A stretch of DNA of 64,000 nucleotides, from contig CACNVR010000002.1 in NCBI GenBank assembly GCA_902623975.1, forward strand, positions 1 through 64,000, read 5' to 3'. How positions within the stretch are numbered: position 1 is the stretch's first letter; the number at the start of each line of letters is the position of its first letter. Under the pieces are notes generated by a model. It worked only from the letters and a program-made list of their open reading frames with translations, did no database searches and was not told the origin of the DNA. The translations under genes and the position numbers were made by a program. The stretch comes from an uncultured Pelagibacteraceae bacterium (GTDB lineage: Bacteria > Pseudomonadota > Alphaproteobacteria > Pelagibacterales > Pelagibacteraceae). Below, in pieces: positions 1 to 64,000 of this stretch.

Positions 1-443
1 CTATCGTTAACTGTTAAAATTTTTGACATCATTAAACCAACTGTTCCAGCTACTCTATATGAATAAATTAATAGATCTCTAACAGATCTAATTTGAATTT
101 TTTTTTTTAAATCCGAGGCAACACCATCCACCAAGTCCTCTAAAATTATCTTTTTTATATTATTATTTTTTGCAAGAGTGATTACATCGCAAACAATCTT
201 TTCATTTTCGTCAGATGAATGTATTTCTAAATTATCTGTATCATAATATTTTCTAAGAAAATTTCTCATTTCATCAAATCTTTTAATCTTAGATTCTAAA
301 TTAGTTTTTTCGTCGGCTATGTCATCTAGAACTCTGCAAAATGCATAAAGTTTAGCGGAATCATCATAAATTTTTTTTGGTAAAAAAAAACCTGCCCAAT
401 TAAATGATTTAGCAAAAATAGCTAGGTAATTTTTTTTATTCAT
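1..443 (-). CDS. crtB: Phytoene synthase, C-terminal part cut by window edge
   Basis: My own translation of the reverse strand from the ATG at 443 gives 147 residues before the window ends. It shows the squalene/phytoene synthase signatures YAFCRVLDDIAD (the first Asp-rich, Mg-diphosphate-binding motif), LVDGVASDL and YSYRVAGTVGLMMSKIL. The enzyme condenses two geranylgeranyl diphosphates to phytoene, the first committed step of carotenoid synthesis. Its ATG shares one base with the crtI stop (TAATG), so the two are probably translationally coupled. The second Asp-rich motif lies outside the window. It is absent from the ORF track only because it is truncated. Confidence 0.93.
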   Translation of the reverse strand, partial: MNKKNYLAIFAKSFNWAGFFLPKKIYDDSAKLYAFCRVLDDIADEKTNLESKIKRFDEMRNFLRKYYDTDNLEIHSSDENEKIVCDVITLAKNNNIKKIILEDLVDGVASDLKKKIQIRSVRDLLIYSYRVAGTVGLMMSKILTVND

Positions 444-1903
444 TAAATTATTTTATCTAATACTTTAGCTGACGACAAAACTCCTGGTATACCAGCACCA
501 GGGTGTGTTCCTGCTCCAACAAAATATAAACCATCATAAATTTCTGATTTATTATGAAATCTAAAATAAGCTGATTGTGAAAATTTTGGCTGGATGGAGA
601 AACCTGAGCCATGTTTAGTATTTAAATCTTTTTCAAAGTAATCTGGAGTTAAATAAAAATCCTCAACAACATTCTCTCTTAGATTAGGCATTAAATCATT
701 TTGCATTTTATCAATTACCAAATTTTTCATTTTTTCTCCCTCAATAGACCAATCAATATTCGATTGATTATTTGGAACAGGTACAAGAACATAAAAACAA
801 TCTTTTCCTTTAGGAGCCATAGATTTGTCAGTTGAAGATGGTCTATGTAGATAATAGCTAATATCATTATTTAACTTTTTGTTATCAAATATATCATCTA
901 GATGTTCTTTGTATTTGTTACCAAATTTAATTGTATGATGCTCTACATCTTCATATTTTATTTTAGTACCAAAATAATAAACAAATAGTCCCATTGAATA
1001 TTCCATTCGATTTTTTTTCCATTTAAAAAGAAATGAGTTATTTGTATTTCCATTTAGCATTTTTTCATAAACTGCAGGTGGGTCTGCATTACAAATAACG
1101 CAATTAGACTCTATAATAGTTTTATTATCAAGTTGAACACCAGTGATCTTTTTTTTATCTGAAATAATTTTTGTAACTTCATGACCTTTGATTACTTTAA
1201 TTCCTTCTTCATCCATTAATTTTTCAAAACCTTTTATTATATTTCCTGTTCCTCCCATCGAATAATGAATTCCCCACTTTTTTTCTAAATATAAAATTAG
1301 TCCATAAATTGAAGTTGTAGTAAAAGGATTGCCTCCAACAAGCAATGGATGCATACTTAATATTCTTCTTAATTTTTCATTCTTTATATAAGATGAAACT
1401 AACGAATAAACTGATTTATAACTTTTAAGTTTCAAAAGTGATGGTAATTGTTGCAACATTACAAAAGGTTCATCAAATGGAACATCGGCAAGTTCTGTAA
1501 ACCCTTTGTCAAAAATTTTTTTAGTAAAATTTACAAGTTTTTCATATCCAACGACATCTTCTTTATTAATTTTTGCAATCTGGTTTTTCATTTCTAATTC
1601 ATCACCAGAGTAATTAAACCTAGTTTTATCCTCAAAAATAAATTGATACCAAATTTTTAAAGGTGTGAGTTTTATATAATCATTTGGATCTTTCCCAAAT
1701 AATTCAAATAACTCGTTTATTAAATATGGTGCTGTAATAACTGTTGGACCGCCATCGTATATGAAACCATTTTTCCTAAACACTCTTGCTCTTCCACCAA
1801 GATCTGGATGTTTTTCAATTAAAGTTACATTATTACCTTTTGCCTTGAGACGGAGTGCAGCAGCCATTCCTCCAAAACCTGAACCAATTACTATAGAATT
1901 CAT
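443..1903 (-). CDS. crtI: Phytoene desaturase
   Basis: This 486-residue protein begins with the dinucleotide-binding fold IGSGFGGMAAALRLKAKG, followed by EKHPDLGGRARVF. It ends with the CrtI signature GLYFVGAGTHPGAGIPGVL, which closes the FAD site. Length fits bacterial CrtI. It should introduce double bonds into phytoene to give lycopene at the membrane, as a precursor of retinal or other carotenoids. crtB follows with a 1-nt overlap. Upstream, only 39 nt separate it from atpF in the same direction, so it may be read through from the ATP synthase operon. Carotene desaturase versus diapocarotenoid desaturase cannot be fully excluded, but the adjacent phytoene synthase favours CrtI. Confidence 0.93.
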   Translation of the reverse strand: MNSIVIGSGFGGMAAALRLKAKGNNVTLIEKHPDLGGRARVFRKNGFIYDGGPTVITAPYLINELFELFGKDPNDYIKLTPLKIWYQFIFEDKTRFNYSGDELEMKNQIAKINKEDVVGYEKLVNFTKKIFDKGFTELADVPFDEPFVMLQQLPSLLKLKSYKSVYSLVSSYIKNEKLRRILSMHPLLVGGNPFTTTSIYGLILYLEKKWGIHYSMGGTGNIIKGFEKLMDEEGIKVIKGHEVTKIISDKKKITGVQLDNKTIIESNCVICNADPPAVYEKMLNGNTNNSFLFKWKKNRMEYSMGLFVYYFGTKIKYEDVEHHTIKFGNKYKEHLDDIFDNKKLNNDISYYLHRPSSTDKSMAPKGKDCFYVLVPVPNNQSNIDWSIEGEKMKNLVIDKMQNDLMPNLRENVVEDFYLTPDYFEKDLNTKHGSGFSIQPKFSQSAYFRFHNKSEIYDGLYFVGAGTHPGAGIPGVLSSAKVLDKII

Positions 1904-1942
1904 TAGGATAATTTATAGTTTTTTTAGATAATTGTAAGAGGA

Positions 1943-2440
1943 TTATGAGTTGATTTTTTTTAACTCTTCTTTAGTTTCATCCAAATTTTTTTGAAACAAA
2001 GTATCTAGCTTAGATTTATCCACTGACGTTGTGATAATTTTTTTGACAGAATCAACAGCAATTTTTACTGAGGCATTTTTTATTTCTTTTATTGCTGCAT
2101 CTTTCATCTGAGCTATTTTAGTTTGAGCTGAATTTTTTTTGATCTCAGAGGATCTGTGAAATTTGTCATTTAATTCTATAATTAGTCTGTCGCTGTCTTT
2201 TTTTGCTTGCTCTAAAATTTCATTACTTACTGATTGAGCGGTATCAAGTTTTTTTTGAGCATTATCCAATAATTTCTTAGCCTCTGTTCTTAATTTTTCA
2301 CTCTCATCGATTTCATTTTTGATATCTGAGATAAGTTTATTTAATATTTCGTTAATTTTTTGGGGCACCTTTAAATAGATGAGCCCACCAAAAAATATAA
2401 AAAAAGAAACTGCCACCCAGAATGTTGAATCAAGAACCAT
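1943..2440 (-). CDS. atpF: ATP synthase F0 subunit b
   Basis: The protein has 165 residues if started at the internal ATG giving MVLDSTFWVAV. It has one N-terminal membrane helix (WVAVSFFIFFGGLIYL), then a long charged amphipathic helix typical of the peripheral stalk. The track ORF starts 75 nt earlier, but that would extend deep into the b' gene and add a non-homologous leader. With ATG at 2440 the overlap with b' is 11 nt, and its first codons ATG GTT CTT GAT straddle the b' stop. It lies last in the F0 operon I-a-c-b'-b, as in other alphaproteobacteria. Confidence 0.9.
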   Translation of the reverse strand: MVLDSTFWVAVSFFIFFGGLIYLKVPQKINEILNKLISDIKNEIDESEKLRTEAKKLLDNAQKKLDTAQSVSNEILEQAKKDSDRLIIELNDKFHRSSEIKKNSAQTKIAQMKDAAIKEIKNASVKIAVDSVKKIITTSVDKSKLDTLFQKNLDETKEELKKINS

Positions 2441-3020
2441 AGTATTTACCACCGTTTCTTTTTGATAGATCTTCAACGATTGCAGATATACTGCTGCTGT
2501 TAACCTCTGTTCCAATTAATTTTTTTATAAGATCCGAAGATGTTTCAATAGCAATTTTATTTATTTTTCCAGAGGCACTCTTTCTAAGCATTTCTATTTC
2601 TTTTTCTGCATTATTAATTTCTTCATCAATTTGTTTATCTAAAATTTCTTTTTTAGAATTTATATCTTTCAAAACTTTTTCACGTGCGCTTTTCAAAATA
2701 TCTTTTGCTTCTAATTTACTTTTTAGAACAATCTGGTCATACTCTTTAAGTTTAGACTCACTATTCTCCCTTTGTTTTTCTGCTGCTTCAACATTTTCTT
2801 GTATTTGAGATTTTCTTAATTCTAAGTTTGCACTTATCTTAGGTAAAATAAGTTTTGAAAGAACAACGTACAAAACACCAAATGTAAGAGTAAGCCAAAA
2901 TACTTGTGAAACCCAAAATTCTGGATTTAACTGAGGCATACCTCCACTTTCAGCTGAAAAAACTTCTTTTAAAAAAAAGAAATTGAAAAATATTGACTGA
3001 AAAAATATTTTTTTAATCAT
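2430..3020 (-). CDS. atpX: ATP synthase F0 subunit b'
   Basis: This is a second b-type stalk subunit, forming a heterodimer with b in alphaproteobacteria and phototrophs. The motif MPQLNPEFWVSQVFWLTLTF is the usual b' N-terminus and membrane helix; the rest is coiled coil (about residues 60-190). An N-terminal hydrophobic stretch ending FSAES precedes it and resembles a signal peptide, which some b' subunits carry. I place the start at 3020 (MIKKIFF), four bases after the atpE stop. The track's 3035 start would overlap atpE by 11 nt and is possible. Naming varies (atpX, atpG, atpF'). Confidence 0.88.
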   Translation of the reverse strand: MIKKIFFQSIFFNFFFLKEVFSAESGGMPQLNPEFWVSQVFWLTLTFGVLYVVLSKLILPKISANLELRKSQIQENVEAAEKQRENSESKLKEYDQIVLKSKLEAKDILKSAREKVLKDINSKKEILDKQIDEEINNAEKEIEMLRKSASGKINKIAIETSSDLIKKLIGTEVNSSSISAIVEDLSKRNGGKYYGS

Positions 3021-3024
3021 CAAT

Positions 3025-3252
3025 TTAAAATGCAAAAAGAATGATTAACGCAACTACTAATCCGAATAGCCCAGTAGCTTCTGCAAGAGCGAATCCTAAA
3101 AGCAAATTTGGAAATTGTTTTTGGGCAGCTGACGGATTTCTCATCGCACCAGATAAGTAATTACCAAAGATTATTCCAATACCAACACCGGCACCAGCTA
3201 GAGCGATAGCTGCCAGGCCTGCTCCTATCATTTTTGCTGCTTCTAATTCCAT
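3025..3252 (-). CDS. atpE: ATP synthase F0 subunit c (rotor ring)
   Basis: The protein has 75 residues forming two membrane helices joined by the polar loop RNPSAAQKQF. Helix 1 has the glycine-rich GAGLAAIALAGAGVGIG packing motif. The ion-carrying carboxylate is Glu58 in GFALAEATGLF; the residues around it look like a proton-type ring rather than a sodium-type ring. A textbook Shine-Dalgarno AGGAGG lies 5 nt upstream of the ATG. That is rare in this window and fits the need for many c copies per complex. Confidence 0.97.
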   Translation of the reverse strand: MELEAAKMIGAGLAAIALAGAGVGIGIIFGNYLSGAMRNPSAAQKQFPNLLLGFALAEATGLFGLVVALIILFAF

Positions 3253-3257
3253 TATAT

Positions 3258-3263
3258 CCTCCT
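3258..3263 (-). promoter_or_regulatory. Perfect Shine-Dalgarno of atpE
   Basis: On the minus strand the sequence reads AGGAGG, 5 nt, then ATG. This is one of only two strong ribosome-binding sites I noticed in the window; the other serves ftsZ. Most starts here are overlapped with upstream stops or have no purine-rich tract. Confidence 0.85.
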
Positions 3264-3269
3264 ATGTTA

Positions 3270-4004
3270 TTAATGGTGTAAGTTTAATGCATCGTTTAAA
3301 TAGATGCATGTTAAGATTGCAAAAACGTATGCTTGAAGAAAAGCAACTAATATCTCCAAGCCTGTTAATGCAACCGAAAAACTCAGTGGAAGCCATCCAC
3401 CGACTATTCCAAGGCTTATAACAAAGCCTCCGAAAACTTTCATCATCGTATGACCTGCCATCATATTAGCAAAAAGCCTTACTGAAAGACTAATGGGTCT
3501 ACTTAAATATGAAATAATTTCAATAACAACTATCAATGGAAGTAATACGATAGGTACACCACTTGGTACAAATAGTTTTAAATATCCAAATCCATGCTTA
3601 ATGAAACCTATAATTGTTACTCCTATAAATATAAATGCTGCTAAAACAAAAGTCACAATAATGTGGCTTGTTACAGTGAAAGTATAAGGGATCATCCCAA
3701 ACATGTTACAAAAAAGCACAAACATAAATAAAGAAAATATAAATGAAAAATAAGGTTTAGCTTTTGATCCTGCAGTATCATTAATCATTTTTGATACAAA
3801 TGAATAGCTTAATTCAGTTAATAGCTGCAATTTGTTTGGTAGTATTGAATTTTTTTTTGATCCAAAATTAAAAATAATTAATATAGCAAACGAACTGATA
3901 ACCATAAATAAACTCGCGTTTGTAAATGATATGTCAAAAGCCCCTATCTTTATTTCTGGACCAATTCTATAAACTTCGAATTGTGTCATTGGATTTGCTG
4001 CCAT
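3270..4004 (-). CDS. atpB: ATP synthase F0 subunit a
   Basis: This polytopic membrane protein of 244 residues carries the essential arginine in SLSVRLFANMMAGH, which faces the c-ring carboxylate. The late helix VALTGLEILVAFLQAYVFAILTCIYL is the conserved C-terminal proton-channel helix. It couples proton flow to rotor rotation in the inner membrane. It sits between atpI (7 nt upstream) and atpE (17 nt downstream) in the F0 operon. The start is either MAANPMTQF or the second Met; the first is kept. Confidence 0.96.
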   Translation of the reverse strand: MAANPMTQFEVYRIGPEIKIGAFDISFTNASLFMVISSFAILIIFNFGSKKNSILPNKLQLLTELSYSFVSKMINDTAGSKAKPYFSFIFSLFMFVLFCNMFGMIPYTFTVTSHIIVTFVLAAFIFIGVTIIGFIKHGFGYLKLFVPSGVPIVLLPLIVVIEIISYLSRPISLSVRLFANMMAGHTMMKVFGGFVISLGIVGGWLPLSFSVALTGLEILVAFLQAYVFAILTCIYLNDALNLHH

Positions 4005-4011
4005 AAATCAA

Positions 4012-4290
4012 TTACTTATTTTGCATATTTTTTGCATTTCTAATTACATTGGTAATCCCAGCAATTACGCCTACAAAAAAAAATATTAAAATTAACCATG
4101 GTTTAGTACCAAAGGTCTTGTCTAAAATAAACCCAATAATTGTCCCTACAGCAACTGCTGAAACGAGCTCCGTACTAAGCTTAAAAGCCGTACCAATTGG
4201 GGATGGATTGGGATTTTTGTCATTTGTACCTTTTTTTGATATTCTCTTTTTTGCAATCTCTAAGCGAGTTTTAAAAGGATCTTTTGGCAT
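4012..4290 (-). CDS. atpI: ATP synthase assembly protein I
   Basis: This is a 92-residue AtpI-like protein: a basic N-terminus, then two membrane helices (AVAVGTIIGFILDKTF and WLILIFFFVGVIAGITNVI). AtpI proteins assist c-ring assembly or Mg uptake; they are small, poorly conserved and usually the first gene of the F0 operon, which is its position here. It follows smc after 14 nt. The call rests mainly on position and topology. Confidence 0.85.
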   Translation of the reverse strand: MPKDPFKTRLEIAKKRISKKGTNDKNPNPSPIGTAFKLSTELVSAVAVGTIIGFILDKTFGTKPWLILIFFFVGVIAGITNVIRNAKNMQNK

Positions 4291-4304
4291 TTAATTAAAT
4301 TTAA

Positions 4305-6701
4305 TTAAGCAACCATACTCTCTGCTTTTTGTAAATCAACAGCTACCAACTGACTTATACCTTTCTCAGGCATTGTGACCCCATAAAGTCTATTCATTTT
4401 AGACATTGTCAAAGCATGATGCGTAACAATAATAAATCTTGTATTGGTGATCTTGGTAAGCTCTTCAAGTAAGCTACAAAATCTTGTTACATTAGCATCA
4501 TCTAGAGGCGCATCAACTTCATCTAACACACAAATTGGTGAAGGATTAGTTAAAAAAACTGCAAAAATTAATGATAGTGCAGTTAAGGCCTGCTCACCTC
4601 CAGACAATAAAGTTATAGATTGTAGTCTTTTTCCTGGAGGACTTACTAACATTTCTAGACCTGCCTCCAAAGGATCTTCAGAGTCAACTAGTTCTAATTT
4701 AGCATTACCTCCACTAAATAATTTTGTATAAACCTCATTAAACTTTCTATTAACTTTTTCGTATGCGTCTAATAACCTTTCTCTCCCTTTTTGATTTAGT
4801 TCATTAATACTATCCTTCAATTTAACTATTGCTGTTACTAAATCTGCTCGGTCTTGTTCCATTTTTTTTATTTCAGCTTCATATTTATTTGTTTCTTCAT
4901 CAGCTTTCAAATTCACAGAACCCAACTTTTCCCTTTCCTGCTTCTTTTTATCTAATAGATCTTCTTGATTTACAGCATCAGGTAGTTCTTCTTTACCAAA
5001 CAAATTTGAATTTTCTAAAATGTTATCTTCATTCAAGTTTAGTTCTGAATAAATTCTTTCTACCAGGTCATTTTTTCTTTTCTTAAGTCCTTCAACAGTA
5101 GCTCCTGAGCTAGCTTTTCTCTCTCTAATCTGAATTGATTGTTCTTGGATTTCATTAAGTTGAATTCGAAGATTTTCTATCTTTTCATCAGTTGAATTTA
5201 TAACAATTTCATTATCATTTTTCTCCTTCTCAGATATTCTCAGATTTTCAGAAATTTGTCCTTTTTTTTCAGCTTGTAACTTTGGCTGATTATCTAATTG
5301 ATCTAACTGTATATTCAACGTATTTTTTCTTCCAGAAAGTTCAGTTACCATTTTTTCTGAATTTGATAATAAATTTTTCCAACTTTCTATTTCATTATCT
5401 ATGACACTAATTCTTTCACTTCTTTTAATAGAATCTTTTTTAATGTTTTGATTATCGCTATATCTTTCAGCATATTTTTGAATTGTAATTTTAAAATCGT
5501 CAAGACCAGATAACGCTTCAATTTTTTTTTCTAAATTAATTAATTCTTTAATTTTTTCTATTTCTAAATTTAATTTATTCTTAGAATTTTCTAAATCATT
5601 ATTAGATTGTTTTTCGGTTTCATAATATTTCGAATCTATTTCTATAAGTTCATTTTTTTCTTCTTTCAATCTTTTTTCGTTTGAATTCGCATCAATAACT
5701 ATTTCTTTCTGTCTGTTTATATCATCATCTAGAGTCTTGAGATTATTTTTAATATTTTCAATTTCACCAAGCACTCTTGTATTTTCTTCATCAAGATTTT
5801 GTAATTCTAAGTTAAGTCTTTGAATTTTTGAGAGATTTTCAATATTTTTTTCTCTTAAGGGTGAGATTTTATCTGACTCAGATTTAATAGACTTTTCAAG
5901 TTCAGAAATTTTTGTGTTAAAGCCAGATACTTCTCCTTCAGCTTCCATATTTATTTCATTCTCAACTCTTATCTCTTTATCAATTTCTAATAATTTAAGA
6001 TAATATAAACCTGCTTCGATTTTTTTAATTTCATTTGAAATATTTTTATATTTTGTTGCTTCCTCAGCTTGCTTTTGTAAGTTAGTTAGCTGTTTTTCTT
6101 GTTGGCGCCTTAATTCATCTGCTCTTTTTAAATTATTTTCTGCAGCGGCCAACCTTAATTCAGCTTCGTGTCTTCTAACATGCAACCCCGATATACCTGC
6201 AGCCTCCTCTAGTATTGCTCTTCTGTCAGTTGGTTTTGCAGTCACCAAAGCACCAATACGACCTTGGCTGATCATTGACGGTGAGTGTGCTCCTGTAGAA
6301 AGATCTGCAAAAAACATTTGTGCATCTCTAGCCCTAACTTCCTTATCATTAATATAAAACTTCGAACCTTTGTCTTTTTCAATTTTTCGTCTAACATTTA
6401 TTTCATCTAGTTCTTTGAATTGTATTGGACCTTCATTATTCTCATTCGCAACGGTAACTGATACTTCAGCAATATTTTTAGAGGCTTTGTTTGAAGTTCC
6501 AGAAAATATTACATCTTCCATTCCTGATCCCCTCATGCTTTTTGCGGATGTTTCTCCCATGACCCACCTTAAAGATTCGACAATATTTGATTTCCCACAA
6601 CCGTTAGGCCCAACTATACCAGTCAGACCATCCTCGATTAAGAAGTTGGTTTTGTCAGCAAAAGATTTAAAACCATTTAACTGGATTTTTTTAAACTCCA
6701 T
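4305..6701 (-). CDS. smc: Chromosome segregation ATPase SMC, short and apparently hingeless
   Basis: The N-terminal ATPase half carries Walker A GPNGCGKSN (31-39) and the SMC phrase KSMRGSGMEDVIFSGT. The C-terminal half carries the signature LLSGGEQALTALS (about 698-709) and Walker B CVLDEVDAPLDDAN (about 724-737). In between lies coiled coil (about 170-650). At 798 residues it is roughly 350 shorter than typical bacterial SMC. The midpoint around SGLDDFKITIQKY (398-410) shows no globular hinge of about 150 residues and no Gly-rich dimer motifs. It should organise the chromosome with ScpA/ScpB, which are not in this window. The reading frame is intact, so this is not a frameshifted remnant. 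A Rad50-like role is less likely, given the SMC-specific head motifs and the conserved neighbours. Confidence 0.9.
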   Translation of the reverse strand: MEFKKIQLNGFKSFADKTNFLIEDGLTGIVGPNGCGKSNIVESLRWVMGETSAKSMRGSGMEDVIFSGTSNKASKNIAEVSVTVANENNEGPIQFKELDEINVRRKIEKDKGSKFYINDKEVRARDAQMFFADLSTGAHSPSMISQGRIGALVTAKPTDRRAILEEAAGISGLHVRRHEAELRLAAAENNLKRADELRRQQEKQLTNLQKQAEEATKYKNISNEIKKIEAGLYYLKLLEIDKEIRVENEINMEAEGEVSGFNTKISELEKSIKSESDKISPLREKNIENLSKIQRLNLELQNLDEENTRVLGEIENIKNNLKTLDDDINRQKEIVIDANSNEKRLKEEKNELIEIDSKYYETEKQSNNDLENSKNKLNLEIEKIKELINLEKKIEALSGLDDFKITIQKYAERYSDNQNIKKDSIKRSERISVIDNEIESWKNLLSNSEKMVTELSGRKNTLNIQLDQLDNQPKLQAEKKGQISENLRISEKEKNDNEIVINSTDEKIENLRIQLNEIQEQSIQIRERKASSGATVEGLKKRKNDLVERIYSELNLNEDNILENSNLFGKEELPDAVNQEDLLDKKKQEREKLGSVNLKADEETNKYEAEIKKMEQDRADLVTAIVKLKDSINELNQKGRERLLDAYEKVNRKFNEVYTKLFSGGNAKLELVDSEDPLEAGLEMLVSPPGKRLQSITLLSGGEQALTALSLIFAVFLTNPSPICVLDEVDAPLDDANVTRFCSLLEELTKITNTRFIIVTHHALTMSKMNRLYGVTMPEKGISQLVAVDLQKAESMVA

Positions 6702-6709
6702 GGTTTTAA

Positions 6710-7285
6710 TTATAACATTTTTTCGAGATATTTTTTTAAATTTTTATAATTTAGAGACTTATCGAACTTTTTATTATTGATAATTATCGTAGGAGTAGCA
6801 TTTACATTAAATTTTTTTGTTCCTTCGACTCGATCATTTAAAACAAAGTCCTCGATTTCTTTATCTGTAATACACTTTTCAATATCTATGTTAAAATTAT
6901 TTTTTCTTAAATATTTTTCTAAAAAATTATTTGCTTCATCAATTGAATTTCCTTTAACCCATTCTTGTTGGTTGGAATATAAAATTTCTAAAATCTTTAA
7001 ACTTTTATCTTCCTCACATTGAGATACTTTTGCTGCATTAAATGCTACAGCGCCAAGAGGGAAGTGTCTAAACTCTAATTTTACTATTCCAGTATCTATA
7101 AATTCCTTCTTAAGTTGTGGATAAATATTTTTATGGAAATCAGCACAATGACTACAAGTAAGGGACTCATATGCAATGATTGTAATTTTAGCGTTTTTAT
7201 CTCCTGAAATTATACGACTAGTTTCAGCATTGACGCTAAAATTAAGCCCTAAGGTCAAAAATATAAATAAAAAAAACTTTTTCAT
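6710..7285 (-). CDS. DsbA-family periplasmic thiol-disulfide oxidoreductase
   Basis: This 191-residue protein has an N-terminal signal peptide (MKKFFLFIFLTLGLNFSVNAE). Its thioredoxin fold contains the active site CSHC in YESLTCSHCADFHKNIYP, and the cis-proline loop is NATPTIIIN. The helical insertion and length match the DsbA/DSBA-thioredoxin_4 group. It would oxidise or isomerise cysteines of exported proteins. Its start overlaps the dciA stop by 4 nt (ATGA). The order dciA-dsbA-smc recurs in alphaproteobacteria. I cannot tell oxidase from isomerase. Confidence 0.88.
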   Translation of the reverse strand: MKKFFLFIFLTLGLNFSVNAETSRIISGDKNAKITIIAYESLTCSHCADFHKNIYPQLKKEFIDTGIVKLEFRHFPLGAVAFNAAKVSQCEEDKSLKILEILYSNQQEWVKGNSIDEANNFLEKYLRKNNFNIDIEKCITDKEIEDFVLNDRVEGTKKFNVNATPTIIINNKKFDKSLNYKNLKKYLEKML

Positions 7286-7770
7286 TTTTGTCTAAAAACT
7301 TTCGTTAATTCTTGAAGTGACTTTTTGATTTTATCATTCTTAACATCATTAATTTTTTTTTGATATTTGTCTTTTGTCACACTTTTTTTTGAGTTTTTAT
7401 TTTTGAAGGAATAATTTTTTATTTTGTTAAAGCTCGTAAATTTTATTTTTTCAACCACAGTGTATCCAAAAAAACTATTCATCTTATCTATAATTTCTTT
7501 TTTTGAATATTCCAAATCCACCTCATGACCTCTTTCAACCATAATTATTAAAGAGTTAACACCAAATTTATTTGAGCTTTTAAATGATTTGGGATAACAA
7601 ACTTCAAATAGTTTTTCCCCCACAATGAGTTTCCAATTATTTAATGTTTCTGAATAAATATGACCTCTTTTATTAATAATTTTTTTTATATTTTTTGGCA
7701 AAGTGTCTTTTAATGATCTTAAACCTTGAATGGTCCCTGATCTCTGCTTAGTATTATTTTTTAATTGCAT
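7282..7770 (-). CDS. dciA: DUF721/DciA-family protein, probable DnaB helicase loader
   Basis: This is a 162-residue basic protein with the DUF721 pattern GLRSLKDTLPKNIKKIINKRGHIYSETLNNWKLIVGEKL near the N-terminus, then a Lys-rich tail. DciA proteins load or recruit the replicative helicase in bacteria lacking DnaC/DnaI. I start it at MQLKNNTKQRSG (7770) rather than the track's 7869, because the longer frame runs 99 nt into mutY on the opposite strand and reads as noise. Its ATG directly abuts the mutY ATG in the sequence CATATG. The next gene is dsbA-like, with a 4-nt overlap. Confidence 0.82.
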   Translation of the reverse strand: MQLKNNTKQRSGTIQGLRSLKDTLPKNIKKIINKRGHIYSETLNNWKLIVGEKLFEVCYPKSFKSSNKFGVNSLIIMVERGHEVDLEYSKKEIIDKMNSFFGYTVVEKIKFTSFNKIKNYSFKNKNSKKSVTKDKYQKKINDVKNDKIKKSLQELTKVFRQK

Positions 7771-8751
7771 ATGAAAGAAACGATAATAACAAAAAAAATT
7801 CTGAAATGGTATGATATTAATAAAAGATCTTTGCCCTGGCGAAAAAAAGTTTCTCCAAAAAAGAAACAATATTACACATTAATAAGTGAATTTATGTTAC
7901 AACAAACTCAGGTCACAACTGTAATTCCTTTTTTTAATAGGTTCATAAAAAATTTATCATCTTTAAATTCACTTGCAAAAGTTAATGAGAAAAAATTAAT
8001 AAAGCTTTGGGAGGGTCTTGGATATTATTCTAGAGCCAGAAATTTAAAAAAGACTGCACAAATAATCATTAAAAATTTTGATGGAAAATTGCCAAACAAT
8101 TATCAAGATTTGATAACACTGCCTGGTATTGGAAATTATACCGCAATGGCTATTTTGGCCATTGCATTTAACAAACCAAATATTCCACTAGATGGTAATA
8201 TTGAAAGAGTTTTAAAAAGATACCTTTATTTAAAAAAGAAAAAGGAAATTCAAAAAGATAATCTTATTCAAAAAAAAACCATATTAGGAACCACTTTAAG
8301 ATCTAGTGATTACGCTCAAGCATTAATGGAATTAGGGGCTTTAATATGTAAACCGAATAATCCAATATGTAGTCAGTGTCCTATTAAGAAAAATTGTAAA
8401 TCTTTTAGTAAGAAAGATTTTACTTTAACTAAAAACATAAAAAAAAATAAAGACAAATATTTTATCCTTAAAGTTTACAAAAAAGATCAAAGATATTTGT
8501 TAATTAAAAATACTAAATTTAATTTTTTAAAAAATTTATCTATATTTCCTATGGAGGAATTATCTAATCCTAAAAATTTTAATAAAAATTTGAATTTTAA
8601 GATGTCCAATATGAACATGAATATAAAAATTCAATATTCAAAAGATAATCAAAAATTTTCATCAGCTTATTGGTTTGATAGAAAAAAATTGGACAGTTAT
8701 ATGTTACCTTCATTTACAAAAAAAATTGTTCAATATTTAGATAAAAATTAA
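7771..8751 (+). CDS. mutY: A/G-specific adenine DNA glycosylase
   Basis: This 326-residue MutY removes adenine mispaired with 8-oxoguanine. Visible are the catalytic Glu in SEFMLQQTQVTTV, the helix-hairpin-helix LPGIGNYTAMAI, the catalytic Asp in PLDGNIERVLKRYL, and the iron-sulfur loop CKPNNPICSQCPIKKNC (C-x6-C-x2-C-x5-C). The C-terminal 8-oxoG-recognising Nudix-like domain is present but short. I use ATG 7771; the track starts at an upstream TTG that lies inside dciA. The stop overlaps the next gene by one base (TAATG). Confidence 0.95.
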   Translation: MKETIITKKILKWYDINKRSLPWRKKVSPKKKQYYTLISEFMLQQTQVTTVIPFFNRFIKNLSSLNSLAKVNEKKLIKLWEGLGYYSRARNLKKTAQIIIKNFDGKLPNNYQDLITLPGIGNYTAMAILAIAFNKPNIPLDGNIERVLKRYLYLKKKKEIQKDNLIQKKTILGTTLRSSDYAQALMELGALICKPNNPICSQCPIKKNCKSFSKKDFTLTKNIKKNKDKYFILKVYKKDQRYLLIKNTKFNFLKNLSIFPMEELSNPKNFNKNLNFKMSNMNMNIKIQYSKDNQKFSSAYWFDRKKLDSYMLPSFTKKIVQYLDKN

Positions 8752-9890
8752 TGAAAAGGATTGGCATCATTGGAGCTGGTATTTCTGGGTTATTCATAGC
8801 TAATTTATTTAAAAGAAATTCAAATTATCAAATTACTGTTTTTGAAAAAAACCACTCAATTGATTTAGAGGGTGGTTATGGAATTCAATTATCAGTGAAT
8901 AGTGTAAAGCTTTTAAACAAAATTGGATTTGATAATTTTCAATATGATAAAAAGTGCAATCCAGACAAAATAAATTTTTACTCTATTAAGGATCCAAATA
9001 AAATATGTGATTTAAGAATTTCTGATTTTAATACCGAAGACAGTAAGTACACTACTATGAGAAGATCTGACTTAGTAGATTTTTTAAAAACTGATTTAGA
9101 AAATTTAATTAAAACTAATCATAATATTTCCAAGATAGATCAAGAAAATCGAAAGATCCAACTTACTTTTGAGAATAATGAAATTTTTGAATGTGATTAT
9201 TTAATTGTTTCAGATGGGATTTTTTCAAAAAGTAAAAATCTTATTTCAAACAATCAAATTAAACTGAGATACAATAATACGTTGGCTATAAGAGGGATGA
9301 TACCTCATTATTCGAAAATTGATCATAAAAATATCTCATTATTTTTAGGTCCCAATTTTCATCATGTAATTTATCCCGTAAATCTTAACGGAGATTTAAA
9401 TTTTATAGCAATAATGAAATATAATCTTTCCTCAAACGAACTAAAAAACTACTCATTATTTAGTGATAAAAATTTTATTAAAGGCATCTTGGATAATGTC
9501 CCATTAGAAATGAAGAAATTTTTAAATGGAATTAAGGAATTAAAAATATTCCCAGTATTTATAAGTGAAAATTTTTATAAGACAAAAAATAACAATATTC
9601 ATTTTATAGGTGATGCTTTTTTTGCTTTTTCACCATCATTTGCTCAAGGAGCAACTCAGTCTATAGAGGGTGCTTATGAATTGTTTAAAAGTATAGAAAA
9701 TAATACAGAAAGTGATTTTTTTAAAAAAAGAGTTAATAAAACTAAAATGGTTAGTAACAGATCAAAATTTAATCAATTTGCTTTTCATTTATCTAGTCCT
9801 GTAACGAGGTTTTTTAGAAATATCTTTTTGAAAAGATTAGTAAAAAACAAAAAGTTTTTAGAAAGTTATCTTGGTAAAATTTATAGATAA
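8751..9890 (+). CDS. FAD-dependent monooxygenase (UbiH / p-hydroxybenzoate hydroxylase fold)
   Basis: The 379-residue protein begins with the FAD-binding motif [17 protein letters not shown] and has [15 protein letters not shown] in the middle. The second FAD motif is [29 protein letters not shown], which matches the GDAxH-type loop of aromatic hydroxylases with the usual His/Pro region altered ([10 protein letters not shown]). A likely reaction is NAD(P)H-dependent hydroxylation of an aromatic or isoprenoid substrate; the substrate cannot be read from sequence. It is coupled to mutY by a TAATG overlap, which says little about function. The end overlaps ccrM, convergent, by 10 nt. Confidence 0.8.
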
Positions 9891-10960
9891 CTTTTATTAA
9901 TAAGGAATTTTTGTCTCAAATTATCTATTGGCACAAAAGAATTACCTAATTTGTAATGCCAAAAAGTCCATCCATTGCAACTTTCAGCACCTAAGATTGT
10001 AGCCGCTACTTTGTGGATTGAGCCTTCAGTTTGTGCATGCTTAATACTGCCATCAGCCATAATTTTTGCACTGATTTTCTTTTTATTATCAAAAATAGTC
10101 GTACCTGGTTTAATTATTCCTAATTCAACCAATGACCCAAACGGTATTCTTGGTTTGGATCTACCATTTTGTAAAGTATCCAAATAATCATTCTCTATAG
10201 GTTTTGTTTTTCTTAATCTTTGTTCGGCAGCTTTAAAATATGTTATTTCTCTTTCAATGCCATAGTAAATTCTTCCTAATTTTTTAGCAACTGTAGCTGT
10301 TGTTCCGGATCCTAAAAAGGGATCTAAAACTAAATCATTTTTATTTGAAGTCGCTAATAAAATTCTGTGAAGAAGAGCTTCTGGTTTTTGTGTGGAATGC
10401 ACCTTTTTACCATTATTTTTTAATCTTTCAGAACCATTACAAATTGGTAATTCCCAATTAGATCTCATTTGAAGATCGTCATTCAAACACTTTAAGGATT
10501 GATAATTAAAAGTGTATTTTGATTTTTCAGATTTAGATGCCCAAATTAATGTTTCATGAGCATTTGTAAAACGTGTTCCTCTAAAATTAGGCATCGGATT
10601 TTTTTTGTTCCAAATGACATCATTTAAAATCCAAAAACCCAAATTTTGAATTGCTGTACCAACTCTAAAAATATTGTGGTAACTACCAATTACCCAAATA
10701 GCTCCATTTTTTTTTAAAATTCTTTTACATTCACTCAACCATTGATAAGTAAAGTCATCATACTTTTTAAAATTTTCAAATTGATCCCATTTATCGTTTA
10801 CTGCATTTACTTTAGTTCTATCAGGTCTTGTTAATTCACTTTTAAGTTGTAGATTGTAAGGGGGATCAGCAAAAATTAAATCAAAACTTTCATTAGGAAT
10901 TTTTTTGAGCTCCTTTAAACTATCTCCATTTATTAATTTATTTTTTAAATTAGATTTCAT
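9881..10960 (-). CDS. ccrM: Cell-cycle regulated DNA adenine methyltransferase (CcrM type, GANTC)
   Basis: This 359-residue beta-class N6-adenine methyltransferase has catalytic DPPYNLQL (about 32-39) first, a central [10 protein letters not shown], and the AdoMet motif [20 protein letters not shown] (about 214-233). The C-terminal extension of about 90 residues ([16 protein letters not shown] ... [11 protein letters not shown]) is the CcrM-specific domain that contacts DNA. CcrM methylates GANTC and times alphaproteobacterial cell-cycle transcription. No restriction endonuclease lies nearby, so this is a solitary methyltransferase. Its promoter (separate entry) carries two GANTC sites. GANTC specificity is inferred from family. 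Confidence 0.93.
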
Positions 10961-10973
10961 TTCGTAAAACTAA

Positions 10974-11002
10974 ATTAGACTCTAAAAAGATTCTTGGGTC
11001 AA
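10974..11002 (-). promoter_or_regulatory. ccrM promoter with two embedded GANTC sites
   Basis: On the minus strand, TTGACC (11002-10997), a 17-nt spacer and TCTAAT (10979-10974) form a near-consensus sigma-70 promoter. The predicted start falls about 7 nt before the ccrM ATG, so the transcript would be nearly leaderless. GAATC (10993-10989) lies in the spacer and GAGTC (10982-10978) overlaps the spacer/-10 boundary, 11 bp apart. In Caulobacter two GANTC sites in the ccrM leader lower transcription when methylated, so autoregulation is plausible here. Confidence 0.7.
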
Positions 11003-11079
11003 CCTACGATTGAATTATTTGAATTTAAATTGTATAGGTACTTTTTGATATAACAACATGTAGTGTTTCTACGTGAAAC

Positions 11080-11640
11080 CTATTTCATTTTGTTGATAGG
11101 AGAAAAAGTTCTCCTATGATGGGAGGTGATTCCTAGATTTCTAATTGCTTTTAAATGATGTTTGGTTCCATAGCCAAAATTTTTATCCCAATCATAATCC
11201 TTAAATTTTTCACTTAATTTTGTGATTTGTTTATCTCTTGAAACTTTAGCAATAATTGATGCTGCTGATATTGATGGTATTTTTGTATCCCCTTTAATAA
11301 TCGGAATTAATTTATAGTTTTTCATTAAAGGTATTTTATTTCCATCAATTAAAACTAAAGTAGGTTTTTTTTTCAGTTTTCTCAAAGCTCTTTCCATGGC
11401 TAATAAACTTGCATTTAAAATATTCATTTTTTCTATTTCCTTAACTGAGGCCCTACCAATAGCCCAAACTGAATTTCTTTTTATGAGTTTTGACAAAATT
11501 TCCCTTTCATTTTTTTTTAACTTTTTTGAGTCTTTTAGGAAAGAAACATCAATTGATTTATTTAAAATTACTGCTGCAGCATAAACTGGTCCTATTAAAC
11601 TCCCTCTTCCAACTTCATCAACACCAGCTACAATTCTCAT
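11080..11640 (-). CDS. rnhB: Ribonuclease HII
   Basis: The 186-residue enzyme starts at ATG 11640 as MRIVAGVDEVGRGSLIGPVYAAAVIL, which contains the catalytic DE-GRG motif. ASIIAKVSRDKQI carries the second conserved block, and GYGTKHHLKAI the C-terminal one. RNase HII nicks RNA-DNA hybrids at single ribonucleotides. The track's longer start (11697) lies inside the upstream glycosylase gene. Stop of that gene and start of rnhB share one base (TAATG). The region after its stop holds a weak 5-bp hairpin (GTTTC/GAAAC) and no U-tract. Confidence 0.95.
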   Translation of the reverse strand: MRIVAGVDEVGRGSLIGPVYAAAVILNKSIDVSFLKDSKKLKKNEREILSKLIKRNSVWAIGRASVKEIEKMNILNASLLAMERALRKLKKKPTLVLIDGNKIPLMKNYKLIPIIKGDTKIPSISAASIIAKVSRDKQITKLSEKFKDYDWDKNFGYGTKHHLKAIRNLGITSHHRRTFSPINKMK

Positions 11641-12359
11641 TATATTCTTATATTTAAATCTTGAATTTTGTTTCTTATTTCTTTCAAATCTGCCCATGAA
11701 TATTTCTTGAATTCTGGATATCTTATTAAGTACGATGGGCTGTAAGTAATTATTAATGGATAAGTTTTATTTTTTAAAATAATCTCTTTCCATTGGCCTC
11801 GTTCGTTGGAAATTTTACCATTAAAACCAGTGATTGCTTCCATAGCTGTACTTCCCATCAAAATCAATATTTTTGGATCTATAATTGATATATGCTCCTT
11901 CAAAAAAATTGAATATCTTTTAATTTCTGATGAACTAGGTTTTCTATCGTTTGGTGGTCGAAAATTGACCGAATAAGTTGTGTAAATTTTTTTACGTTGA
12001 ATTTCAATTGCTAAAAGCATCTTTTCTAAAAGTTGACCAACATTTCCTTCAAATGTAAGTCCTGAATTTTCCTCATCAAGTCCGGGAGCCTCTCCAATTA
12101 TCATTATCGGGCTGTTTAATTCTCCACTACCCATAATAATTTTTTTACTATGATTTTTTAAATTACAATTATCAATTGAATCAACTTTTTTCTTAAGATC
12201 GTCTAATTTATCCCTTTTTGAAAAAGTCTGATCATTCTCAAATCCATTAGTTATCTGAAATCTGTTGATGGGTTTTTTTTCAAAGGTAAATTCTTCCTCT
12301 ACAGACCTTATTATCTCTAGAGTATAATTAGCATTTTGATTTAAAATCTTTTTAGTCAT
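11640..12359 (-). CDS. Uracil-DNA glycosylase, family 4-like, lacking most Fe-S cysteines
   Basis: The 239-residue protein carries the family-4/5 motif MIIGEAPGLDEENSGLTFEGNVGQLL and the second motif YSPSYLIRYP in place of the usual HPSxLLR. It should excise uracil from DNA. The four cysteines that hold the 4Fe-4S cluster in canonical family-4 enzymes are mostly gone: DNCNLKNHSKK retains one, and the usual KCRPP reads NFRPP. I use ATG 12359 (MTKKILNQN); the track's GTG at 12368 would nearly abut the divergent TPR gene. Only 11 nt separate the two divergent starts. Confidence 0.82.
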   Translation of the reverse strand: MTKKILNQNANYTLEIIRSVEEEFTFEKKPINRFQITNGFENDQTFSKRDKLDDLKKKVDSIDNCNLKNHSKKIIMGSGELNSPIMIIGEAPGLDEENSGLTFEGNVGQLLEKMLLAIEIQRKKIYTTYSVNFRPPNDRKPSSSEIKRYSIFLKEHISIIDPKILILMGSTAMEAITGFNGKISNERGQWKEIILKNKTYPLIITYSPSYLIRYPEFKKYSWADLKEIRNKIQDLNIRI

Positions 12360-12370
12360 AAAGTACACGA

Positions 12371-14059
12371 ATGTTATTAAAAAATATTAAATATATAGTA
12401 GCTTTAATATTTATATTTTATCAGACTTCGATTTATTCGAAAAGCACTTCTTTAGAGAAATTTGATGGCAATAATTTTTCAAAATACTTTTCAGGAATAG
12501 TTGCACTTGAAAATCGAAATAACAGCGATGCTCTAGATTTCTTTGATTCATCAAAATCTCTTATTGATAAACATGATCCTTATTTTAAAAAATACATATC
12601 ATCGTTAATCCTTGAGAATGAGATTTTAAAAGCTATCAATTTAATTAAATATAATAAAAACAAAAAAATTATTAATTTTTTTGAAGCTTATTTATTGCTA
12701 TCCATTGATAGCATAAAAAGAAATGAACTTGATAATGCAAATGAATATTTAGAAATTGCTTTTAGTTTCATAGATAATGACACAATCAATACCGCGATTT
12801 TAGAGACTTTCAAACAGTATATTTTTGTTTTTAAAGAAAATAAGATTTTAGATAATCAGAAAAATTTTGGGAATTTGTCATTGATTTCAAAAACATTTCA
12901 AAAGTGTTTTTTAAATGACTCAAGGACTGATGCACATTTTGTAAATTTGATAAATGATAACGAGGCAGATTTTTCAAGGTATATTTTCTTTTACACAAGT
13001 TATTTAATCGAAAATGATAGATTGGAAGATGCTTATGAAGTTACGAAAGATATAAATTCATTAAACTCTACTTTGCTTTTATCCCAAGCAAAAAGTTGGC
13101 TTAAAAATGATAATTTAAAAAGATTTAAACAAATTTTTTCATGCAAGAATAGAAATGATATCATTAGTGAATTTTTATTTTTAATTTCAAACTTATATTC
13201 CTCATACGAAAATTTAGAAAAATCTAATATTTATTTAAATTTGTCGTATTATTTAAATCCTAAATTTGTTTTCAATTTATCGTTAGTATCTGAAAATTAT
13301 TTTTTTAATGAAGATTATGTTAAAACAAAAAAAATTTTAAGAGAATTTAAAAAAGAAGATATTTTTTATTACTGGTATAGAGTAAAAACAGAAGCACAAA
13401 TCATCACAAAAATAAAAAATCAGGAGGAGTCACTTAATTATATTGTTAAAAAGTTTAACGAATTTGAAAAGCCTAATCAAAAAATGATTTTTGATTTAGC
13501 TAACTATTACAAAAATTCTAAAAAATATGATTTGGCCATTAAAAATTATACTATTTTAATAAATGAGTTAGAAAATGATTTAATATTAAAATCAGATTTA
13601 CTTTATCGAAGAGGTGGTAGCTATGAAAGATTAGGTAATTTTCAAAAAGCAGATGAGGATTTACTTGAGTCATTAAGATTAGATCCAGATGATCCTTATG
13701 TTTTGAACTATCTTGCTTATTCTTGGCTGGAAAGAAATTACAAGATTAAAGAAGCTTTAGAAATGCTTGAAAATGCATATCTATCTGAAAGTGATGACCC
13801 GTACATAATTGACTCAATAGGATGGGCTTATTATCTTGTAGACGATTATTCCAAAGCGGAAGAGTTTCTGAGAAGAGCAGTAGAATTAATGCCTAATGAC
13901 CCAATAGTAAATGATCATTATGGAGATATATTATGGAGATTGAATAGAAAAATCCAGGCAAGGTATTTTTGGACCAATGTATTAAAAATGGATAAGGTTG
14001 AAGATGAGTTATTAAAAAAAATCAACATAAAAATTATAGAGGGATTAAAAAAATCATAA
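12371..14059 (+). CDS. Exported tetratricopeptide-repeat protein
   Basis: The 562-residue protein has a signal peptide (IKYIVALIFIFYQTSIYSKS). Its C-terminal third contains clear TPR helices: LLYRRGGSYERLGNFQKADEDLLESLRLDPDDP, a degenerate unit, then IIDSIGWAYYLVDDYSKAEEFLRRAVELMPNDP. The N-terminal two thirds is helical and poorly conserved. TPR proteins are scaffolds; no enzymatic motif is visible. ispE follows after one base, an arrangement I recall from other alphaproteobacteria. The likely location is periplasmic or outer-membrane associated. Function unknown. Confidence 0.8.
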   Translation: MLLKNIKYIVALIFIFYQTSIYSKSTSLEKFDGNNFSKYFSGIVALENRNNSDALDFFDSSKSLIDKHDPYFKKYISSLILENEILKAINLIKYNKNKKIINFFEAYLLLSIDSIKRNELDNANEYLEIAFSFIDNDTINTAILETFKQYIFVFKENKILDNQKNFGNLSLISKTFQKCFLNDSRTDAHFVNLINDNEADFSRYIFFYTSYLIENDRLEDAYEVTKDINSLNSTLLLSQAKSWLKNDNLKRFKQIFSCKNRNDIISEFLFLISNLYSSYENLEKSNIYLNLSYYLNPKFVFNLSLVSENYFFNEDYVKTKKILREFKKEDIFYYWYRVKTEAQIITKIKNQEESLNYIVKKFNEFEKPNQKMIFDLANYYKNSKKYDLAIKNYTILINELENDLILKSDLLYRRGGSYERLGNFQKADEDLLESLRLDPDDPYVLNYLAYSWLERNYKIKEALEMLENAYLSESDDPYIIDSIGWAYYLVDDYSKAEEFLRRAVELMPNDPIVNDHYGDILWRLNRKIQARYFWTNVLKMDKVEDELLKKINIKIIEGLKKS

Positions 14060-14060
14060 T

Positions 14061-14906
14061 ATGATTTTTAATATAATTAAATCATATGCCAAAATTAATA
14101 TAAACCTAAATATTATTGGAAAAAATAAATCGTTACATAAAATAGAAAGTGTTATAGCATTTGTTAATTTACATGACAAAATTTTAATAAGAAAAATTAA
14201 ATCGAAAAAACATATAATTTCTTTTGTAGGAAAATTTTCAAAAAATATAGGAAAAAATAATACTGTTTATAAATTATTGCGATTATTGGAGAAAAAAAAA
14301 CTTTTATCTAGAGACAAATTTGAAATTAAAGTAATAAAAAATATTCCTAATAGAGCAGGGCTTGGAGGTGGTTCAATGAATGTAGCAAGCCTTCTAAAGT
14401 ACTTTACTGAAAAAAAGATTATCAAAGTAAAAAAAAAAGAAATTATTAATATTTCATATTTGATTGGGTCTGACGTTCCTCTCGGACTAAACTATACCAA
14501 TTCAATTTTAACTTCAAAAAACAAGATTAAAAGATTTTATAATTACAAAAAAATCTATGCTTTAATTGTTAAACCTAACTTTGGCTGTTCAACTAAAAGA
14601 ATATATTCAGAGGTTAAAAAATTTCATGCTCCTGCATTGAACAAAGCGCAAAAAAAGATATTTAATCTCCAATATTTGAAAAAAATGCATAATTCCTTGG
14701 AGCCCATTGTGTTTAAAAAATACCCAAAATTAAAAAAAACCAAAATTTATATAGAAAATTTTTTAAATCCAATTTTCGTGAGAATGACAGGATCAGGATC
14801 TGCATTAGTTGCATATTTTCAATCTAATGCAAAATGTGAAAGTGCGAAAAAAAGGTTCATTAAAAAATATAAAAATTACTGGTGTATAGCATCAAAAACT
14901 ATATAA
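14061..14906 (+). CDS. ispE: 4-diphosphocytidyl-2-C-methyl-D-erythritol kinase
   Basis: This GHMP kinase of 281 residues has the N-terminal substrate motif SYAKININLNIIGKN, the ATP-binding glycine loop PNRAGLGGGSMNVASLL, GSDVPLGL, and the C-terminal motif MTGSGSALVAYF. It phosphorylates CDP-methylerythritol in the MEP pathway, supplying IPP/DMAPP for quinones, undecaprenyl phosphate and the carotenoids made by crtI/crtB. The sequence is extremely Lys-rich. It lies one base after the TPR gene stop. Confidence 0.92.
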   Translation: MIFNIIKSYAKININLNIIGKNKSLHKIESVIAFVNLHDKILIRKIKSKKHIISFVGKFSKNIGKNNTVYKLLRLLEKKKLLSRDKFEIKVIKNIPNRAGLGGGSMNVASLLKYFTEKKIIKVKKKEIINISYLIGSDVPLGLNYTNSILTSKNKIKRFYNYKKIYALIVKPNFGCSTKRIYSEVKKFHAPALNKAQKKIFNLQYLKKMHNSLEPIVFKKYPKLKKTKIYIENFLNPIFVRMTGSGSALVAYFQSNAKCESAKKRFIKKYKNYWCIASKTI

Positions 14907-14938
14907 ATTTTTTTTTTTATGTTATACGAAAATGATAT

Positions 14939-15012
14939 TGGGGCGTAGCCAAGCGGTAAGGCACGGGTTTTTGGTACCTGCATCCTAGGTTCGAATCCTA
15001 GCGCCCCAGCCA
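14939..15012 (+). tRNA. tRNA-Gln (anticodon TTG)
   Basis: The acceptor stem TGGGGCG pairs with CGCCCCA, followed by G73 and an encoded CCA. The anticodon stem CGGGT/ACCTG closes loop TTTTGGT with anticodon TTG. The T-arm CTAGG-TTCGAAT-CCTAG is canonical. The gene ends 3 nt before the ATG of the CCA-adding enzyme. The upstream stretch is T-rich; no clear promoter. Confidence 0.95.
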
Positions 15013-15015
15013 ATT

Positions 15016-16290
15016 ATGAAAGACTTTTTAGATAAAATTTTTTTAAGATCAAACAATTTTAACCATATAAGTTTAAGAGTAAAAGAATTAACAAAAAAAA
15101 CATCAGCTTTTAAAATTTTTGACGCAATAAATTCCTTTAGTTCAGAAAGTGAAATTAGATATGTTGGTGGATGTTTAAGAAAAATAATTAATAAAGAAAA
15201 AGTAGACGATATAGATTTAGCCACGAATTTAGAACCACTTCAGACATGTGATGCGTTAAAAAAAGGAAACATAAATTATTATAAAACCGGCATTGAACAT
15301 GGAACAATAACGGCAGTTATTGATAATAATAGGTTTGAAATAACAAGTTTGAGAGAAGATATTTCGACTGACGGCAGACATGCAAAAGTAAAGTTCTCAA
15401 GAAATTGGAAAGAAGATGCAAAACGTAGAGATTTTACTATCAATTCAATTTATGCTGATCAAGAGGGAAATTTATTTGATCCATTTGATGGTATGAGTGA
15501 TTTAGGAATAGGTTTAATCAAATTTATCGGTGAAACAGACACAAGGGTAAAAGAAGATTACCTTAGAATTTTAAGATATATAAGATTTTTTTTAAGTTAT
15601 TCTAAATTACCTCACGATTTAAAAACAATAAAAAAATTAAAAATTAATATAAGTGGGGTCGCCAAATTATCTAAAGAAAGATTGTTAGATGAATTAAGAA
15701 AACTTATTAAGCCTCATACAATAGAGAAACTATCAAAAGATAAGATAAGTGTTGAATTAATTACAACAATTTTTCCAGAATTAAAGAATATCAAAATTTT
15801 CTCTAATTTGAAAAATCATCAAAAAGATCATTTAAAGCAAATTGATTTTATTGTTTTTTTATCTTTAATGGTCATTGATGAAACAGACAATTTGGATTAT
15901 TTTTTATATAGATTTAACTTTTCTAAAAATGATCAAAATAGGATTAAGGATATAAATTCTTTTTATAAACAAAAGATTAATTCTAGAACTTTTTCAGAAA
16001 ATAATCTTAATAAATTTTTTTATTACAATGGAAGACAAGCAGTAATTGATATTTTAAATTTTAGGATAATCAAATCTAAAAATCCTGAGAAAAATTTAAT
16101 TAATTTAGTTGAACTTTACAAAGATAAAATTTCGCCAACAATGCCCATCAATGCTGATGTAATAATGAAAAAATATCAAATTCCTGAGGGTAAACAATTA
16201 GGTATAAAATTGAAGATGATTGAAGATGAGTGGGTAAATAATAATTTTAACATATCTGATCAAAAAGTTGATCATATCATCAATAATTAG
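15016..16290 (+). CDS. cca: CCA tRNA nucleotidyltransferase / poly(A) polymerase family
   Basis: This 424-residue class-II nucleotidyltransferase has the phosphate-binding EIRYVGGCLRKII and the catalytic DDIDLATNLEP, with TGIEHGTITAVIDN and RRDFTINSIYADQEGNLFDPFDG of the head/neck. It repairs or adds tRNA 3'-CCA ends. A pcnB-type poly(A) polymerase shares these motifs, but the alphaproteobacterial single copy is usually annotated as CCA-adding. The ATG lies 3 nt after the CCA of tRNA-Gln, so both are probably made from one transcript. The 3' end overlaps greA, convergent, by 4 nt. Confidence 0.9.
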   Translation: MKDFLDKIFLRSNNFNHISLRVKELTKKTSAFKIFDAINSFSSESEIRYVGGCLRKIINKEKVDDIDLATNLEPLQTCDALKKGNINYYKTGIEHGTITAVIDNNRFEITSLREDISTDGRHAKVKFSRNWKEDAKRRDFTINSIYADQEGNLFDPFDGMSDLGIGLIKFIGETDTRVKEDYLRILRYIRFFLSYSKLPHDLKTIKKLKINISGVAKLSKERLLDELRKLIKPHTIEKLSKDKISVELITTIFPELKNIKIFSNLKNHQKDHLKQIDFIVFLSLMVIDETDNLDYFLYRFNFSKNDQNRIKDINSFYKQKINSRTFSENNLNKFFYYNGRQAVIDILNFRIIKSKNPEKNLINLVELYKDKISPTMPINADVIMKKYQIPEGKQLGIKLKMIEDEWVNNNFNISDQKVDHIINN

Positions 16291-16763
16291 ATATACTTTA
16301 CGTCTTTGATTTCAAAATTTTTAGTTCCGGCAGGCGTATTTATTTCTACTAAATCATTCTTATTTTTTCCAATCAAACCTTTTCCTATTGGAGATTGAAA
16401 ATAAATTAATTTTTGTTTTAAGTCTGCTTCATCTTTACCAACAATTTTGTAATCAATCTTTTCTCCGTTATCCAAATTTTCAAGATATACTGTAGAACCA
16501 AAAATTACCTTTCCATCATTATTTAATTTTGTAACGTCGATTACATTAGCTCTTGCGATAATATCATTTATCTCATTAATACGTCCTTCATTATGAGATT
16601 GTTCCTCTTTGGCAGCATGATACTCTGCGTTTTCTTTAAGATCGCCATGTGATCTTGCTTCAGCGATTGCTGAGACAATTTCAGGTCTCTTTCTTTCTTT
16701 TAAATAAGTAAGTTCATCTTTTAATTTATTTAGTCCATTTAATGTTATTGGTTCTTTTTCCAT
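16287..16763 (-). CDS. greA: Transcription elongation factor GreA
   Basis: The protein has 158 residues. The N-terminal coiled coil PITLNGLNKLKDELTYLKERKRPEIVSAIAEARSHGDLKENAEYHAAKEEQ includes the conserved acidic tip (DLKENAEY) that reaches the RNA polymerase active site and stimulates transcript cleavage. The C-terminal domain ends FQSPIGKGLIGKNKNDLVEINTPAG. Full length for the family. It follows hemF by one base. Confidence 0.97.
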   Translation of the reverse strand: MEKEPITLNGLNKLKDELTYLKERKRPEIVSAIAEARSHGDLKENAEYHAAKEEQSHNEGRINEINDIIARANVIDVTKLNNDGKVIFGSTVYLENLDNGEKIDYKIVGKDEADLKQKLIYFQSPIGKGLIGKNKNDLVEINTPAGTKNFEIKDVKYI

Positions 16764-16764
16764 A

Positions 16765-17592
16765 TCATTTCCATTTTGCTAACGGAGGTAATGACATTAG
16801 AATGCCTTCTACATTTCCTCCAGTTTGTAATCCAAACTTTGTTCCTCTATCGTATAGTAGATTAAATTCTGTGTATCGTCCTCTTTTGATATATTGTAAT
16901 TCTTTATCCCTCATAGACCAATTTCTCTTAATTTTTTTCTTTATAATTTTTTGAAAAATAAATTGAAATGTAACTCCGACATCTTGAACAAATTTTAAAT
17001 CATTCTCAAAATTATCTTTTTTATAATCAAAGAATATACCTCCAATACCTCTTGGTTCTTTTCTGTGGGGTAGATAGAAATATTCATCACAAAATTTTTT
17101 ATATTTTGAATAAAAACTTTTATCATGTCGGTCACACATTCTTTTTAATATTTTGTGAAATTCTTTTTTTTCATTTTCGTCTTTTTTTGACGGTGTCACG
17201 TCCATTCCACCTCCAAACCAATCATATGTAGTGCAAATATATCTTGTGTTAAAATGCATAGCTGGGATTAAAGGATTTTTCATATGCATAACTACTGAGA
17301 TACCTGAGGCCCAAAATCTAGGATCTTTTTTTGCCCCAGGAATATTTTTTTGAAATTTTTTTGGAAATTTTCCGTACACTTTAGAGAAGTTAACTCCAAC
17401 TTTATCAAAAACCTTACCATTATTTAAAATTCTAAATTCACCTCCACCTTCATCCTTTTTTAAATTTCTTTTCCAAGATGTTGATTTAAATTTTATCTTT
17501 TGATTTTCTAAATCATTAATGCAATGACATATTGAATTTTGCAAAGTTTTAAACCAATTACTAGCCAAATCTTTTTTTATTTCTAAATCCAT
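16765..17592 (-). CDS. hemF: Oxygen-dependent coproporphyrinogen III oxidase
   Basis: The 275-residue protein contains hallmark HemF strings: GGEFRILNNGKVFDKVGVNFS, ISVVMHMKNPLIPAMHFNTRY, WFGGGMDVTPS and the C-terminal GRYTEFNLLYDRGTKFGLQTGGNVEGILMSLPP. It converts coproporphyrinogen III to protoporphyrinogen IX using O2, feeding haem to cytochromes such as petB/petC nearby. It is a little shorter than the family average. It lies one base after trmL in a greA-hemF-trmL unit. Confidence 0.97.
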   Translation of the reverse strand: MDLEIKKDLASNWFKTLQNSICHCINDLENQKIKFKSTSWKRNLKKDEGGGEFRILNNGKVFDKVGVNFSKVYGKFPKKFQKNIPGAKKDPRFWASGISVVMHMKNPLIPAMHFNTRYICTTYDWFGGGMDVTPSKKDENEKKEFHKILKRMCDRHDKSFYSKYKKFCDEYFYLPHRKEPRGIGGIFFDYKKDNFENDLKFVQDVGVTFQFIFQKIIKKKIKRNWSMRDKELQYIKRGRYTEFNLLYDRGTKFGLQTGGNVEGILMSLPPLAKWK

Positions 17593-17593
17593 A

Positions 17594-18067
17594 TCAAATT
17601 AATTTAGTTTGTTTTAAACTTTCTGCTAGTACGATTGCAACTGATGTGGCAATATTTAGAGATCGCATATTATTTTTCATTGGTATCTTTAATTTATTTT
17701 TGATTAACTTGTGTATTTTATTTGGTACACCAGCACTCTCTCTACCAAATAGAATTGTATCATTTTTATTAAACCTAAACTTAGTATAAGATATAGATGC
17801 TTTCGTGGTCATCAATATAATTCTTTGATTTTGCTTTGAGAAAAAAAAGTGGTCAAAATTTTGATAAAATTTTATTTCTAGTTGATTTTTGTAGTCCATA
17901 ACGACTCTTTTAAGTCTCCTGTCATCAATCAAAAACCCGCAAGGTTCTATAATCTCCAATTCAGCTCCAAGACAAGCGCAAGTTCTTATAATTGCTCCAG
18001 TATTTTGGGGAATATCAGGTTCAAATAACGCAATTTTTGGCCGTTGTTCTGTCGAATTATGTGTCAT
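17594..18067 (-). CDS. trmL: tRNA (cytidine/uridine-34 2'-O) methyltransferase
   Basis: This SPOUT methyltransferase of 157 residues shows LFEPDIPQNTGAIIRTCACLGAELEIIEP at the N-terminus and the knotted AdoMet site ILFGRESAGVPNKIH...LKIPMKNNMRSLNIATSVAIVL. It methylates the wobble ribose of tRNA-Leu isoacceptors. It is divergent from petA across 93 nt that contain a 14-bp palindrome. Confidence 0.93.
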   Translation of the reverse strand: MTHNSTEQRPKIALFEPDIPQNTGAIIRTCACLGAELEIIEPCGFLIDDRRLKRVVMDYKNQLEIKFYQNFDHFFFSKQNQRIILMTTKASISYTKFRFNKNDTILFGRESAGVPNKIHKLIKNKLKIPMKNNMRSLNIATSVAIVLAESLKQTKLI

Positions 18068-18075
18068 TGTATCAG

Positions 18076-18089
18076 TAGTAAATTTACTA
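18076..18089. promoter_or_regulatory. 14-bp perfect palindrome in trmL-petA intergenic region
   Basis: TAGTAAATTTACTA is its own reverse complement. It lies between a good minus-strand -10 (TATAAT, 18101-18096) and the trmL start at 18067, where a bound repressor would block trmL. For petA it sits about 75 nt upstream. No family-specific operator is recognised. AT-rich DNA yields short palindromes by chance, so this is a candidate only. Confidence 0.35.
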
Positions 18090-18160
18090 TTTTATATTAT
18101 ATGAAACCATATATTTAAGTAGAAATAATCTATATTGAGTATATTTAATAAATATTGCTA

Positions 18161-18670
18161 ATGTCAGAGAAAAAAACCAATAGGAGAGATTTTTTATTTA
18201 CAGCAACTTATGCTGTAGGTGCTGTTGGCGTGGGAGCAACGATCTGGCCAATGATAGATCAAATGAATCCAGATGCGTCAGTTAAAGCTTTAGCCAGCAC
18301 TGAAGTAGATATCAGCTCTGTTAATCCAGGAAAAACTATTACAGTTTTATGGAGAGGTAAGCCAGTTTTTATTCGAAGAAGAACTCAAGAAGAAATCTCT
18401 GAAGCTAAATCTGTAAAGTTAGAAGATTTGAAACATCCTGAAAGAGATGAGGACCGTGCCGCAAACCCAGAGTGGCTTGTTATGCTTGGCGTTTGTACCC
18501 ATTTAGGTTGTGTGCCTTTAGATCAGAAAGGTGATTACAATGGGTGGTTTTGCCCATGTCATGGCTCACATTATGACACCTCGGGAAGAATTAGAAAAGG
18601 GCCAGCACCAACTAACATGGAAATCCCAAAATATGAATTTGTTAATGCCAACACAATTAAGATTGGATAG
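18161..18670 (+). CDS. petA: Ubiquinol-cytochrome c reductase Rieske iron-sulfur subunit
   Basis: This is a 169-residue Rieske protein of the cytochrome bc1 complex. It has an uncleaved Tat-type anchor ([23 protein letters not shown]), then the cluster-binding boxes CTHLGC and CPCHGSHYD, which hold the 2Fe-2S centre by two Cys and two His. [14 protein letters not shown] closes the fold. I start at ATG 18161 ([11 protein letters not shown]); the track's 18155 is a TTG. It is first in petABC and transfers electrons from ubiquinol to cytochrome c1. Confidence 0.97.
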
Positions 18671-18675
18671 TTATA

Positions 18676-19938
18676 ATGAGTGAACACGACTATACACCGA
18701 AGTCAAAATTTGGAAAATGGTTTAACGACAGATTGCCATTACTCACGCTTGCAAATCATTTAACCGATTATCCAACTCCAAAAAATTTAAATTATTGGTG
18801 GACGTTTGGTGGAATTTTGACTTTTTGTTTAATTACTCAAATTGTTACTGGCTTAGTTTTAGCTATGCACTACATTGCTCATGCTGATATGGCCTTCGAT
18901 AGCGTTGAACATATAATGAGAGATGTTAATTATGGATGGCTAATAAGATACATACATGCAAATGGTGCATCGATGTTTTTTTTAGCTGTTTATATTCATA
19001 TATTTAGATCTCTTTTTTATGGTTCTTACAAAGCACCAAGGGAAATTATTTGGATTATAGGTATTATAATTTATCTGTTAATGATGGCAGCTGCATTTAT
19101 GGGTTATGTATTACCTTGGGGACAAATGAGTTTTTGGGGTGCAACTGTTATCACCAACTTGTTTAGTGCCATCCCTCTTGTGGGCGAGGGTATAGTAACT
19201 TGGTTATGGGGTGGTTACTCAGTTGATAATCCAACATTAACTAGATTTTTTACATTACATTATCTAATACCATTTTTAATTTTAGGATTGGTTGTTTTGC
19301 ATATATGGGCACTTCATGTACCGGGAAACAATAATCCAGTTGGTATTGATATTAAAAAACCTTCTAAAGATACAGTTCCATTTCATCCTTATATTGTAAT
19401 TAAAGATGGCTTTGCGTTACTAATGTTTATGATTGTTTTTGCATTCTTTGTTTTTTATACACCAAACATATTAGGTCATGCAGACAATTATATTGAAGCT
19501 GATCCTTTAGTAACACCGGCACACATTGTGCCTGAGTGGTACCTTCTACCTTTCTACGCTATTTTAAGGTCAGTGCCCGACAAACTTTTAGGTGTTGTAG
19601 CAATGTTATCAGCTATTTTCATTTTAGCGGCTCTTCCATGGCTGGATACCTCTAAAATAAGATCAGCAGTTTTTAGACCTCTATATAGACAGTTTTATTG
19701 GATCTTAGTTGCTGATGTTTTAATTCTTGGTTATGTAGGTGCAATGCCCGCAGAGGGATTGTATCTTTTAATTGCAAGAGTTGCTACAGCTTACTATTTT
19801 TTACATTTTTTAGTTATTCTCCCAATTTTAGGCTATAAGGAAAAAACTTTGCCGATACCACTAAGCATAACTGAACCAGTTCTAGGAGGCTCTCCGAATT
19901 TAGCTGCAGCGAGAAATACAGAGAGTTTTAATAAATAA
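18676..19938 (+). CDS. petB: Cytochrome b of the bc1 complex
   Basis: The 420-residue polytopic protein begins with the conserved [26 protein letters not shown]. Haem-ligating histidines lie in [35 protein letters not shown] and the downstream [26 protein letters not shown] ([17 protein letters not shown]) marks the quinol oxidation site. It starts 5 nt after petA and stops directly before petC. Confidence 0.98.
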
Positions 19939-20718
19939 GTGAAAAATTTTTATAGAGTATTATCATTAGTTACCTTAATATTTTTGATACCATTCAATTT
20001 GAATTCTGCCGAAAAGATTGAATATTTGAAAACTGATTGGAGTTTTAAAGGACTTTTTGGAAAGTTTGACAGAGGAGCTCTTCAGAGAGGATATCAAGTT
20101 TACACCGAAGTTTGTTCTTCTTGCCATTCAATGAAGTATCTTAGTTATAGAAATTTAGCAGAAAAAGGTGGCCCAGAATTTACAATAGAACAAGCAAAGG
20201 CAATTGCTGCATCTTTTGAGGTCAAGGATGGACCAAATGCAGATGGTGATATGTTTACAAGACCTGGGAGGTTGTCAGATAAGTTTGTTATGCCGTATGA
20301 TAATGTTAAAGCAGCTCAGGCAGCTAACGGAGGAGCATATCCACCTGACATGTCGGTTTTAGTTAAGGCTAGAGGTGGTGGTGTGGATTATATTTACTCA
20401 CTTCTTCAAGGTTATGAAGATCCACCAGCAGGTATTTCTCTAGATGATGGCGTTTACTACAATAAGTATATGTACGGAAATAAAATCAAAATGTCCAATC
20501 AACTTTCAGATGGATTGGTTGAGTATGGAGATGGAACAAAATCAACTGTAGAACAAATGTCAAAAGATGTAACAACATTTTTAATGTGGGCAGCAGAGCC
20601 CCACTTGGAGTCCAGACACCAAATGGGCTTTAAGGTTATCGTGTATTTAACGATTTTGACTATTCTAGTTTATTTTAGTATGAAAAGAATTTGGTCACGT
20701 ATTAAAACGGAAGTTTAA
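19939..20718 (+). CDS. petC: Cytochrome c1 of the bc1 complex
   Basis: The 259-residue protein starts with GTG immediately after the petB TAA. The signal peptide ends LNSAE; the haem motif is CSSCHSMKYLSYRNL. A C-terminal membrane anchor (MGFKVIVYLTILTILVYFSMKRIW) holds it in the inner membrane with the haem domain in the periplasm. The axial Met region is consistent with EPHLESRHQMG near the anchor or an earlier Met; I cannot assign it by eye. Its last 24 nt overlap the end of ychF on the other strand. Confidence 0.96.
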   Translation: MKNFYRVLSLVTLIFLIPFNLNSAEKIEYLKTDWSFKGLFGKFDRGALQRGYQVYTEVCSSCHSMKYLSYRNLAEKGGPEFTIEQAKAIAASFEVKDGPNADGDMFTRPGRLSDKFVMPYDNVKAAQAANGGAYPPDMSVLVKARGGGVDYIYSLLQGYEDPPAGISLDDGVYYNKYMYGNKIKMSNQLSDGLVEYGDGTKSTVEQMSKDVTTFLMWAAEPHLESRHQMGFKVIVYLTILTILVYFSMKRIWSRIKTEV

Positions 20719-21768
20719 TACATCTCCGTCTTTTACAATATAGTCTTTTCCCTCAAGTCTCATTTTACCATTATTTTTGGAATTTACCCACCCACCATTA
20801 TTAATGAAATCATTATATGATACCGTTTCAGCACGAATAAAACCTTTCTCAAAATCTGTGTGAATTTCGCCAGCTGCCTTGGGAGCGGTACAGTTTTTTT
20901 GAATTGTCCATGCTCTTGTTTCCTCTGGTCCAGAGGTAAAAAAGGTATCTAACTCAAGAATTTCATAACCTTTTTGAATTAATTGATCTAATCCTGTATC
21001 TTTTAAACCGATCATTTCCATATAATTTTTCTTTTCATTAATTTCTAATTCATTTATTTGATTTTCAATATCAGCAGAAATAATCATTGTCTTTTCTGAG
21101 CCATATTTATCAATAAAGTTTTTTGTGTAATCATTTCCATCATGAACACTTTTTTCGTCTACATTACATACAAATATCTTAGACTTTAAAGATAATAACC
21201 CACTTTGATTAAGCTGCTTTTTATCAAATTTTGATTTTAAAATAGAAATATCTTTTGAATTATTAATGCATTCTAATGCCTCTTTAAGGAGTAAAAGTTG
21301 ACCTTCATCTAAATTTTTTTTATTATTTTTTTCTAACCGTTTTTGTAAAGATTCAAGATCTGCTAACATCATTTCAGTTTCAATAATTTCCAGATCTCTT
21401 ATAGGATCAACATTGGGATTTACGTTTTGTATATCACTAGAGTCAAAACACCTAATCATATGGATGATTGCATCAACTTCTCTTATATGAGAAAGAAATT
21501 TATTACCCAAACCTTCTCCTTTTGATGCTCCCTTGACTAATCCAGCAATATCAACAAAAGAAATAGAAGTATTAATAATTTTTTTTGATTTGGAAATTTT
21601 TGCTAGGTTATCTAATCTTTTATCAGGGACAGGCACGACTCCAATATTTGGGTCAATTGTACAAAATGGAAAATTTGCAGCTTGAGCTTTATTTGAATTA
21701 GTTAATGCATTGAAAAGAGTTGATTTACCAACATTAGGTAATCCAACTATTCCACACTTGAAACTCAT
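20695..21768 (-). CDS. ychF: Redox-regulated ATPase / GTPase YchF (Obg family)
   Basis: The 357-residue protein has P-loop [17 protein letters not shown], the switch region [20 protein letters not shown]3-like [29 protein letters not shown] and the C-terminal TGS-like domain with [17 protein letters not shown]...[19 protein letters not shown]. It is ribosome-associated and prefers ATP in characterised homologues. It overlaps pth by 4 nt (ATGA) and petC by 24 nt in convergent orientation. Confidence 0.96.
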
Positions 21769-22328
21769 TGTTTGTTATTTACAGTGCTAGAAAATAAGTC
21801 TAGTTTTTTTTCAACTAAAAATAAAATTGAGTCAGTTATATCTTTCGACATCTTTTCAATACCTATAGCTTCATCCTCATCAAAATTTTGCAAAACATAA
21901 TCTGCGACTTCAATATTTTCTTTAGGTTTTCCTATGCCTATTCGAACTCGTGAATAATCTTTACCTATAAATTTATCAATAGATGCTATTCCATTATGGC
22001 CTGCGCTAGAGCCCCCAAATTTAGTTTTTATTTTTCCAAACTCTACGTCCAAATCGTCATGAAAAACTATTACATCTTCTGCATCAATCTTAAAATATTC
22101 TATTAGTTCTCTGATACATATGCCAGAATTATTCATAAAAGTTAAAGGCTTAATAGCATAAACTTTTTTATTACCAATTGTTCCTGTAGTTAATAAGCCT
22201 TTAAATTTTGGTTTTTGTTTTGATAAACTAAATTTTTTGTTTATTGAGTCAATTATCTTAAAACCAACATTGTGGCGATTGTTTTCACTATCAGGTGTTG
22301 GATTACCCAATCCTACGAATAAAAGCAT
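21765..22328 (-). CDS. pth: Peptidyl-tRNA hydrolase
   Basis: The 187-residue enzyme shows FVGLGNPTPDSENNRHNVGFKIID with the catalytic Asn/His pair, PLTFMNNSGICIRELIEYF, and HDDLDVEFGKIKTKFGGSSAGHNGIASI with the conserved catalytic Asp/His region. It recycles peptidyl-tRNAs released from stalled ribosomes. Neighbours ychF and rplY are also translation-related, a conserved alphaproteobacterial order. Confidence 0.96.
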   Translation of the reverse strand: MLLFVGLGNPTPDSENNRHNVGFKIIDSINKKFSLSKQKPKFKGLLTTGTIGNKKVYAIKPLTFMNNSGICIRELIEYFKIDAEDVIVFHDDLDVEFGKIKTKFGGSSAGHNGIASIDKFIGKDYSRVRIGIGKPKENIEVADYVLQNFDEDEAIGIEKMSKDITDSILFLVEKKLDLFSSTVNNKQ

Positions 22329-22362
22329 AAAAAAATGAGACTAAATTTTCAATTTAAATTAA

Positions 22363-23106
22363 TTATTTTTTTTCGTCAGAAGATTTTTTTTCAGGAGCTT
22401 TTTTATCATCTCCCTCTTTTTTATCACCTTTAGCTCCATCCGCAGGTGATTTGTCACCGTCTGCAGCTGCAGCTGCTCCTTCGGCACTCTCTGTACCTTC
22501 CTCACCTTCTGCTGCTTCTGCTTCAGCTGGTTTTTCAGGTTCTTTCATCACTGTAGGTGCCGCTAGTGTAGCAATAACAAAATCTCTTCCTTGAATGGTT
22601 GGTGTAACTTCAGGATCTAAATTCACAGATGAAATTTTAAAGCTGGAACCTATATCAACACCATCCAAATCTAATGTTAAATTTTCTGGTATTTTTTCAC
22701 TAGGACATTTTAATTCAACTTTTCTTCTTACAATATTTAAAACTCCGCCTCTTTTAAGCCCTGGTGATTTTTCATGATTAATAAAATTTACCGGTACCTC
22801 AATTTTAATTTGCACACCAGGAAGCACTCTTAGGAAATCTACGTGAGTTGGTTCATCACTCAAAATATGATATTTAACTTCTCTAGGTAGAACATTTTGT
22901 GTTTTTCCATCTACATTCAATGCGATAATATTTGATAAAAAATTTTCTTTTTCAAGAAGCACTTTAAGTAATTTTTTTGAGATTGAAATTTTTTGGTTCT
23001 CATCTTTTCCACCATATATAATAGCTGGAACATTTCCATCATTTCGAATAGAATTTAGTTGTCCCTTTGTAGAGTTGTTTCTTGTGTTTGCTTCTAATGA
23101 ATTCAT
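22363..23106 (-). CDS. rplY: 50S ribosomal protein L25/Ctc with long acidic tail
   Basis: The 247-residue protein has an L25 N-terminal domain (EANTRNNSTKGQLNSIRNDGNVPAIIYGGKDEN), then a TL5-type beta domain (PVNFINHEKSPGLKRGGVLNIVRRKVELKCPSEKIP). It binds 5S rRNA. After about residue 190 a low-complexity tail rich in Ala, Glu, Asp and Lys follows (AEAAEGEEGTESAEGAAAAADGDKSP and on), locally less AT-rich than its surroundings. Tails of this kind occur in alphaproteobacterial L25 but vary greatly. Confidence 0.94.
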   Translation of the reverse strand: MNSLEANTRNNSTKGQLNSIRNDGNVPAIIYGGKDENQKISISKKLLKVLLEKENFLSNIIALNVDGKTQNVLPREVKYHILSDEPTHVDFLRVLPGVQIKIEVPVNFINHEKSPGLKRGGVLNIVRRKVELKCPSEKIPENLTLDLDGVDIGSSFKISSVNLDPEVTPTIQGRDFVIATLAAPTVMKEPEKPAEAEAAEGEEGTESAEGAAAAADGDKSPADGAKGDKKEGDDKKAPEKKSSDEKK

Positions 23107-23149
23107 AAAGATCAGCTTTTTAACTCATGTTTATAAATAATCAAGGTAA

Positions 23150-24082
23150 TTATTTAAATAAATCTGAAACTGATGTAGAATTAGATATTCTTTTAATTGC
23201 TTCCCCCATTAAGGCAGAAATTGGTAAAACTTCTATATTTTTTACATTTTTTGTTTTTTCCATGTTGTCTATTGTGTCGGTAATTACTAAATTTTTAATT
23301 ACTGAGTTTTTAATTTTTTTAACTGCATTACCACTTAAAACTCCATGAGTAATGTAAACATAAACTTCTTTGGCACCTCTTGCTTTTAAAGCTTTAGCTG
23401 AATTTATAATTGTCCCCCCTGAGTCAATTATGTCATCAACAATTATACATGTTTGATCTTTTACATCTCCAATTACGTTCATTACTTGAGATTGTCCAGG
23501 TTTTGGTCTTCTTTTATCAACTATTGCCAAACCTACATTCAAAAGTTTACCAAGTGCTCGTGCTCTTTCAGTACCCCCAACATCAGGGGCAACACAAATT
23601 ATTTTTTTACTTTTAATTTTTTTTCTTACATGTCTTGCAAATATTGGAGTTGCAAATAAATTGTCTACAGGAATATCAAAAAAACCTTGAATTTGACCTG
23701 CATGTAAGTCGACAGTCACAACCCGATCAGCTCCTGCTTTAGTTATTAAATTTGAAACTAGTTTTGCAGATATTGAAGTTCTTGGAACAACTTTACGATC
23801 TTGCCTTGCATAACCAAAATAAGGGATAACAGCTGTAATGTTTTTTGCTGATGATCTTTTGAGAGCATCTATTGAAAGCAACAATTCCATTAAGTTATCA
23901 TTTGCAGGAGATGAAACAGATTGGATTATAAAAATACTATTTCCTCTAATATTTTCGTTTATTTCTATATATATTTCTCCGTCTGCAAATTTTCTTATAC
24001 TTGAATTGACCAATTTTGTTTTCAAATACTTTGCAATATTTTTGCTAAGAATCTTATTACTATTTCCAGTTAATAATTTCAT
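23150..24082 (-). CDS. prs: Ribose-phosphate pyrophosphokinase
   Basis: The 310-residue enzyme has FADGEIYIEINENIRG, the flexible loop YFGYARQDRKVVPRTSISAKLVSNLI, the PRPP-binding VVTVDLHAGQIQGFFDIPVDNL and the pyrophosphate-binding CIIVDDIIDSGGTIINSAKAL. It makes PRPP from ribose-5-phosphate and ATP for nucleotide, His and Trp synthesis. It sits in the rplY-prs-pgeF-midA-lgt row. Confidence 0.97.
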   Translation of the reverse strand: MKLLTGNSNKILSKNIAKYLKTKLVNSSIRKFADGEIYIEINENIRGNSIFIIQSVSSPANDNLMELLLSIDALKRSSAKNITAVIPYFGYARQDRKVVPRTSISAKLVSNLITKAGADRVVTVDLHAGQIQGFFDIPVDNLFATPIFARHVRKKIKSKKIICVAPDVGGTERARALGKLLNVGLAIVDKRRPKPGQSQVMNVIGDVKDQTCIIVDDIIDSGGTIINSAKALKARGAKEVYVYITHGVLSGNAVKKIKNSVIKNLVITDTIDNMEKTKNVKNIEVLPISALMGEAIKRISNSTSVSDLFK

Positions 24083-24090
24083 TGAAAAGA

Positions 24091-24852
24091 TTAATTAATC
24101 ATAATTATTGAAATATTTCTACCATAATCATTATGTCCTAACTTAAGAGAACGTCTTGCACTAAAAAAATTATTATTTTTACTAAATGTATCGATGTTTA
24201 TTGTGTCAATTTTTGTTATTTGCTTTGAAATAAGTTGAGATTTAATGAAATTAGGCAAATTAAAAAAAATTTTCTTTTTCTTAATTCTAAAAAATATTTT
24301 GTTCTTCTTGTCTCTTTTGATAAATTTGTACTTAAAATCTTTTCCTACCTCATAGCTTTGTTGTCTTATACATGGTCCAATCACTGCAATAATACTTTTT
24401 TTTGTACAACCTATTTTTATCATAAAATTAATTACTTTACTGATAATTCCCTTGAAGGCTCCTTTCCACCCAGCATGAATTGCTGCAATAACATTTTTTT
24501 TAGTATCGTATAGTAATACGGGAGTACAATCTGCAGTTAAAACTGCAATGGGTATTTTTTTTTGATCAGTGATAATTGCATCAGCTTTAAACTTTTTTTT
24601 TTTAAATTTATGCTGATTACCAACAAAAATAAATTTATCACTATGGATTTGGTTTACCAAAAAGATTTTTTTAGCTTTTTTATTAATTCTATTTCTTACA
24701 ATTTTTAAGTTTTCTCTAATTTTACTTATTTTATCTTTTGAACCAGGCCCACAATTTAGACTTTTGTATATACCACTCGATTTTCCTCCTTTGCTATTAA
24801 AAAAACCATGATTAATTTTTTTTTCTTTAGATAAAATTTTAGATTTGATCAA
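24091..24852 (-). CDS. pgeF: Purine nucleoside phosphorylase, multicopper-oxidase-like YfiH/PgeF family
   Basis: The 253-residue protein carries VLTADCTPVLLYD, VIAAIHAGWKGAFKGIISKVI and VIGPCIRQQSYEVG, the Cys/His set of the laccase-domain (DUF152) fold. Homologues are described as adenosine/inosine phosphorylases, or as PgeF, which corrects peptidoglycan stem errors; sequence alone does not decide. It is 2 nt from midA. Confidence 0.88.
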   Translation of the reverse strand: MIKSKILSKEKKINHGFFNSKGGKSSGIYKSLNCGPGSKDKISKIRENLKIVRNRINKKAKKIFLVNQIHSDKFIFVGNQHKFKKKKFKADAIITDQKKIPIAVLTADCTPVLLYDTKKNVIAAIHAGWKGAFKGIISKVINFMIKIGCTKKSIIAVIGPCIRQQSYEVGKDFKYKFIKRDKKNKIFFRIKKKKIFFNLPNFIKSQLISKQITKIDTINIDTFSKNNNFFSARRSLKLGHNDYGRNISIIMIN

Positions 24853-24854
24853 AT

Positions 24855-25901
24855 TTAAAATCCTAATTTAAATTTATTATTTATATTTTTTATCAACATT
24901 ACTTTGAACACTAACCCCATTTGGTTTTTGCCTATTAATTTTTCAAGTCTATAATGAATGTCAGCTTTTTTAAGAAAATTTAAATTTTGAGATATAATTT
25001 CAGCTCTATATTTAATACCCATATTCAAAAGAAATTCTCTTTGAGTTGTAAAATTAATTTTTAAACCACCCATTTGTTTTGTAAATTTTTTAAAAAGCTC
25101 AAAATTAATGTTATGCGTAATATCTATATTGCCGATATTACTCAAAATATTGTCAAATTTGTGATTTGAAATTGCTTTCAAAGTATTTTTCATTTTTTTT
25201 TGGTTATATCCATAATCTATTAACAACAATCCACCTGTGTTTTTTTTTATTATTCTAGATATTTCTCTTAAATAACCTAATCCCTCTTGAGAATATTCAA
25301 TAAAATTTTGGTTATGTGATATTTTAAACTTAATCTGATGTTCTATTTTTCTGAGATCAACTTTTTTTTTGAAAAAAAAAGGTTTTTTTCTATTATCTAG
25401 ATTTACAAATTTTTCATACCATACGTTATTGATTTTTCTAAAATGTTTGATAGCGAGAGAATCAAAAAATTCATTCGCAAGAAATATGCAAGGCAACTTT
25501 CCTAAATTTTCAAATTTAGAAAACCAAAATATTTTATTGCCTATTAATTTTTTTTTTTGGATTTTTCTCAACATAGGACTTTTTTCATGAATAACAAAAT
25601 TGCAAGCATTATTGAAAGATGGAAATTTTTTAAAACTTTCAATAAGAATTTTCATCATTTCTCCATTCCCCGCTCCAAGTTCAATTATATTTAACTTTTT
25701 TGGAGAACCTAGACTTTGCCAGAAACTTATTATCCAAATAGCTAAACTTTCAGAAAAAAGTCTAGATATGTTTGGTGCAGTTATGAAGTCACCCTTTTTA
25801 CCAAAAGGATTTTTTTTCATATAGTAACCAAACTTTTTATGATAGAGACTAAAATTTATGAACTCATCTAGAGGTAGTCTAAATTTTTTTTTTAAATTCA
25901 T
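24855..25901 (-). CDS. SAM-dependent methyltransferase, MidA/NDUFAF7 family
   Basis: The 348-residue protein has the family opening FINFSLYHKKFGYYMKKNPFGKKGDFITAPNISRLFSESLAIW and the AdoMet motif LNIIELGAGNGEMMKIL. The mitochondrial counterpart NDUFAF7 methylates an arginine of complex I subunit NDUFS2; an equivalent bacterial role is inference. Its start overlaps lgt by 23 nt. The order lgt-midA-pgeF is common in alphaproteobacteria. Confidence 0.87.
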   Translation of the reverse strand: MNLKKKFRLPLDEFINFSLYHKKFGYYMKKNPFGKKGDFITAPNISRLFSESLAIWIISFWQSLGSPKKLNIIELGAGNGEMMKILIESFKKFPSFNNACNFVIHEKSPMLRKIQKKKLIGNKIFWFSKFENLGKLPCIFLANEFFDSLAIKHFRKINNVWYEKFVNLDNRKKPFFFKKKVDLRKIEHQIKFKISHNQNFIEYSQEGLGYLREISRIIKKNTGGLLLIDYGYNQKKMKNTLKAISNHKFDNILSNIGNIDITHNINFELFKKFTKQMGGLKINFTTQREFLLNMGIKYRAEIISQNLNFLKKADIHYRLEKLIGKNQMGLVFKVMLIKNINNKFKLGF

Positions 25902-26661
25902 ACCTACTCATTATTAAATAACTTCCGATTAACAAAAATATAAAACTAATTATTTGACCCATTGTAAGATTTAAGAATAAATATCCCAACTGCTCATCCG
26001 GAACCCTATAAAACTCAATAATAAATCTAAAAGTAGAGTAAAAAACTAGAAATATTCCAGATATCAAACCTTGGGTTTCCAAAAATTTTTTTTTATGAAA
26101 ATAAAGTAATATTAGAAATAAAATAAATCCCTCAAAAAATGCTTCATATAATTGTGATGGATGTCGATACAATTCATCAATTAATACAAATTTTACAGCC
26201 CAAGGAACATTTGATTCAAATCCGTAGAGTTCTGAATTTATAAAGTTTGCAACTCTTCCAAAAAAAATACCAATTGGAGAAACCAGTGCAATGATGTCTA
26301 AATATCTGAATGGTTTATCATTGTTTTTCTTTGCGAACCAAATACTGGCAAAAAAAATTCCCAGAACACCTCCATGAAATGACATACCACCTTGCCAAAT
26401 TTTAAAAGCATCTTGTAAATTATTCAAATAATAATTCGGATTATAAAATAAGATATAACCTAATCTTCCTCCTATGATTATTCCTAAGATTACATAAGTT
26501 ATGTAGTCGTCAAATTTTTGTTTTAAATTATTATCACGAAGAAAAAAATTTCTACCAATATGCCATCCAAGTAATATTCCAAAAATATAAGCTAAAGAAT
26601 ACCATCTTATTTCTATTGATAAAATTTCAAACGCTACTGGGTCAAAATTATTAATGAACAT
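25879..26661 (-). CDS. lgt: Prolipoprotein diacylglyceryl transferase
   Basis: The 260-residue polytopic protein has YYLNNLQDAFKIWQGGMSFHGGVLGI and the Lgt signature GIFFGRVANFINSELYGFESN, then RHPSQLYEAFFEG. It attaches diacylglycerol to the lipobox Cys of prolipoproteins in the inner membrane. Six to seven hydrophobic helices are visible. It is divergent from the ubiK-like gene across 46 nt. Confidence 0.97.
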   Translation of the reverse strand: MFINNFDPVAFEILSIEIRWYSLAYIFGILLGWHIGRNFFLRDNNLKQKFDDYITYVILGIIIGGRLGYILFYNPNYYLNNLQDAFKIWQGGMSFHGGVLGIFFASIWFAKKNNDKPFRYLDIIALVSPIGIFFGRVANFINSELYGFESNVPWAVKFVLIDELYRHPSQLYEAFFEGFILFLILLYFHKKKFLETQGLISGIFLVFYSTFRFIIEFYRVPDEQLGYLFLNLTMGQIISFIFLLIGSYLIMSRYEFKKKI

Positions 26662-26707
26662 TTTGAATAATAATTATAAGATATTATTGTAGAGATTATT
26701 ATAAATT

Positions 26708-26956
26708 ATGAAAAATTCAAAGTTTGTTATTGATAAATTTGCTAAATTATTAGAACAAGGTTTGCTCACATCAAAAGATGTGGGAAATGAATTAATGTCA
26801 ATTTTAAAATCTAAAAGAGATGAAGTAGTTTTTAGAATGAAATTAACCAGCAAAGATGAATTTGATGTTTTATCAAAAAGGGTTGAAAATCTTGAAGCTA
26901 TAATTCAAAAATTAAAAAAACAGAAAAAAAAAGTTAAACGGGCAAAAAGATCTTAA
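26708..26956 (+). CDS. ubiK: UbiK-like accessory factor (BMFP domain)
   Basis: This is an 82-residue all-helical protein. The N-terminal amphipathic helix (KFVIDKFAKLLEQGLLTSKDVGNELMSILKSKRDEVVFRMKLTSKDEFDVLSKRVENLEAII) leads into a Lys/Arg-rich coiled coil. BMFP proteins form trimers and bind membranes; UbiK helps aerobic ubiquinone synthesis. It is convergent with the histidine kinase, overlapping by 23 nt. The identity is moderately sure because the family is short. Confidence 0.78.
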   Translation: MKNSKFVIDKFAKLLEQGLLTSKDVGNELMSILKSKRDEVVFRMKLTSKDEFDVLSKRVENLEAIIQKLKKQKKKVKRAKRS

Positions 26957-28253
26957 CTCCAAGACCATTCATTGTGGATTTTTCCAATTTTATGTTTCCT
27001 CCATGTGATCTGATAATATCTGATGCTATAGATAATCCTAGACCAACACTAGATTTTGAACCTGCTCTTCCTTTATCAATTTTATAAAAAGGTTTAAATA
27101 CATTTTCATATTCCTCGTGTGGTATGCCAGGTCCATTATCCTCTATTTTGATGAATATGTTGTTGGTGCTTTTTGATAATTCTACATTAACTTTGTCACC
27201 ATATTTAATAGCGTTATCAATTAAATTATTAATACATCTTTTTATCAAATTTTTTCTTCCATTAATGTTGATTTTGGCAGGTAGTTTTAGGTGAATATTA
27301 TTATTATTATATTTTCTTATCGTCTCATCAATCAAATCTGAAAGGCAAAATTGCTCATTTTTTTCCAAAAAAGAAGAACTTGTAAATTGGAGATACTCAT
27401 TTAGCATTTTTTCCATCTCATCTATGTCTTCAGTTAATTTGATCGCTAGTTTTTCATCTTTAATAAAAGCCACTTGTAATTTCATTCTTGTTAAAGGAGT
27501 TCTTAAATCATGACTTATACCAGACAACATTTCTGATCTTTGTTTAAGATGTCTTACAATTCTTTTTCTCATTTTATCGAATTCATATCCTGCTTGTCTT
27601 ATTTCTGCTGCACCAGAAGGTTTAAATTCCTCGATTTCCTCACCTTTACCAAATTTCTCTGCAACTTTAGCAAGATTTGTAATTGGCCTTGTTTGATTTT
27701 TTAAAAAAATAAGAGATATAAAAACCATGATTATCGCAGGGACAGTTATCCATAGTGCAAATATTCTAGCTGAGGAACTTGTTACTCTATCTTTTGGAAC
27801 CAAAAATTTAAAATAACCATTTTGATATTTTACTCTTAAATCAATTAATTCCTTATAGTTAATTGTGTTAAACCAAAAATTGTTATTTCCAAATTTGGAT
27901 TTTAACTCTCTTCTTAATGTTCGATCAATTGGACTAAACCACCTTTCATCATAACTATAATTGAATGAGTCATCTTGAACATATTCAATGTTTAAATCCT
28001 GGTAAACTGAAAAAAGATTTGTAATTTCATCTTTATTGTATTTTTCATCGCTGTAAACTTCTATAAAAGTATTTATTTCATTGACTAGAGCTCTAGTCAT
28101 ACCTTTGTTAGTTTTTATCCAAAGACTATCGAAAAATACAAAAGTCACTACGATTTGCAAAACGATCACAGGAATTGCTACAATTAGCAGTGCTCTATAA
28201 AATAATCTTTTTGGAAGAATATTCTTAACAAACTTATTCAATCCATAAAACAT
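26934..28253 (-). CDS. EnvZ-type membrane sensor histidine kinase
   Basis: The 439-residue protein has two membrane helices (about 20-42 and 163-184) flanking a periplasmic sensor of about 120 residues. A HAMP linker follows. The phospho-acceptor is His248 in GISHDLRTPLTRMKLQ; the ATP lid shows DNGPGIPHEEYENVFKPFYK and SVGLGLSIASDIIRSHGG. It is the partner of the adjacent OmpR-type regulator, whose gene overlaps by 20 nt. The signal is unknown. SAR11 genomes have very few two-component systems, so this is probably a major one. Confidence 0.9.
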   Translation of the reverse strand: MFYGLNKFVKNILPKRLFYRALLIVAIPVIVLQIVVTFVFFDSLWIKTNKGMTRALVNEINTFIEVYSDEKYNKDEITNLFSVYQDLNIEYVQDDSFNYSYDERWFSPIDRTLRRELKSKFGNNNFWFNTINYKELIDLRVKYQNGYFKFLVPKDRVTSSSARIFALWITVPAIIMVFISLIFLKNQTRPITNLAKVAEKFGKGEEIEEFKPSGAAEIRQAGYEFDKMRKRIVRHLKQRSEMLSGISHDLRTPLTRMKLQVAFIKDEKLAIKLTEDIDEMEKMLNEYLQFTSSSFLEKNEQFCLSDLIDETIRKYNNNNIHLKLPAKININGRKNLIKRCINNLIDNAIKYGDKVNVELSKSTNNIFIKIEDNGPGIPHEEYENVFKPFYKIDKGRAGSKSSVGLGLSIASDIIRSHGGNIKLEKSTMNGLGVKIFLPV

Positions 28254-28911
28254 AACCTGTACCTCTTACTGTTTGTAAAAATTTTGGGTTTTTTGGATTA
28301 ATTTCAATCTTTTTTCTAAGCCTTGTTATTATTACATCAATCGACCTTTCTTTATCCAAATCAATTAAATTACCGATATCTTCCCTCGAAAAAATTTTCC
28401 CTGGATTGTTTATCATTTGTTCAAGAATAATTTTTTCTGTATTATTGATCTTAAATTCTAAGCTATCTTTGAATATTATAAGTTTTTTTAAATCAATTTT
28501 TACGTTTTCAAATTCAATTATTTTTTTTTGACTGATTTTACTCGTTTTACTGAGTATATTTTTCATTCTTAGGATAAGTTCTTTGGGCTCAAATGGTTTT
28601 GGCAGGTAATCATCAGCACCAATTTGTAATCCCTCAACTCTTTCATTTGCTTCACCCTTAGCAGTTAAAAGTATTATGGGAGTGTCTAATTTCTTTCTAT
28701 TTTCTTGAATAAATTCCAAACCACTTTTTCCAGGCATCATTATATCCAAAATAATCAAATCATATTTGATAATATTAATTTTTTTTGATGCATCCTCAGC
28801 ACTAATGGCAGTATTAACTAAGTAATTATTTTCATTTAAATATTTTTTAACTAAGGATCTTATCCCCTCATCATCGTCAACTACCAAAATATGAGCAATA
28901 AAATTATCCAT
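28234..28911 (-). CDS. OmpR/PetR-type response regulator
   Basis: The 225-residue protein has a receiver domain ILVVDDDEGIRSL with phospho-acceptor Asp56 in YDLIILDIMMPGKSG and the switch Lys in DDYLPKPFEPKEL. The C-terminal winged helix is DKERSIDVIITRLRKKIEINPKNPKFLQTVRGTGYVLW. It sits between the kinase gene and a MarR gene, with 20-nt and 8-nt overlaps. The MarR-OmpR-kinase order next to ilvE resembles the petP-petR locus of alphaproteobacteria. Confidence 0.92.
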   Translation of the reverse strand: MDNFIAHILVVDDDEGIRSLVKKYLNENNYLVNTAISAEDASKKINIIKYDLIILDIMMPGKSGLEFIQENRKKLDTPIILLTAKGEANERVEGLQIGADDYLPKPFEPKELILRMKNILSKTSKISQKKIIEFENVKIDLKKLIIFKDSLEFKINNTEKIILEQMINNPGKIFSREDIGNLIDLDKERSIDVIITRLRKKIEINPKNPKFLQTVRGTGYVLWIE

Positions 28912-29341
28912 TTATTATTTTTTTTAAAACATTGTCAAAATTAATAACTTCCTCAGAACTTGAATTTAGTAATGCATTGTAAATTCTTTTTTTTTGTATT
29001 TCAAAAATTTCATTAAATACTTTTTTTCCTTTTTCATTCAAAAAAACATGCTTGATTCTAGTATCTTGTTGATCTTTTTTATATAAAATAATATCCAACT
29101 TAATCAAATCTTTCAGGACCCTGTTAAGACTTTGTTTTGTAACTTTAAGTTTATCTAATAATTCTGATATTGAAATACCTTCATACATTGATAATAAATG
29201 GATAACTTTTTGATGGGCTAGACCGATTGAATATTTATTAAGAACTTTTTTTGAATCTGAAAAAGTTTCCCTATAGCCCACAAATAGCTTTTCAATTAAA
29301 TCTTTTAATTGATCGTCTTTTAGATATAAAAGTTCTTTCAT
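28904..29341 (-). CDS. MarR-family transcriptional regulator (PetP-like)
   Basis: The 145-residue protein has a central winged helix: IGLAHQKVIHLLSMYEGISISELLDKLKVTKQSLNRVLKDLIKLDIILYKKDQQDTRIKHVFLNEKG. This includes the recognition helix and the wing (DQQDTR-H-FLNEKG). Flanking helices would form the dimer. It is first in a MarR-OmpR-kinase unit, divergent from ilvE through overlapping promoters. PetP identity is inferred from the context. Confidence 0.88.
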   Translation of the reverse strand: MKELLYLKDDQLKDLIEKLFVGYRETFSDSKKVLNKYSIGLAHQKVIHLLSMYEGISISELLDKLKVTKQSLNRVLKDLIKLDIILYKKDQQDTRIKHVFLNEKGKKVFNEIFEIQKKRIYNALLNSSSEEVINFDNVLKKIING

Positions 29342-29356
29342 AATAGGTAAGTTATA

Positions 29357-29385
29357 TTGACATATTATAGATACAAAGATATTTT
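29357..29385 (+). promoter_or_regulatory. ilvE promoter, interleaved with the divergent MarR-gene promoter
   Basis: TTGACA (29357-29362), 17 nt, TATTTT (29380-29385) on the plus strand predicts a start about 25 nt before ilvE. Within the same spacer the minus strand reads TATAAT (29369-29364), a perfect -10 for the regulator operon, about 23 nt before its ATG. RNA polymerase could not occupy both promoters together. Confidence 0.6.
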
Positions 29386-29416
29386 TTAATAATAATTTTT
29401 TTAATAATATTCAAAA

Positions 29417-30298
29417 ATGATACCTTACGATAAGAGATCAGGAAAAATATGGTACAACGGCGAATTAGTTGATTGGTCAGAAGTTAAAGTACATGTACTT
29501 AGTCATGGCTTGCATTATGCAAGCTGTGTTTTTGAAGGCGAAAGAGTATATGATGGTTCTATATTTAAGTTAGAGGAACACACCTCAAGGTTATTCTATT
29601 CTGCTGAAAGAATGGGATTTGAAATCCCCTATACTGAGGATGAAATTAATGCAGCATGTAAAAAAATAATCACAACTCAAAAAGTTGAAAATGGATATGT
29701 AAGACCTGTTGCCTGGAGGGGAAGTGAAATGATGGCAATTTCTGCACAAAAAACAAAAATTCATGTAGCAATAGCAACATGGGAGTGGGGATCATACTTC
29801 GATCCAAAACTTAAAGTAGAAGGTATCAAATTAAATATTTCTAGCTGGAGAAGGCCTGCACCAAATACGATACCATGGGATACAAAAGCCTCAGGACTTT
29901 ATATGATTTGCACACTTTCAAAACATGAGGCTGAAAAACAGGGATATACGGACTCGTTGATGCTTGATCATGAGGGTAATGTTGCCGAAGCAACTGGAGC
30001 AAACATTTTTTTTAAAGACAAAAATGGTGAGTTGCACACTCCGACTCCCGACTCATTTTTGGATGGAATTACAAGAAGAACTGTTATTGAAATAGCAAAA
30101 TCAAAAAATATAAAAGTTCATGAAAGAAAAATTAAACCTGAGGAATTAAAGAGTTTTATCGGATGTTTTTTAACTGGAACAGCCGCAGAGGTAACACCAG
30201 TATCTTGTATTTCAGAATATCAGTTTAAAGTTTGTCAAATGATTATCGATCTTAATGAAAGTTATTTAGCTTTGGTAAAAAAAAGAAAAGCAGCCTAA
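29417..30298 (+). CDS. ilvE: Branched-chain amino acid aminotransferase
   Basis: This class-IV aminotransferase of 293 residues has LSHGLHYASCVFEGERVYDG and YVRPVAWRG. The PLP lysine is in IPWDTKASGLYMICTLSKHEA and is followed by EGNVAEATGANIFF and the Thr-rich phosphate loop FLTGTAAEVTPV. It transfers amino groups onto keto acids of Leu, Ile and Val. It is divergent from the MarR regulator and overlaps pgsA by 4 nt, convergent. Confidence 0.95.
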   Translation: MIPYDKRSGKIWYNGELVDWSEVKVHVLSHGLHYASCVFEGERVYDGSIFKLEEHTSRLFYSAERMGFEIPYTEDEINAACKKIITTQKVENGYVRPVAWRGSEMMAISAQKTKIHVAIATWEWGSYFDPKLKVEGIKLNISSWRRPAPNTIPWDTKASGLYMICTLSKHEAEKQGYTDSLMLDHEGNVAEATGANIFFKDKNGELHTPTPDSFLDGITRRTVIEIAKSKNIKVHERKIKPEELKSFIGCFLTGTAAEVTPVSCISEYQFKVCQMIIDLNESYLALVKKRKAA

Positions 30299-30879
30299 TC
30301 TTTACTATCTTCAGATATTGCATGATCTATTCCCTTACGCATGTATTCATAGCCGGTAAATAGTGTTAAGGCAGCAGAGAGCCATAAAAGAATTATACCG
30401 ATAGTTTGAGCATTATAATCTTGGAAATTAATAATTTTATTTCCTGTATCTCCTGAGAGTAAAAGAGCGATCGATACCATTTGTAAAACAGTTTTTAATT
30501 TAGCTAGACTTGAGACTGGTAATTTAATTTTTCCTTTTGCTAAAAATTCTCTTAAACCAGAAATTAAAATTTCTCTTGTTAAAATGATTATCGCAGCAAT
30601 TACCTCATAGTTACGAATAGTACCATCCATCACTAACAAGATTAGTGCTGTAGCAACAATAATTTTATCTGCTATCGGATCAAGGAGCTCCCCAAGCTTT
30701 GACTCTTGGCCAAGTATTCTAGCTAGCATTCCATCTAAAAAGTCAGTAAAAGATGCAACAATAAATAATATTAAAGCAGTAAGGTCTCCATAAAAACCTG
30801 GTAAATAGAATGCTAAAACAAAAAAAGGGACTATTAAAATTCTTCCCACAGTTAAAATATTTGGAATTTTTTTTAACAT
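30295..30879 (-). CDS. pgsA: CDP-diacylglycerol-glycerol-3-phosphate 3-phosphatidyltransferase
   Basis: The 194-residue membrane protein has the CDP-alcohol phosphotransferase motif DGMLARILGQESKLGELLDPIAD (D-G-x2-A-R-x8-G-x3-D-x3-D) and several hydrophobic helices. It makes phosphatidylglycerol phosphate. It lies 5 nt after uvrC, an order common in proteobacteria. Confidence 0.95.
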   Translation of the reverse strand: MLKKIPNILTVGRILIVPFFVLAFYLPGFYGDLTALILFIVASFTDFLDGMLARILGQESKLGELLDPIADKIIVATALILLVMDGTIRNYEVIAAIIILTREILISGLREFLAKGKIKLPVSSLAKLKTVLQMVSIALLLSGDTGNKIINFQDYNAQTIGIILLWLSAALTLFTGYEYMRKGIDHAISEDSKD

Positions 30880-30884
30880 AATTT

Positions 30885-32720
30885 TTATTCGTGAAAGTAA
30901 TTATAAATCTTTTTTGCAACTTTTTCTTCAACACCCTCTACTGATTTAATTTCATCCAAGCTTGCGGACTCAACTGCTCTTGCAGAGCCAAAATGATTTA
31001 AAAGAGCTCTTTTTCTTATAGAGCCTATACCTTCAATTTGATCAAGTAGTGATTTGCTGATTCCTTTTTTTCTTTTAGCTCGGTGTGCGCTAATAGCAAA
31101 TCTATGAGACTCATCTCTTACTCTTTGAAGAAAAAAGAGAGTAGGGTCATTTTTCTCAAATTTAAATTCTTTTCCATTGTGAAAAAATGTTTCATTTCCA
31201 CTATTTCTTTGCTTACCCTTAGCTATAGCAACTATTGGTAAGTCGTGAAGTCCTAGTTCGTTAAGAGCTTCTCTTGCAACTGAATATTGACCCTTTCCGC
31301 CATCAATCAAAACTAAATCAGGGAAAGTTAAGTAATTGTCTTTTTCCTGTATAGCTCTTTTAAACCTTCGGTTTAGCACTTCACGCATCATCCCATAGTC
31401 ATCTTGCTCATTTTTTTGTATTTTAATATTAAATTTTCTATATCTTTTTTTTATAAACCCTTCATCACCATAAGCAATTAATGCTCCAACACTATTTGTA
31501 CCTTGAATATGACTATTATCATAAACTTCTATCAAATTAATATTTGTTCCAAGATCAAATTTATTTGCAACTGCATCAAAAAGTTCTCTATTATTCTGAC
31601 TTTCGTAAAGTTTTCTAGTTAGGCTATCTTTGGCATTTTTTATTGCCTGATTAATTACTTTTAACTTTGATCCTTTCTTTGCAACGGATATATCGATTTG
31701 TTTTTCCTCTTTTTGAGAAAGAGTTTTTTCAATTAAAATTTTTTCTTTTATTTCCTCAGATAGTATAATTGATGATGGAACACTTTTATTTTCATAAAAT
31801 TGAGATACAAAGGAATTTAATATATCACTTAGTTTTTCATCAGGATCATGCTTTGGAAAAAAAGCTTGATTACCCCAATTTTGTTTTGATCGATAAAAGA
31901 AAACCTGAATGCAAGTTTTACCGGACTCTTTATAACCAGCGATTACATCAGCTTCAATTAAATTTGCTTCATTAATCCTTTGTGATGATTGAATAATATT
32001 TAAAGATTTTATTCTATCTCTTAGAATGACTGCTTTTTCAAAATCTAAATTATCGCTTGCCTTTTCCATTTGGTCTGAGAGACTTTTTTGTATTTTTCTC
32101 GATTTGCCAGATACAAATTCAATCGCATCATCGACTGTTTTTTTATATTCATTTTTTTCTACATACCCAACACACGGACCAGAACATCTTTTGATTTGAT
32201 ATAAAATGCAAGGACGCTGTCTATTTTTAAAAACAGTATCATCACAAACTCTTAAATGAAAAATTTTTTGTATCATTTTTATAGTCCAATTTGCAGATCC
32301 CGCAGATGCAAACGGACCGAAATAGAAACCTTCTTTTGTTTTTTTTCCTCTATGTCTTTTTATTTGTGGCCATTTATCTTTATTACCAATAAAAATAAAC
32401 GGAAAAGACTTATCATCTCTTAAAAGAATATTAAATTTTGGTTTATGCTTTTTTATTAAATTTGCTTCAAGAAGAAGAGCTTCACTTTCATTAGATGTAG
32501 TTGTTATCTCAAGCTTTCTTGTTTGAGATAACATTCGTTCAGTTCTTATGATATGATTTTTTTCCGCTACATAATTTTTAAGTCTGTTAGGCAAATTTTT
32601 AGCTTTACCTACATAAAGAATATCCCCTTTATCGTTTAACATTCTGTATACGCCGGGAAGTTTAGGAACTAGAGGTAATTCCTTTTTAATTACTTCTTTA
32701 CCAATTTCAGAACTTATCAT
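30885..32720 (-). CDS. uvrC: Excinuclease ABC subunit C
   Basis: The 611-residue protein has a GIY-YIG nuclease domain [29 protein letters not shown], a Cys-rich [17 protein letters not shown], the UVR motif ([26 protein letters not shown]), an RNase-H-like nuclease [25 protein letters not shown]...[10 protein letters not shown], and C-terminal helix-hairpin-helix repeats. It makes both incisions in nucleotide excision repair. I start at ATG 32720 ([10 protein letters not shown]), overlapping folB by 14 nt; the track's 32786 start lies deeper inside folB. Confidence 0.96.
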
Positions 32721-33132
32721 GACTTCTTTTTTTGGTAATTTGTATACCAACAGATGAACATTCTTTAAGAATTTCCATTTTTTCAATCTTAAGCATTATT
32801 TTACCTATTCTCTTATCTTTAAAAAGTTCATTAAAGACTGCTTCAGCTAAAGTTTCTAAGAAATTATAGTGCTTTTTTTTAATAAGTTTTTTTATTAATT
32901 TTACAATAGTTGCATAATTCACAATGGACCTAAGATCTTTATCGTTTGAAGGATTTTTATCTTGATAATCAATTTCCAAACTAAATTTTACTTTTTGTGC
33001 TTTCTCTTTCTCAAAATCATAATAGCCAAGCTTTAAATCTAGTATAAGCTCATTAATGAGAATTTTTTTCTCATAATTGAATAAGCTTTTGTTTTTATCT
33101 ATTTTTACAACTTTGAGATTATTTTTTTTCAT
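32707..33132 (-). CDS. folB: Dihydroneopterin aldolase-like protein
   Basis: The 141-residue T-fold protein reads [34 protein letters not shown], then [36 protein letters not shown], ending [25 protein letters not shown]. It keeps the conserved Tyr, the FLETLAE pocket with the substrate-binding Glu, and the KxxI strand. It cleaves dihydroneopterin in folate synthesis. It overlaps the SDR gene by 4 nt (ATGA), supporting a pterin role for both. Confidence 0.85.
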
Positions 33133-33865
33133 TCTTTGCCTTTAATTATATCTGGTGTCTGCCAATTTAAGCTTTGACCACTATCTATTGCCAAAACTTG
33201 ACCTGTAATAGAACTGTTTTTTATAAAAAAGTCAACTGCATTACAAATCTCATTAACATCAACTTGCTTTTTAAGTGGTGTAGCAAAATATTGACTTTTA
33301 AAATGTTTTTCCGATTGTCTTTTATTCTTAATTGTTGGTCCAGGGGCTATTCCATTTACTCTTATGTTTGGTGACAAACTCATCGCGCTCGTTTTGGTTA
33401 AAGTATAAAGGCCTGTCTTACTTAATGTGTATGAAAAGAAATATGGAGTAAGTTTAAATACTCTTTGATCGATTATGTTAATAATGTTGTTATTTTTTCC
33501 TTTGATATTTTTTGAAAACTCTTTTGATAACAAAGCAGGAGCTTTAAGATTTATAGAAATATGTTTTTCCCAGCTTTTAGAATTAAAGTTTTCTAATTTA
33601 TCATTTTCAAATAATGAGGCATTATTTATTAAGCAGTCAAAAAATTTCATTTTTGATCTTGAGAATTTAATAATTTTAATGATATCTCTTTCCTTACTAA
33701 GATCTCCTTTAATTAAATAAATTTTTGTTCCATAATTTTGAAGTTTTTTTTTCAAACTTTCAGCTTTTGATTTAGATTTATTATATTGTATTACAATTTG
33801 CTTGTTTGGACCTGATAATTTTTCAGCTATTGCAGCACCTATTCTAGTTGCACCACCAGTAACAA

Positions 33866-33884
<19 letters not shown>
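33129..33884 (-). CDS. Short-chain dehydrogenase, pteridine reductase/FolM-like
   Basis: This 251-residue Rossmann enzyme has [15 protein letters not shown], the TGxxxRxG form typical of NADPH-dependent pteridine reductases. [12 protein letters not shown] follows, then the catalytic Tyr/Lys region [38 protein letters not shown]. The substrate is probably dihydropterin (dihydromonapterin or dihydrofolate), suggested by motif and the overlapping folB. Assignment to FolM rather than a general SDR is inference. It overlaps uvrB by 19 nt. Confidence 0.82.
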
Positions 33885-37264
<3,380 letters not shown>

Positions 37265-37270
37265 ACAATT

Positions 37271-38251
37271 TTATTTTTGGTCTAATATTTTTTTAGCTGA
37301 ATCTGTTTTTCTAATCCAAGATTTTGGGATAGTACCAACTCCTTTTAAAGCAGAAAAATAAGCTCCAATAAAATTAACTCTAGAACAGTTACAGCCACCA
37401 GCTTTAATAGTTTTTAAAATAGCCCCTTTATAATTTGTGGAATTAATAATTGAATGAATTGAGCTATTAAATGTCCCAGGGTAGCTACAAGCCATACCCA
37501 ATTTTTTAACCACTATAGAGTGAGGTTTTGATTTTAATCTTTTAACTTTTTTAATATCCTTAACAACACTTATAAAATATGAATTATTTTTGAATATCCT
37601 CATGAATTCGTTTATAGGATCTTTGCATCCTTTTAGTGCTAAATCTATTAAATAAAATTTTGCTAAAGCATATTTGAGACTAATTTTTGAAACTGTTACT
37701 GTAGAGATAATTTTTTTTACATCTTTGAAATTATAGCCATACAAAAAATATGGAAGAGCAGCACAGTAACCATCAGACTCGTTTACCTTTTTGCCTCCAG
37801 TTAATTTTTTTTTAGACTTAATATTTCTTACAGTTTCAATGATATTCTGATGGATCCAAGGTCCTTTTATTATTCCTCGCCAGTCTTTAACTTTTTTGTA
37901 TTTTGCCCTTAAATTTAAATTTTTCCAATAAATACTTCCTGGACCAAAATTTTTTGTAATATTTTTTTTAAATCTTTCTTCTATATCTCGATGACCTTCA
38001 ACTAAAGTTTTGAACATGACTTGACCTACTTCATTATAACCAGAAACTTTACCAGTTTTAATATTGTAAAAAGGACTTTTATTTTTTTTTAAAAAAGTAA
38101 AGTCTTGTTTTCCCTTAATATAAGTTAGCAATTTTTTTTGATTATAGACCCAATGTAATGGTCTAGCTGCAGCATCAGCCACAGTCGCCCCCAAAAAAAC
38201 ATGTAGATTATTTTTCACTTTACTTGTGTGAAAGATGCTTTTCAGCCTCAA
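37271..38251 (-). CDS. ADP-ribosylglycohydrolase-fold protein (J1-crystallin-like), metal motifs altered
   Basis: The N-terminal VFLGATVADAAARPLHWVYN and C-terminal IKAGGCNCSRVNFIGAYFSALKGVGTIPKSWI fit the ADP-ribosylglycohydrolase (DraG) fold. The canonical metal-binding motifs are replaced: GGDTDT reads GGCNCS and the early SDDT-type motif reads NEVGQ. This pattern resembles the J1-crystallin/selenoprotein-J branch, as far as I recall, so hydrolase activity is doubtful. The start is uncertain: ATG 38251 overlaps trxB by 32 nt, while GTG 38218 (VKNNLHVFLGA) would begin just after the trxB stop. Codon use is very Lys-rich, like the neighbours. Confidence 0.75.
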   Translation of the reverse strand: MRLKSIFHTSKVKNNLHVFLGATVADAAARPLHWVYNQKKLLTYIKGKQDFTFLKKNKSPFYNIKTGKVSGYNEVGQVMFKTLVEGHRDIEERFKKNITKNFGPGSIYWKNLNLRAKYKKVKDWRGIIKGPWIHQNIIETVRNIKSKKKLTGGKKVNESDGYCAALPYFLYGYNFKDVKKIISTVTVSKISLKYALAKFYLIDLALKGCKDPINEFMRIFKNNSYFISVVKDIKKVKRLKSKPHSIVVKKLGMACSYPGTFNSSIHSIINSTNYKGAILKTIKAGGCNCSRVNFIGAYFSALKGVGTIPKSWIRKTDSAKKILDQK

Positions 38252-39167
38252 GTGCAGCCATACATCCCATACCTGCAGCGGTTACAGCTTGCCTAAATGT
38301 TTTGTCCTTTACATCTCCTGCAGCGTAAACTCCAGGAACATTAGTTTCAGTAGAGTCTGGTTTGGTAATTAAATATCCTTCATTATCCATTTTTAATTGG
38401 TCCTTAAATAAAGATGTTGCTGGATCATGACCAATTGCAACAAATAAACCATCAACTTTGATCTCTTCAATTTTATTTGTTTTCACATTTTTTACTTTAA
38501 TACCTTTAACGTTTTTAGGCTCTTTATCACCAATCACATCCTCGATTACAGTATCCCAAATAATTTCAATTTTTTTATTTTCCATTAATTTTTTTTGAAG
38601 CATTTTTTCAGCTCTTAAGCTGTCACGTCTGTGGATTAATTTTACTTTTGAAGCAAACTTTGTAAGAAACATTGCTTCCTCTACAGCAGCATTCCCACCA
38701 CCAACTACTGCTACCTCTTTTTCTTTAAAGAAAAATCCATCACATGTAGCACAAGCTGATACCCCAAAACCTCTAAATTCTTGTTCTGATTTTATATTTA
38801 ACCACCTTGCTTGAGCGCCAGTTGAAATTATAACACTATCAGCTGTAAATTTTTGACCACTATCACCGACTGCCTCAAATGGTCTAGATTTTAAATTGAC
38901 TGACTGAATATGATCTTCAATCATTTCTGTCCCGACTGCTTTAGCTTGATCTTTCATTTGATCCATTAACCATGGACCTTGGATTACATCCGCAAAACCT
39001 GGATAATTTTCAACATCAGTTGTAGTAGTTAATTGCCCACCTGGAGCAGAACCATATACCAATATTGGATTCAGCATCGCTCTAGCTGCATATACTGCTG
39101 CAGTATATCCGGCAGGACCAGATCCAATTATTAACACTTTTGTGTGTTTAGTTGGATTTTGTTTCAT
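38220..39167 (-). CDS. trxB: Thioredoxin reductase
   Basis: The 315-residue flavoprotein has the FAD motif VLIIGSGPAGYTAAVYAARA, the redox-active CATCDG in GVSACATCDGFFFKEKEVAVVGGGNAAVEEA, the NADPH-binding GGGNAAVE, and the C-terminal GVYAAGDVKDKTFRQAVTAAGMGCMAALEAE. It keeps thioredoxin reduced with NADPH. It is divergent from the ELM1-like gene across 21 nt. Confidence 0.97.
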   Translation of the reverse strand: MKQNPTKHTKVLIIGSGPAGYTAAVYAARAMLNPILVYGSAPGGQLTTTTDVENYPGFADVIQGPWLMDQMKDQAKAVGTEMIEDHIQSVNLKSRPFEAVGDSGQKFTADSVIISTGAQARWLNIKSEQEFRGFGVSACATCDGFFFKEKEVAVVGGGNAAVEEAMFLTKFASKVKLIHRRDSLRAEKMLQKKLMENKKIEIIWDTVIEDVIGDKEPKNVKGIKVKNVKTNKIEEIKVDGLFVAIGHDPATSLFKDQLKMDNEGYLITKPDSTETNVPGVYAAGDVKDKTFRQAVTAAGMGCMAALEAEKHLSHK

Positions 39168-39188
39168 ATGAAAGCTATATAGTGATTA

Positions 39189-40139
39189 ATGACTAAAATA
39201 AAAGGTTTATTATTGACCGAGGGTATGCACGGCATGATTAGCCAAGTTGAGGGTCTTGCCAAAGCTTTACAACTGGATTTTATACACGAGAAGATTGAAC
39301 TAAATAATTTTTGGAAATTCATCCCACCAAAAATTACTCCTGTAAAAAGCTTTGTTTTTAAAAATGTAATCCATGAAAAATTTGAAATTGTTATTTCTTG
39401 TGGAAGAAAGAGTGTTGTTCCGTCGATTTATTTAAAGAGTAAATATAAAAATAAGATAATGAGTATTCACATTCAAGATCCAAAAGTTTCTTTAGACAAT
39501 TTTGACTTAGTAGTAGCCCCAGAACATGATGGTTTAAATGGAAAAAACGTGCTTAAAACCAAGGGTGCTATCCACTACTTAAGAAATGATGAATTAAATG
39601 AAAATATTTCATATTTAAAACCTCAAATAAAAAAAGAAAAAATAGTCACTCTAATTATGGGTGGTCCAAACAAGTACTATAATTATAACAGTACTGATAT
39701 TGATCAAATATTCTCAAAAGTAAAAAAAAATTTTATAAATGATGGTTATCAGCTTATTTTTATTCCATCTATGAGAACACCCCAAAGAATTATAGAAATG
39801 GCAAAAAATTATTTCGATAAAAATCAGATAATAATTACTAATGTTGACAAAAAAGCTTATCTTTCTTCTCTAAAATTAGCAGATCACATTGTTGTTACAT
39901 GTGACTCAATATCAATGATTTCAGAAGCAGCTATAACTGGCAAACCAATATATGTAGCCCAAATGAACTCTCGAAAAAAAAACTTTCGTTTTTTAAAGTT
40001 TTTTGAGTCATTTAAAGCCTTAAATATCATAAGAGATCTTGAAAATTCTGTAGATGAGTGGAGTTATGAAAAACTTAATGAAACTGACAAAATATCGAGA
40101 TATATAAAGGATCAACTAAAAAATTATGACTTTTCTTAG
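39189..40139 (+). CDS. ELM1/DUF1022-family protein, glycosyltransferase-like
   Basis: The 316-residue protein reads LLLTEGMHGMISQVEGLAKAL at the N-terminus, ISCGRKSVVPSIYLKSKY in the first domain, and VVTCDSISMISEAAITGKPIYVAQM in the second. This two-domain GT-B-like pattern is shared with plant mitochondrial fission factor ELM1 and bacterial DUF1022 proteins. The enzymatic activity is unknown; the sugar-nucleotide loop (CDSISMISEA) suggests glycosyl transfer. It overlaps the following oxygenase gene by 14 nt, so the two probably act together. Confidence 0.8.
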   Translation: MTKIKGLLLTEGMHGMISQVEGLAKALQLDFIHEKIELNNFWKFIPPKITPVKSFVFKNVIHEKFEIVISCGRKSVVPSIYLKSKYKNKIMSIHIQDPKVSLDNFDLVVAPEHDGLNGKNVLKTKGAIHYLRNDELNENISYLKPQIKKEKIVTLIMGGPNKYYNYNSTDIDQIFSKVKKNFINDGYQLIFIPSMRTPQRIIEMAKNYFDKNQIIITNVDKKAYLSSLKLADHIVVTCDSISMISEAAITGKPIYVAQMNSRKKNFRFLKFFESFKALNIIRDLENSVDEWSYEKLNETDKISRYIKDQLKNYDFS

Positions 40140-40788
40140 TTCAATATTAAATGAATCAAAAAAACACAATTATCCTTTTGATCATTGGGAGTATAATAAT
40201 GCTTTGAGCGAAGAAGCAATTAATGAAATTGTTAATGCAGATATTCCTGATTTAAGTGAACATAATCTTTCATATGATGGAACAAGAGCTATTGATGGCG
40301 GAGCTGCAGAGTTTAGAGAGGGAATCATTTCTGGCGGAAAGGCTAAAAAGTTTAGATGTTTTATCACTAAAAAAAATGCCCCTGAATATCCAAACCTTGT
40401 AAAATTTATAAAAGAACTTCAATCTGAAAAGGTTCATAAGACAATTTCTAAAATGATAGGTAAAGATTTATCACATTCTTTTGTAAGAGTTGAGGTAATA
40501 TGCGATAGAGAAGGTTTTTGGTTAAAACCGCATTGTGATATAAAAGAAAAATTGATGTCAGGCCTCATTTTCATAAATAAAGAAAATGAATCTGAAAGTT
40601 TAGGAACAGATTTTTATAACGAAAAGTTGGAAAAAGTTAAAACTGTTCCATATAAAAATAATTATGGCTATTTATTTACAAGCGGCCCAAATACATGGCA
40701 TGGCATGGAAAAGAAAAAAATTCTAAAAGAGAGAAGATGTATCCAAGTAAATTATGTAACCTTTGAAACTGATTGGAAAGTAGATTAA
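40126..40788 (+). CDS. 2-oxoglutarate/Fe(II)-dependent oxygenase-like protein
   Basis: The 220-residue protein has the facial-triad pattern: His and Asp in WLKPHCDIKEKLMSGLIFIN, and a distal His in GPNTWHGMEKKKILKERRCIQVNYV, whose Arg would bind 2-oxoglutarate. It resembles the prolyl-hydroxylase/SM-20 group of cupin-fold oxygenases. The substrate is unknown; translational overlap with the ELM1-like gene hints at modification of a glycan or lipid. Convergent with the small membrane protein gene, 7 nt apart. Confidence 0.75.
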   Translation: MTFLSSILNESKKHNYPFDHWEYNNALSEEAINEIVNADIPDLSEHNLSYDGTRAIDGGAAEFREGIISGGKAKKFRCFITKKNAPEYPNLVKFIKELQSEKVHKTISKMIGKDLSHSFVRVEVICDREGFWLKPHCDIKEKLMSGLIFINKENESESLGTDFYNEKLEKVKTVPYKNNYGYLFTSGPNTWHGMEKKKILKERRCIQVNYVTFETDWKVD

Positions 40789-40795
40789 AATTTCT

Positions 40796-41032
40796 TTAGA
40801 GCAAATTTGAATAAAGCCCCATAACAATAAGTGCACCTAACATTAAACAAATACCAGTGACAGCTTTTAGTTGATCATCATTAGATTTATCATTTATTTT
40901 CCAAACATAGTAATTGCTTTTATTTAAATTAGTTATTTCTTTTATTTTTTTTTCTTTAGGAAAATTGATAACTTCAGCATTAAGGTTTTTTTCAATAGCT
41001 GACTCAATATATTTGTGTATTTCTGAGCTCAT
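40796..41032 (-). CDS. Small protein with C-terminal membrane helix, unknown
   Basis: The 78-residue frame has an amphipathic N-terminus (IHKYIESAIEKNLNAEVINFP), a charged linker and one C-terminal helix AVTGICLMLGALIVMGLYSNLL. No family is recognised. It is supported by normal codon use, a plausible topology and exact packing against the oxygenase gene. An overlapping plus-strand frame (40914-41195) looks like a shadow. Confidence 0.6.
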   Translation of the reverse strand: MSSEIHKYIESAIEKNLNAEVINFPKEKKIKEITNLNKSNYYVWKINDKSNDDQLKAVTGICLMLGALIVMGLYSNLL

Positions 41033-41112
41033 AGTTTATAAATGTTCATTTAAAAAATTTTTTCTAAAACTAACAACAAAGTTACTAGCCATTTTGGGTT
41101 ATATAAAATTTT

Positions 41113-41147
41113 ATTTTTGCAAGTTTTCAACTAATGATTGCAAAAAT
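41113..41147 (-). terminator. Possible hairpin just after carB
   Basis: A 10-bp perfect inverted repeat ATTTTTGCAA / TTGCAAAAAT with a 15-nt loop begins 1 nt past the carB stop. On the carB strand no long U-run follows directly, so it may be a 3'-stabilising or weak termination hairpin. The remainder of 41033-41112 shows nothing recognisable. Confidence 0.4.
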
Positions 41148-41148
41148 A

Positions 41149-44100
41149 TTATTTTATTTCCTGAAGAGAGTTTATCTCAATTTTTTTTGATTTAAGAGAT
41201 CTAATTCCTTCTATGCATGCAAGTGCAGTAGACATATTTGTACAATATGGGACTTTATTTTTTAGAGTAGCCCTTCTTAAAGCCACAGCATCATTAAGTC
41301 TATGTTCACTATTTCCTCCACCAGTATTAATAACAAGAGCAATTTTCTTTGAATTTAGTACGTCAACTATATGTGGTGATCCACTGCTAACTTTGTTAAT
41401 TATTCTACATTTCATTCCATTTTTTTTTATGTAATCTGCTGTTCCTTTGGTTGCAGATAATTTAAAGTTAAGTTTTATTAATTTTTTTGCAAGATCTATT
41501 CCCTCATCTTTATGTGAATTTTTCAATGATATAAATGCCAATCCCTTTTTTGGTAATGAATTTGAAGCAGCAATTTGACTTTTGGCGAATGCCATCCCAA
41601 AATCTTTATCAAATCCCATGACCTCACCAGTTGACTTCATTTCTGGTCCCAAAAGTAAATCACTGTTCGGAAATTTGTTAAAAGGAAATACAGCTTCTTT
41701 TACTGCAAACATACTAAAAGATTTTTTCTTTAAATTGAATTTTGATAAATTTTCACCAGTCATCACTCTTGAGGCAATTTTAGCAAGAGGTATTCCCTTT
41801 GCTTTAGATACAAAAGGGACTGTTCGACTTGCTCTTGGATTTACCTCAATCACGTAAATTTCATCTTTCTTAATTGCAAATTGAATATTCATAAAACCTT
41901 TTACTTTTAAAGCTAAAGCTAATTTTATTGTTTGGTTTTCAATTTCTTTTATTAAAAAAGGCTTAATAGAAATAGGTGGAAGACTACAAGCTGAGTCTCC
42001 AGAATGAATACCTGCTTCTTCTATATGTTGCATAATACCAGCAACATGAACATTCTTGCCATCAGATATTGCATCAACATCAACTTCCATAGCATGATCA
42101 ATAAATTTATCTATTAAAATTGAATTTTCTTCTGCAGCTTTAAAGGCCTCTTCTACAAAATTTTTAAGCTGACTTTTTTCATAAACAATTTCCATAGCTC
42201 TTCCACCCAGCACATAAGAGGGCCTTACCATTAAGGGTAGGCCAATTTTATCAGCTATCTGGATTGCTTGTTTAAAGTTTTTTGCTGTTCCACTTTCAGC
42301 TTGTTTTAATTTCAATCTATTTAAAAGATCTCTAAATCTATCTCTGTCTTCTGCTAGATCAATAGAAGAGTATTGTGTGCCAAGAATGGGAAGTTTATTT
42401 TCATTTAAGAATTTCGCTAATTTTATAGGAGTTTGACCTCCAAACTGAGTTATCACCCCAATAAGATTTCCTTTCTCTTGTTCTTTTTTAATAATGTTGA
42501 ATACATATTCTTCTTTTAAAGGCTCAAAGTACAATCGATCACTAGTATCATAGTCGGTTGAAACAGTTTCAGGATTACAATTAACCATTATGGTTTCAAA
42601 ACCAGCATCTTTAAGTGAAAAACTTGCCTGGCAACAACAATAATCAAATTCAATACCTTGTCCAATTCTGTTAGGTCCACCTCCTAATATAACAATCTTT
42701 TTCTTAGTCGATGGATCTGCCTCACATTCTGAATTAATTGAGAAGTTTCTCTGGTATGTCGAGTACATGTAAGGTGTGAATGATTTAAATTCGGCTGCAC
42801 AAGTATCCACTTTTTTAAATACTGGTAAAATTTTAAGAGCAGATCTTTTTCGTCTTATTATATCCTCAGTTATATTCGTTAATTCTGCCAATTTTTTATC
42901 AGAAAAACCAATAGATTTTATTCTATTAAATTCATTAAAATTCTTTGGCAATCCAATTCTCTTAATCTTAATTTCATCGTCTATTATTTCTTTTATTTGC
43001 TCTAAAAACCATGGATCAATTTTAGATAATTGAAATACTTTTTTTAAATTAATTTTTTTTCTAATCGCCTCTGCAACAAGTAATAGTTTATTTGGAATAT
43101 TTTCTTTGAGTTTTTTCTTAATTTGTTTTTTATTTAAATTGAATATTCTATCTAATCCTGAAAAACCTGTTTCAAGAGATACCAATGCTTTTTGAAGAGA
43201 CTCTTTAAAGTTTCTTCCTATAGCCATTGCTTCACCAACTGACTTCATTGATGTACCCAAAGTTACTGGAGAAGTTGAAAATTTTTCAAATGTAAATCTT
43301 GGAATTTTTGTAACCACATAATCAATACTTGGTTCAAATGAAGCAGGTGTTACTTTGGTAATTTCATTTTTTAATTCATCCAAAGTGTAACCAATCGCAA
43401 GTTTTGCAGCAACTTTTGCAATTGGAAATCCAGTTGCTTTAGATGCAAGGGCTGATGATCTTGACACTCTTGGGTTCATCTCAATCACAACCATTCGACC
43501 GTTCTTAGGATTTATTGCAAACTGAACATTTGATCCACCTGTCTCAACACCAATTTTTCTCAAACACGCAATAGAAGCGTTTCTCATAACTTGGTATTCT
43601 TTATCAGTTAAGGTGAGTGCTGGAGCGACTGTTACTGAGTCCCCAGTATGTACCCCCATTGGATCAACATTTTCAATTGAGCAGACAATTATACAGTTAT
43701 CTTTTTTATCTCTTACAACTTCCATTTCAAATTCTTTCCAGCCCTCCAAACATTCTTCAACTAATACCTGGCTAACTGGAGACTCGTGAAGTCCATTTTT
43801 TATTATTTTAATATAATCTTTTTTGTTCTTGGCTATACCACCACCAAGACCTCCAAGTGTAAATGCAGGTCTTATAATAGCAGGAAGACCAATCTTTTTT
43901 AAAACTTTTGATGCCTGATTAATATTATTTACAATTTGAGATTTAGGTAGATCTAAACCAATATCTATCATATTTTTTCTAAATTTTTTTCTATCCTCTG
44001 CATTAGCAATTGCCTTCGAGTTTGCCCCTATAAGTTCAATTTTATATTTTTTTAAAATTCCCATCTTTTCAGCTTCCATTGCAAGATTAAGTGCGGTCTG

Positions 44101-44376
44101 ACCACCCATGGTTGGTAGAATTGCATCTGGTTTTTCTTTTTTAAGAATTTTTTCTAAGACCTCTAATGTTATTGGCTCTATATAAGTTTTATCTGCAATA
44201 TCTGGATCTGTCATAATAGTTGCAGGATTTGAATTAATTAAAATTACTTTATAGCCCTCATCTTTTAAAGCCTTACAAGCTTGTGTACCCGAATAATCAA
44301 ATTCACATGCTTGACCAATAATAATTGGCCCAGCTCCTACAACTAATATTTTTTTAATATCTTTTCTTTTGGGCAT
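41149..44376 (-). CDS. carB: Carbamoyl-phosphate synthase large chain
   Basis: The 1075-residue protein has two tandem ATP-grasp halves. The first begins [30 protein letters not shown] and the second [28 protein letters not shown]. Metal and ATP loops include [26 protein letters not shown] and [20 protein letters not shown]. The C-terminal MGS-like domain ([16 protein letters not shown]) binds regulators. It makes carbamoyl phosphate for pyrimidines and arginine. The start overlaps carA by 23 nt. Confidence 0.98.
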
Positions 44377-45547
44377 TTTTTTTAATGTTGTTAATAAATT
44401 CTTGAAACAGATAGACGCTATCTTGTGGCCCAGGGTTTGATTCTGGATGATATTGTACTGAAAACACTGGTTTATTTTTAAGTCTTATTCCCTCAATAGT
44501 ATTATCAAAAAGAGATTTATGAGTTATTTCAATTTTTTTTGGTAAAGTTTCTTCAACAACCACAAAGCCATGGTTTTGGCTAGTAATTTCAACTTTATCG
44601 TGGACTAAATTTTTGACAGGATGGTTTGCACCTCTATGTCCTAATTTCATTTTTTTTGTTTTTCCACCTAAAGCTAATGCTAAAATTTGATGCCCTAAAC
44701 AAATTCCAAAGACTGGTAAATTTTTTGTAATTAATTTATTAATTATTTTTATTGCATATTTTCCTGTTGCTGCTGGATCACCGGGACCATTGGATAAAAA
44801 TATTCCATGTGGTTTAAGTTCCAATATTTTTTCTGCAGAAGTTTTACAAGAAACAACTGTTACTTTACATTTAAAGTCTGAAAAATATCTTAAAATATTT
44901 TTTTTTATCCCATAATCAATCGCAACTATATGAAATGAATTTTTTGTATTTCTTTTATATCCTGTTTCCTTTTTCCAAGTTTTTATGCCATTCCAAATAT
45001 AGTTTTTTGGAGTTGTTACTCTTTGTGCAAGATCTAAATTTTTTAATCCACTCCATTTAATTGTAGAGCTCGTTAATTTGTTTAAATTAAATTTTCCATT
45101 TTTCGAATAGGAAATTGTTCCCTTAGGTGCGCCTTTGTCTCTGATAAAGTTTGTTATACTTCTAGTATCTAACCCTGTAATTCCAATAATTTTATTTTTT
45201 TTGAGCCAGGTATCTAAATGCAAAAATGCTCTATAATTTGAGGGAGAAGTTATTTCAGAATTCAAGATTACACCCCTCGTCCATATTTTGTCAGACTCTA
45301 TATCTTCCTTGTTAGTTCCAACATTTCCAATATGTGGAAATGTAAAGTTAATAATCTGACCCGCATAAGAAGGATCAGAAATAATTTCTTGGTAACCAGT
45401 TAAAGATGTATTAAAGCAAACCTCTCCGGTCGCTTCACCTTGAAAGCCGATACCGACTCCTCTAAAAATTTTCTTGTTTTCAAGAACTAAAACGCCCGTA
45501 TTAAATTTTGAATTTTTTGAGTTTGTTTTTTTTGCTTTTTTGATCAA
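44354..45547 (-). CDS. carA: Carbamoyl-phosphate synthase small chain (glutaminase)
   Basis: The 397-residue protein has the N-terminal domain [58 protein letters not shown]. The class-I amidotransferase has [15 protein letters not shown], the catalytic Cys in [16 protein letters not shown] and the His/Glu in [11 protein letters not shown]. It delivers ammonia to CarB. The 126-nt upstream gap to yqeY holds a weak 8-bp hairpin (AAAATTGT / ACAATTTT, 45612-45633) and AT-rich -10-like tracts without a convincing -35. Confidence 0.97.
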
Positions 45548-45673
45548 TTACAACTCATAAGTTAAAGGTTAATACAATAATTGATTTATAATCGCAACAG
45601 AGATGTATTATAAAATTGTAAAAAAACAATTTTTCTTTTGAAGAAATTTTTCTTTAAAGTAGATTAAACAAAT

Positions 45674-46135
45674 ATGTCATTAAAAAAAACGATCGAAACT
45701 GAATATAAAAATGCTTTAAAATCTAAAGATAAATCAAAAATCTCAACTTATAGGTTAATTTTATCATCAATTAAGGACCTAGAAATTTTAAATAGGTCAG
45801 GGCCAAATAAGAAAAAAACAGATGATGAAGATATAAAAAAACTTTTTAAGAAAATGGTTAAACAAAGAGCCGAATCAATAGACATATATAAGAAAAATAA
45901 TCGTTCTGATCTTTTGGAAGTAGAGCAAAATGAATATGATATTTTATCTAGTTTTCTGCCAAAACAACTAAGCGATGAAGATACAAAAAAAATTTGCGAG
46001 GAGACTATTTCTAAGTTGAGTGCTACTTCGATTAAGGACATGGGTAAAGTTATGGGTGAATTAAAAAAAAAACATGCTGATGAGATTGATTTTGCAAAAG
46101 CAGGAGCTTTACTAAAACAACTACTTAACAAATAA
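45674..46135 (+). CDS. yqeY: GatB/YqeY-domain protein
   Basis: This 153-residue YqeY protein (KKTIETEYKNALKSKDKSKISTYRLILSSIKDLEI ... ILSSFLPKQLSDEDTKKICEETI ... DMGKVMGELKKKHADEIDFAKAGALLKQLL) is homologous to the tRNA-binding tail of GatB. Exact function is uncertain; it occurs next to dnaG/rpoD in many bacteria. The stop shares one base with the dnaG start (TAATG). Confidence 0.93.
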   Translation: MSLKKTIETEYKNALKSKDKSKISTYRLILSSIKDLEILNRSGPNKKKTDDEDIKKLFKKMVKQRAESIDIYKKNNRSDLLEVEQNEYDILSSFLPKQLSDEDTKKICEETISKLSATSIKDMGKVMGELKKKHADEIDFAKAGALLKQLLNK

Positions 46136-47907
46136 TGAAGTACCCAAAAGAATACCTTGATGAAATTAAATTAAGATTAAAAGTTTCAGTTGTTGTATCA
46201 AAATTTTTAAGTCTAAAAAAAAGAGGAAAAGAGTATGTGGGGCTTTCTCCATTTAAGAATGAAAAGACACCCTCATTTACAGTAAATGATGAAAAAGAAT
46301 TTTATCATTGTTTTGCTACTGCTGAACATGGAAATATTTTTGATTTTGTTATGAAAACTCAAAATTTAAGATTTGGTGAAGCTGTAAAATACTTAGCAAA
46401 TCTTGCTGGCATGCAACCATATATTTTTTCAAAACAAGATGAGGAAAGAGAAAAAAAATGGAAAACTTATTCATCAATTTATAATCAATATGTAAATTTC
46501 CATCATAATCAACTTTTAAAAAATGAAGATTTTGATTTTGTAAGAAGTTATTTAAAAAATAGATCTCTTGACAAAGATCAAGTTAAAAAATTTAAGATTG
46601 GATTTGTTGAAAAAAACTCAAAATTTTTTGATACTCTAAGAAAAGATTTTAATCTAGATGACATTCTAGAAACTGGCCTTTTTTATTTAGATGAAAAAAA
46701 AAAAATTTATGTTGAGAGATTTAAGAATCGCTTAATCTTTCCGATTAATAATATTTCAGGACAACCAATAGCCTTAGGTGGAAGAATAATTGATAAAAGT
46801 GATTTTCTAGCTAAGTACATAAATTCTCCAGAAACTTCTTTTTTTAAAAAAGGATCGAACTTATACAATCTAAATTTGGCTAGAAAGTTATCAAACAAAT
46901 TAGATAGCATTTATTTAGTAGAAGGATATATGGATGTTATTGGGTTAAGTAAAAATGGAATTGAAAACGCTGTAGCAAATTTAGGGACTGCTTTAACAGA
47001 TAAGCAAATATTCACTCTAAATCAGTTTTTTAATGACGTTATTATCTGCTTTGATGGAGACGAAAGTGGATATAAAGCTGCTACTAGAGCAGCAGAAAAT
47101 TCTATAAAAGATCTAAAGCCTGAAAAACAAATTTCATTTTTATTTTTACCTGATGCTGAGGATCCAGATAGTTTTGTAAACAAGAATGGCAAAAAGTATT
47201 TTATTGATTTTTCAGAACAAAATAAAATTTCAATTCATCAATTTATATTTAACCACTATAAAAAAAATACCAGAAATAATCCATCTTCTATGGCAATTTT
47301 TGAAAAAAAATTAAGAGCAATAGCAAACACAATAAAAGATAATTTTATTAAAAAATATGTTTTAGAATATTTCTTAGATAAAATTTCTGAACTTACTCCA
47401 CATCTAAACCAAACAATCAAAAAGAGTCGTATGAGAGTCAGATCTTTAGAAAAAACTAAAAAACATTTTAATGAGAGTGAGTCTCTAAGTGGGGTTGAGC
47501 TAAAAGAATTTTCTTTAATATATTTAATAATTAATAATTTAACTTTAATTCAGCAAAATATTCATTTAGTTGAAAACATCAAACTTTTTACTGAGGTGAA
47601 TAAGCAAATTTTTGATAAAATTATCACTAAATTAAAATTAGAGAAAAAACTATCATTAGATCAATTGGATATTGATGGCCAGTTGATAGATAAAATAAAT
47701 AAGTTTGCCCCAATAAAACATATTTTGAAAAATAAACTTATTAATGAACACGAAATAATTGAATTGATAGATGATATAAGCAGAGATTTAAACAACTATG
47801 ATTTAGAGTTTAGAATTCAAGAACTAGAATCGAAGTTTTCTCAAGATTTAAGTGAGACGACATTTAATGAGCTAAAAGAGCTTAAAAAAAAGCAAAATAT
47901 CAATTAA
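46135..47907 (+). CDS. dnaG: DNA primase, zinc ligands mostly missing
   Basis: The 590-residue protein has the CHC2-type N-terminal fold (YVGLSPFKNEKTPSFTVNDEKEFYHCFATAEHGNIFDFVMK) and a TOPRIM RNA polymerase core with VEGYMDVIGL and IICFDGDESGYKAATRA intact. The C-terminal half is a divergent helicase-interacting region. Of the usual zinc ligands C-x2-H ... C-x2-C, positions read Ser38, Lys41, Cys59, Thr62, so a zinc site is unlikely. The fold residues around it are conserved, and the frame is open. Confidence 0.95.
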   Translation: MKYPKEYLDEIKLRLKVSVVVSKFLSLKKRGKEYVGLSPFKNEKTPSFTVNDEKEFYHCFATAEHGNIFDFVMKTQNLRFGEAVKYLANLAGMQPYIFSKQDEEREKKWKTYSSIYNQYVNFHHNQLLKNEDFDFVRSYLKNRSLDKDQVKKFKIGFVEKNSKFFDTLRKDFNLDDILETGLFYLDEKKKIYVERFKNRLIFPINNISGQPIALGGRIIDKSDFLAKYINSPETSFFKKGSNLYNLNLARKLSNKLDSIYLVEGYMDVIGLSKNGIENAVANLGTALTDKQIFTLNQFFNDVIICFDGDESGYKAATRAAENSIKDLKPEKQISFLFLPDAEDPDSFVNKNGKKYFIDFSEQNKISIHQFIFNHYKKNTRNNPSSMAIFEKKLRAIANTIKDNFIKKYVLEYFLDKISELTPHLNQTIKKSRMRVRSLEKTKKHFNESESLSGVELKEFSLIYLIINNLTLIQQNIHLVENIKLFTEVNKQIFDKIITKLKLEKKLSLDQLDIDGQLIDKINKFAPIKHILKNKLINEHEIIELIDDISRDLNNYDLEFRIQELESKFSQDLSETTFNELKELKKKQNIN

Positions 47908-47974
47908 TACATCTAATTTAATAATGGATTTTTGTAATTTTAGTACTATATAAGACTCTTCAAATTAAACAGCT

Positions 47975-49801
47975 GTGGAAAGAATAATTACAAAATCATT
48001 TGCAAGATTAATGGGTCGAGGTACCCACCGAGGTTTTATAACATACGAAGAGTTAAATAAATCACTAGGTAAAAGAAATCTTTCAGATGAAAATTTAGCT
48101 CAGGCTTTTATCCATATTTTAGATGAAAATATAACATTAGTTGAAAAAAAATCCGATTATAAAGTTTTAAGAAAAAAAGAAAGTAGTTCAAAAGAAGAAG
48201 GAAAGACAATAGAAAAAAGTGATGATCCAATTAGAATGTATCTTAGAGAAATGGGCGGAGTTGAGCTTCTTTCAAGAGAAGGTGAAATTGCAATAGCTAA
48301 AAGAATTGAAGCTGGAAAAGATGTTATGCTTATTGCTCTTTCACAAAGTCCTATTACAGCCCAACAATTTTTTGATTGGGATGAAAAATTACAAAAAGAT
48401 GAAATTTTGGTCAGAGAGATTATAGATATAGACACAAACTATATGGAAGATGAGTCTACAGGACCAAGTGCAAAACAAAAAAATTCTGGTGAAGCTGAAA
48501 AAGAGGAGAACTCGAGTGATGATAGTGATGATGATTTTAATCCAACACTTGCTGCAATGGAGTCTGAAATCAAACCAAAAGTACTTAAAACTGTAAACTT
48601 GCTTACTAAAGAATATATTAAATTAATTAAATACCAAAATGAAAAATTGAAGTGTGTTTTGAATTCTGAAACGTTTTCTACAGCAAAGGAAAAAAGTTAT
48701 GAAAAAATTGTTAACAGCATATTAGAAAATATTAAATCTTTGCAATTATCACCTTCTGTTTTAGAAGAATTGGTACAAAAACATTATGTTGAAAATAAAA
48801 AAATTATTTCTCTAGAGGGCAATTTGCTCAGATTAGCAATGGATCATAAGATACCTCGAAATGAATTTATCAAATTTTATATCGGCAATGAAATAAATCC
48901 TAACCTGAAAAAGTTTTTAGATACAAATTCGGTATGGAAACAATTTTTTTCAAAAAACAAAAATGAATTTAAGAATATAAGAGAGAGATTAATTGAGATT
49001 AGTAATAAGCTAGGAATTTCAGTAACAGACTTTAAAAAATTGGTAAGTAGAATTCAAAAAGGTGAAAAAGAGTCAAGAATCGCAAAAAAAGAGATGGTAG
49101 AAGCGAATTTAAGATTGGTAATTTCTATAGCAAAAAAATATACAAACAGAGGGTTACAGTTTTTAGACCTTATACAAGAGGGAAATATAGGCTTAATGAA
49201 AGCAGTGGATAAATTCGAGTACAGAAGAGGTTATAAATTTTCCACTTATGCTACTTGGTGGATTAGACAAGCAATTACTAGATCAATAGCTGATCAAGCA
49301 AGAACGATAAGAATACCTGTTCATATGATAGAAACAATAAATAAAATTGTGAGAACTCAAAGATTAATTTTAAGCGAATATGGCAGGGAAGCAACTCCAG
49401 AGGAGTTAGCAAAAAAACTGAGAATGCCACTTGATAAAGTAAGAAAAGTTTTAAAAATTTCAAAAGAACCGGTTTCTTTAGAAAAACCAGTGGGTGACGA
49501 AGAGGACAGTAGTTTGGGAGATTTTATAGAAGATACAAAAGCGCTTGCTCCTTTAGAACAAGCTATCAAATCTAATCTAGGTGAAGCGACAACAAAAATT
49601 TTATCAACTTTAACTCCAAGAGAAGAAAGAGTTTTGAGAATGCGATTTGGTGTGGGTATGAATACAGACCATACTTTAGAAGAAGTTGGATTGCAGTTTT
49701 CGGTGACTCGAGAAAGAATTAGACAAATAGAGGCCAAAGCTCTTAGAAAATTAAAACATCCGAGCAGATCAAAACAATTAAAAAGTTTCTTGGAGAGTTA
49801 A
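47975..49801 (+). CDS. rpoD: RNA polymerase primary sigma factor (sigma-70)
   Basis: This 608-residue sigma-70 starts at GTG 47975. Region 1.2 is [29 protein letters not shown]; a non-conserved region follows. Regions 2.1-2.4 are [74 protein letters not shown]. Region 4.2 is [27 protein letters not shown]. It directs housekeeping promoters. It lies 67 nt after dnaG, and tRNA-Val begins only 6 nt after its stop. Confidence 0.98.
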
Positions 49802-49807
49802 AACTTT

Positions 49808-49882
49808 GGGCCGTTAGCTCAATAGTAGAGTACTGCATTGACATTGCAGGGGTAGTTGGAGCGTAACCAACACGGCCCACCA
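49808..49882 (+). tRNA. tRNA-Val (anticodon GAC), non-canonical elbow
   Basis: The acceptor stem GGGCCGT/ACGGCCC is perfect, with A73 and encoded CCA. The anticodon stem CTGCA/TGCAG closes loop TTGACAT (anticodon GAC). The T-stem GTTGG/CCAAC is perfect, but the T-loop is AGCGTAA instead of TTCRANY. The D-loop AATAGTA has no GG pair. Positions 15 and 48 are both A. Fully paired stems argue it is functional rather than a pseudogene. Confidence 0.85.
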
Positions 49883-49937
49883 TTGAAATCTCTTTAATTG
49901 ATAACTGATCAAAAATGTTATAACACATTAGTAATTT

Positions 49938-50014
49938 GGGCCTGTAGCTCAGTTGGTTAGAGCAGTACACTCATAATGTATTGGTCCCAGGTTCGAGTCC
50001 TGGCGGGCCCACCA
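49938..50014 (+). tRNA. tRNA-Met (anticodon CAT), probably elongator
   Basis: The acceptor stem GGGCCTG/CGGGCCC is paired with one wobble-like position. The D-arm GCTC AGTTGGTTA GAGC is canonical. The anticodon loop is CTCATAA and the T-arm CCAGG-TTCGAGT-CCTGG; A73 and CCA are encoded. Elongator Met is favoured by TTGGTC in the variable region. A lysidine-modified Ile tRNA (CAT) is the alternative. It ends 7 nt from the convergent mlaC stop. Confidence 0.9.
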
Positions 50015-50021
50015 GACAAAA

Positions 50022-50615
50022 TTAATTTTCTTTTGAAAATTCTTCTAAGACTTTAAAAAGAGAATCAATATTCCCATCATTTGAATTAAGAATAGATGAG
50101 AATTCTTCTTTTTGAGTTCGTGCTAAACTTAATCCCTCAATAATTAAATCTAGAATTTTTGGATTTTCTGGATCTTTTGTATAAATTCTCCAATCAATTT
50201 TTACTTCAGGTCTTTCATTGTTGCCTTTTAATAAACTATTAACAATTGCAAATTTTTCACTAAGTATTTTTTTGTCATAAATTTCAATTTTGGGATCAGA
50301 ATATTCTACTAATCTATTTGAAAAACTGGTAAGAAAATATTCGTTAAACAGTTTAGAATAATTTTTCTTTTGCTCCTCAGTTAACGTTTTTCTTACTGGT
50401 CCAAGAGTGTAAAATCCAATTCTCTCAATATCAACCGTATCTATTGCAATTTTTTTTAATTCATCTATTTTTTGATCTTTTGTAATATCATCAGACAATA
50501 CCTTGGTTGCTCTATTTAAGGTTGATTTTACAAAGACATCAGGCTCTATAGCATAAGAATTATTTATAAAAATAGATGAAATAATAATTATCAATGCAAG
50601 ATTTTTTATTTTCAT
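50022..50615 (-). CDS. mlaC: Phospholipid-transport periplasmic protein MlaC
   Basis: This 197-residue MlaC/Ttg2D protein has a signal peptide (IKNLALIIIISSIFINNSYAI). The family pattern is visible in TVDIERIGFYTLGPVRKTLTEEQKKNYSKLFNEYFLTSFSNRL, KIDWRIY and ILDLIIEGLSLARTQKEEFSSIL. MlaC shuttles phospholipids between outer and inner membranes. The mlaA gene lies 18 nt upstream in the same direction. The MlaFED transporter is not in this window. Confidence 0.92.
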   Translation of the reverse strand: MKIKNLALIIIISSIFINNSYAIEPDVFVKSTLNRATKVLSDDITKDQKIDELKKIAIDTVDIERIGFYTLGPVRKTLTEEQKKNYSKLFNEYFLTSFSNRLVEYSDPKIEIYDKKILSEKFAIVNSLLKGNNERPEVKIDWRIYTKDPENPKILDLIIEGLSLARTQKEEFSSILNSNDGNIDSLFKVLEEFSKEN

Positions 50616-50633
50616 TATATTTGAGACTGATTA

Positions 50634-51422
50634 TTATTGACTATCTATTTCTTCCCAATCACTATCATTTTGGGTCTCTGTAATTTTCTTTGAATTTAAA
50701 ATCTTCTGCTGTCTGTCTTGTAAATATAAACTTTTTACTGAAGCATAAAAATCAACAGAGTTTTTTTTCAAACTTTCAATTTCATTATAGTTTTTTGCTC
50801 TAAAATCTACACCAGATGTTATTTTTGAGGCATAATAGTCTACATCTCTAAAATAATGAGTGTCATTATTTACTGTAACATTATACCATGGGTCTCCACC
50901 TAAAAAGTTAAGAGTTGATCCTATGGTATCTCTAGCTGTGCTAGGCCCTAAAACTGGTAAAACAATATAGCAACCAGGTCCTACACCGTGGCTAGCTAAA
51001 GATTGTCCGTAATCTTCTTTTTTATATTCTGGAAAACCAATGTGTTTAGCAACATCTATAAAACCTAAAACACCTACAGTTGTGTTTATTAAAAATCTTC
51101 CAGTATTAGTTCCAGCCTCTTTGAATTCTCCCTGTAGAATGTTATTTGGAATTGTAATTAGGTTCGAAAGATTATCTAATGAATTACTTACCCCTGACCT
51201 TACTGGAGATGGTAAGACTCTATAAACTTTAGCAACGGGTTTAAATATTATTCCATCTAAAGCTTGGTTGAAAGCAAAAGTTGCCCTATTAAGACCCTCA
51301 AAACAATCTTTTACTTCTGAAGGATCATTTTTTTTTAGGATTAAATCACCATCTGAAGATGCACTAACATTCAAAGTTAGCGCAAAAGTTGTAAAAACTA
51401 CAATCACAAATTTTTTCAACAT
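50634..51422 (-). CDS. mlaA: Outer-membrane lipid-asymmetry protein MlaA/VacJ, no lipobox
   Basis: The 262-residue protein reads CFEGLNRATFAFNQALDGIIFKPVAKVYRVLPSPVRSGVSNSLDNLSNLITIPNNILQGEF and GPGCYIVLPVLGPSTARDTIGSTLNF, the MlaA core. ATG 51422 gives a signal peptide ending NVSASS without a lipobox Cys, so it is probably not a lipoprotein. The first Cys is in DCFEGLNR, too far in. The track's start (51470) adds 16 residues with no signal character. It is divergent from the amidase across 51 nt. Confidence 0.9.
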   Translation of the reverse strand: MLKKFVIVVFTTFALTLNVSASSDGDLILKKNDPSEVKDCFEGLNRATFAFNQALDGIIFKPVAKVYRVLPSPVRSGVSNSLDNLSNLITIPNNILQGEFKEAGTNTGRFLINTTVGVLGFIDVAKHIGFPEYKKEDYGQSLASHGVGPGCYIVLPVLGPSTARDTIGSTLNFLGGDPWYNVTVNNDTHYFRDVDYYASKITSGVDFRAKNYNEIESLKKNSVDFYASVKSLYLQDRQQKILNSKKITETQNDSDWEEIDSQ

Positions 51423-51473
51423 ATAGGCACTTATATTATATAAATTAGCAATGTAAATTAACTTATTCATAAA

Positions 51474-52217
51474 ATGAGCTTAAAAATGGGCTTAAATTTG
51501 ACGAAATATTATTCAATTAACTTTAGTTTACCAAAAAGAAGAAAAAAAATAATTAAATTTATAATCATTCATTATACAGGAATGAAAAGTGAAAATAATG
51601 CAATAAAAAAACTATGTGATCACAAGTCAAAAGTTAGCTCTCATTATTTCATAAAAAATAATGGTCAAATAATTAACCTTGTTCCAGATTTATATGAAGC
51701 ATGGCACGCAGGTTTGTCTAGTTGGAGAAAACAAAAGTTTTTAAACAAACAATCAATTGGAATTGAAATAAATAATCCAGGGCACTCAAATAGATACACG
51801 CACTTTAGCACTAAGCAAATAGTTGTTTTAAAAAAATTACTTAAATATTTAATTAAAGAGTATAAGATTAAAAAACAAAATGTTTTGGGCCATTCTGATA
51901 TAGCGCCTGATCGTAAAATAGATCCTGGAGAAAAATTTCCATGGCAAGATTTAGCAAAAAAAAATTTATGTATTTGGCATAGTTTAAATCTGTCGAAAAT
52001 AAAAAGATTTAGAAAACAACAGATCAATATTAAAAGTAGAAAAAATTTTATGAGAAACCTTTACAGAATAGGATACTCAAAAGTTAAAAAAATCGGATTT
52101 AAAAAAAATGAAATAATACTAACAAAAGCTTTCCAAAGAAGATTTAGACAAGACTTAGTCGATGGTAAAATAGATAAAGAATGTTATTTAATAAGTAAAA
52201 ATATAGTTATTAATTGA
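51474..52217 (+). CDS. N-acetylmuramoyl-L-alanine amidase (amidase_2, AmiD/AmpD-like)
   Basis: The 247-residue protein has the zinc-amidase motifs FIIIHYTGM, SHYFIKNNGQIINLVPDLYEAWHAGLSSW, IGIEINNPGH and GHSDIAPDRKIDPGEKFPW. The C-terminus (FMRNLYRIGYSKV...AFQRRFRQDLVDGKID) resembles a peptidoglycan-binding domain. No signal peptide is evident, so it may act on cytoplasmic muropeptides (AmpD) or be exported by another route. It cuts the MurNAc-L-Ala bond. ATG 51474 or 51486 are both possible. Confidence 0.87.
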   Translation: MSLKMGLNLTKYYSINFSLPKRRKKIIKFIIIHYTGMKSENNAIKKLCDHKSKVSSHYFIKNNGQIINLVPDLYEAWHAGLSSWRKQKFLNKQSIGIEINNPGHSNRYTHFSTKQIVVLKKLLKYLIKEYKIKKQNVLGHSDIAPDRKIDPGEKFPWQDLAKKNLCIWHSLNLSKIKRFRKQQINIKSRKNFMRNLYRIGYSKVKKIGFKKNEIILTKAFQRRFRQDLVDGKIDKECYLISKNIVIN

Positions 52218-52246
52218 TAATTTTTCTTGAAGTTTTATGAGAAATT

Positions 52247-52252
52247 TATAAA
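52247..52252 (+). promoter_or_regulatory. -10 element of rnpB
   Basis: TATAAA lies about 7-9 nt before the predicted 5' end of RNase P RNA. The -35 region is weak (TTCTTG at 17-nt spacing, or TTGAAG at 14). Confidence 0.45.
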
Positions 52253-52257
52253 TTGGT

Positions 52258-52618
52258 GTTGCCAGATAAATGACTTATCGCTTTAAAAAATTTTAAAGAG
52301 GAAAGTCCGGGCTCTACAAGGATACAGTGCCAGGTAATACCTGGCGGGGGAAACCCTAGGGATAGTGCCACAGAAAATAAACCGCCATAACATGGCAAGG
52401 GTGAAAAGGTGTGGTAAGAGCACACCGGTTCTATTGGTAACAATGAACGCTGGAAAACCCCACTGGGAGCAAGACTAAGTAGAGATGACATTGTTGAAAA
52501 ACTAAAAGCCATCCTTGGCTAGTCATCAGGGTTAGTTGCTTGAGCTTAAAAGTGATTTTAAGCCTAGACAAATGATAAGTTTAAATGACAGAACCCGGCT
52601 TATAGTTTATCTGGCCAT
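52258..52618 (+). ncRNA. rnpB: RNase P RNA
   Basis: The 5' and 3' ends pair as P1: GCCAGATAAA (52261-52270) with TTTATCTGGC (52606-52615). The universal blocks GAGGAAAGTCCGGGCTC (from 52298), CAGAAAATAAACCGCC, GGTAAGAGCACACCGG and ACAGAACCCGGCTTAT (52588-52603) are in the correct order. The size of about 360 nt fits the bacterial A-type RNA. It processes tRNA 5' ends. The ORF 52246-52512 on the minus strand is a shadow. End coordinates are approximate. Confidence 0.96.
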
Positions 52619-52644
52619 CTTCTAAATTTTCAATTTAAATGTTC

Positions 52645-52675
52645 TCGTTTTGATTCATTTTCATGATTAAAACGA
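52645..52675. repeat. Inverted repeat between rnpB and mraZ
   Basis: TCGTTTTGAT and ATTAAAACGA form a 10-bp stem with one G-U pair and an 11-nt loop. It may end the rnpB transcript, although no U-run follows, or serve as a binding site. The stretch 52619-52701 otherwise shows no gene. Confidence 0.4.
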
Positions 52676-52701
52676 CCCAATTAAATTATAAATTGTATGT
52701 A

Positions 52702-52728
52702 TTGACTCTTTATAAAAAAACCCATAAT
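52702..52728 (+). promoter_or_regulatory. mraZ-ftsZ promoter with GANTC in the -35
   Basis: TTGACT (52702-52707) and CATAAT (52723-52728) are separated by 15 nt, slightly short. The -35 overlaps GACTC (52704-52708), a CcrM target. The -10 overlaps the first MraZ box. The transcript start would be near 52735, inside the box array. Confidence 0.5.
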
Positions 52729-52752
52729 GTCCCATAAATTCCCAAATATGGG
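52721..52752 (+). promoter_or_regulatory. MraZ operator: three 10-bp-phased CCCA boxes plus inverted TGGG
   Basis: CCCA occurs at 52721, 52731 and 52741, exactly 10 bp apart, and TGGG follows at 52749-52752. The reverse complement TGGG at 10-bp spacing is the known MraZ recognition pattern upstream of mraZ. Position directly before mraZ supports autoregulation of the division cluster. Confidence 0.75.
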
Positions 52753-52773
52753 ATTTATAGAACTTTATGGTTT

Positions 52774-53229
52774 ATGTTTTTATCGACCTACGAAAACAAA
52801 TTGGACAAAAAAGGAAGGGTGTCGGTGCCTGCAAGTTATAGAGCATATTTATCCAATTTGGGATATAACGGCGTAATTTGTTATCCATCTTTTAATAATC
52901 AATCAATAGAAGCATGGCCTCAAGATAGATTAGAAAAAATTTCAAATACAATAGACTCTTTAAATCCTTTTGAGGAAAAAAGAGATTTTTTTGCAACATC
53001 AATTTTATCAGAAAGCACAAATTTACAATTTGATAGTGAGGGAAGAATTTCACTTACTTCAAAATTATTAAAACATGCAAAAATCAAAAATAGCATGGTC
53101 TTTGTTGGTCAAGGTAAAACATTTCAAATATGGGAACCAACAATGTTTGAAAAATTTAAGGTTAATGCAAGAAAAAAAGCAAATTTAAATCGTGCAAGTC
53201 TTAAATGGGAGCAACAATTTAATAAATAA
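52774..53229 (+). CDS. mraZ: Transcriptional regulator MraZ
   Basis: The 151-residue protein has two SpoVT-AbrB-like repeats: FLSTYENKLDKKGRVSVPASYRAYL and STNLQFDSEGRISLTSKLLKHAKIKNSMVFVGQGKTFQIWEPTMFEKF. MraZ rings bind repeated TGGG boxes and repress the dcw cluster. It is the first gene of the division/cell-wall unit, 15 nt before ftsZ. Confidence 0.95.
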   Translation: MFLSTYENKLDKKGRVSVPASYRAYLSNLGYNGVICYPSFNNQSIEAWPQDRLEKISNTIDSLNPFEEKRDFFATSILSESTNLQFDSEGRISLTSKLLKHAKIKNSMVFVGQGKTFQIWEPTMFEKFKVNARKKANLNRASLKWEQQFNK

Positions 53230-53230
53230 C

Positions 53231-53237
53231 GAGGGGG
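53231..53237 (+). promoter_or_regulatory. Strong Shine-Dalgarno of ftsZ
   Basis: GAGGGGG followed by 7 nt and the ftsZ ATG. Purine-rich sites this strong are rare in the window (the other is atpE), suggesting high translation. Confidence 0.75.
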
Positions 53238-53244
53238 ATAAAAG

Positions 53245-54708
53245 ATGACAATTAATTTTAAAATACCGGAAATAAAAGAATTACAACCAAGATTATTGGT
53301 AATGGGGATCGGCGGAGCAGGAGGAAACGCTATTAATGAAATGATCGATAATGGTATGCAGGGGGTAGAATTTATTGCTGTAAATACCGATGCACAAGAT
53401 TTAAAACATAGTAAAGCAAAATCAAAAATACAGATTGGTCTCAATTTAACGAAAGGTTTAGGAGCAGGTGCAAAACTTGATATAGGCCAAGCAGCTGCTG
53501 ATGAGTCTTTAAACGATATAGTAAATATACTACAGGGTGCAAATATGGTTTTTATAGCTGCAGGCATGGGCGGTGGCACAGGAACAGGTGCTGCTCATGT
53601 AATTGCAAGAGCCGCAAAAGAGTTAAATATACTTACTGTGGGAGTTGTAACTCTTCCTTTTTTATACGAAGGTCCATCAAGAATGAGAAGAGCTCAACAA
53701 GGATTAGAGGAACTTAGAAGACATGTTGATACAATTATAGTGATACCTAATCAGAATTTATTTAAAATCGCAAATGAACAGACAACATTTGAAGAGTCAT
53801 TTAATCTATCAAACAATGTTTTAATGCATGGAGTTCAAAGCATAACAGATTTAATGGTTAGACCTGGTTTAATTAATCTTGATTTCGCAGATGTCGAGTC
53901 AGTGATGGCGTCGATGGGTAAAGCAATGATGGGAACGGGAGAAGCTGAAGGTGAAAACAGAGCTATGCAAGCAGCCGAAATGGCTATTAGCAATCCATTG
54001 ATTGATGACTATACCTTAAAAGGAGCCAAAGGCTTATTAGTTAACATTACAGGTGGAAAAGATTTAAAACTTTTTGAAGTTGACGAGGCTGTAAATAAAG
54101 TGCGGGCTGAAGTAGATCCTGAGGCAGAGCTAATTATTGGCGCAATCACAGATCCAGAGTTAGATGGAAAAATGAGAGTATCAATAGTTGCAACATCTTT
54201 AGATGGCCAACAACCAGAGACAAAATCTGTGATTAATATGGTTCATCGTATTCAAAATCGTAACACAGGATATTCAGATTTTACTTCAACTAATGGATCA
54301 GCATCATTCTCTTTTTCAAACGCAAGTAATAATCCAATCAGTGAAGGCGCTAATGCACTTAAACTGGACAATGAGATTATTCAGGAGAATGTTAATAATG
54401 AATCTATTAATGATGTAAATAATCAATACCATCAGGAATTGGTAAAAAATCAAGAAGCAGAAAATATTGTTGAAAATGTTTCTAATGAAAATGAAGTATC
54501 ATTCGCTCAGGAAGCTATGGATACATCAGAAACAGATAAGATGCCTACAAGTGATCTAAAAGAGTTTGGTGTTGATGTAGATGAGCCAGATTTGTTTAAT
54601 TCTGATAATCAGAGTTTACCTCCAGAAGATTTGTTAAAATTATCAGATGAAGGTCATGAAGAGGATGATCTTGAAATACCTGCATTTTTAAGAAGACAAA
54701 AAAATTAA
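53245..54708 (+). CDS. ftsZ: Cell division protein FtsZ
   Basis: The 487-residue tubulin homologue has [15 protein letters not shown], the GTP signature [35 protein letters not shown], and synergy loop region NVRAEVD-type [32 protein letters not shown] long acidic Asn-rich linker (about 340-470) leads to the C-terminal peptide [11 protein letters not shown], which binds FtsA/ZipA-like partners. Its position between mraZ and rsmH is unusual: most dcw clusters end with ftsA-ftsZ. Confidence 0.98.
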
Positions 54709-54726
54709 TGGTCTTCGAGAAAATAA

Positions 54727-55737
54727 ATGGAAGCCACCATGGTATCGGATATTCCAAAGCACTATCCGGTACTGCTAAATGAATTAATTAGCATTATTTC
54801 CCCTCAGCATGGTGGCACATTTATTGATTGCACATTTGGTCAAGGTGGTTATAGCAAAAAAATTTTAAGTTATAAAAATACTAAAATTATTGCGTTTGAT
54901 AGAGATCAAAAAACAAAAATTAGTGCCGATAAAATATCAAAAATATTTTCTAATAGATTTATTTTTAAAAATAAAAAATTTAGTCAACTAGAAGATTTAA
55001 AATTAAAAAATGAAAACATAAAAGCAGTAATTTTTGATCTTGGATATTCTTATTCACAAATAAAAGATTTAGATAAAGGCTTGTCTTTTTATTCAACTGG
55101 AAATTTAGATATGAGAATGGGACTTAATAGTTTTTCAGCAGATGAAGTAGTTAATAAACTAAATCTGAAGGAATTGGAGAAAATTTTTAAGTATTTTGGA
55201 GAGGAAAAGGAGGCAAAAAAAATTGCAACTAAAATTGTGAAGGAAAGAAAAATAAATAAACTTAATACTGAAAGTTTGGTTCAAATAATTGAAAAAACTA
55301 AAATAAAAAAAAATTTTAAAACTCATAGTGCTACAAAGATATTTCAATCTCTTAGAATATTTGTGAATAGAGAAATAACAGAATTGATTAATGGATTGAT
55401 TGCTGCTGCAAAAGTTTTAAAAAAAGATGGTATTTTAGTTGTTATAACTTTTCATTCAATTGAGGACAAGATAGTAAAATATTTTTTTAAAAGTTTGTCC
55501 GAAAAAAAAAGTATTTCTAGATACTTACCAAAAATTGATCAAGCTGAAACTTTATTTAGAATGATTGAAAAAAAACCTATCAAACCTTCGGATAAAGAAA
55601 TTAAAGAAAATCCACCATCGCGTTCTGCAAAACTTAGATATCTAATTAAGAAAGAAAATTTCTATAATTTTGAAACAGATATATTTAAAAAGTTCAATCA
55701 TTTAGTGGAAATAGAAAATATTGGAAAAAAATTATGA
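54727..55737 (+). CDS. rsmH: 16S rRNA (cytosine-1402-N4) methyltransferase
   Basis: The 336-residue protein reads [36 protein letters not shown] (AdoMet site), [50 protein letters not shown] and [18 protein letters not shown]...[11 protein letters not shown]. All RsmH/MraW signatures are present. ATG 54727 or 54739 ([13 protein letters not shown]) may be the start. It overlaps ftsL by 4 nt. Confidence 0.95.
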
Positions 55738-56039
55738 AGAAATTTTCGATAATTTTTTTAATATTTTTTTTAATTTTGTTCACAGCGATTATTAAAAATT
55801 CAACTAAAAGAATAGATGATGAAATCTTTGGACTTAAGGAAAATATCAGAATTTTAAAGAAAGATTTTGAAAATATTAAATTAGAGCATGATTATCTAAG
55901 TTCTTCTGAAAGATTATTAAAATTTCAAGACCTTTATTTTGAAGATTTACTGATTAAAAAAAGTATTGATGAAATGAATTTACTTAATCAAAAATCAAAT
56001 TTTTTTGAGATAAAAGCATTTAAATTTACAAATGAATAA
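55734..56039 (+). CDS. ftsL: FtsL-like division protein
   Basis: The 101-residue protein has an N-terminal membrane helix ([17 protein letters not shown]) and a periplasmic coiled coil ([40 protein letters not shown]). FtsL sequences are barely conserved, so the call rests on topology and position between rsmH and ftsI. It overlaps ftsI by 8 nt. Confidence 0.85.
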
Positions 56040-57726
56040 TAAAAAAGATTTAAGAATTAAAATTGAAAATCATGATGAAGAATTTTTGTTTCAAAAAAAT
56101 CTATCGAAATTAAACATAAGTTTTAATCGTATCTCATTTATCTTTTTTATTTTTTTTATAATTTGCCTGATATATTCAATTCATCTGACACACCTTGGTT
56201 CACGGAAAGTAAAATTTGAAATTAATGATTATAATAAATATTATTCGAATAAACTTTATAGAGCAGATATTATCGATCGAAATGGTAATTATTTAGTTAA
56301 AACAGTTAGTTCAATAGATATTGGAATAAGTACAAAAAAAATAATTGATAAAAAAAAATTATTACTAAATCTTAAGTATATTTTCCCAAACAAAGATTAT
56401 AAATCAATTCAAGAAAAAATTGATGCAAAAAAATTTTTTTGGTTTGAAAAAAAAATATCTGATGAAAATTATGAAAAAATTATGAAATTGGGTGATAAAT
56501 CAATCCAACCACAAGAAAGGTTAGTAAGAATTTATCCTTCAAAAAATTTATTCAGTCATATAATTGGTCAAATAGATGATAACAATAATGGTATTTCGGG
56601 TTTAGAAAAGTCGCTGGATGAAGATTTAAAAAAAAGTAAGGAACCAATAAAACTTTCTGTTGATAGGGATATTCAATTTTTGATCAGAAATGAACTTATA
56701 AAGTTTAATAATATTTTTGATACAAAAGGAAGTGCAGCAATACTTATGAATGTTGATAATGGAGAAATTTTGTCTCTTATATCGTTACCTGATTTTGATC
56801 CCAACAAACGAAAAAAAATTTCAGATTTAGACTACATAAATAGAGCTACAAAAGGTATTTATGAGTTTGGGTCTGTATTTAAAACCTTCACACTAGCAGG
56901 TGCTTTTGATAAAAAAATAATTCAACCTGAAACAAAATTTTTAGATTTACCGAAAACTTTAAAATGTGCAGGATTTAATATAAAAGAATATGATAAAGAT
57001 ATTCCTGAAGACTTAACAGCGGAACAAATTTTGATTAGGTCCGGAAATATTGGCTCAGTAAGAATTGCTCAAAAATTAGGAGAGAAAAAATTTAAATCCT
57101 TTCTTTCAAAAATAGGGCTCCTTGATAGAATTGATTTTGATATTGAAGAAGTGGGTACGCCAATGAAGTTTAATTGGGGAAAATGCCCACTAGCTACAGC
57201 ATCATTTGGCCATGGCATAACAACAACACTACTTCAATTAGCTAAGGCCTATTCAATAATTGTTAATGGAGGTTTTGACATTAAACCCAGTCTAATAGAA
57301 AATAATAATAAAGAAAAAAAAAAAAGAATTTTAGATAAAAAAGTTTCAAATAAAATATTACCAATTTTAAGAAAAGTAGTAACTACAAAAGAGGGTACTG
57401 CATCATTAGCAAATATAAAGGGCTACGAGGTAGGAGGAAAAACGGGTACTGCTGAAAAAATTACTGTTAGCGGCGGTTACTCTAAAAAAAAAATAAATTC
57501 TTTTGTTTCAATTTTTCCTTCCTCTAAACCGAAATATGTTTTGGCTTTAATGTTAGATGAACCAAAAACAAATAAAAATTATATTTACCATTATAGAGAT
57601 GGATCAAACATTAAATATAAGGGCACGCCATTCAATACTGCTGGATGGACTACAGTTGAGGTTGCTGGTCAAATTATAGAAAAAATTGGGCCTATTTTAG
57701 CCACAAAATATAGTGAGATTAATTGA
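56032..57726 (+). CDS. ftsI: Penicillin-binding protein 3, division transpeptidase
   Basis: The 564-residue protein has a cytoplasmic tail, a membrane helix (about 33-55), a pedestal domain and the transpeptidase. Catalytic Ser281 and Lys284 lie in YEFGSVFKTFTLAGAF, SGN in IRSGNIGSVRIAQ, and KTG in EVGGKTGTAEKI. It cross-links septal peptidoglycan with FtsW. It overlaps ftsL; murEF begins 2 nt after its stop. Confidence 0.95.
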   Translation: MNNKKDLRIKIENHDEEFLFQKNLSKLNISFNRISFIFFIFFIICLIYSIHLTHLGSRKVKFEINDYNKYYSNKLYRADIIDRNGNYLVKTVSSIDIGISTKKIIDKKKLLLNLKYIFPNKDYKSIQEKIDAKKFFWFEKKISDENYEKIMKLGDKSIQPQERLVRIYPSKNLFSHIIGQIDDNNNGISGLEKSLDEDLKKSKEPIKLSVDRDIQFLIRNELIKFNNIFDTKGSAAILMNVDNGEILSLISLPDFDPNKRKKISDLDYINRATKGIYEFGSVFKTFTLAGAFDKKIIQPETKFLDLPKTLKCAGFNIKEYDKDIPEDLTAEQILIRSGNIGSVRIAQKLGEKKFKSFLSKIGLLDRIDFDIEEVGTPMKFNWGKCPLATASFGHGITTTLLQLAKAYSIIVNGGFDIKPSLIENNNKEKKKRILDKKVSNKILPILRKVVTTKEGTASLANIKGYEVGGKTGTAEKITVSGGYSKKKINSFVSIFPSSKPKYVLALMLDEPKTNKNYIYHYRDGSNIKYKGTPFNTAGWTTVEVAGQIIEKIGPILATKYSEIN

Positions 57727-57728
57727 AG

Positions 57729-60572
57729 ATGTTATTAAAAGATTATTTTCCAAACATTGATAGAAAAATAAGTAATATTTTTTTTTCAGGAATTTCTTTT
57801 AACAGCTCTAAAGTAAAAAAAAATGACATCTTTTTTGCGATTAAAGGTAATAAAACTGATGGAAATAAATTCATACCCTTTGTAATTAAAAGAGGGTGTA
57901 AAATAATAGTATCTGAGAGAAAATCTAAAAAATTTCAAGATAAAATTCATTTTATTTATACTAAAAATATTAGAAAATTGTTGGCCGAAGTAGCATTTAA
58001 AATTTTCAAAAAAAGACCGAGAAATCTTGTTGCTATTACAGGGACTAACGGAAAATCATCTATTGCGAATTTCTATTATCAAATATTAGATTTAAATAAA
58101 AAGAGTGTAGCTTCTATTGGAACTCTTGGGGTTAAATCAAAAAAATTAAAAATGAATTTGTCTAATACAACAGTAGATCCAATACAATTAGGTAAAATAT
58201 TGAGAAAACTTAAAGATTTTAAAATAGAAAACGTAGTCTTGGAAGCATCAAGTCACGGTCTGAAACAAAACAGATTGGATGGTTTAAAATTTAATTCATC
58301 AATATTTACCAATTTATCTCAGGATCATTTAGATTATCATAAAAATCTAAATGCTTATTTGAGAGCGAAACTTTACTTGTTTGAAAATTTGGTAAAAAAA
58401 AGAGGTAATGTCATAACAGATGAAAAAATACCAGAGTTTGAAAAGATTAAAAAAATTACAATTGAAAAAAACTTAATACTTAACACTCTTTCTGATAAGA
58501 AAAATAAATTTGAAATCATATCTCATAATTTTAAAGGAAATTCTCAACAACTGAAAATCAAATTCAATAATTCAATAAAAAATATTGAACTAAATTTAAT
58601 AGGAAAAATACAAATTAAGAATGTATTAATGGCAATTATTGCTGCAAAAAAAAGTGATGTTAGTATTGATAACATTTTAAAAGTTATTCCAAAACTCAAA
58701 CCTGTTGAGGGTAGATTTGAAATTATTGGTAAAATTAAAAATAAGTCAAAAGTTGTACTTGATTATGCACACACACCAGAGGCCCTAAAAACGTGCATTG
58801 TAAATTTAAGAGAACAATTTCCTAATAAGAAAATTAATATTTTATTTGGATGTGGTGGTAATAGAGATCGAGATAAAAGATCAAAAATGGGTTACATTGC
58901 TCATAAATATTCAGATGATATTTATTTAACAAATGATAATCCAAGAAATGAAAATCCCTCTAAAATAAGAAAAGATATTAAGAGAGGAATAAAAAGAGAC
59001 AATATAATAGAAATTTCCAATAGGGCCAAAGCGATAAGGAAAGCAATCAAAAATTTATGTACCGGTGAAATTTTATTAGTAGCTGGTAAAGGTCATGAAA
59101 ATACTCAAGAAATTGGAAAAAAAAAAATTTTTTTTTCAGATAAAAAAATTATTTTGGATGCAATTAAAGTTAAAAACTTTGATTTATCAAATAACTTAAA
59201 ATTAGATATTCTCAAAGAGTTGTCTAGATATAGGAAAATTCCCTCTTCAACATACTTTAACAGTGCAAGAATAAATTCTAAAGAAGTAAAAAAAAATGAT
59301 ATTTTTTTTGCTATAAAAGGTAAAAAAAATGATGGAAATAAATTTGTAAAACAATCACTTAAAAAAGGTGCATCGATAGCAATCGTTAATAGAATTCAAG
59401 GCAATCTTGATATTGAGCGTCAAATAAAGGTTAAAAATACTCTTAAATTTTTAACAGATATTTCGAGGGTTTTTCGAAATAATATTAGTACAAAAATAAT
59501 TGCTATAACTGGAAGTTGTGGAAAAACAACTCTTAAAGAATTATTAAGTAGTTCATTAAAAAAGGTTTCTAAAGTCGGTATGTCACCAAAATCTTATAAT
59601 AATAAATTTGGTGTGCCTCTTAGTCTTTTAAATTTAAATCAAAATGATAATTATGGAGTTTTGGAGATTGGCATGGATAAAAAAGGAGAAATTGATTATT
59701 TATCGAGTATTATTAAGCCAGATATTAGTGTAATTACCAACATAAATTATGCTCATGCAAAAAATTTTAAAAATATTAAACATATCGCTTTAGCAAAGTC
59801 CGAAATTATAAATAATACTAATCCTGATGGTTTTGTTGTGTTAAACGCTGATGATAAATTCTATAAATTTCATGAAAAAATAGCTCTAGATAGGAACTTA
59901 AATGTAACTTCTTTTGGTATTAAAAATAGAAATGCAGATATAAAATTTCTCAGTATTAAAAAAAGAGGAAAAAATTTCAAGATTAATCTTAAAGTTAGAA
60001 GTTTAAAAGTATATTTTTTTATTTCAAATGATTTCACAAGTCACATCTATAATATTCTAGCAACGATAGCCGTAATGAATATCCATATAAATGTGTCTCA
60101 ATTAAATAAAAATAATTTTTTAAATTTTCAAGCCCCACAAGGTAGGGGGGATTTTTTAAAAATAAAAATGAATAAAAAAATTATTAATCTAATAGATGAA
60201 AGTTATAATTCTAATCCTCTATCATTAAAAACAGCAATACTTAATTATGAAAAGATTGAAACGAAAAAATCAAAAAAATATCTTTTACTAGGAGATATGT
60301 TGGAACTTGGAAGTCATTCAAAAAAATTACATGAGGCTATTGCACCCATAATAAATAAGGCTAAAGTTGACAAAATCTATGTAAAAGGAAACAGGGCAAG
60401 ACTTATATTTAATAAATTATCAAAATCGAAGAAAGGTAGAGTTTTATTTAATAATAATCAAATAATCGAAATGATTAAAAATGATTTAAATAATGATGAT
60501 TATTTAATGATAAAAGCCTCAAATGCGACAGGTTTTAATAAGATAGTTAGAGATATAAAAGGTTTTAATTAA
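57729..60572 (+). CDS. murE-murF: MurE-MurF fusion: UDP-MurNAc tripeptide synthetase and D-Ala-D-Ala adding enzyme
   Basis: One open frame of 947 residues encodes two Mur ligases. MurE (about 1-490) has ATP loop AITGTNGKSSIANF (near 105), DYAHTPEALK and TNDNPRNENPSKI, whose DNPR box marks meso-diaminopimelate addition. MurF (about 495-947) has ITGSCGKTTLKELL (near 595), EIGMDKKGEIDYL and DESYNSNPLSLKTAI. Both halves keep catalytic motifs, so both should work. ATG 57729 is chosen; the track starts at TTG 57723 inside the ftsI stop. The stop shares one base with mraY (TAATG). Confidence 0.93.
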   Translation: MLLKDYFPNIDRKISNIFFSGISFNSSKVKKNDIFFAIKGNKTDGNKFIPFVIKRGCKIIVSERKSKKFQDKIHFIYTKNIRKLLAEVAFKIFKKRPRNLVAITGTNGKSSIANFYYQILDLNKKSVASIGTLGVKSKKLKMNLSNTTVDPIQLGKILRKLKDFKIENVVLEASSHGLKQNRLDGLKFNSSIFTNLSQDHLDYHKNLNAYLRAKLYLFENLVKKRGNVITDEKIPEFEKIKKITIEKNLILNTLSDKKNKFEIISHNFKGNSQQLKIKFNNSIKNIELNLIGKIQIKNVLMAIIAAKKSDVSIDNILKVIPKLKPVEGRFEIIGKIKNKSKVVLDYAHTPEALKTCIVNLREQFPNKKINILFGCGGNRDRDKRSKMGYIAHKYSDDIYLTNDNPRNENPSKIRKDIKRGIKRDNIIEISNRAKAIRKAIKNLCTGEILLVAGKGHENTQEIGKKKIFFSDKKIILDAIKVKNFDLSNNLKLDILKELSRYRKIPSSTYFNSARINSKEVKKNDIFFAIKGKKNDGNKFVKQSLKKGASIAIVNRIQGNLDIERQIKVKNTLKFLTDISRVFRNNISTKIIAITGSCGKTTLKELLSSSLKKVSKVGMSPKSYNNKFGVPLSLLNLNQNDNYGVLEIGMDKKGEIDYLSSIIKPDISVITNINYAHAKNFKNIKHIALAKSEIINNTNPDGFVVLNADDKFYKFHEKIALDRNLNVTSFGIKNRNADIKFLSIKKRGKNFKINLKVRSLKVYFFISNDFTSHIYNILATIAVMNIHINVSQLNKNNFLNFQAPQGRGDFLKIKMNKKIINLIDESYNSNPLSLKTAILNYEKIETKKSKKYLLLGDMLELGSHSKKLHEAIAPIINKAKVDKIYVKGNRARLIFNKLSKSKKGRVLFNNNQIIEMIKNDLNNDDYLMIKASNATGFNKIVRDIKGFN

Positions 60573-61657
60573 TGTTATATCAATTTTTATTAAATTTCGT
60601 AGATACTTATGGGTTTTTAAACGTTTTTAAATATCTAACATTTAGAACCGGCTTATCGGTTTTTACATCCTTAGTATTAGTCCTTATAATTGGTGGCCCA
60701 TTTATAAAATTTTTTTCAAATCAAAAAATATTTAATCCAATACGTAATGATGGACCAGAGGATCATATTGTAAAAAAAATAGGCACCCCAACAATGGGTG
60801 GTCTTATAATTTTATTAGGATTGTTAGTATCAGTGTTATGTTGGGGAGATCTATCAAATATCAATATACTATTTTGTATATATATTGCTATTTCTTTTGG
60901 ATTACTTGGGGCTTATGACGATTATAAAAAAATTAAGTTTAGCAATTCCTCAGGAATTACCTCAAAATTAAAAATATTTTTACAATTTATTTTAGCAATT
61001 GTAGGAGTTAGTTTTTATGTTTATTTTGTAGATTACCAAGATATTACTAATTTATATTTTCCATTTTTTAAAAATTTAATTATTAATCTTGGGTGGTTTT
61101 TTATACCTTTTTCAGTTTTTGTTATAATTGGTTCATCTAATGCAGTAAATCTTACTGATGGTTTAGATGGATTAGCAACAGTTCCAGTAATATTAGTTGC
61201 AGCTTGTTTTGCCTTCATAAGTTATGTTACTGGAAATATAGTTTTTTCTGATTATCTCCAAATACCTTATATTGAGGGAACAGGAGAAATTGCAATTTTT
61301 TGTGGTGCAATAATAGGTTCTTGTTTAGGATTTTTGTGGTTTAACGCTCCACCGGCTAAAATTTTTATGGGTGATACTGGCTCGTTATCACTAGGTGGAT
61401 CATTGGGTGCGGTAGGGATAATCACTAAACATGAAATTGTATTAGCTATAACGGGTGGACTTTTTGTTCTTGAGGCTGTCTCAGTTATGGTTCAGGTCAT
61501 TTCTTTTAAACTTACAGGAAAAAGAATTTTTAAAATGGCACCGATACATCATCATTTTGAGAAGAAAGGCTGGCCAGAGTCAACTGTTGTAATAAGGTTT
61601 TGGATTATTTCAATAATTTTAGCTATGATTGGCTTAGCTACCCTCAAATTAAGGTAA
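60572..61657 (+). CDS. mraY: Phospho-N-acetylmuramoyl-pentapeptide transferase
   Basis: The 361-residue polytopic protein has PTMGGLIILLGLLVSVL, GAYDDYKKIKFSNSSGI (catalytic Asp-Asp), SSNAVNLTDGLDGLATVP, FMGDTGSLSLGGSLGAVGIITKHE and APIHHHFEKKGWPESTVVIRFW. It makes lipid I on undecaprenyl phosphate in the inner membrane. TAATG junctions flank it on both sides. Confidence 0.98.
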   Translation: MLYQFLLNFVDTYGFLNVFKYLTFRTGLSVFTSLVLVLIIGGPFIKFFSNQKIFNPIRNDGPEDHIVKKIGTPTMGGLIILLGLLVSVLCWGDLSNINILFCIYIAISFGLLGAYDDYKKIKFSNSSGITSKLKIFLQFILAIVGVSFYVYFVDYQDITNLYFPFFKNLIINLGWFFIPFSVFVIIGSSNAVNLTDGLDGLATVPVILVAACFAFISYVTGNIVFSDYLQIPYIEGTGEIAIFCGAIIGSCLGFLWFNAPPAKIFMGDTGSLSLGGSLGAVGIITKHEIVLAITGGLFVLEAVSVMVQVISFKLTGKRIFKMAPIHHHFEKKGWPESTVVIRFWIISIILAMIGLATLKLR

Positions 61658-62955
61658 TGAAAAATATTTCAAATATTTTTTTTGATAAAAAAATTTTGAT
61701 ATACGGCCTTGGCAAAAGTGGGGTTGCTGCTTTTAAATTTTTAAAAAAATATAACAATGTTTTTTTATATGATGATTTTTATTCCAATATTAAAGTTTCA
61801 AAATTTAAAAAGTATCTTGTAAATCACAAGCAAATCTCTGACAAAGATTTTGATAAAATAATCTTAAGTCCGGGTATAGACATAAATAAATGTAAATTAT
61901 CTAAATTTTTAAAAAAGAATTATAATAAGATCCACTCTGATTTAGACGTTTTTTATGCCTTTTATAAAAATGATTGCATTACAATTACAGGCACAAATGG
62001 AAAATCTACTACATGTCAATTGATGTATGAAGTTTTATTAAATCAAAAATTTGATGTTAGATTGGTCGGCAATATTGGTAATCCCATTTTAAATTTAAAA
62101 AGAATTAAGAAGAAAACAATTTTTGTAATTGAGGCTTCATCTTATCAATTAGAATATAGCAAGTATTTTAGGTCGAAGTATTCAGTTATATTAAATTTAG
62201 CACCTGATCATCTTGAAAGACATAAAACTTTAAACAATTATATTAACGCGAAATTTGAATTATTAAAAAATCAAATTAAAGGTGATTTGGCTTTTATAAA
62301 CAAGAATGACTATTTTATTTCAAAAAAAATTAAAAGAAATAAATATAAAAGTAAATTAATTAAGGTAGATACAAAAAAGATAAGCAGATTTATAAAACAA
62401 AAATATAATAATTATTTTTTTACCAGAACAAATAAAGAAAATTTATCTTTTGTCTTAGCTATATCAAAAAAAATAAATCTTAAAAAAGACTTATTAAATG
62501 AAACTATAAAAAATTTTAAAGGACTTAAGTATCGTCAACAAGTAGTTTTTCAAAAAAAAAATATCACAATAATTAACGATTCTAAGTCTACTAGTTTTTC
62601 GTCATCAATAGATCTTCTAAAATCTGGTGGTAATATTTATTGGATATTAGGTGGAGTTAATAAAAAAGGAGATAAATTTAAAATATCAAAAAAAGATTGT
62701 AAAAATGTCAAAGCTTTCATTTTTGGGAAAAATAAAAAATTTTTCATAAAAAAACTTAAAGGTAAAATTGAATATAAGTGTTTTTTAAATCTCAAAGATA
62801 CTATTAAAAAAATTTCAGATATGAGCAAAAAACAAAAAGTTGATAATAAGATTATCTTATTTAGTCCCAGTGCAGCATCATTCGACAGCTTTTTAAACTT
62901 TGAGGATAGAGGGCAATATTTCAACAAAATTATTAAAAAGCACAAATGGATATAA
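61657..62955 (+). CDS. murD: UDP-N-acetylmuramoylalanine-D-glutamate ligase
   Basis: The 432-residue ligase has the N-terminal Rossmann LIYGLGKSGVAAFKFL, the ATP loop ITITGTNGKSTTCQLMYEVLL, VGNIGNPIL, EASSYQLEY and INDSKSTSFSSSIDLL. It adds D-Glu to UDP-MurNAc-L-Ala. ATG 61657 is chosen over the track's 61600, which lies inside mraY. It overlaps ftsW by 10 nt. Confidence 0.96.
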   Translation: MKNISNIFFDKKILIYGLGKSGVAAFKFLKKYNNVFLYDDFYSNIKVSKFKKYLVNHKQISDKDFDKIILSPGIDINKCKLSKFLKKNYNKIHSDLDVFYAFYKNDCITITGTNGKSTTCQLMYEVLLNQKFDVRLVGNIGNPILNLKRIKKKTIFVIEASSYQLEYSKYFRSKYSVILNLAPDHLERHKTLNNYINAKFELLKNQIKGDLAFINKNDYFISKKIKRNKYKSKLIKVDTKKISRFIKQKYNNYFFTRTNKENLSFVLAISKKINLKKDLLNETIKNFKGLKYRQQVVFQKKNITIINDSKSTSFSSSIDLLKSGGNIYWILGGVNKKGDKFKISKKDCKNVKAFIFGKNKKFFIKKLKGKIEYKCFLNLKDTIKKISDMSKKQKVDNKIILFSPSAASFDSFLNFEDRGQYFNKIIKKHKWI

Positions 62956-64000
62956 AAAATTTTATATTTAGAAAATATTATGAATGGTGGAAAAATTTAG
63001 ATAAATTTATTTTTTCTGTCATTATTTTATTGTTTTTAACAGGATTATTTTTTTCACTAGTATCAACATCATTAATAGCATCAGACAAATTAGATACTAA
63101 TGATTATTCATTTTTTTTTAAACATCTTGTTTTCATCATTTTAGGTCTGATAATTATTTTTTTATTTTCATCTTTAGATCAGGAGCAACTTTATAAATTT
63201 TCTGTTATGATTTTTTTAATTTCAACAGTTTTATTGGTTTTAGTACCAATTATAGGAGTTGAGGTGAAAGGATCTAAAAGATGGATTGATTTTTACTTAT
63301 TACCAAGATTTCAACCAATAGAACTTGTTAAACCTTTTTTAATTATATTTGTAAGTCTAACTTTAACTTATAAAAGATATCACAACATATATTTAAAGTA
63401 TTTATTTTCATTTTTAATTACACTTTTTATAGCTTTGTTATTAGCAATGCAGCCAGATATAGGTCAGACTATTTTAATTTTTTCAAGTTGGTTAATATTA
63501 ATTTTTACCTCAGGAATAAACATTTTACCTTTAATAATATTATTTTTTACTTTAGTGTCTGTAATTTTATACTTAATTTTTTTTGTTAATAAATTTGAAT
63601 ATATTAAAGATAGACTTTTTTCCTTTTTTGATAGTGATACTGGAACTCATAATTTTCAATCTGATAAAGCAATTGAGTCAATTATTAGCGGTGGTTTTTT
63701 TGGAAAGGGTATAGGAGAAGGAACTCTAAAAAATAGAGTTCCAGAAGCTCATACAGATTATATTATTTCAGTTATTTCTGAGGAATTTGGTATTATTGCC
63801 ATAATTTTAATTTTATCGTTATTTTTAATATTTATCTATTCAGTTTTTAAAAAGGTCTATTTAGAAGATAATGAAAAAACAAAATTAGTATTAGTAGGAT
63901 GTTCAAGTTTGATTTTGATGCAAACAATTATACACACTGGTGTAAATATAAGACTTTTTCCTACAACTGGTATGACACTACCTTTTATAAGTTACGGAGG
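62946..64000 (+). CDS. ftsW: Septal peptidoglycan polymerase FtsW, cut by window edge
   Basis: My translation from ATG 62946 gives 351 residues to the window end: MDIKNFIFRKYYEWWKNLDKF, then about nine membrane helices. SEDS-family motifs are VEVKGSKRWIDF, AMQPDIGQTILIF, PEAHTDYIISVISEEFG and, at the edge, GMTLPFISYGG. It polymerises glycan at the septum with FtsI. It is missing from the ORF track because its stop lies beyond 64000. Confidence 0.95.
   Translation, partial: MDIKNFIFRKYYEWWKNLDKFIFSVIILLFLTGLFFSLVSTSLIASDKLDTNDYSFFFKHLVFIILGLIIIFLFSSLDQEQLYKFSVMIFLISTVLLVLVPIIGVEVKGSKRWIDFYLLPRFQPIELVKPFLIIFVSLTLTYKRYHNIYLKYLFSFLITLFIALLLAMQPDIGQTILIFSSWLILIFTSGINILPLIILFFTLVSVILYLIFFVNKFEYIKDRLFSFFDSDTGTHNFQSDKAIESIISGGFFGKGIGEGTLKNRVPEAHTDYIISVISEEFGIIAIILILSLFLIFIYSVFKKVYLEDNEKTKLVLVGCSSLILMQTIIHTGVNIRLFPTTGMTLPFISYG

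Follow-up and report, generated by a model that had tools for sequence, protein, structure and literature searches.

A conserved pair of GANTC sites in the ccrM core promoter of SAR11 bacteria, with a probable role in methylation feedback on ccrM

The ccrM locus and its promoter

The window analyzed here is a stretch of 64,000 nucleotides (contig CACNVR010000002.1, positions 1-64,000) from a Pelagibacteraceae genome of the SAR11/Pelagibacter type, GCA_902623975.1. It contains ccrM on the minus strand (9881-10960, ATG at 10960), which encodes a GANTC adenine methyltransferase of 359 amino acids and was identified by a profile match and by orthologues across the class. The protein matches the model NF050803 with E=3e-173 and 575.6 bits, a score that does not reach the curated cut-off of 830 for the Caulobacter-type enzymes of that model. 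The upstream neighbor on the same strand is rnhB (RNase HII, 11080-11697).

The ccrM promoter reads TTGACC-CAAGAATCTTTTTAGAG-TCTAAT on the minus strand from 11002 to 10974, where CAAGAATCTTTTTAGAG is the 17-bp spacer. The -35 element TTGACC occupies 10997-11002 and the -10 region TCTAAT occupies 10974-10979. Two GANTC sites, 11 bp apart, are located in this core. Site 1 (GAATC, 10989-10993) is within the spacer and site 2 (GAGTC, 10978-10982) overlaps the start of the -10 region, with which its last two bases are shared. The first-pass annotation had described this arrangement, including the contact between the second site and the -10, and its coordinates were confirmed. An alternative -10 register on the same strand is TAATTT (10977-10972), which would follow a 19-bp spacer. 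Only 16-17 nt separate site 2 from the ccrM ATG in the SAR11 alignment, so the ccrM transcript would be nearly leaderless and a leader position like that of the Caulobacter sites is impossible.

A further element, TTCAATC-N3-RGTTGAC (minus strand, 10998-11014), is specific to SAR11, where it is near-invariant, and contains an imperfect dyad, TCAA-N7-TTGA, that overlaps the -35 element. Its only exact match in the genome is at ccrM. This block is a candidate factor site or upstream element. The dyad resembles a CtrA box (TTAA-N7-TTAA) placed over the -35; a role as a CtrA site was discarded, since the search described below found no CtrA. Directly behind the rnhB stop there is also a palindrome, GTTTCTACGTGAAAC (11065-11079), which is parS-like with one extra base and is recognizable in many SAR11 relatives. 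It is possibly a degenerate parS or part of a terminator. A parS site as the account of this palindrome was set aside, the best parS-like site being elsewhere. The distance from ccrM to the parS-like site is approximately 209 and 226 kb in two complete relatives, provided that the contigs are circular, so ccrM would replicate roughly one third of the way through.

Conservation of the two sites

GANTC is avoided in the window (92 observed versus 182 expected from shuffles), and such avoidance is a known feature of genomes with CcrM (PMC3973325). Only four GANTC pairs within 20 bp occur in the 64 kb, and a pair 9-13 bp apart is present in 0.33% of 120-nt blocks. A single pair alone is approximately a 1-in-300 event; it is the conservation of the pair that excludes chance. 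Of the intergenic GANTCs in the window, only the ccrM pair and two sites in tRNA T-loops are conserved in both complete relatives of the same genus. When the genome was searched for promoters with TTGAC as the -35 box, ccrM was the sole place that matched both TTGAC-N2-6-GANTC and TTGAC-N13-16-GANTC. The latter pattern has 12 other matches, ten of which were placed, all inside reading frames, and the rest (L207 and L214) are near contig ends. Elsewhere in the window, a 7.2-kb stretch (54405-61576) that spans the cluster of division and cell-wall genes (the end of ftsZ, mraW, ftsI, murE/murF and mraY) is free of GANTC. Two intergenic GANTCs upstream of ftsZ, at 52652 and 52704, are not conserved in the one relative that can be aligned there.

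The SAR11 comparison used 56 independent SAR11-type ccrM loci, with CcrM at least 74% identical. Conservation of both sites in SAR11, which the first-pass annotation had named as one way to check its claim, was found in 49 of these loci, while the dinucleotide-shuffled upstream regions gave 0 (the shuffle test set held 57 loci, as the genome studied here was counted twice). TTGAC is present in all 56 loci, a GANTC 2-5 nt behind it in 52, and a GANTC at exactly offset 20, counted from its first T, in 53. The 11-bp spacing did not hold strictly, being 11 bp in 33 loci and 12 bp in 16. Site 1 takes the forms GAATC, GACTC and GATTC, and its position differs by one base from clade to clade. Site 2 is fixed in position, the letters between the sites are variable, and at the -10 region GAGTCTAAT is at least 98% conserved. 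Thus, GANTC is constant while the spacer letters, the middle base and the site 1 register vary, as would be expected from selection for the methylation site itself. One control motif, AGNCT, also peaks in SAR11, but its peak there is due solely to its position inside GAGTCT. In a sister genus of the SAR11 family (loci L095 and L096), gcrA is kept and both promoter-core GANTCs are lost, and three SAR11-like loci (L054, L055 and L057) are likewise without GANTC in the ccrM promoter core. In two other loci (L052 and L053) the second GANTC is displaced from offset 20 to offset 25, which puts it 16 bp from site 1. Many SAR11 loci carry a further GANTC approximately 33 bp before site 1.

The wider comparison covered 105 non-SAR11 alphaproteobacterial genomes from 64 families. 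TTGAC is present at ccrM in 94 of these genomes, at least one promoter-core GANTC in 71 and both sites in 42, and 43 of the 64 families hold at least one genome with a core GANTC. For example, the core arrangement is found in Qipengyuania, Erythrobacter, Novosphingobium, Croceicoccus and one Rhodobiaceae genome. Among the genomes compared, it is absent from Hyphomicrobiaceae and Methyloligella-type loci. Counted from the first T of TTGAC, site 2 starts at exactly offset 19 in 48 of the 105 genomes; no palindromic control motif built from the same letters exceeds 10 of the 105 at any single offset. These 48 genomes were aligned by TTGAC and GANTC only, and 100% of them have A at offset 24 and T at offset 28. 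These invariant positions correspond to -11A and -7T of a sigma70 -10 behind a 17-bp spacer, which places the final base of site 2 at -12. Neither position was used for the alignment, and both support the promoter assignment. At site 1 all four middle bases occur in the non-SAR11 genomes, and selection therefore seems to act on GANTC itself. Many non-SAR11 loci (e.g., L104, L117 and L133) have a third GANTC, often TTGATTC, approximately 15-17 bp before TTGAC.

The SAR11 site 2 is shifted downstream by one base. The -10 is then either TCTAAT, with a C at -11, or TAATTW, following a 19-bp spacer; both options would be poor for sigma70 alone. The core arrangement is found across much of the class and is probably ancestral; the leader sites of Caulobacter are therefore likely the exception. 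According to the first-pass annotation, the sites of the Caulobacter leader had been moved into the promoter core here. With the core form in 71 of the 105 other genomes, the reverse is probably true.

Possible readers of the promoter sites

GcrA is encoded in the genome (PF07750, E=1.8e-38). Its N-terminal 45-49 residues match structures of the Caulobacter GcrA DNA-binding domain (5yiu/5yiv/5yiw/5z7i), and the stretch RNAVIGK-HRL-LS in this part is nearly unchanged relative to Caulobacter GcrA. The C-terminal part matches 5yix, the GcrA-sigma complex (PMC7403470). As a cofactor of sigma70, GcrA accelerates the formation of open complexes at methylated promoters (PMC7403470), and in Caulobacter it activates at such promoters (PMC7403470, PMC3667746). 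Caulobacter promoters with a GANTC between the -10 and -35 elements are switched on 40-60 min into the cell cycle, and of the GcrA-enriched cell-cycle start sites only 31% have a GANTC within 50 bp upstream (PMC4287350). CtrA was not found in a PF00486 scan of the genome, which is 85% complete, and of two complete relatives. One of these relatives (G281) has four OmpR-type (PF00486) proteins. They comprise a PhoB, a lone winged-helix protein and two further response regulators, and none is CtrA. This absence agrees with PMC2877005 and PMC7987155. In the cultured Pelagibacter NP1, 3477 of 3482 GANTCs (99.86%) are fully methylated (PMC9516812).

The reading favored here, with a probability of about 0.58, is that ccrM is autoregulated through a conserved core promoter used by GcrA and sigma70 and read by its methylation. 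CcrM would methylate both promoter sites. GcrA, carried on sigma70 domain 2, would bind the methylated spacer site or sites and help RNA polymerase open a ccrM promoter that would otherwise be weak, owing to the C at -11 or the 19-bp spacer. Transcription of ccrM would then be best from methylated or hemimethylated DNA, and the timing signal would be the passage of the replication fork, which turns methylated into hemimethylated sites, independent of CtrA. Feedback of CcrM on its own gene is probable and GcrA is its most likely route; as to its sign, activation at methylated sites is the more likely option. A promoter dependent on methylation for its full activity could lock itself off, and the favored reading therefore has to assume some basal activity. 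The link between GcrA and the promoter architecture is circumstantial. Several results count against the favored reading. L095 and L096 lack the core sites despite having gcrA. In the non-SAR11 set the core sites are not significantly associated with gcrA (63 of 91 genomes with gcrA, 8 of 14 without detectable gcrA, p=0.37). The low share of GANTC-bearing start sites in Caulobacter (31%) also speaks against it. The first-pass annotation had suggested a minimal direct feedback loop. Methylation feedback on ccrM is indicated by our analysis, but a direct action is only one option since GcrA is encoded.

The main rival is direct repression by methylation, which is considered unlikely. Here, GcrA would play no part and the loop would be negative: methyl groups at the edge of the -10 and in the spacer would weaken sigma70 binding, so that ccrM fires when newly hemimethylated and stops after CcrM has acted. 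Such a loop would account for the architecture in the eight genomes without detectable gcrA, and site 2 does touch the -10 in SAR11 and in other genomes. Stephens 1995, cited in PMC3973325, reportedly proposed that Caulobacter ccrM is shut off with the help of methylation at two sites 3' of its promoter. Similarly, the Agrobacterium gcrA promoter is GANTC-rich, CcrM represses gcrA, and full methylation has been proposed to limit sigma-factor recruitment (PMC11514494). Unlike in Agrobacterium, no GANTC was present in the stretches examined upstream of SAR11 gcrA. However, repression by methylation alone leaves the retained GcrA unused, and activation is the typical outcome at GcrA-type promoters whose -10/-35 interval contains a GANTC (PMC4287350, PMC7403470).

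It is improbable that the GANTCs are incidental parts of a binding site for another regulator, for example a reader of the TCAA-N7-TTGA dyad or of an 11-bp direct repeat. The block over the -35 in SAR11 is highly conserved and unique in the genome, as such a site might be. However, TTCAATC-N3-RGTTGAC is absent outside SAR11 while the GANTCs persist there with a free middle base, and the likeness of the dyad to a CtrA box has no reader, CtrA not being among the OmpR-type proteins of G281. Shared ancestry or chance, with no regulatory role for the pair, would fit its loss in some SAR11 relatives and in other lineages, but is very improbable given that GANTC stays where its surroundings change and that, tRNA sites aside, no other intergenic GANTC of the window is conserved in both relatives.

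Relation to known systems and significance

Like the GcrA-dependent methylated promoters of Caulobacter (ctrA P1, mipZ and podJ P2), the SAR11 ccrM promoter is of the sigma70 type, has GANTC within or close to the -10/-35 interval and is found in a genome that encodes GcrA and CcrM. It differs from them in that the target is ccrM itself, the two sites are fixed, site 2 overlaps the -10, and the SAR11 case is known from sequence. In Caulobacter, ccrM is driven by CtrA (PMC2877005) and its GANTC sites are 3' of the promoter. In SAR11 the pair is in the promoter core and not in a leader, and no CtrA was found. The gene and the presence of two GANTCs close by are nevertheless the same in both (PMC3973325, citing Stephens 1995). 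A CcrM-based memory circuit built in E. coli (PMC5458116) is also comparable, since GANTC methylation in the operator of a ccrM operon sustains its own expression; unlike the SAR11 promoter, this circuit is engineered and acts by excluding a zinc-finger repressor.

In PMC7987155, ccrM has already been inferred to be a core GcrA target across alphaproteobacterial orders, with the predicted GcrA control of ccrM lost in Caulobacterales. That study counted extended GANTC motifs from -200 to +100 in 13 species/orders, including Ca. P. ubique. Its counts ignore promoter position, unlike the present analysis, and the available parts do not describe the fixed two-site core geometry. No description of this geometry was found in the limited set of papers searched.

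A bolder extension of the favored reading, which is doubtful, is that the GcrA/CcrM module of SAR11 has shrunk to nearly a self-loop. In this case, ccrM would be the main or only promoter-core target of GcrA, its full expression would need its own methylation, and a heritable positive epigenetic loop would be timed by fork passage without CtrA.

Whether CcrM controls its own gene, and in what way, has been a question since the 1990s and was addressed chiefly in Caulobacter. The ccrM promoter of Caulobacter now appears to be atypical. The core promoter with two sites, retained in a large part of the class, offers a precise and testable element for this question. SAR11, which are among the most abundant ocean bacteria, provide a natural case with GcrA and CcrM in which no CtrA was found.
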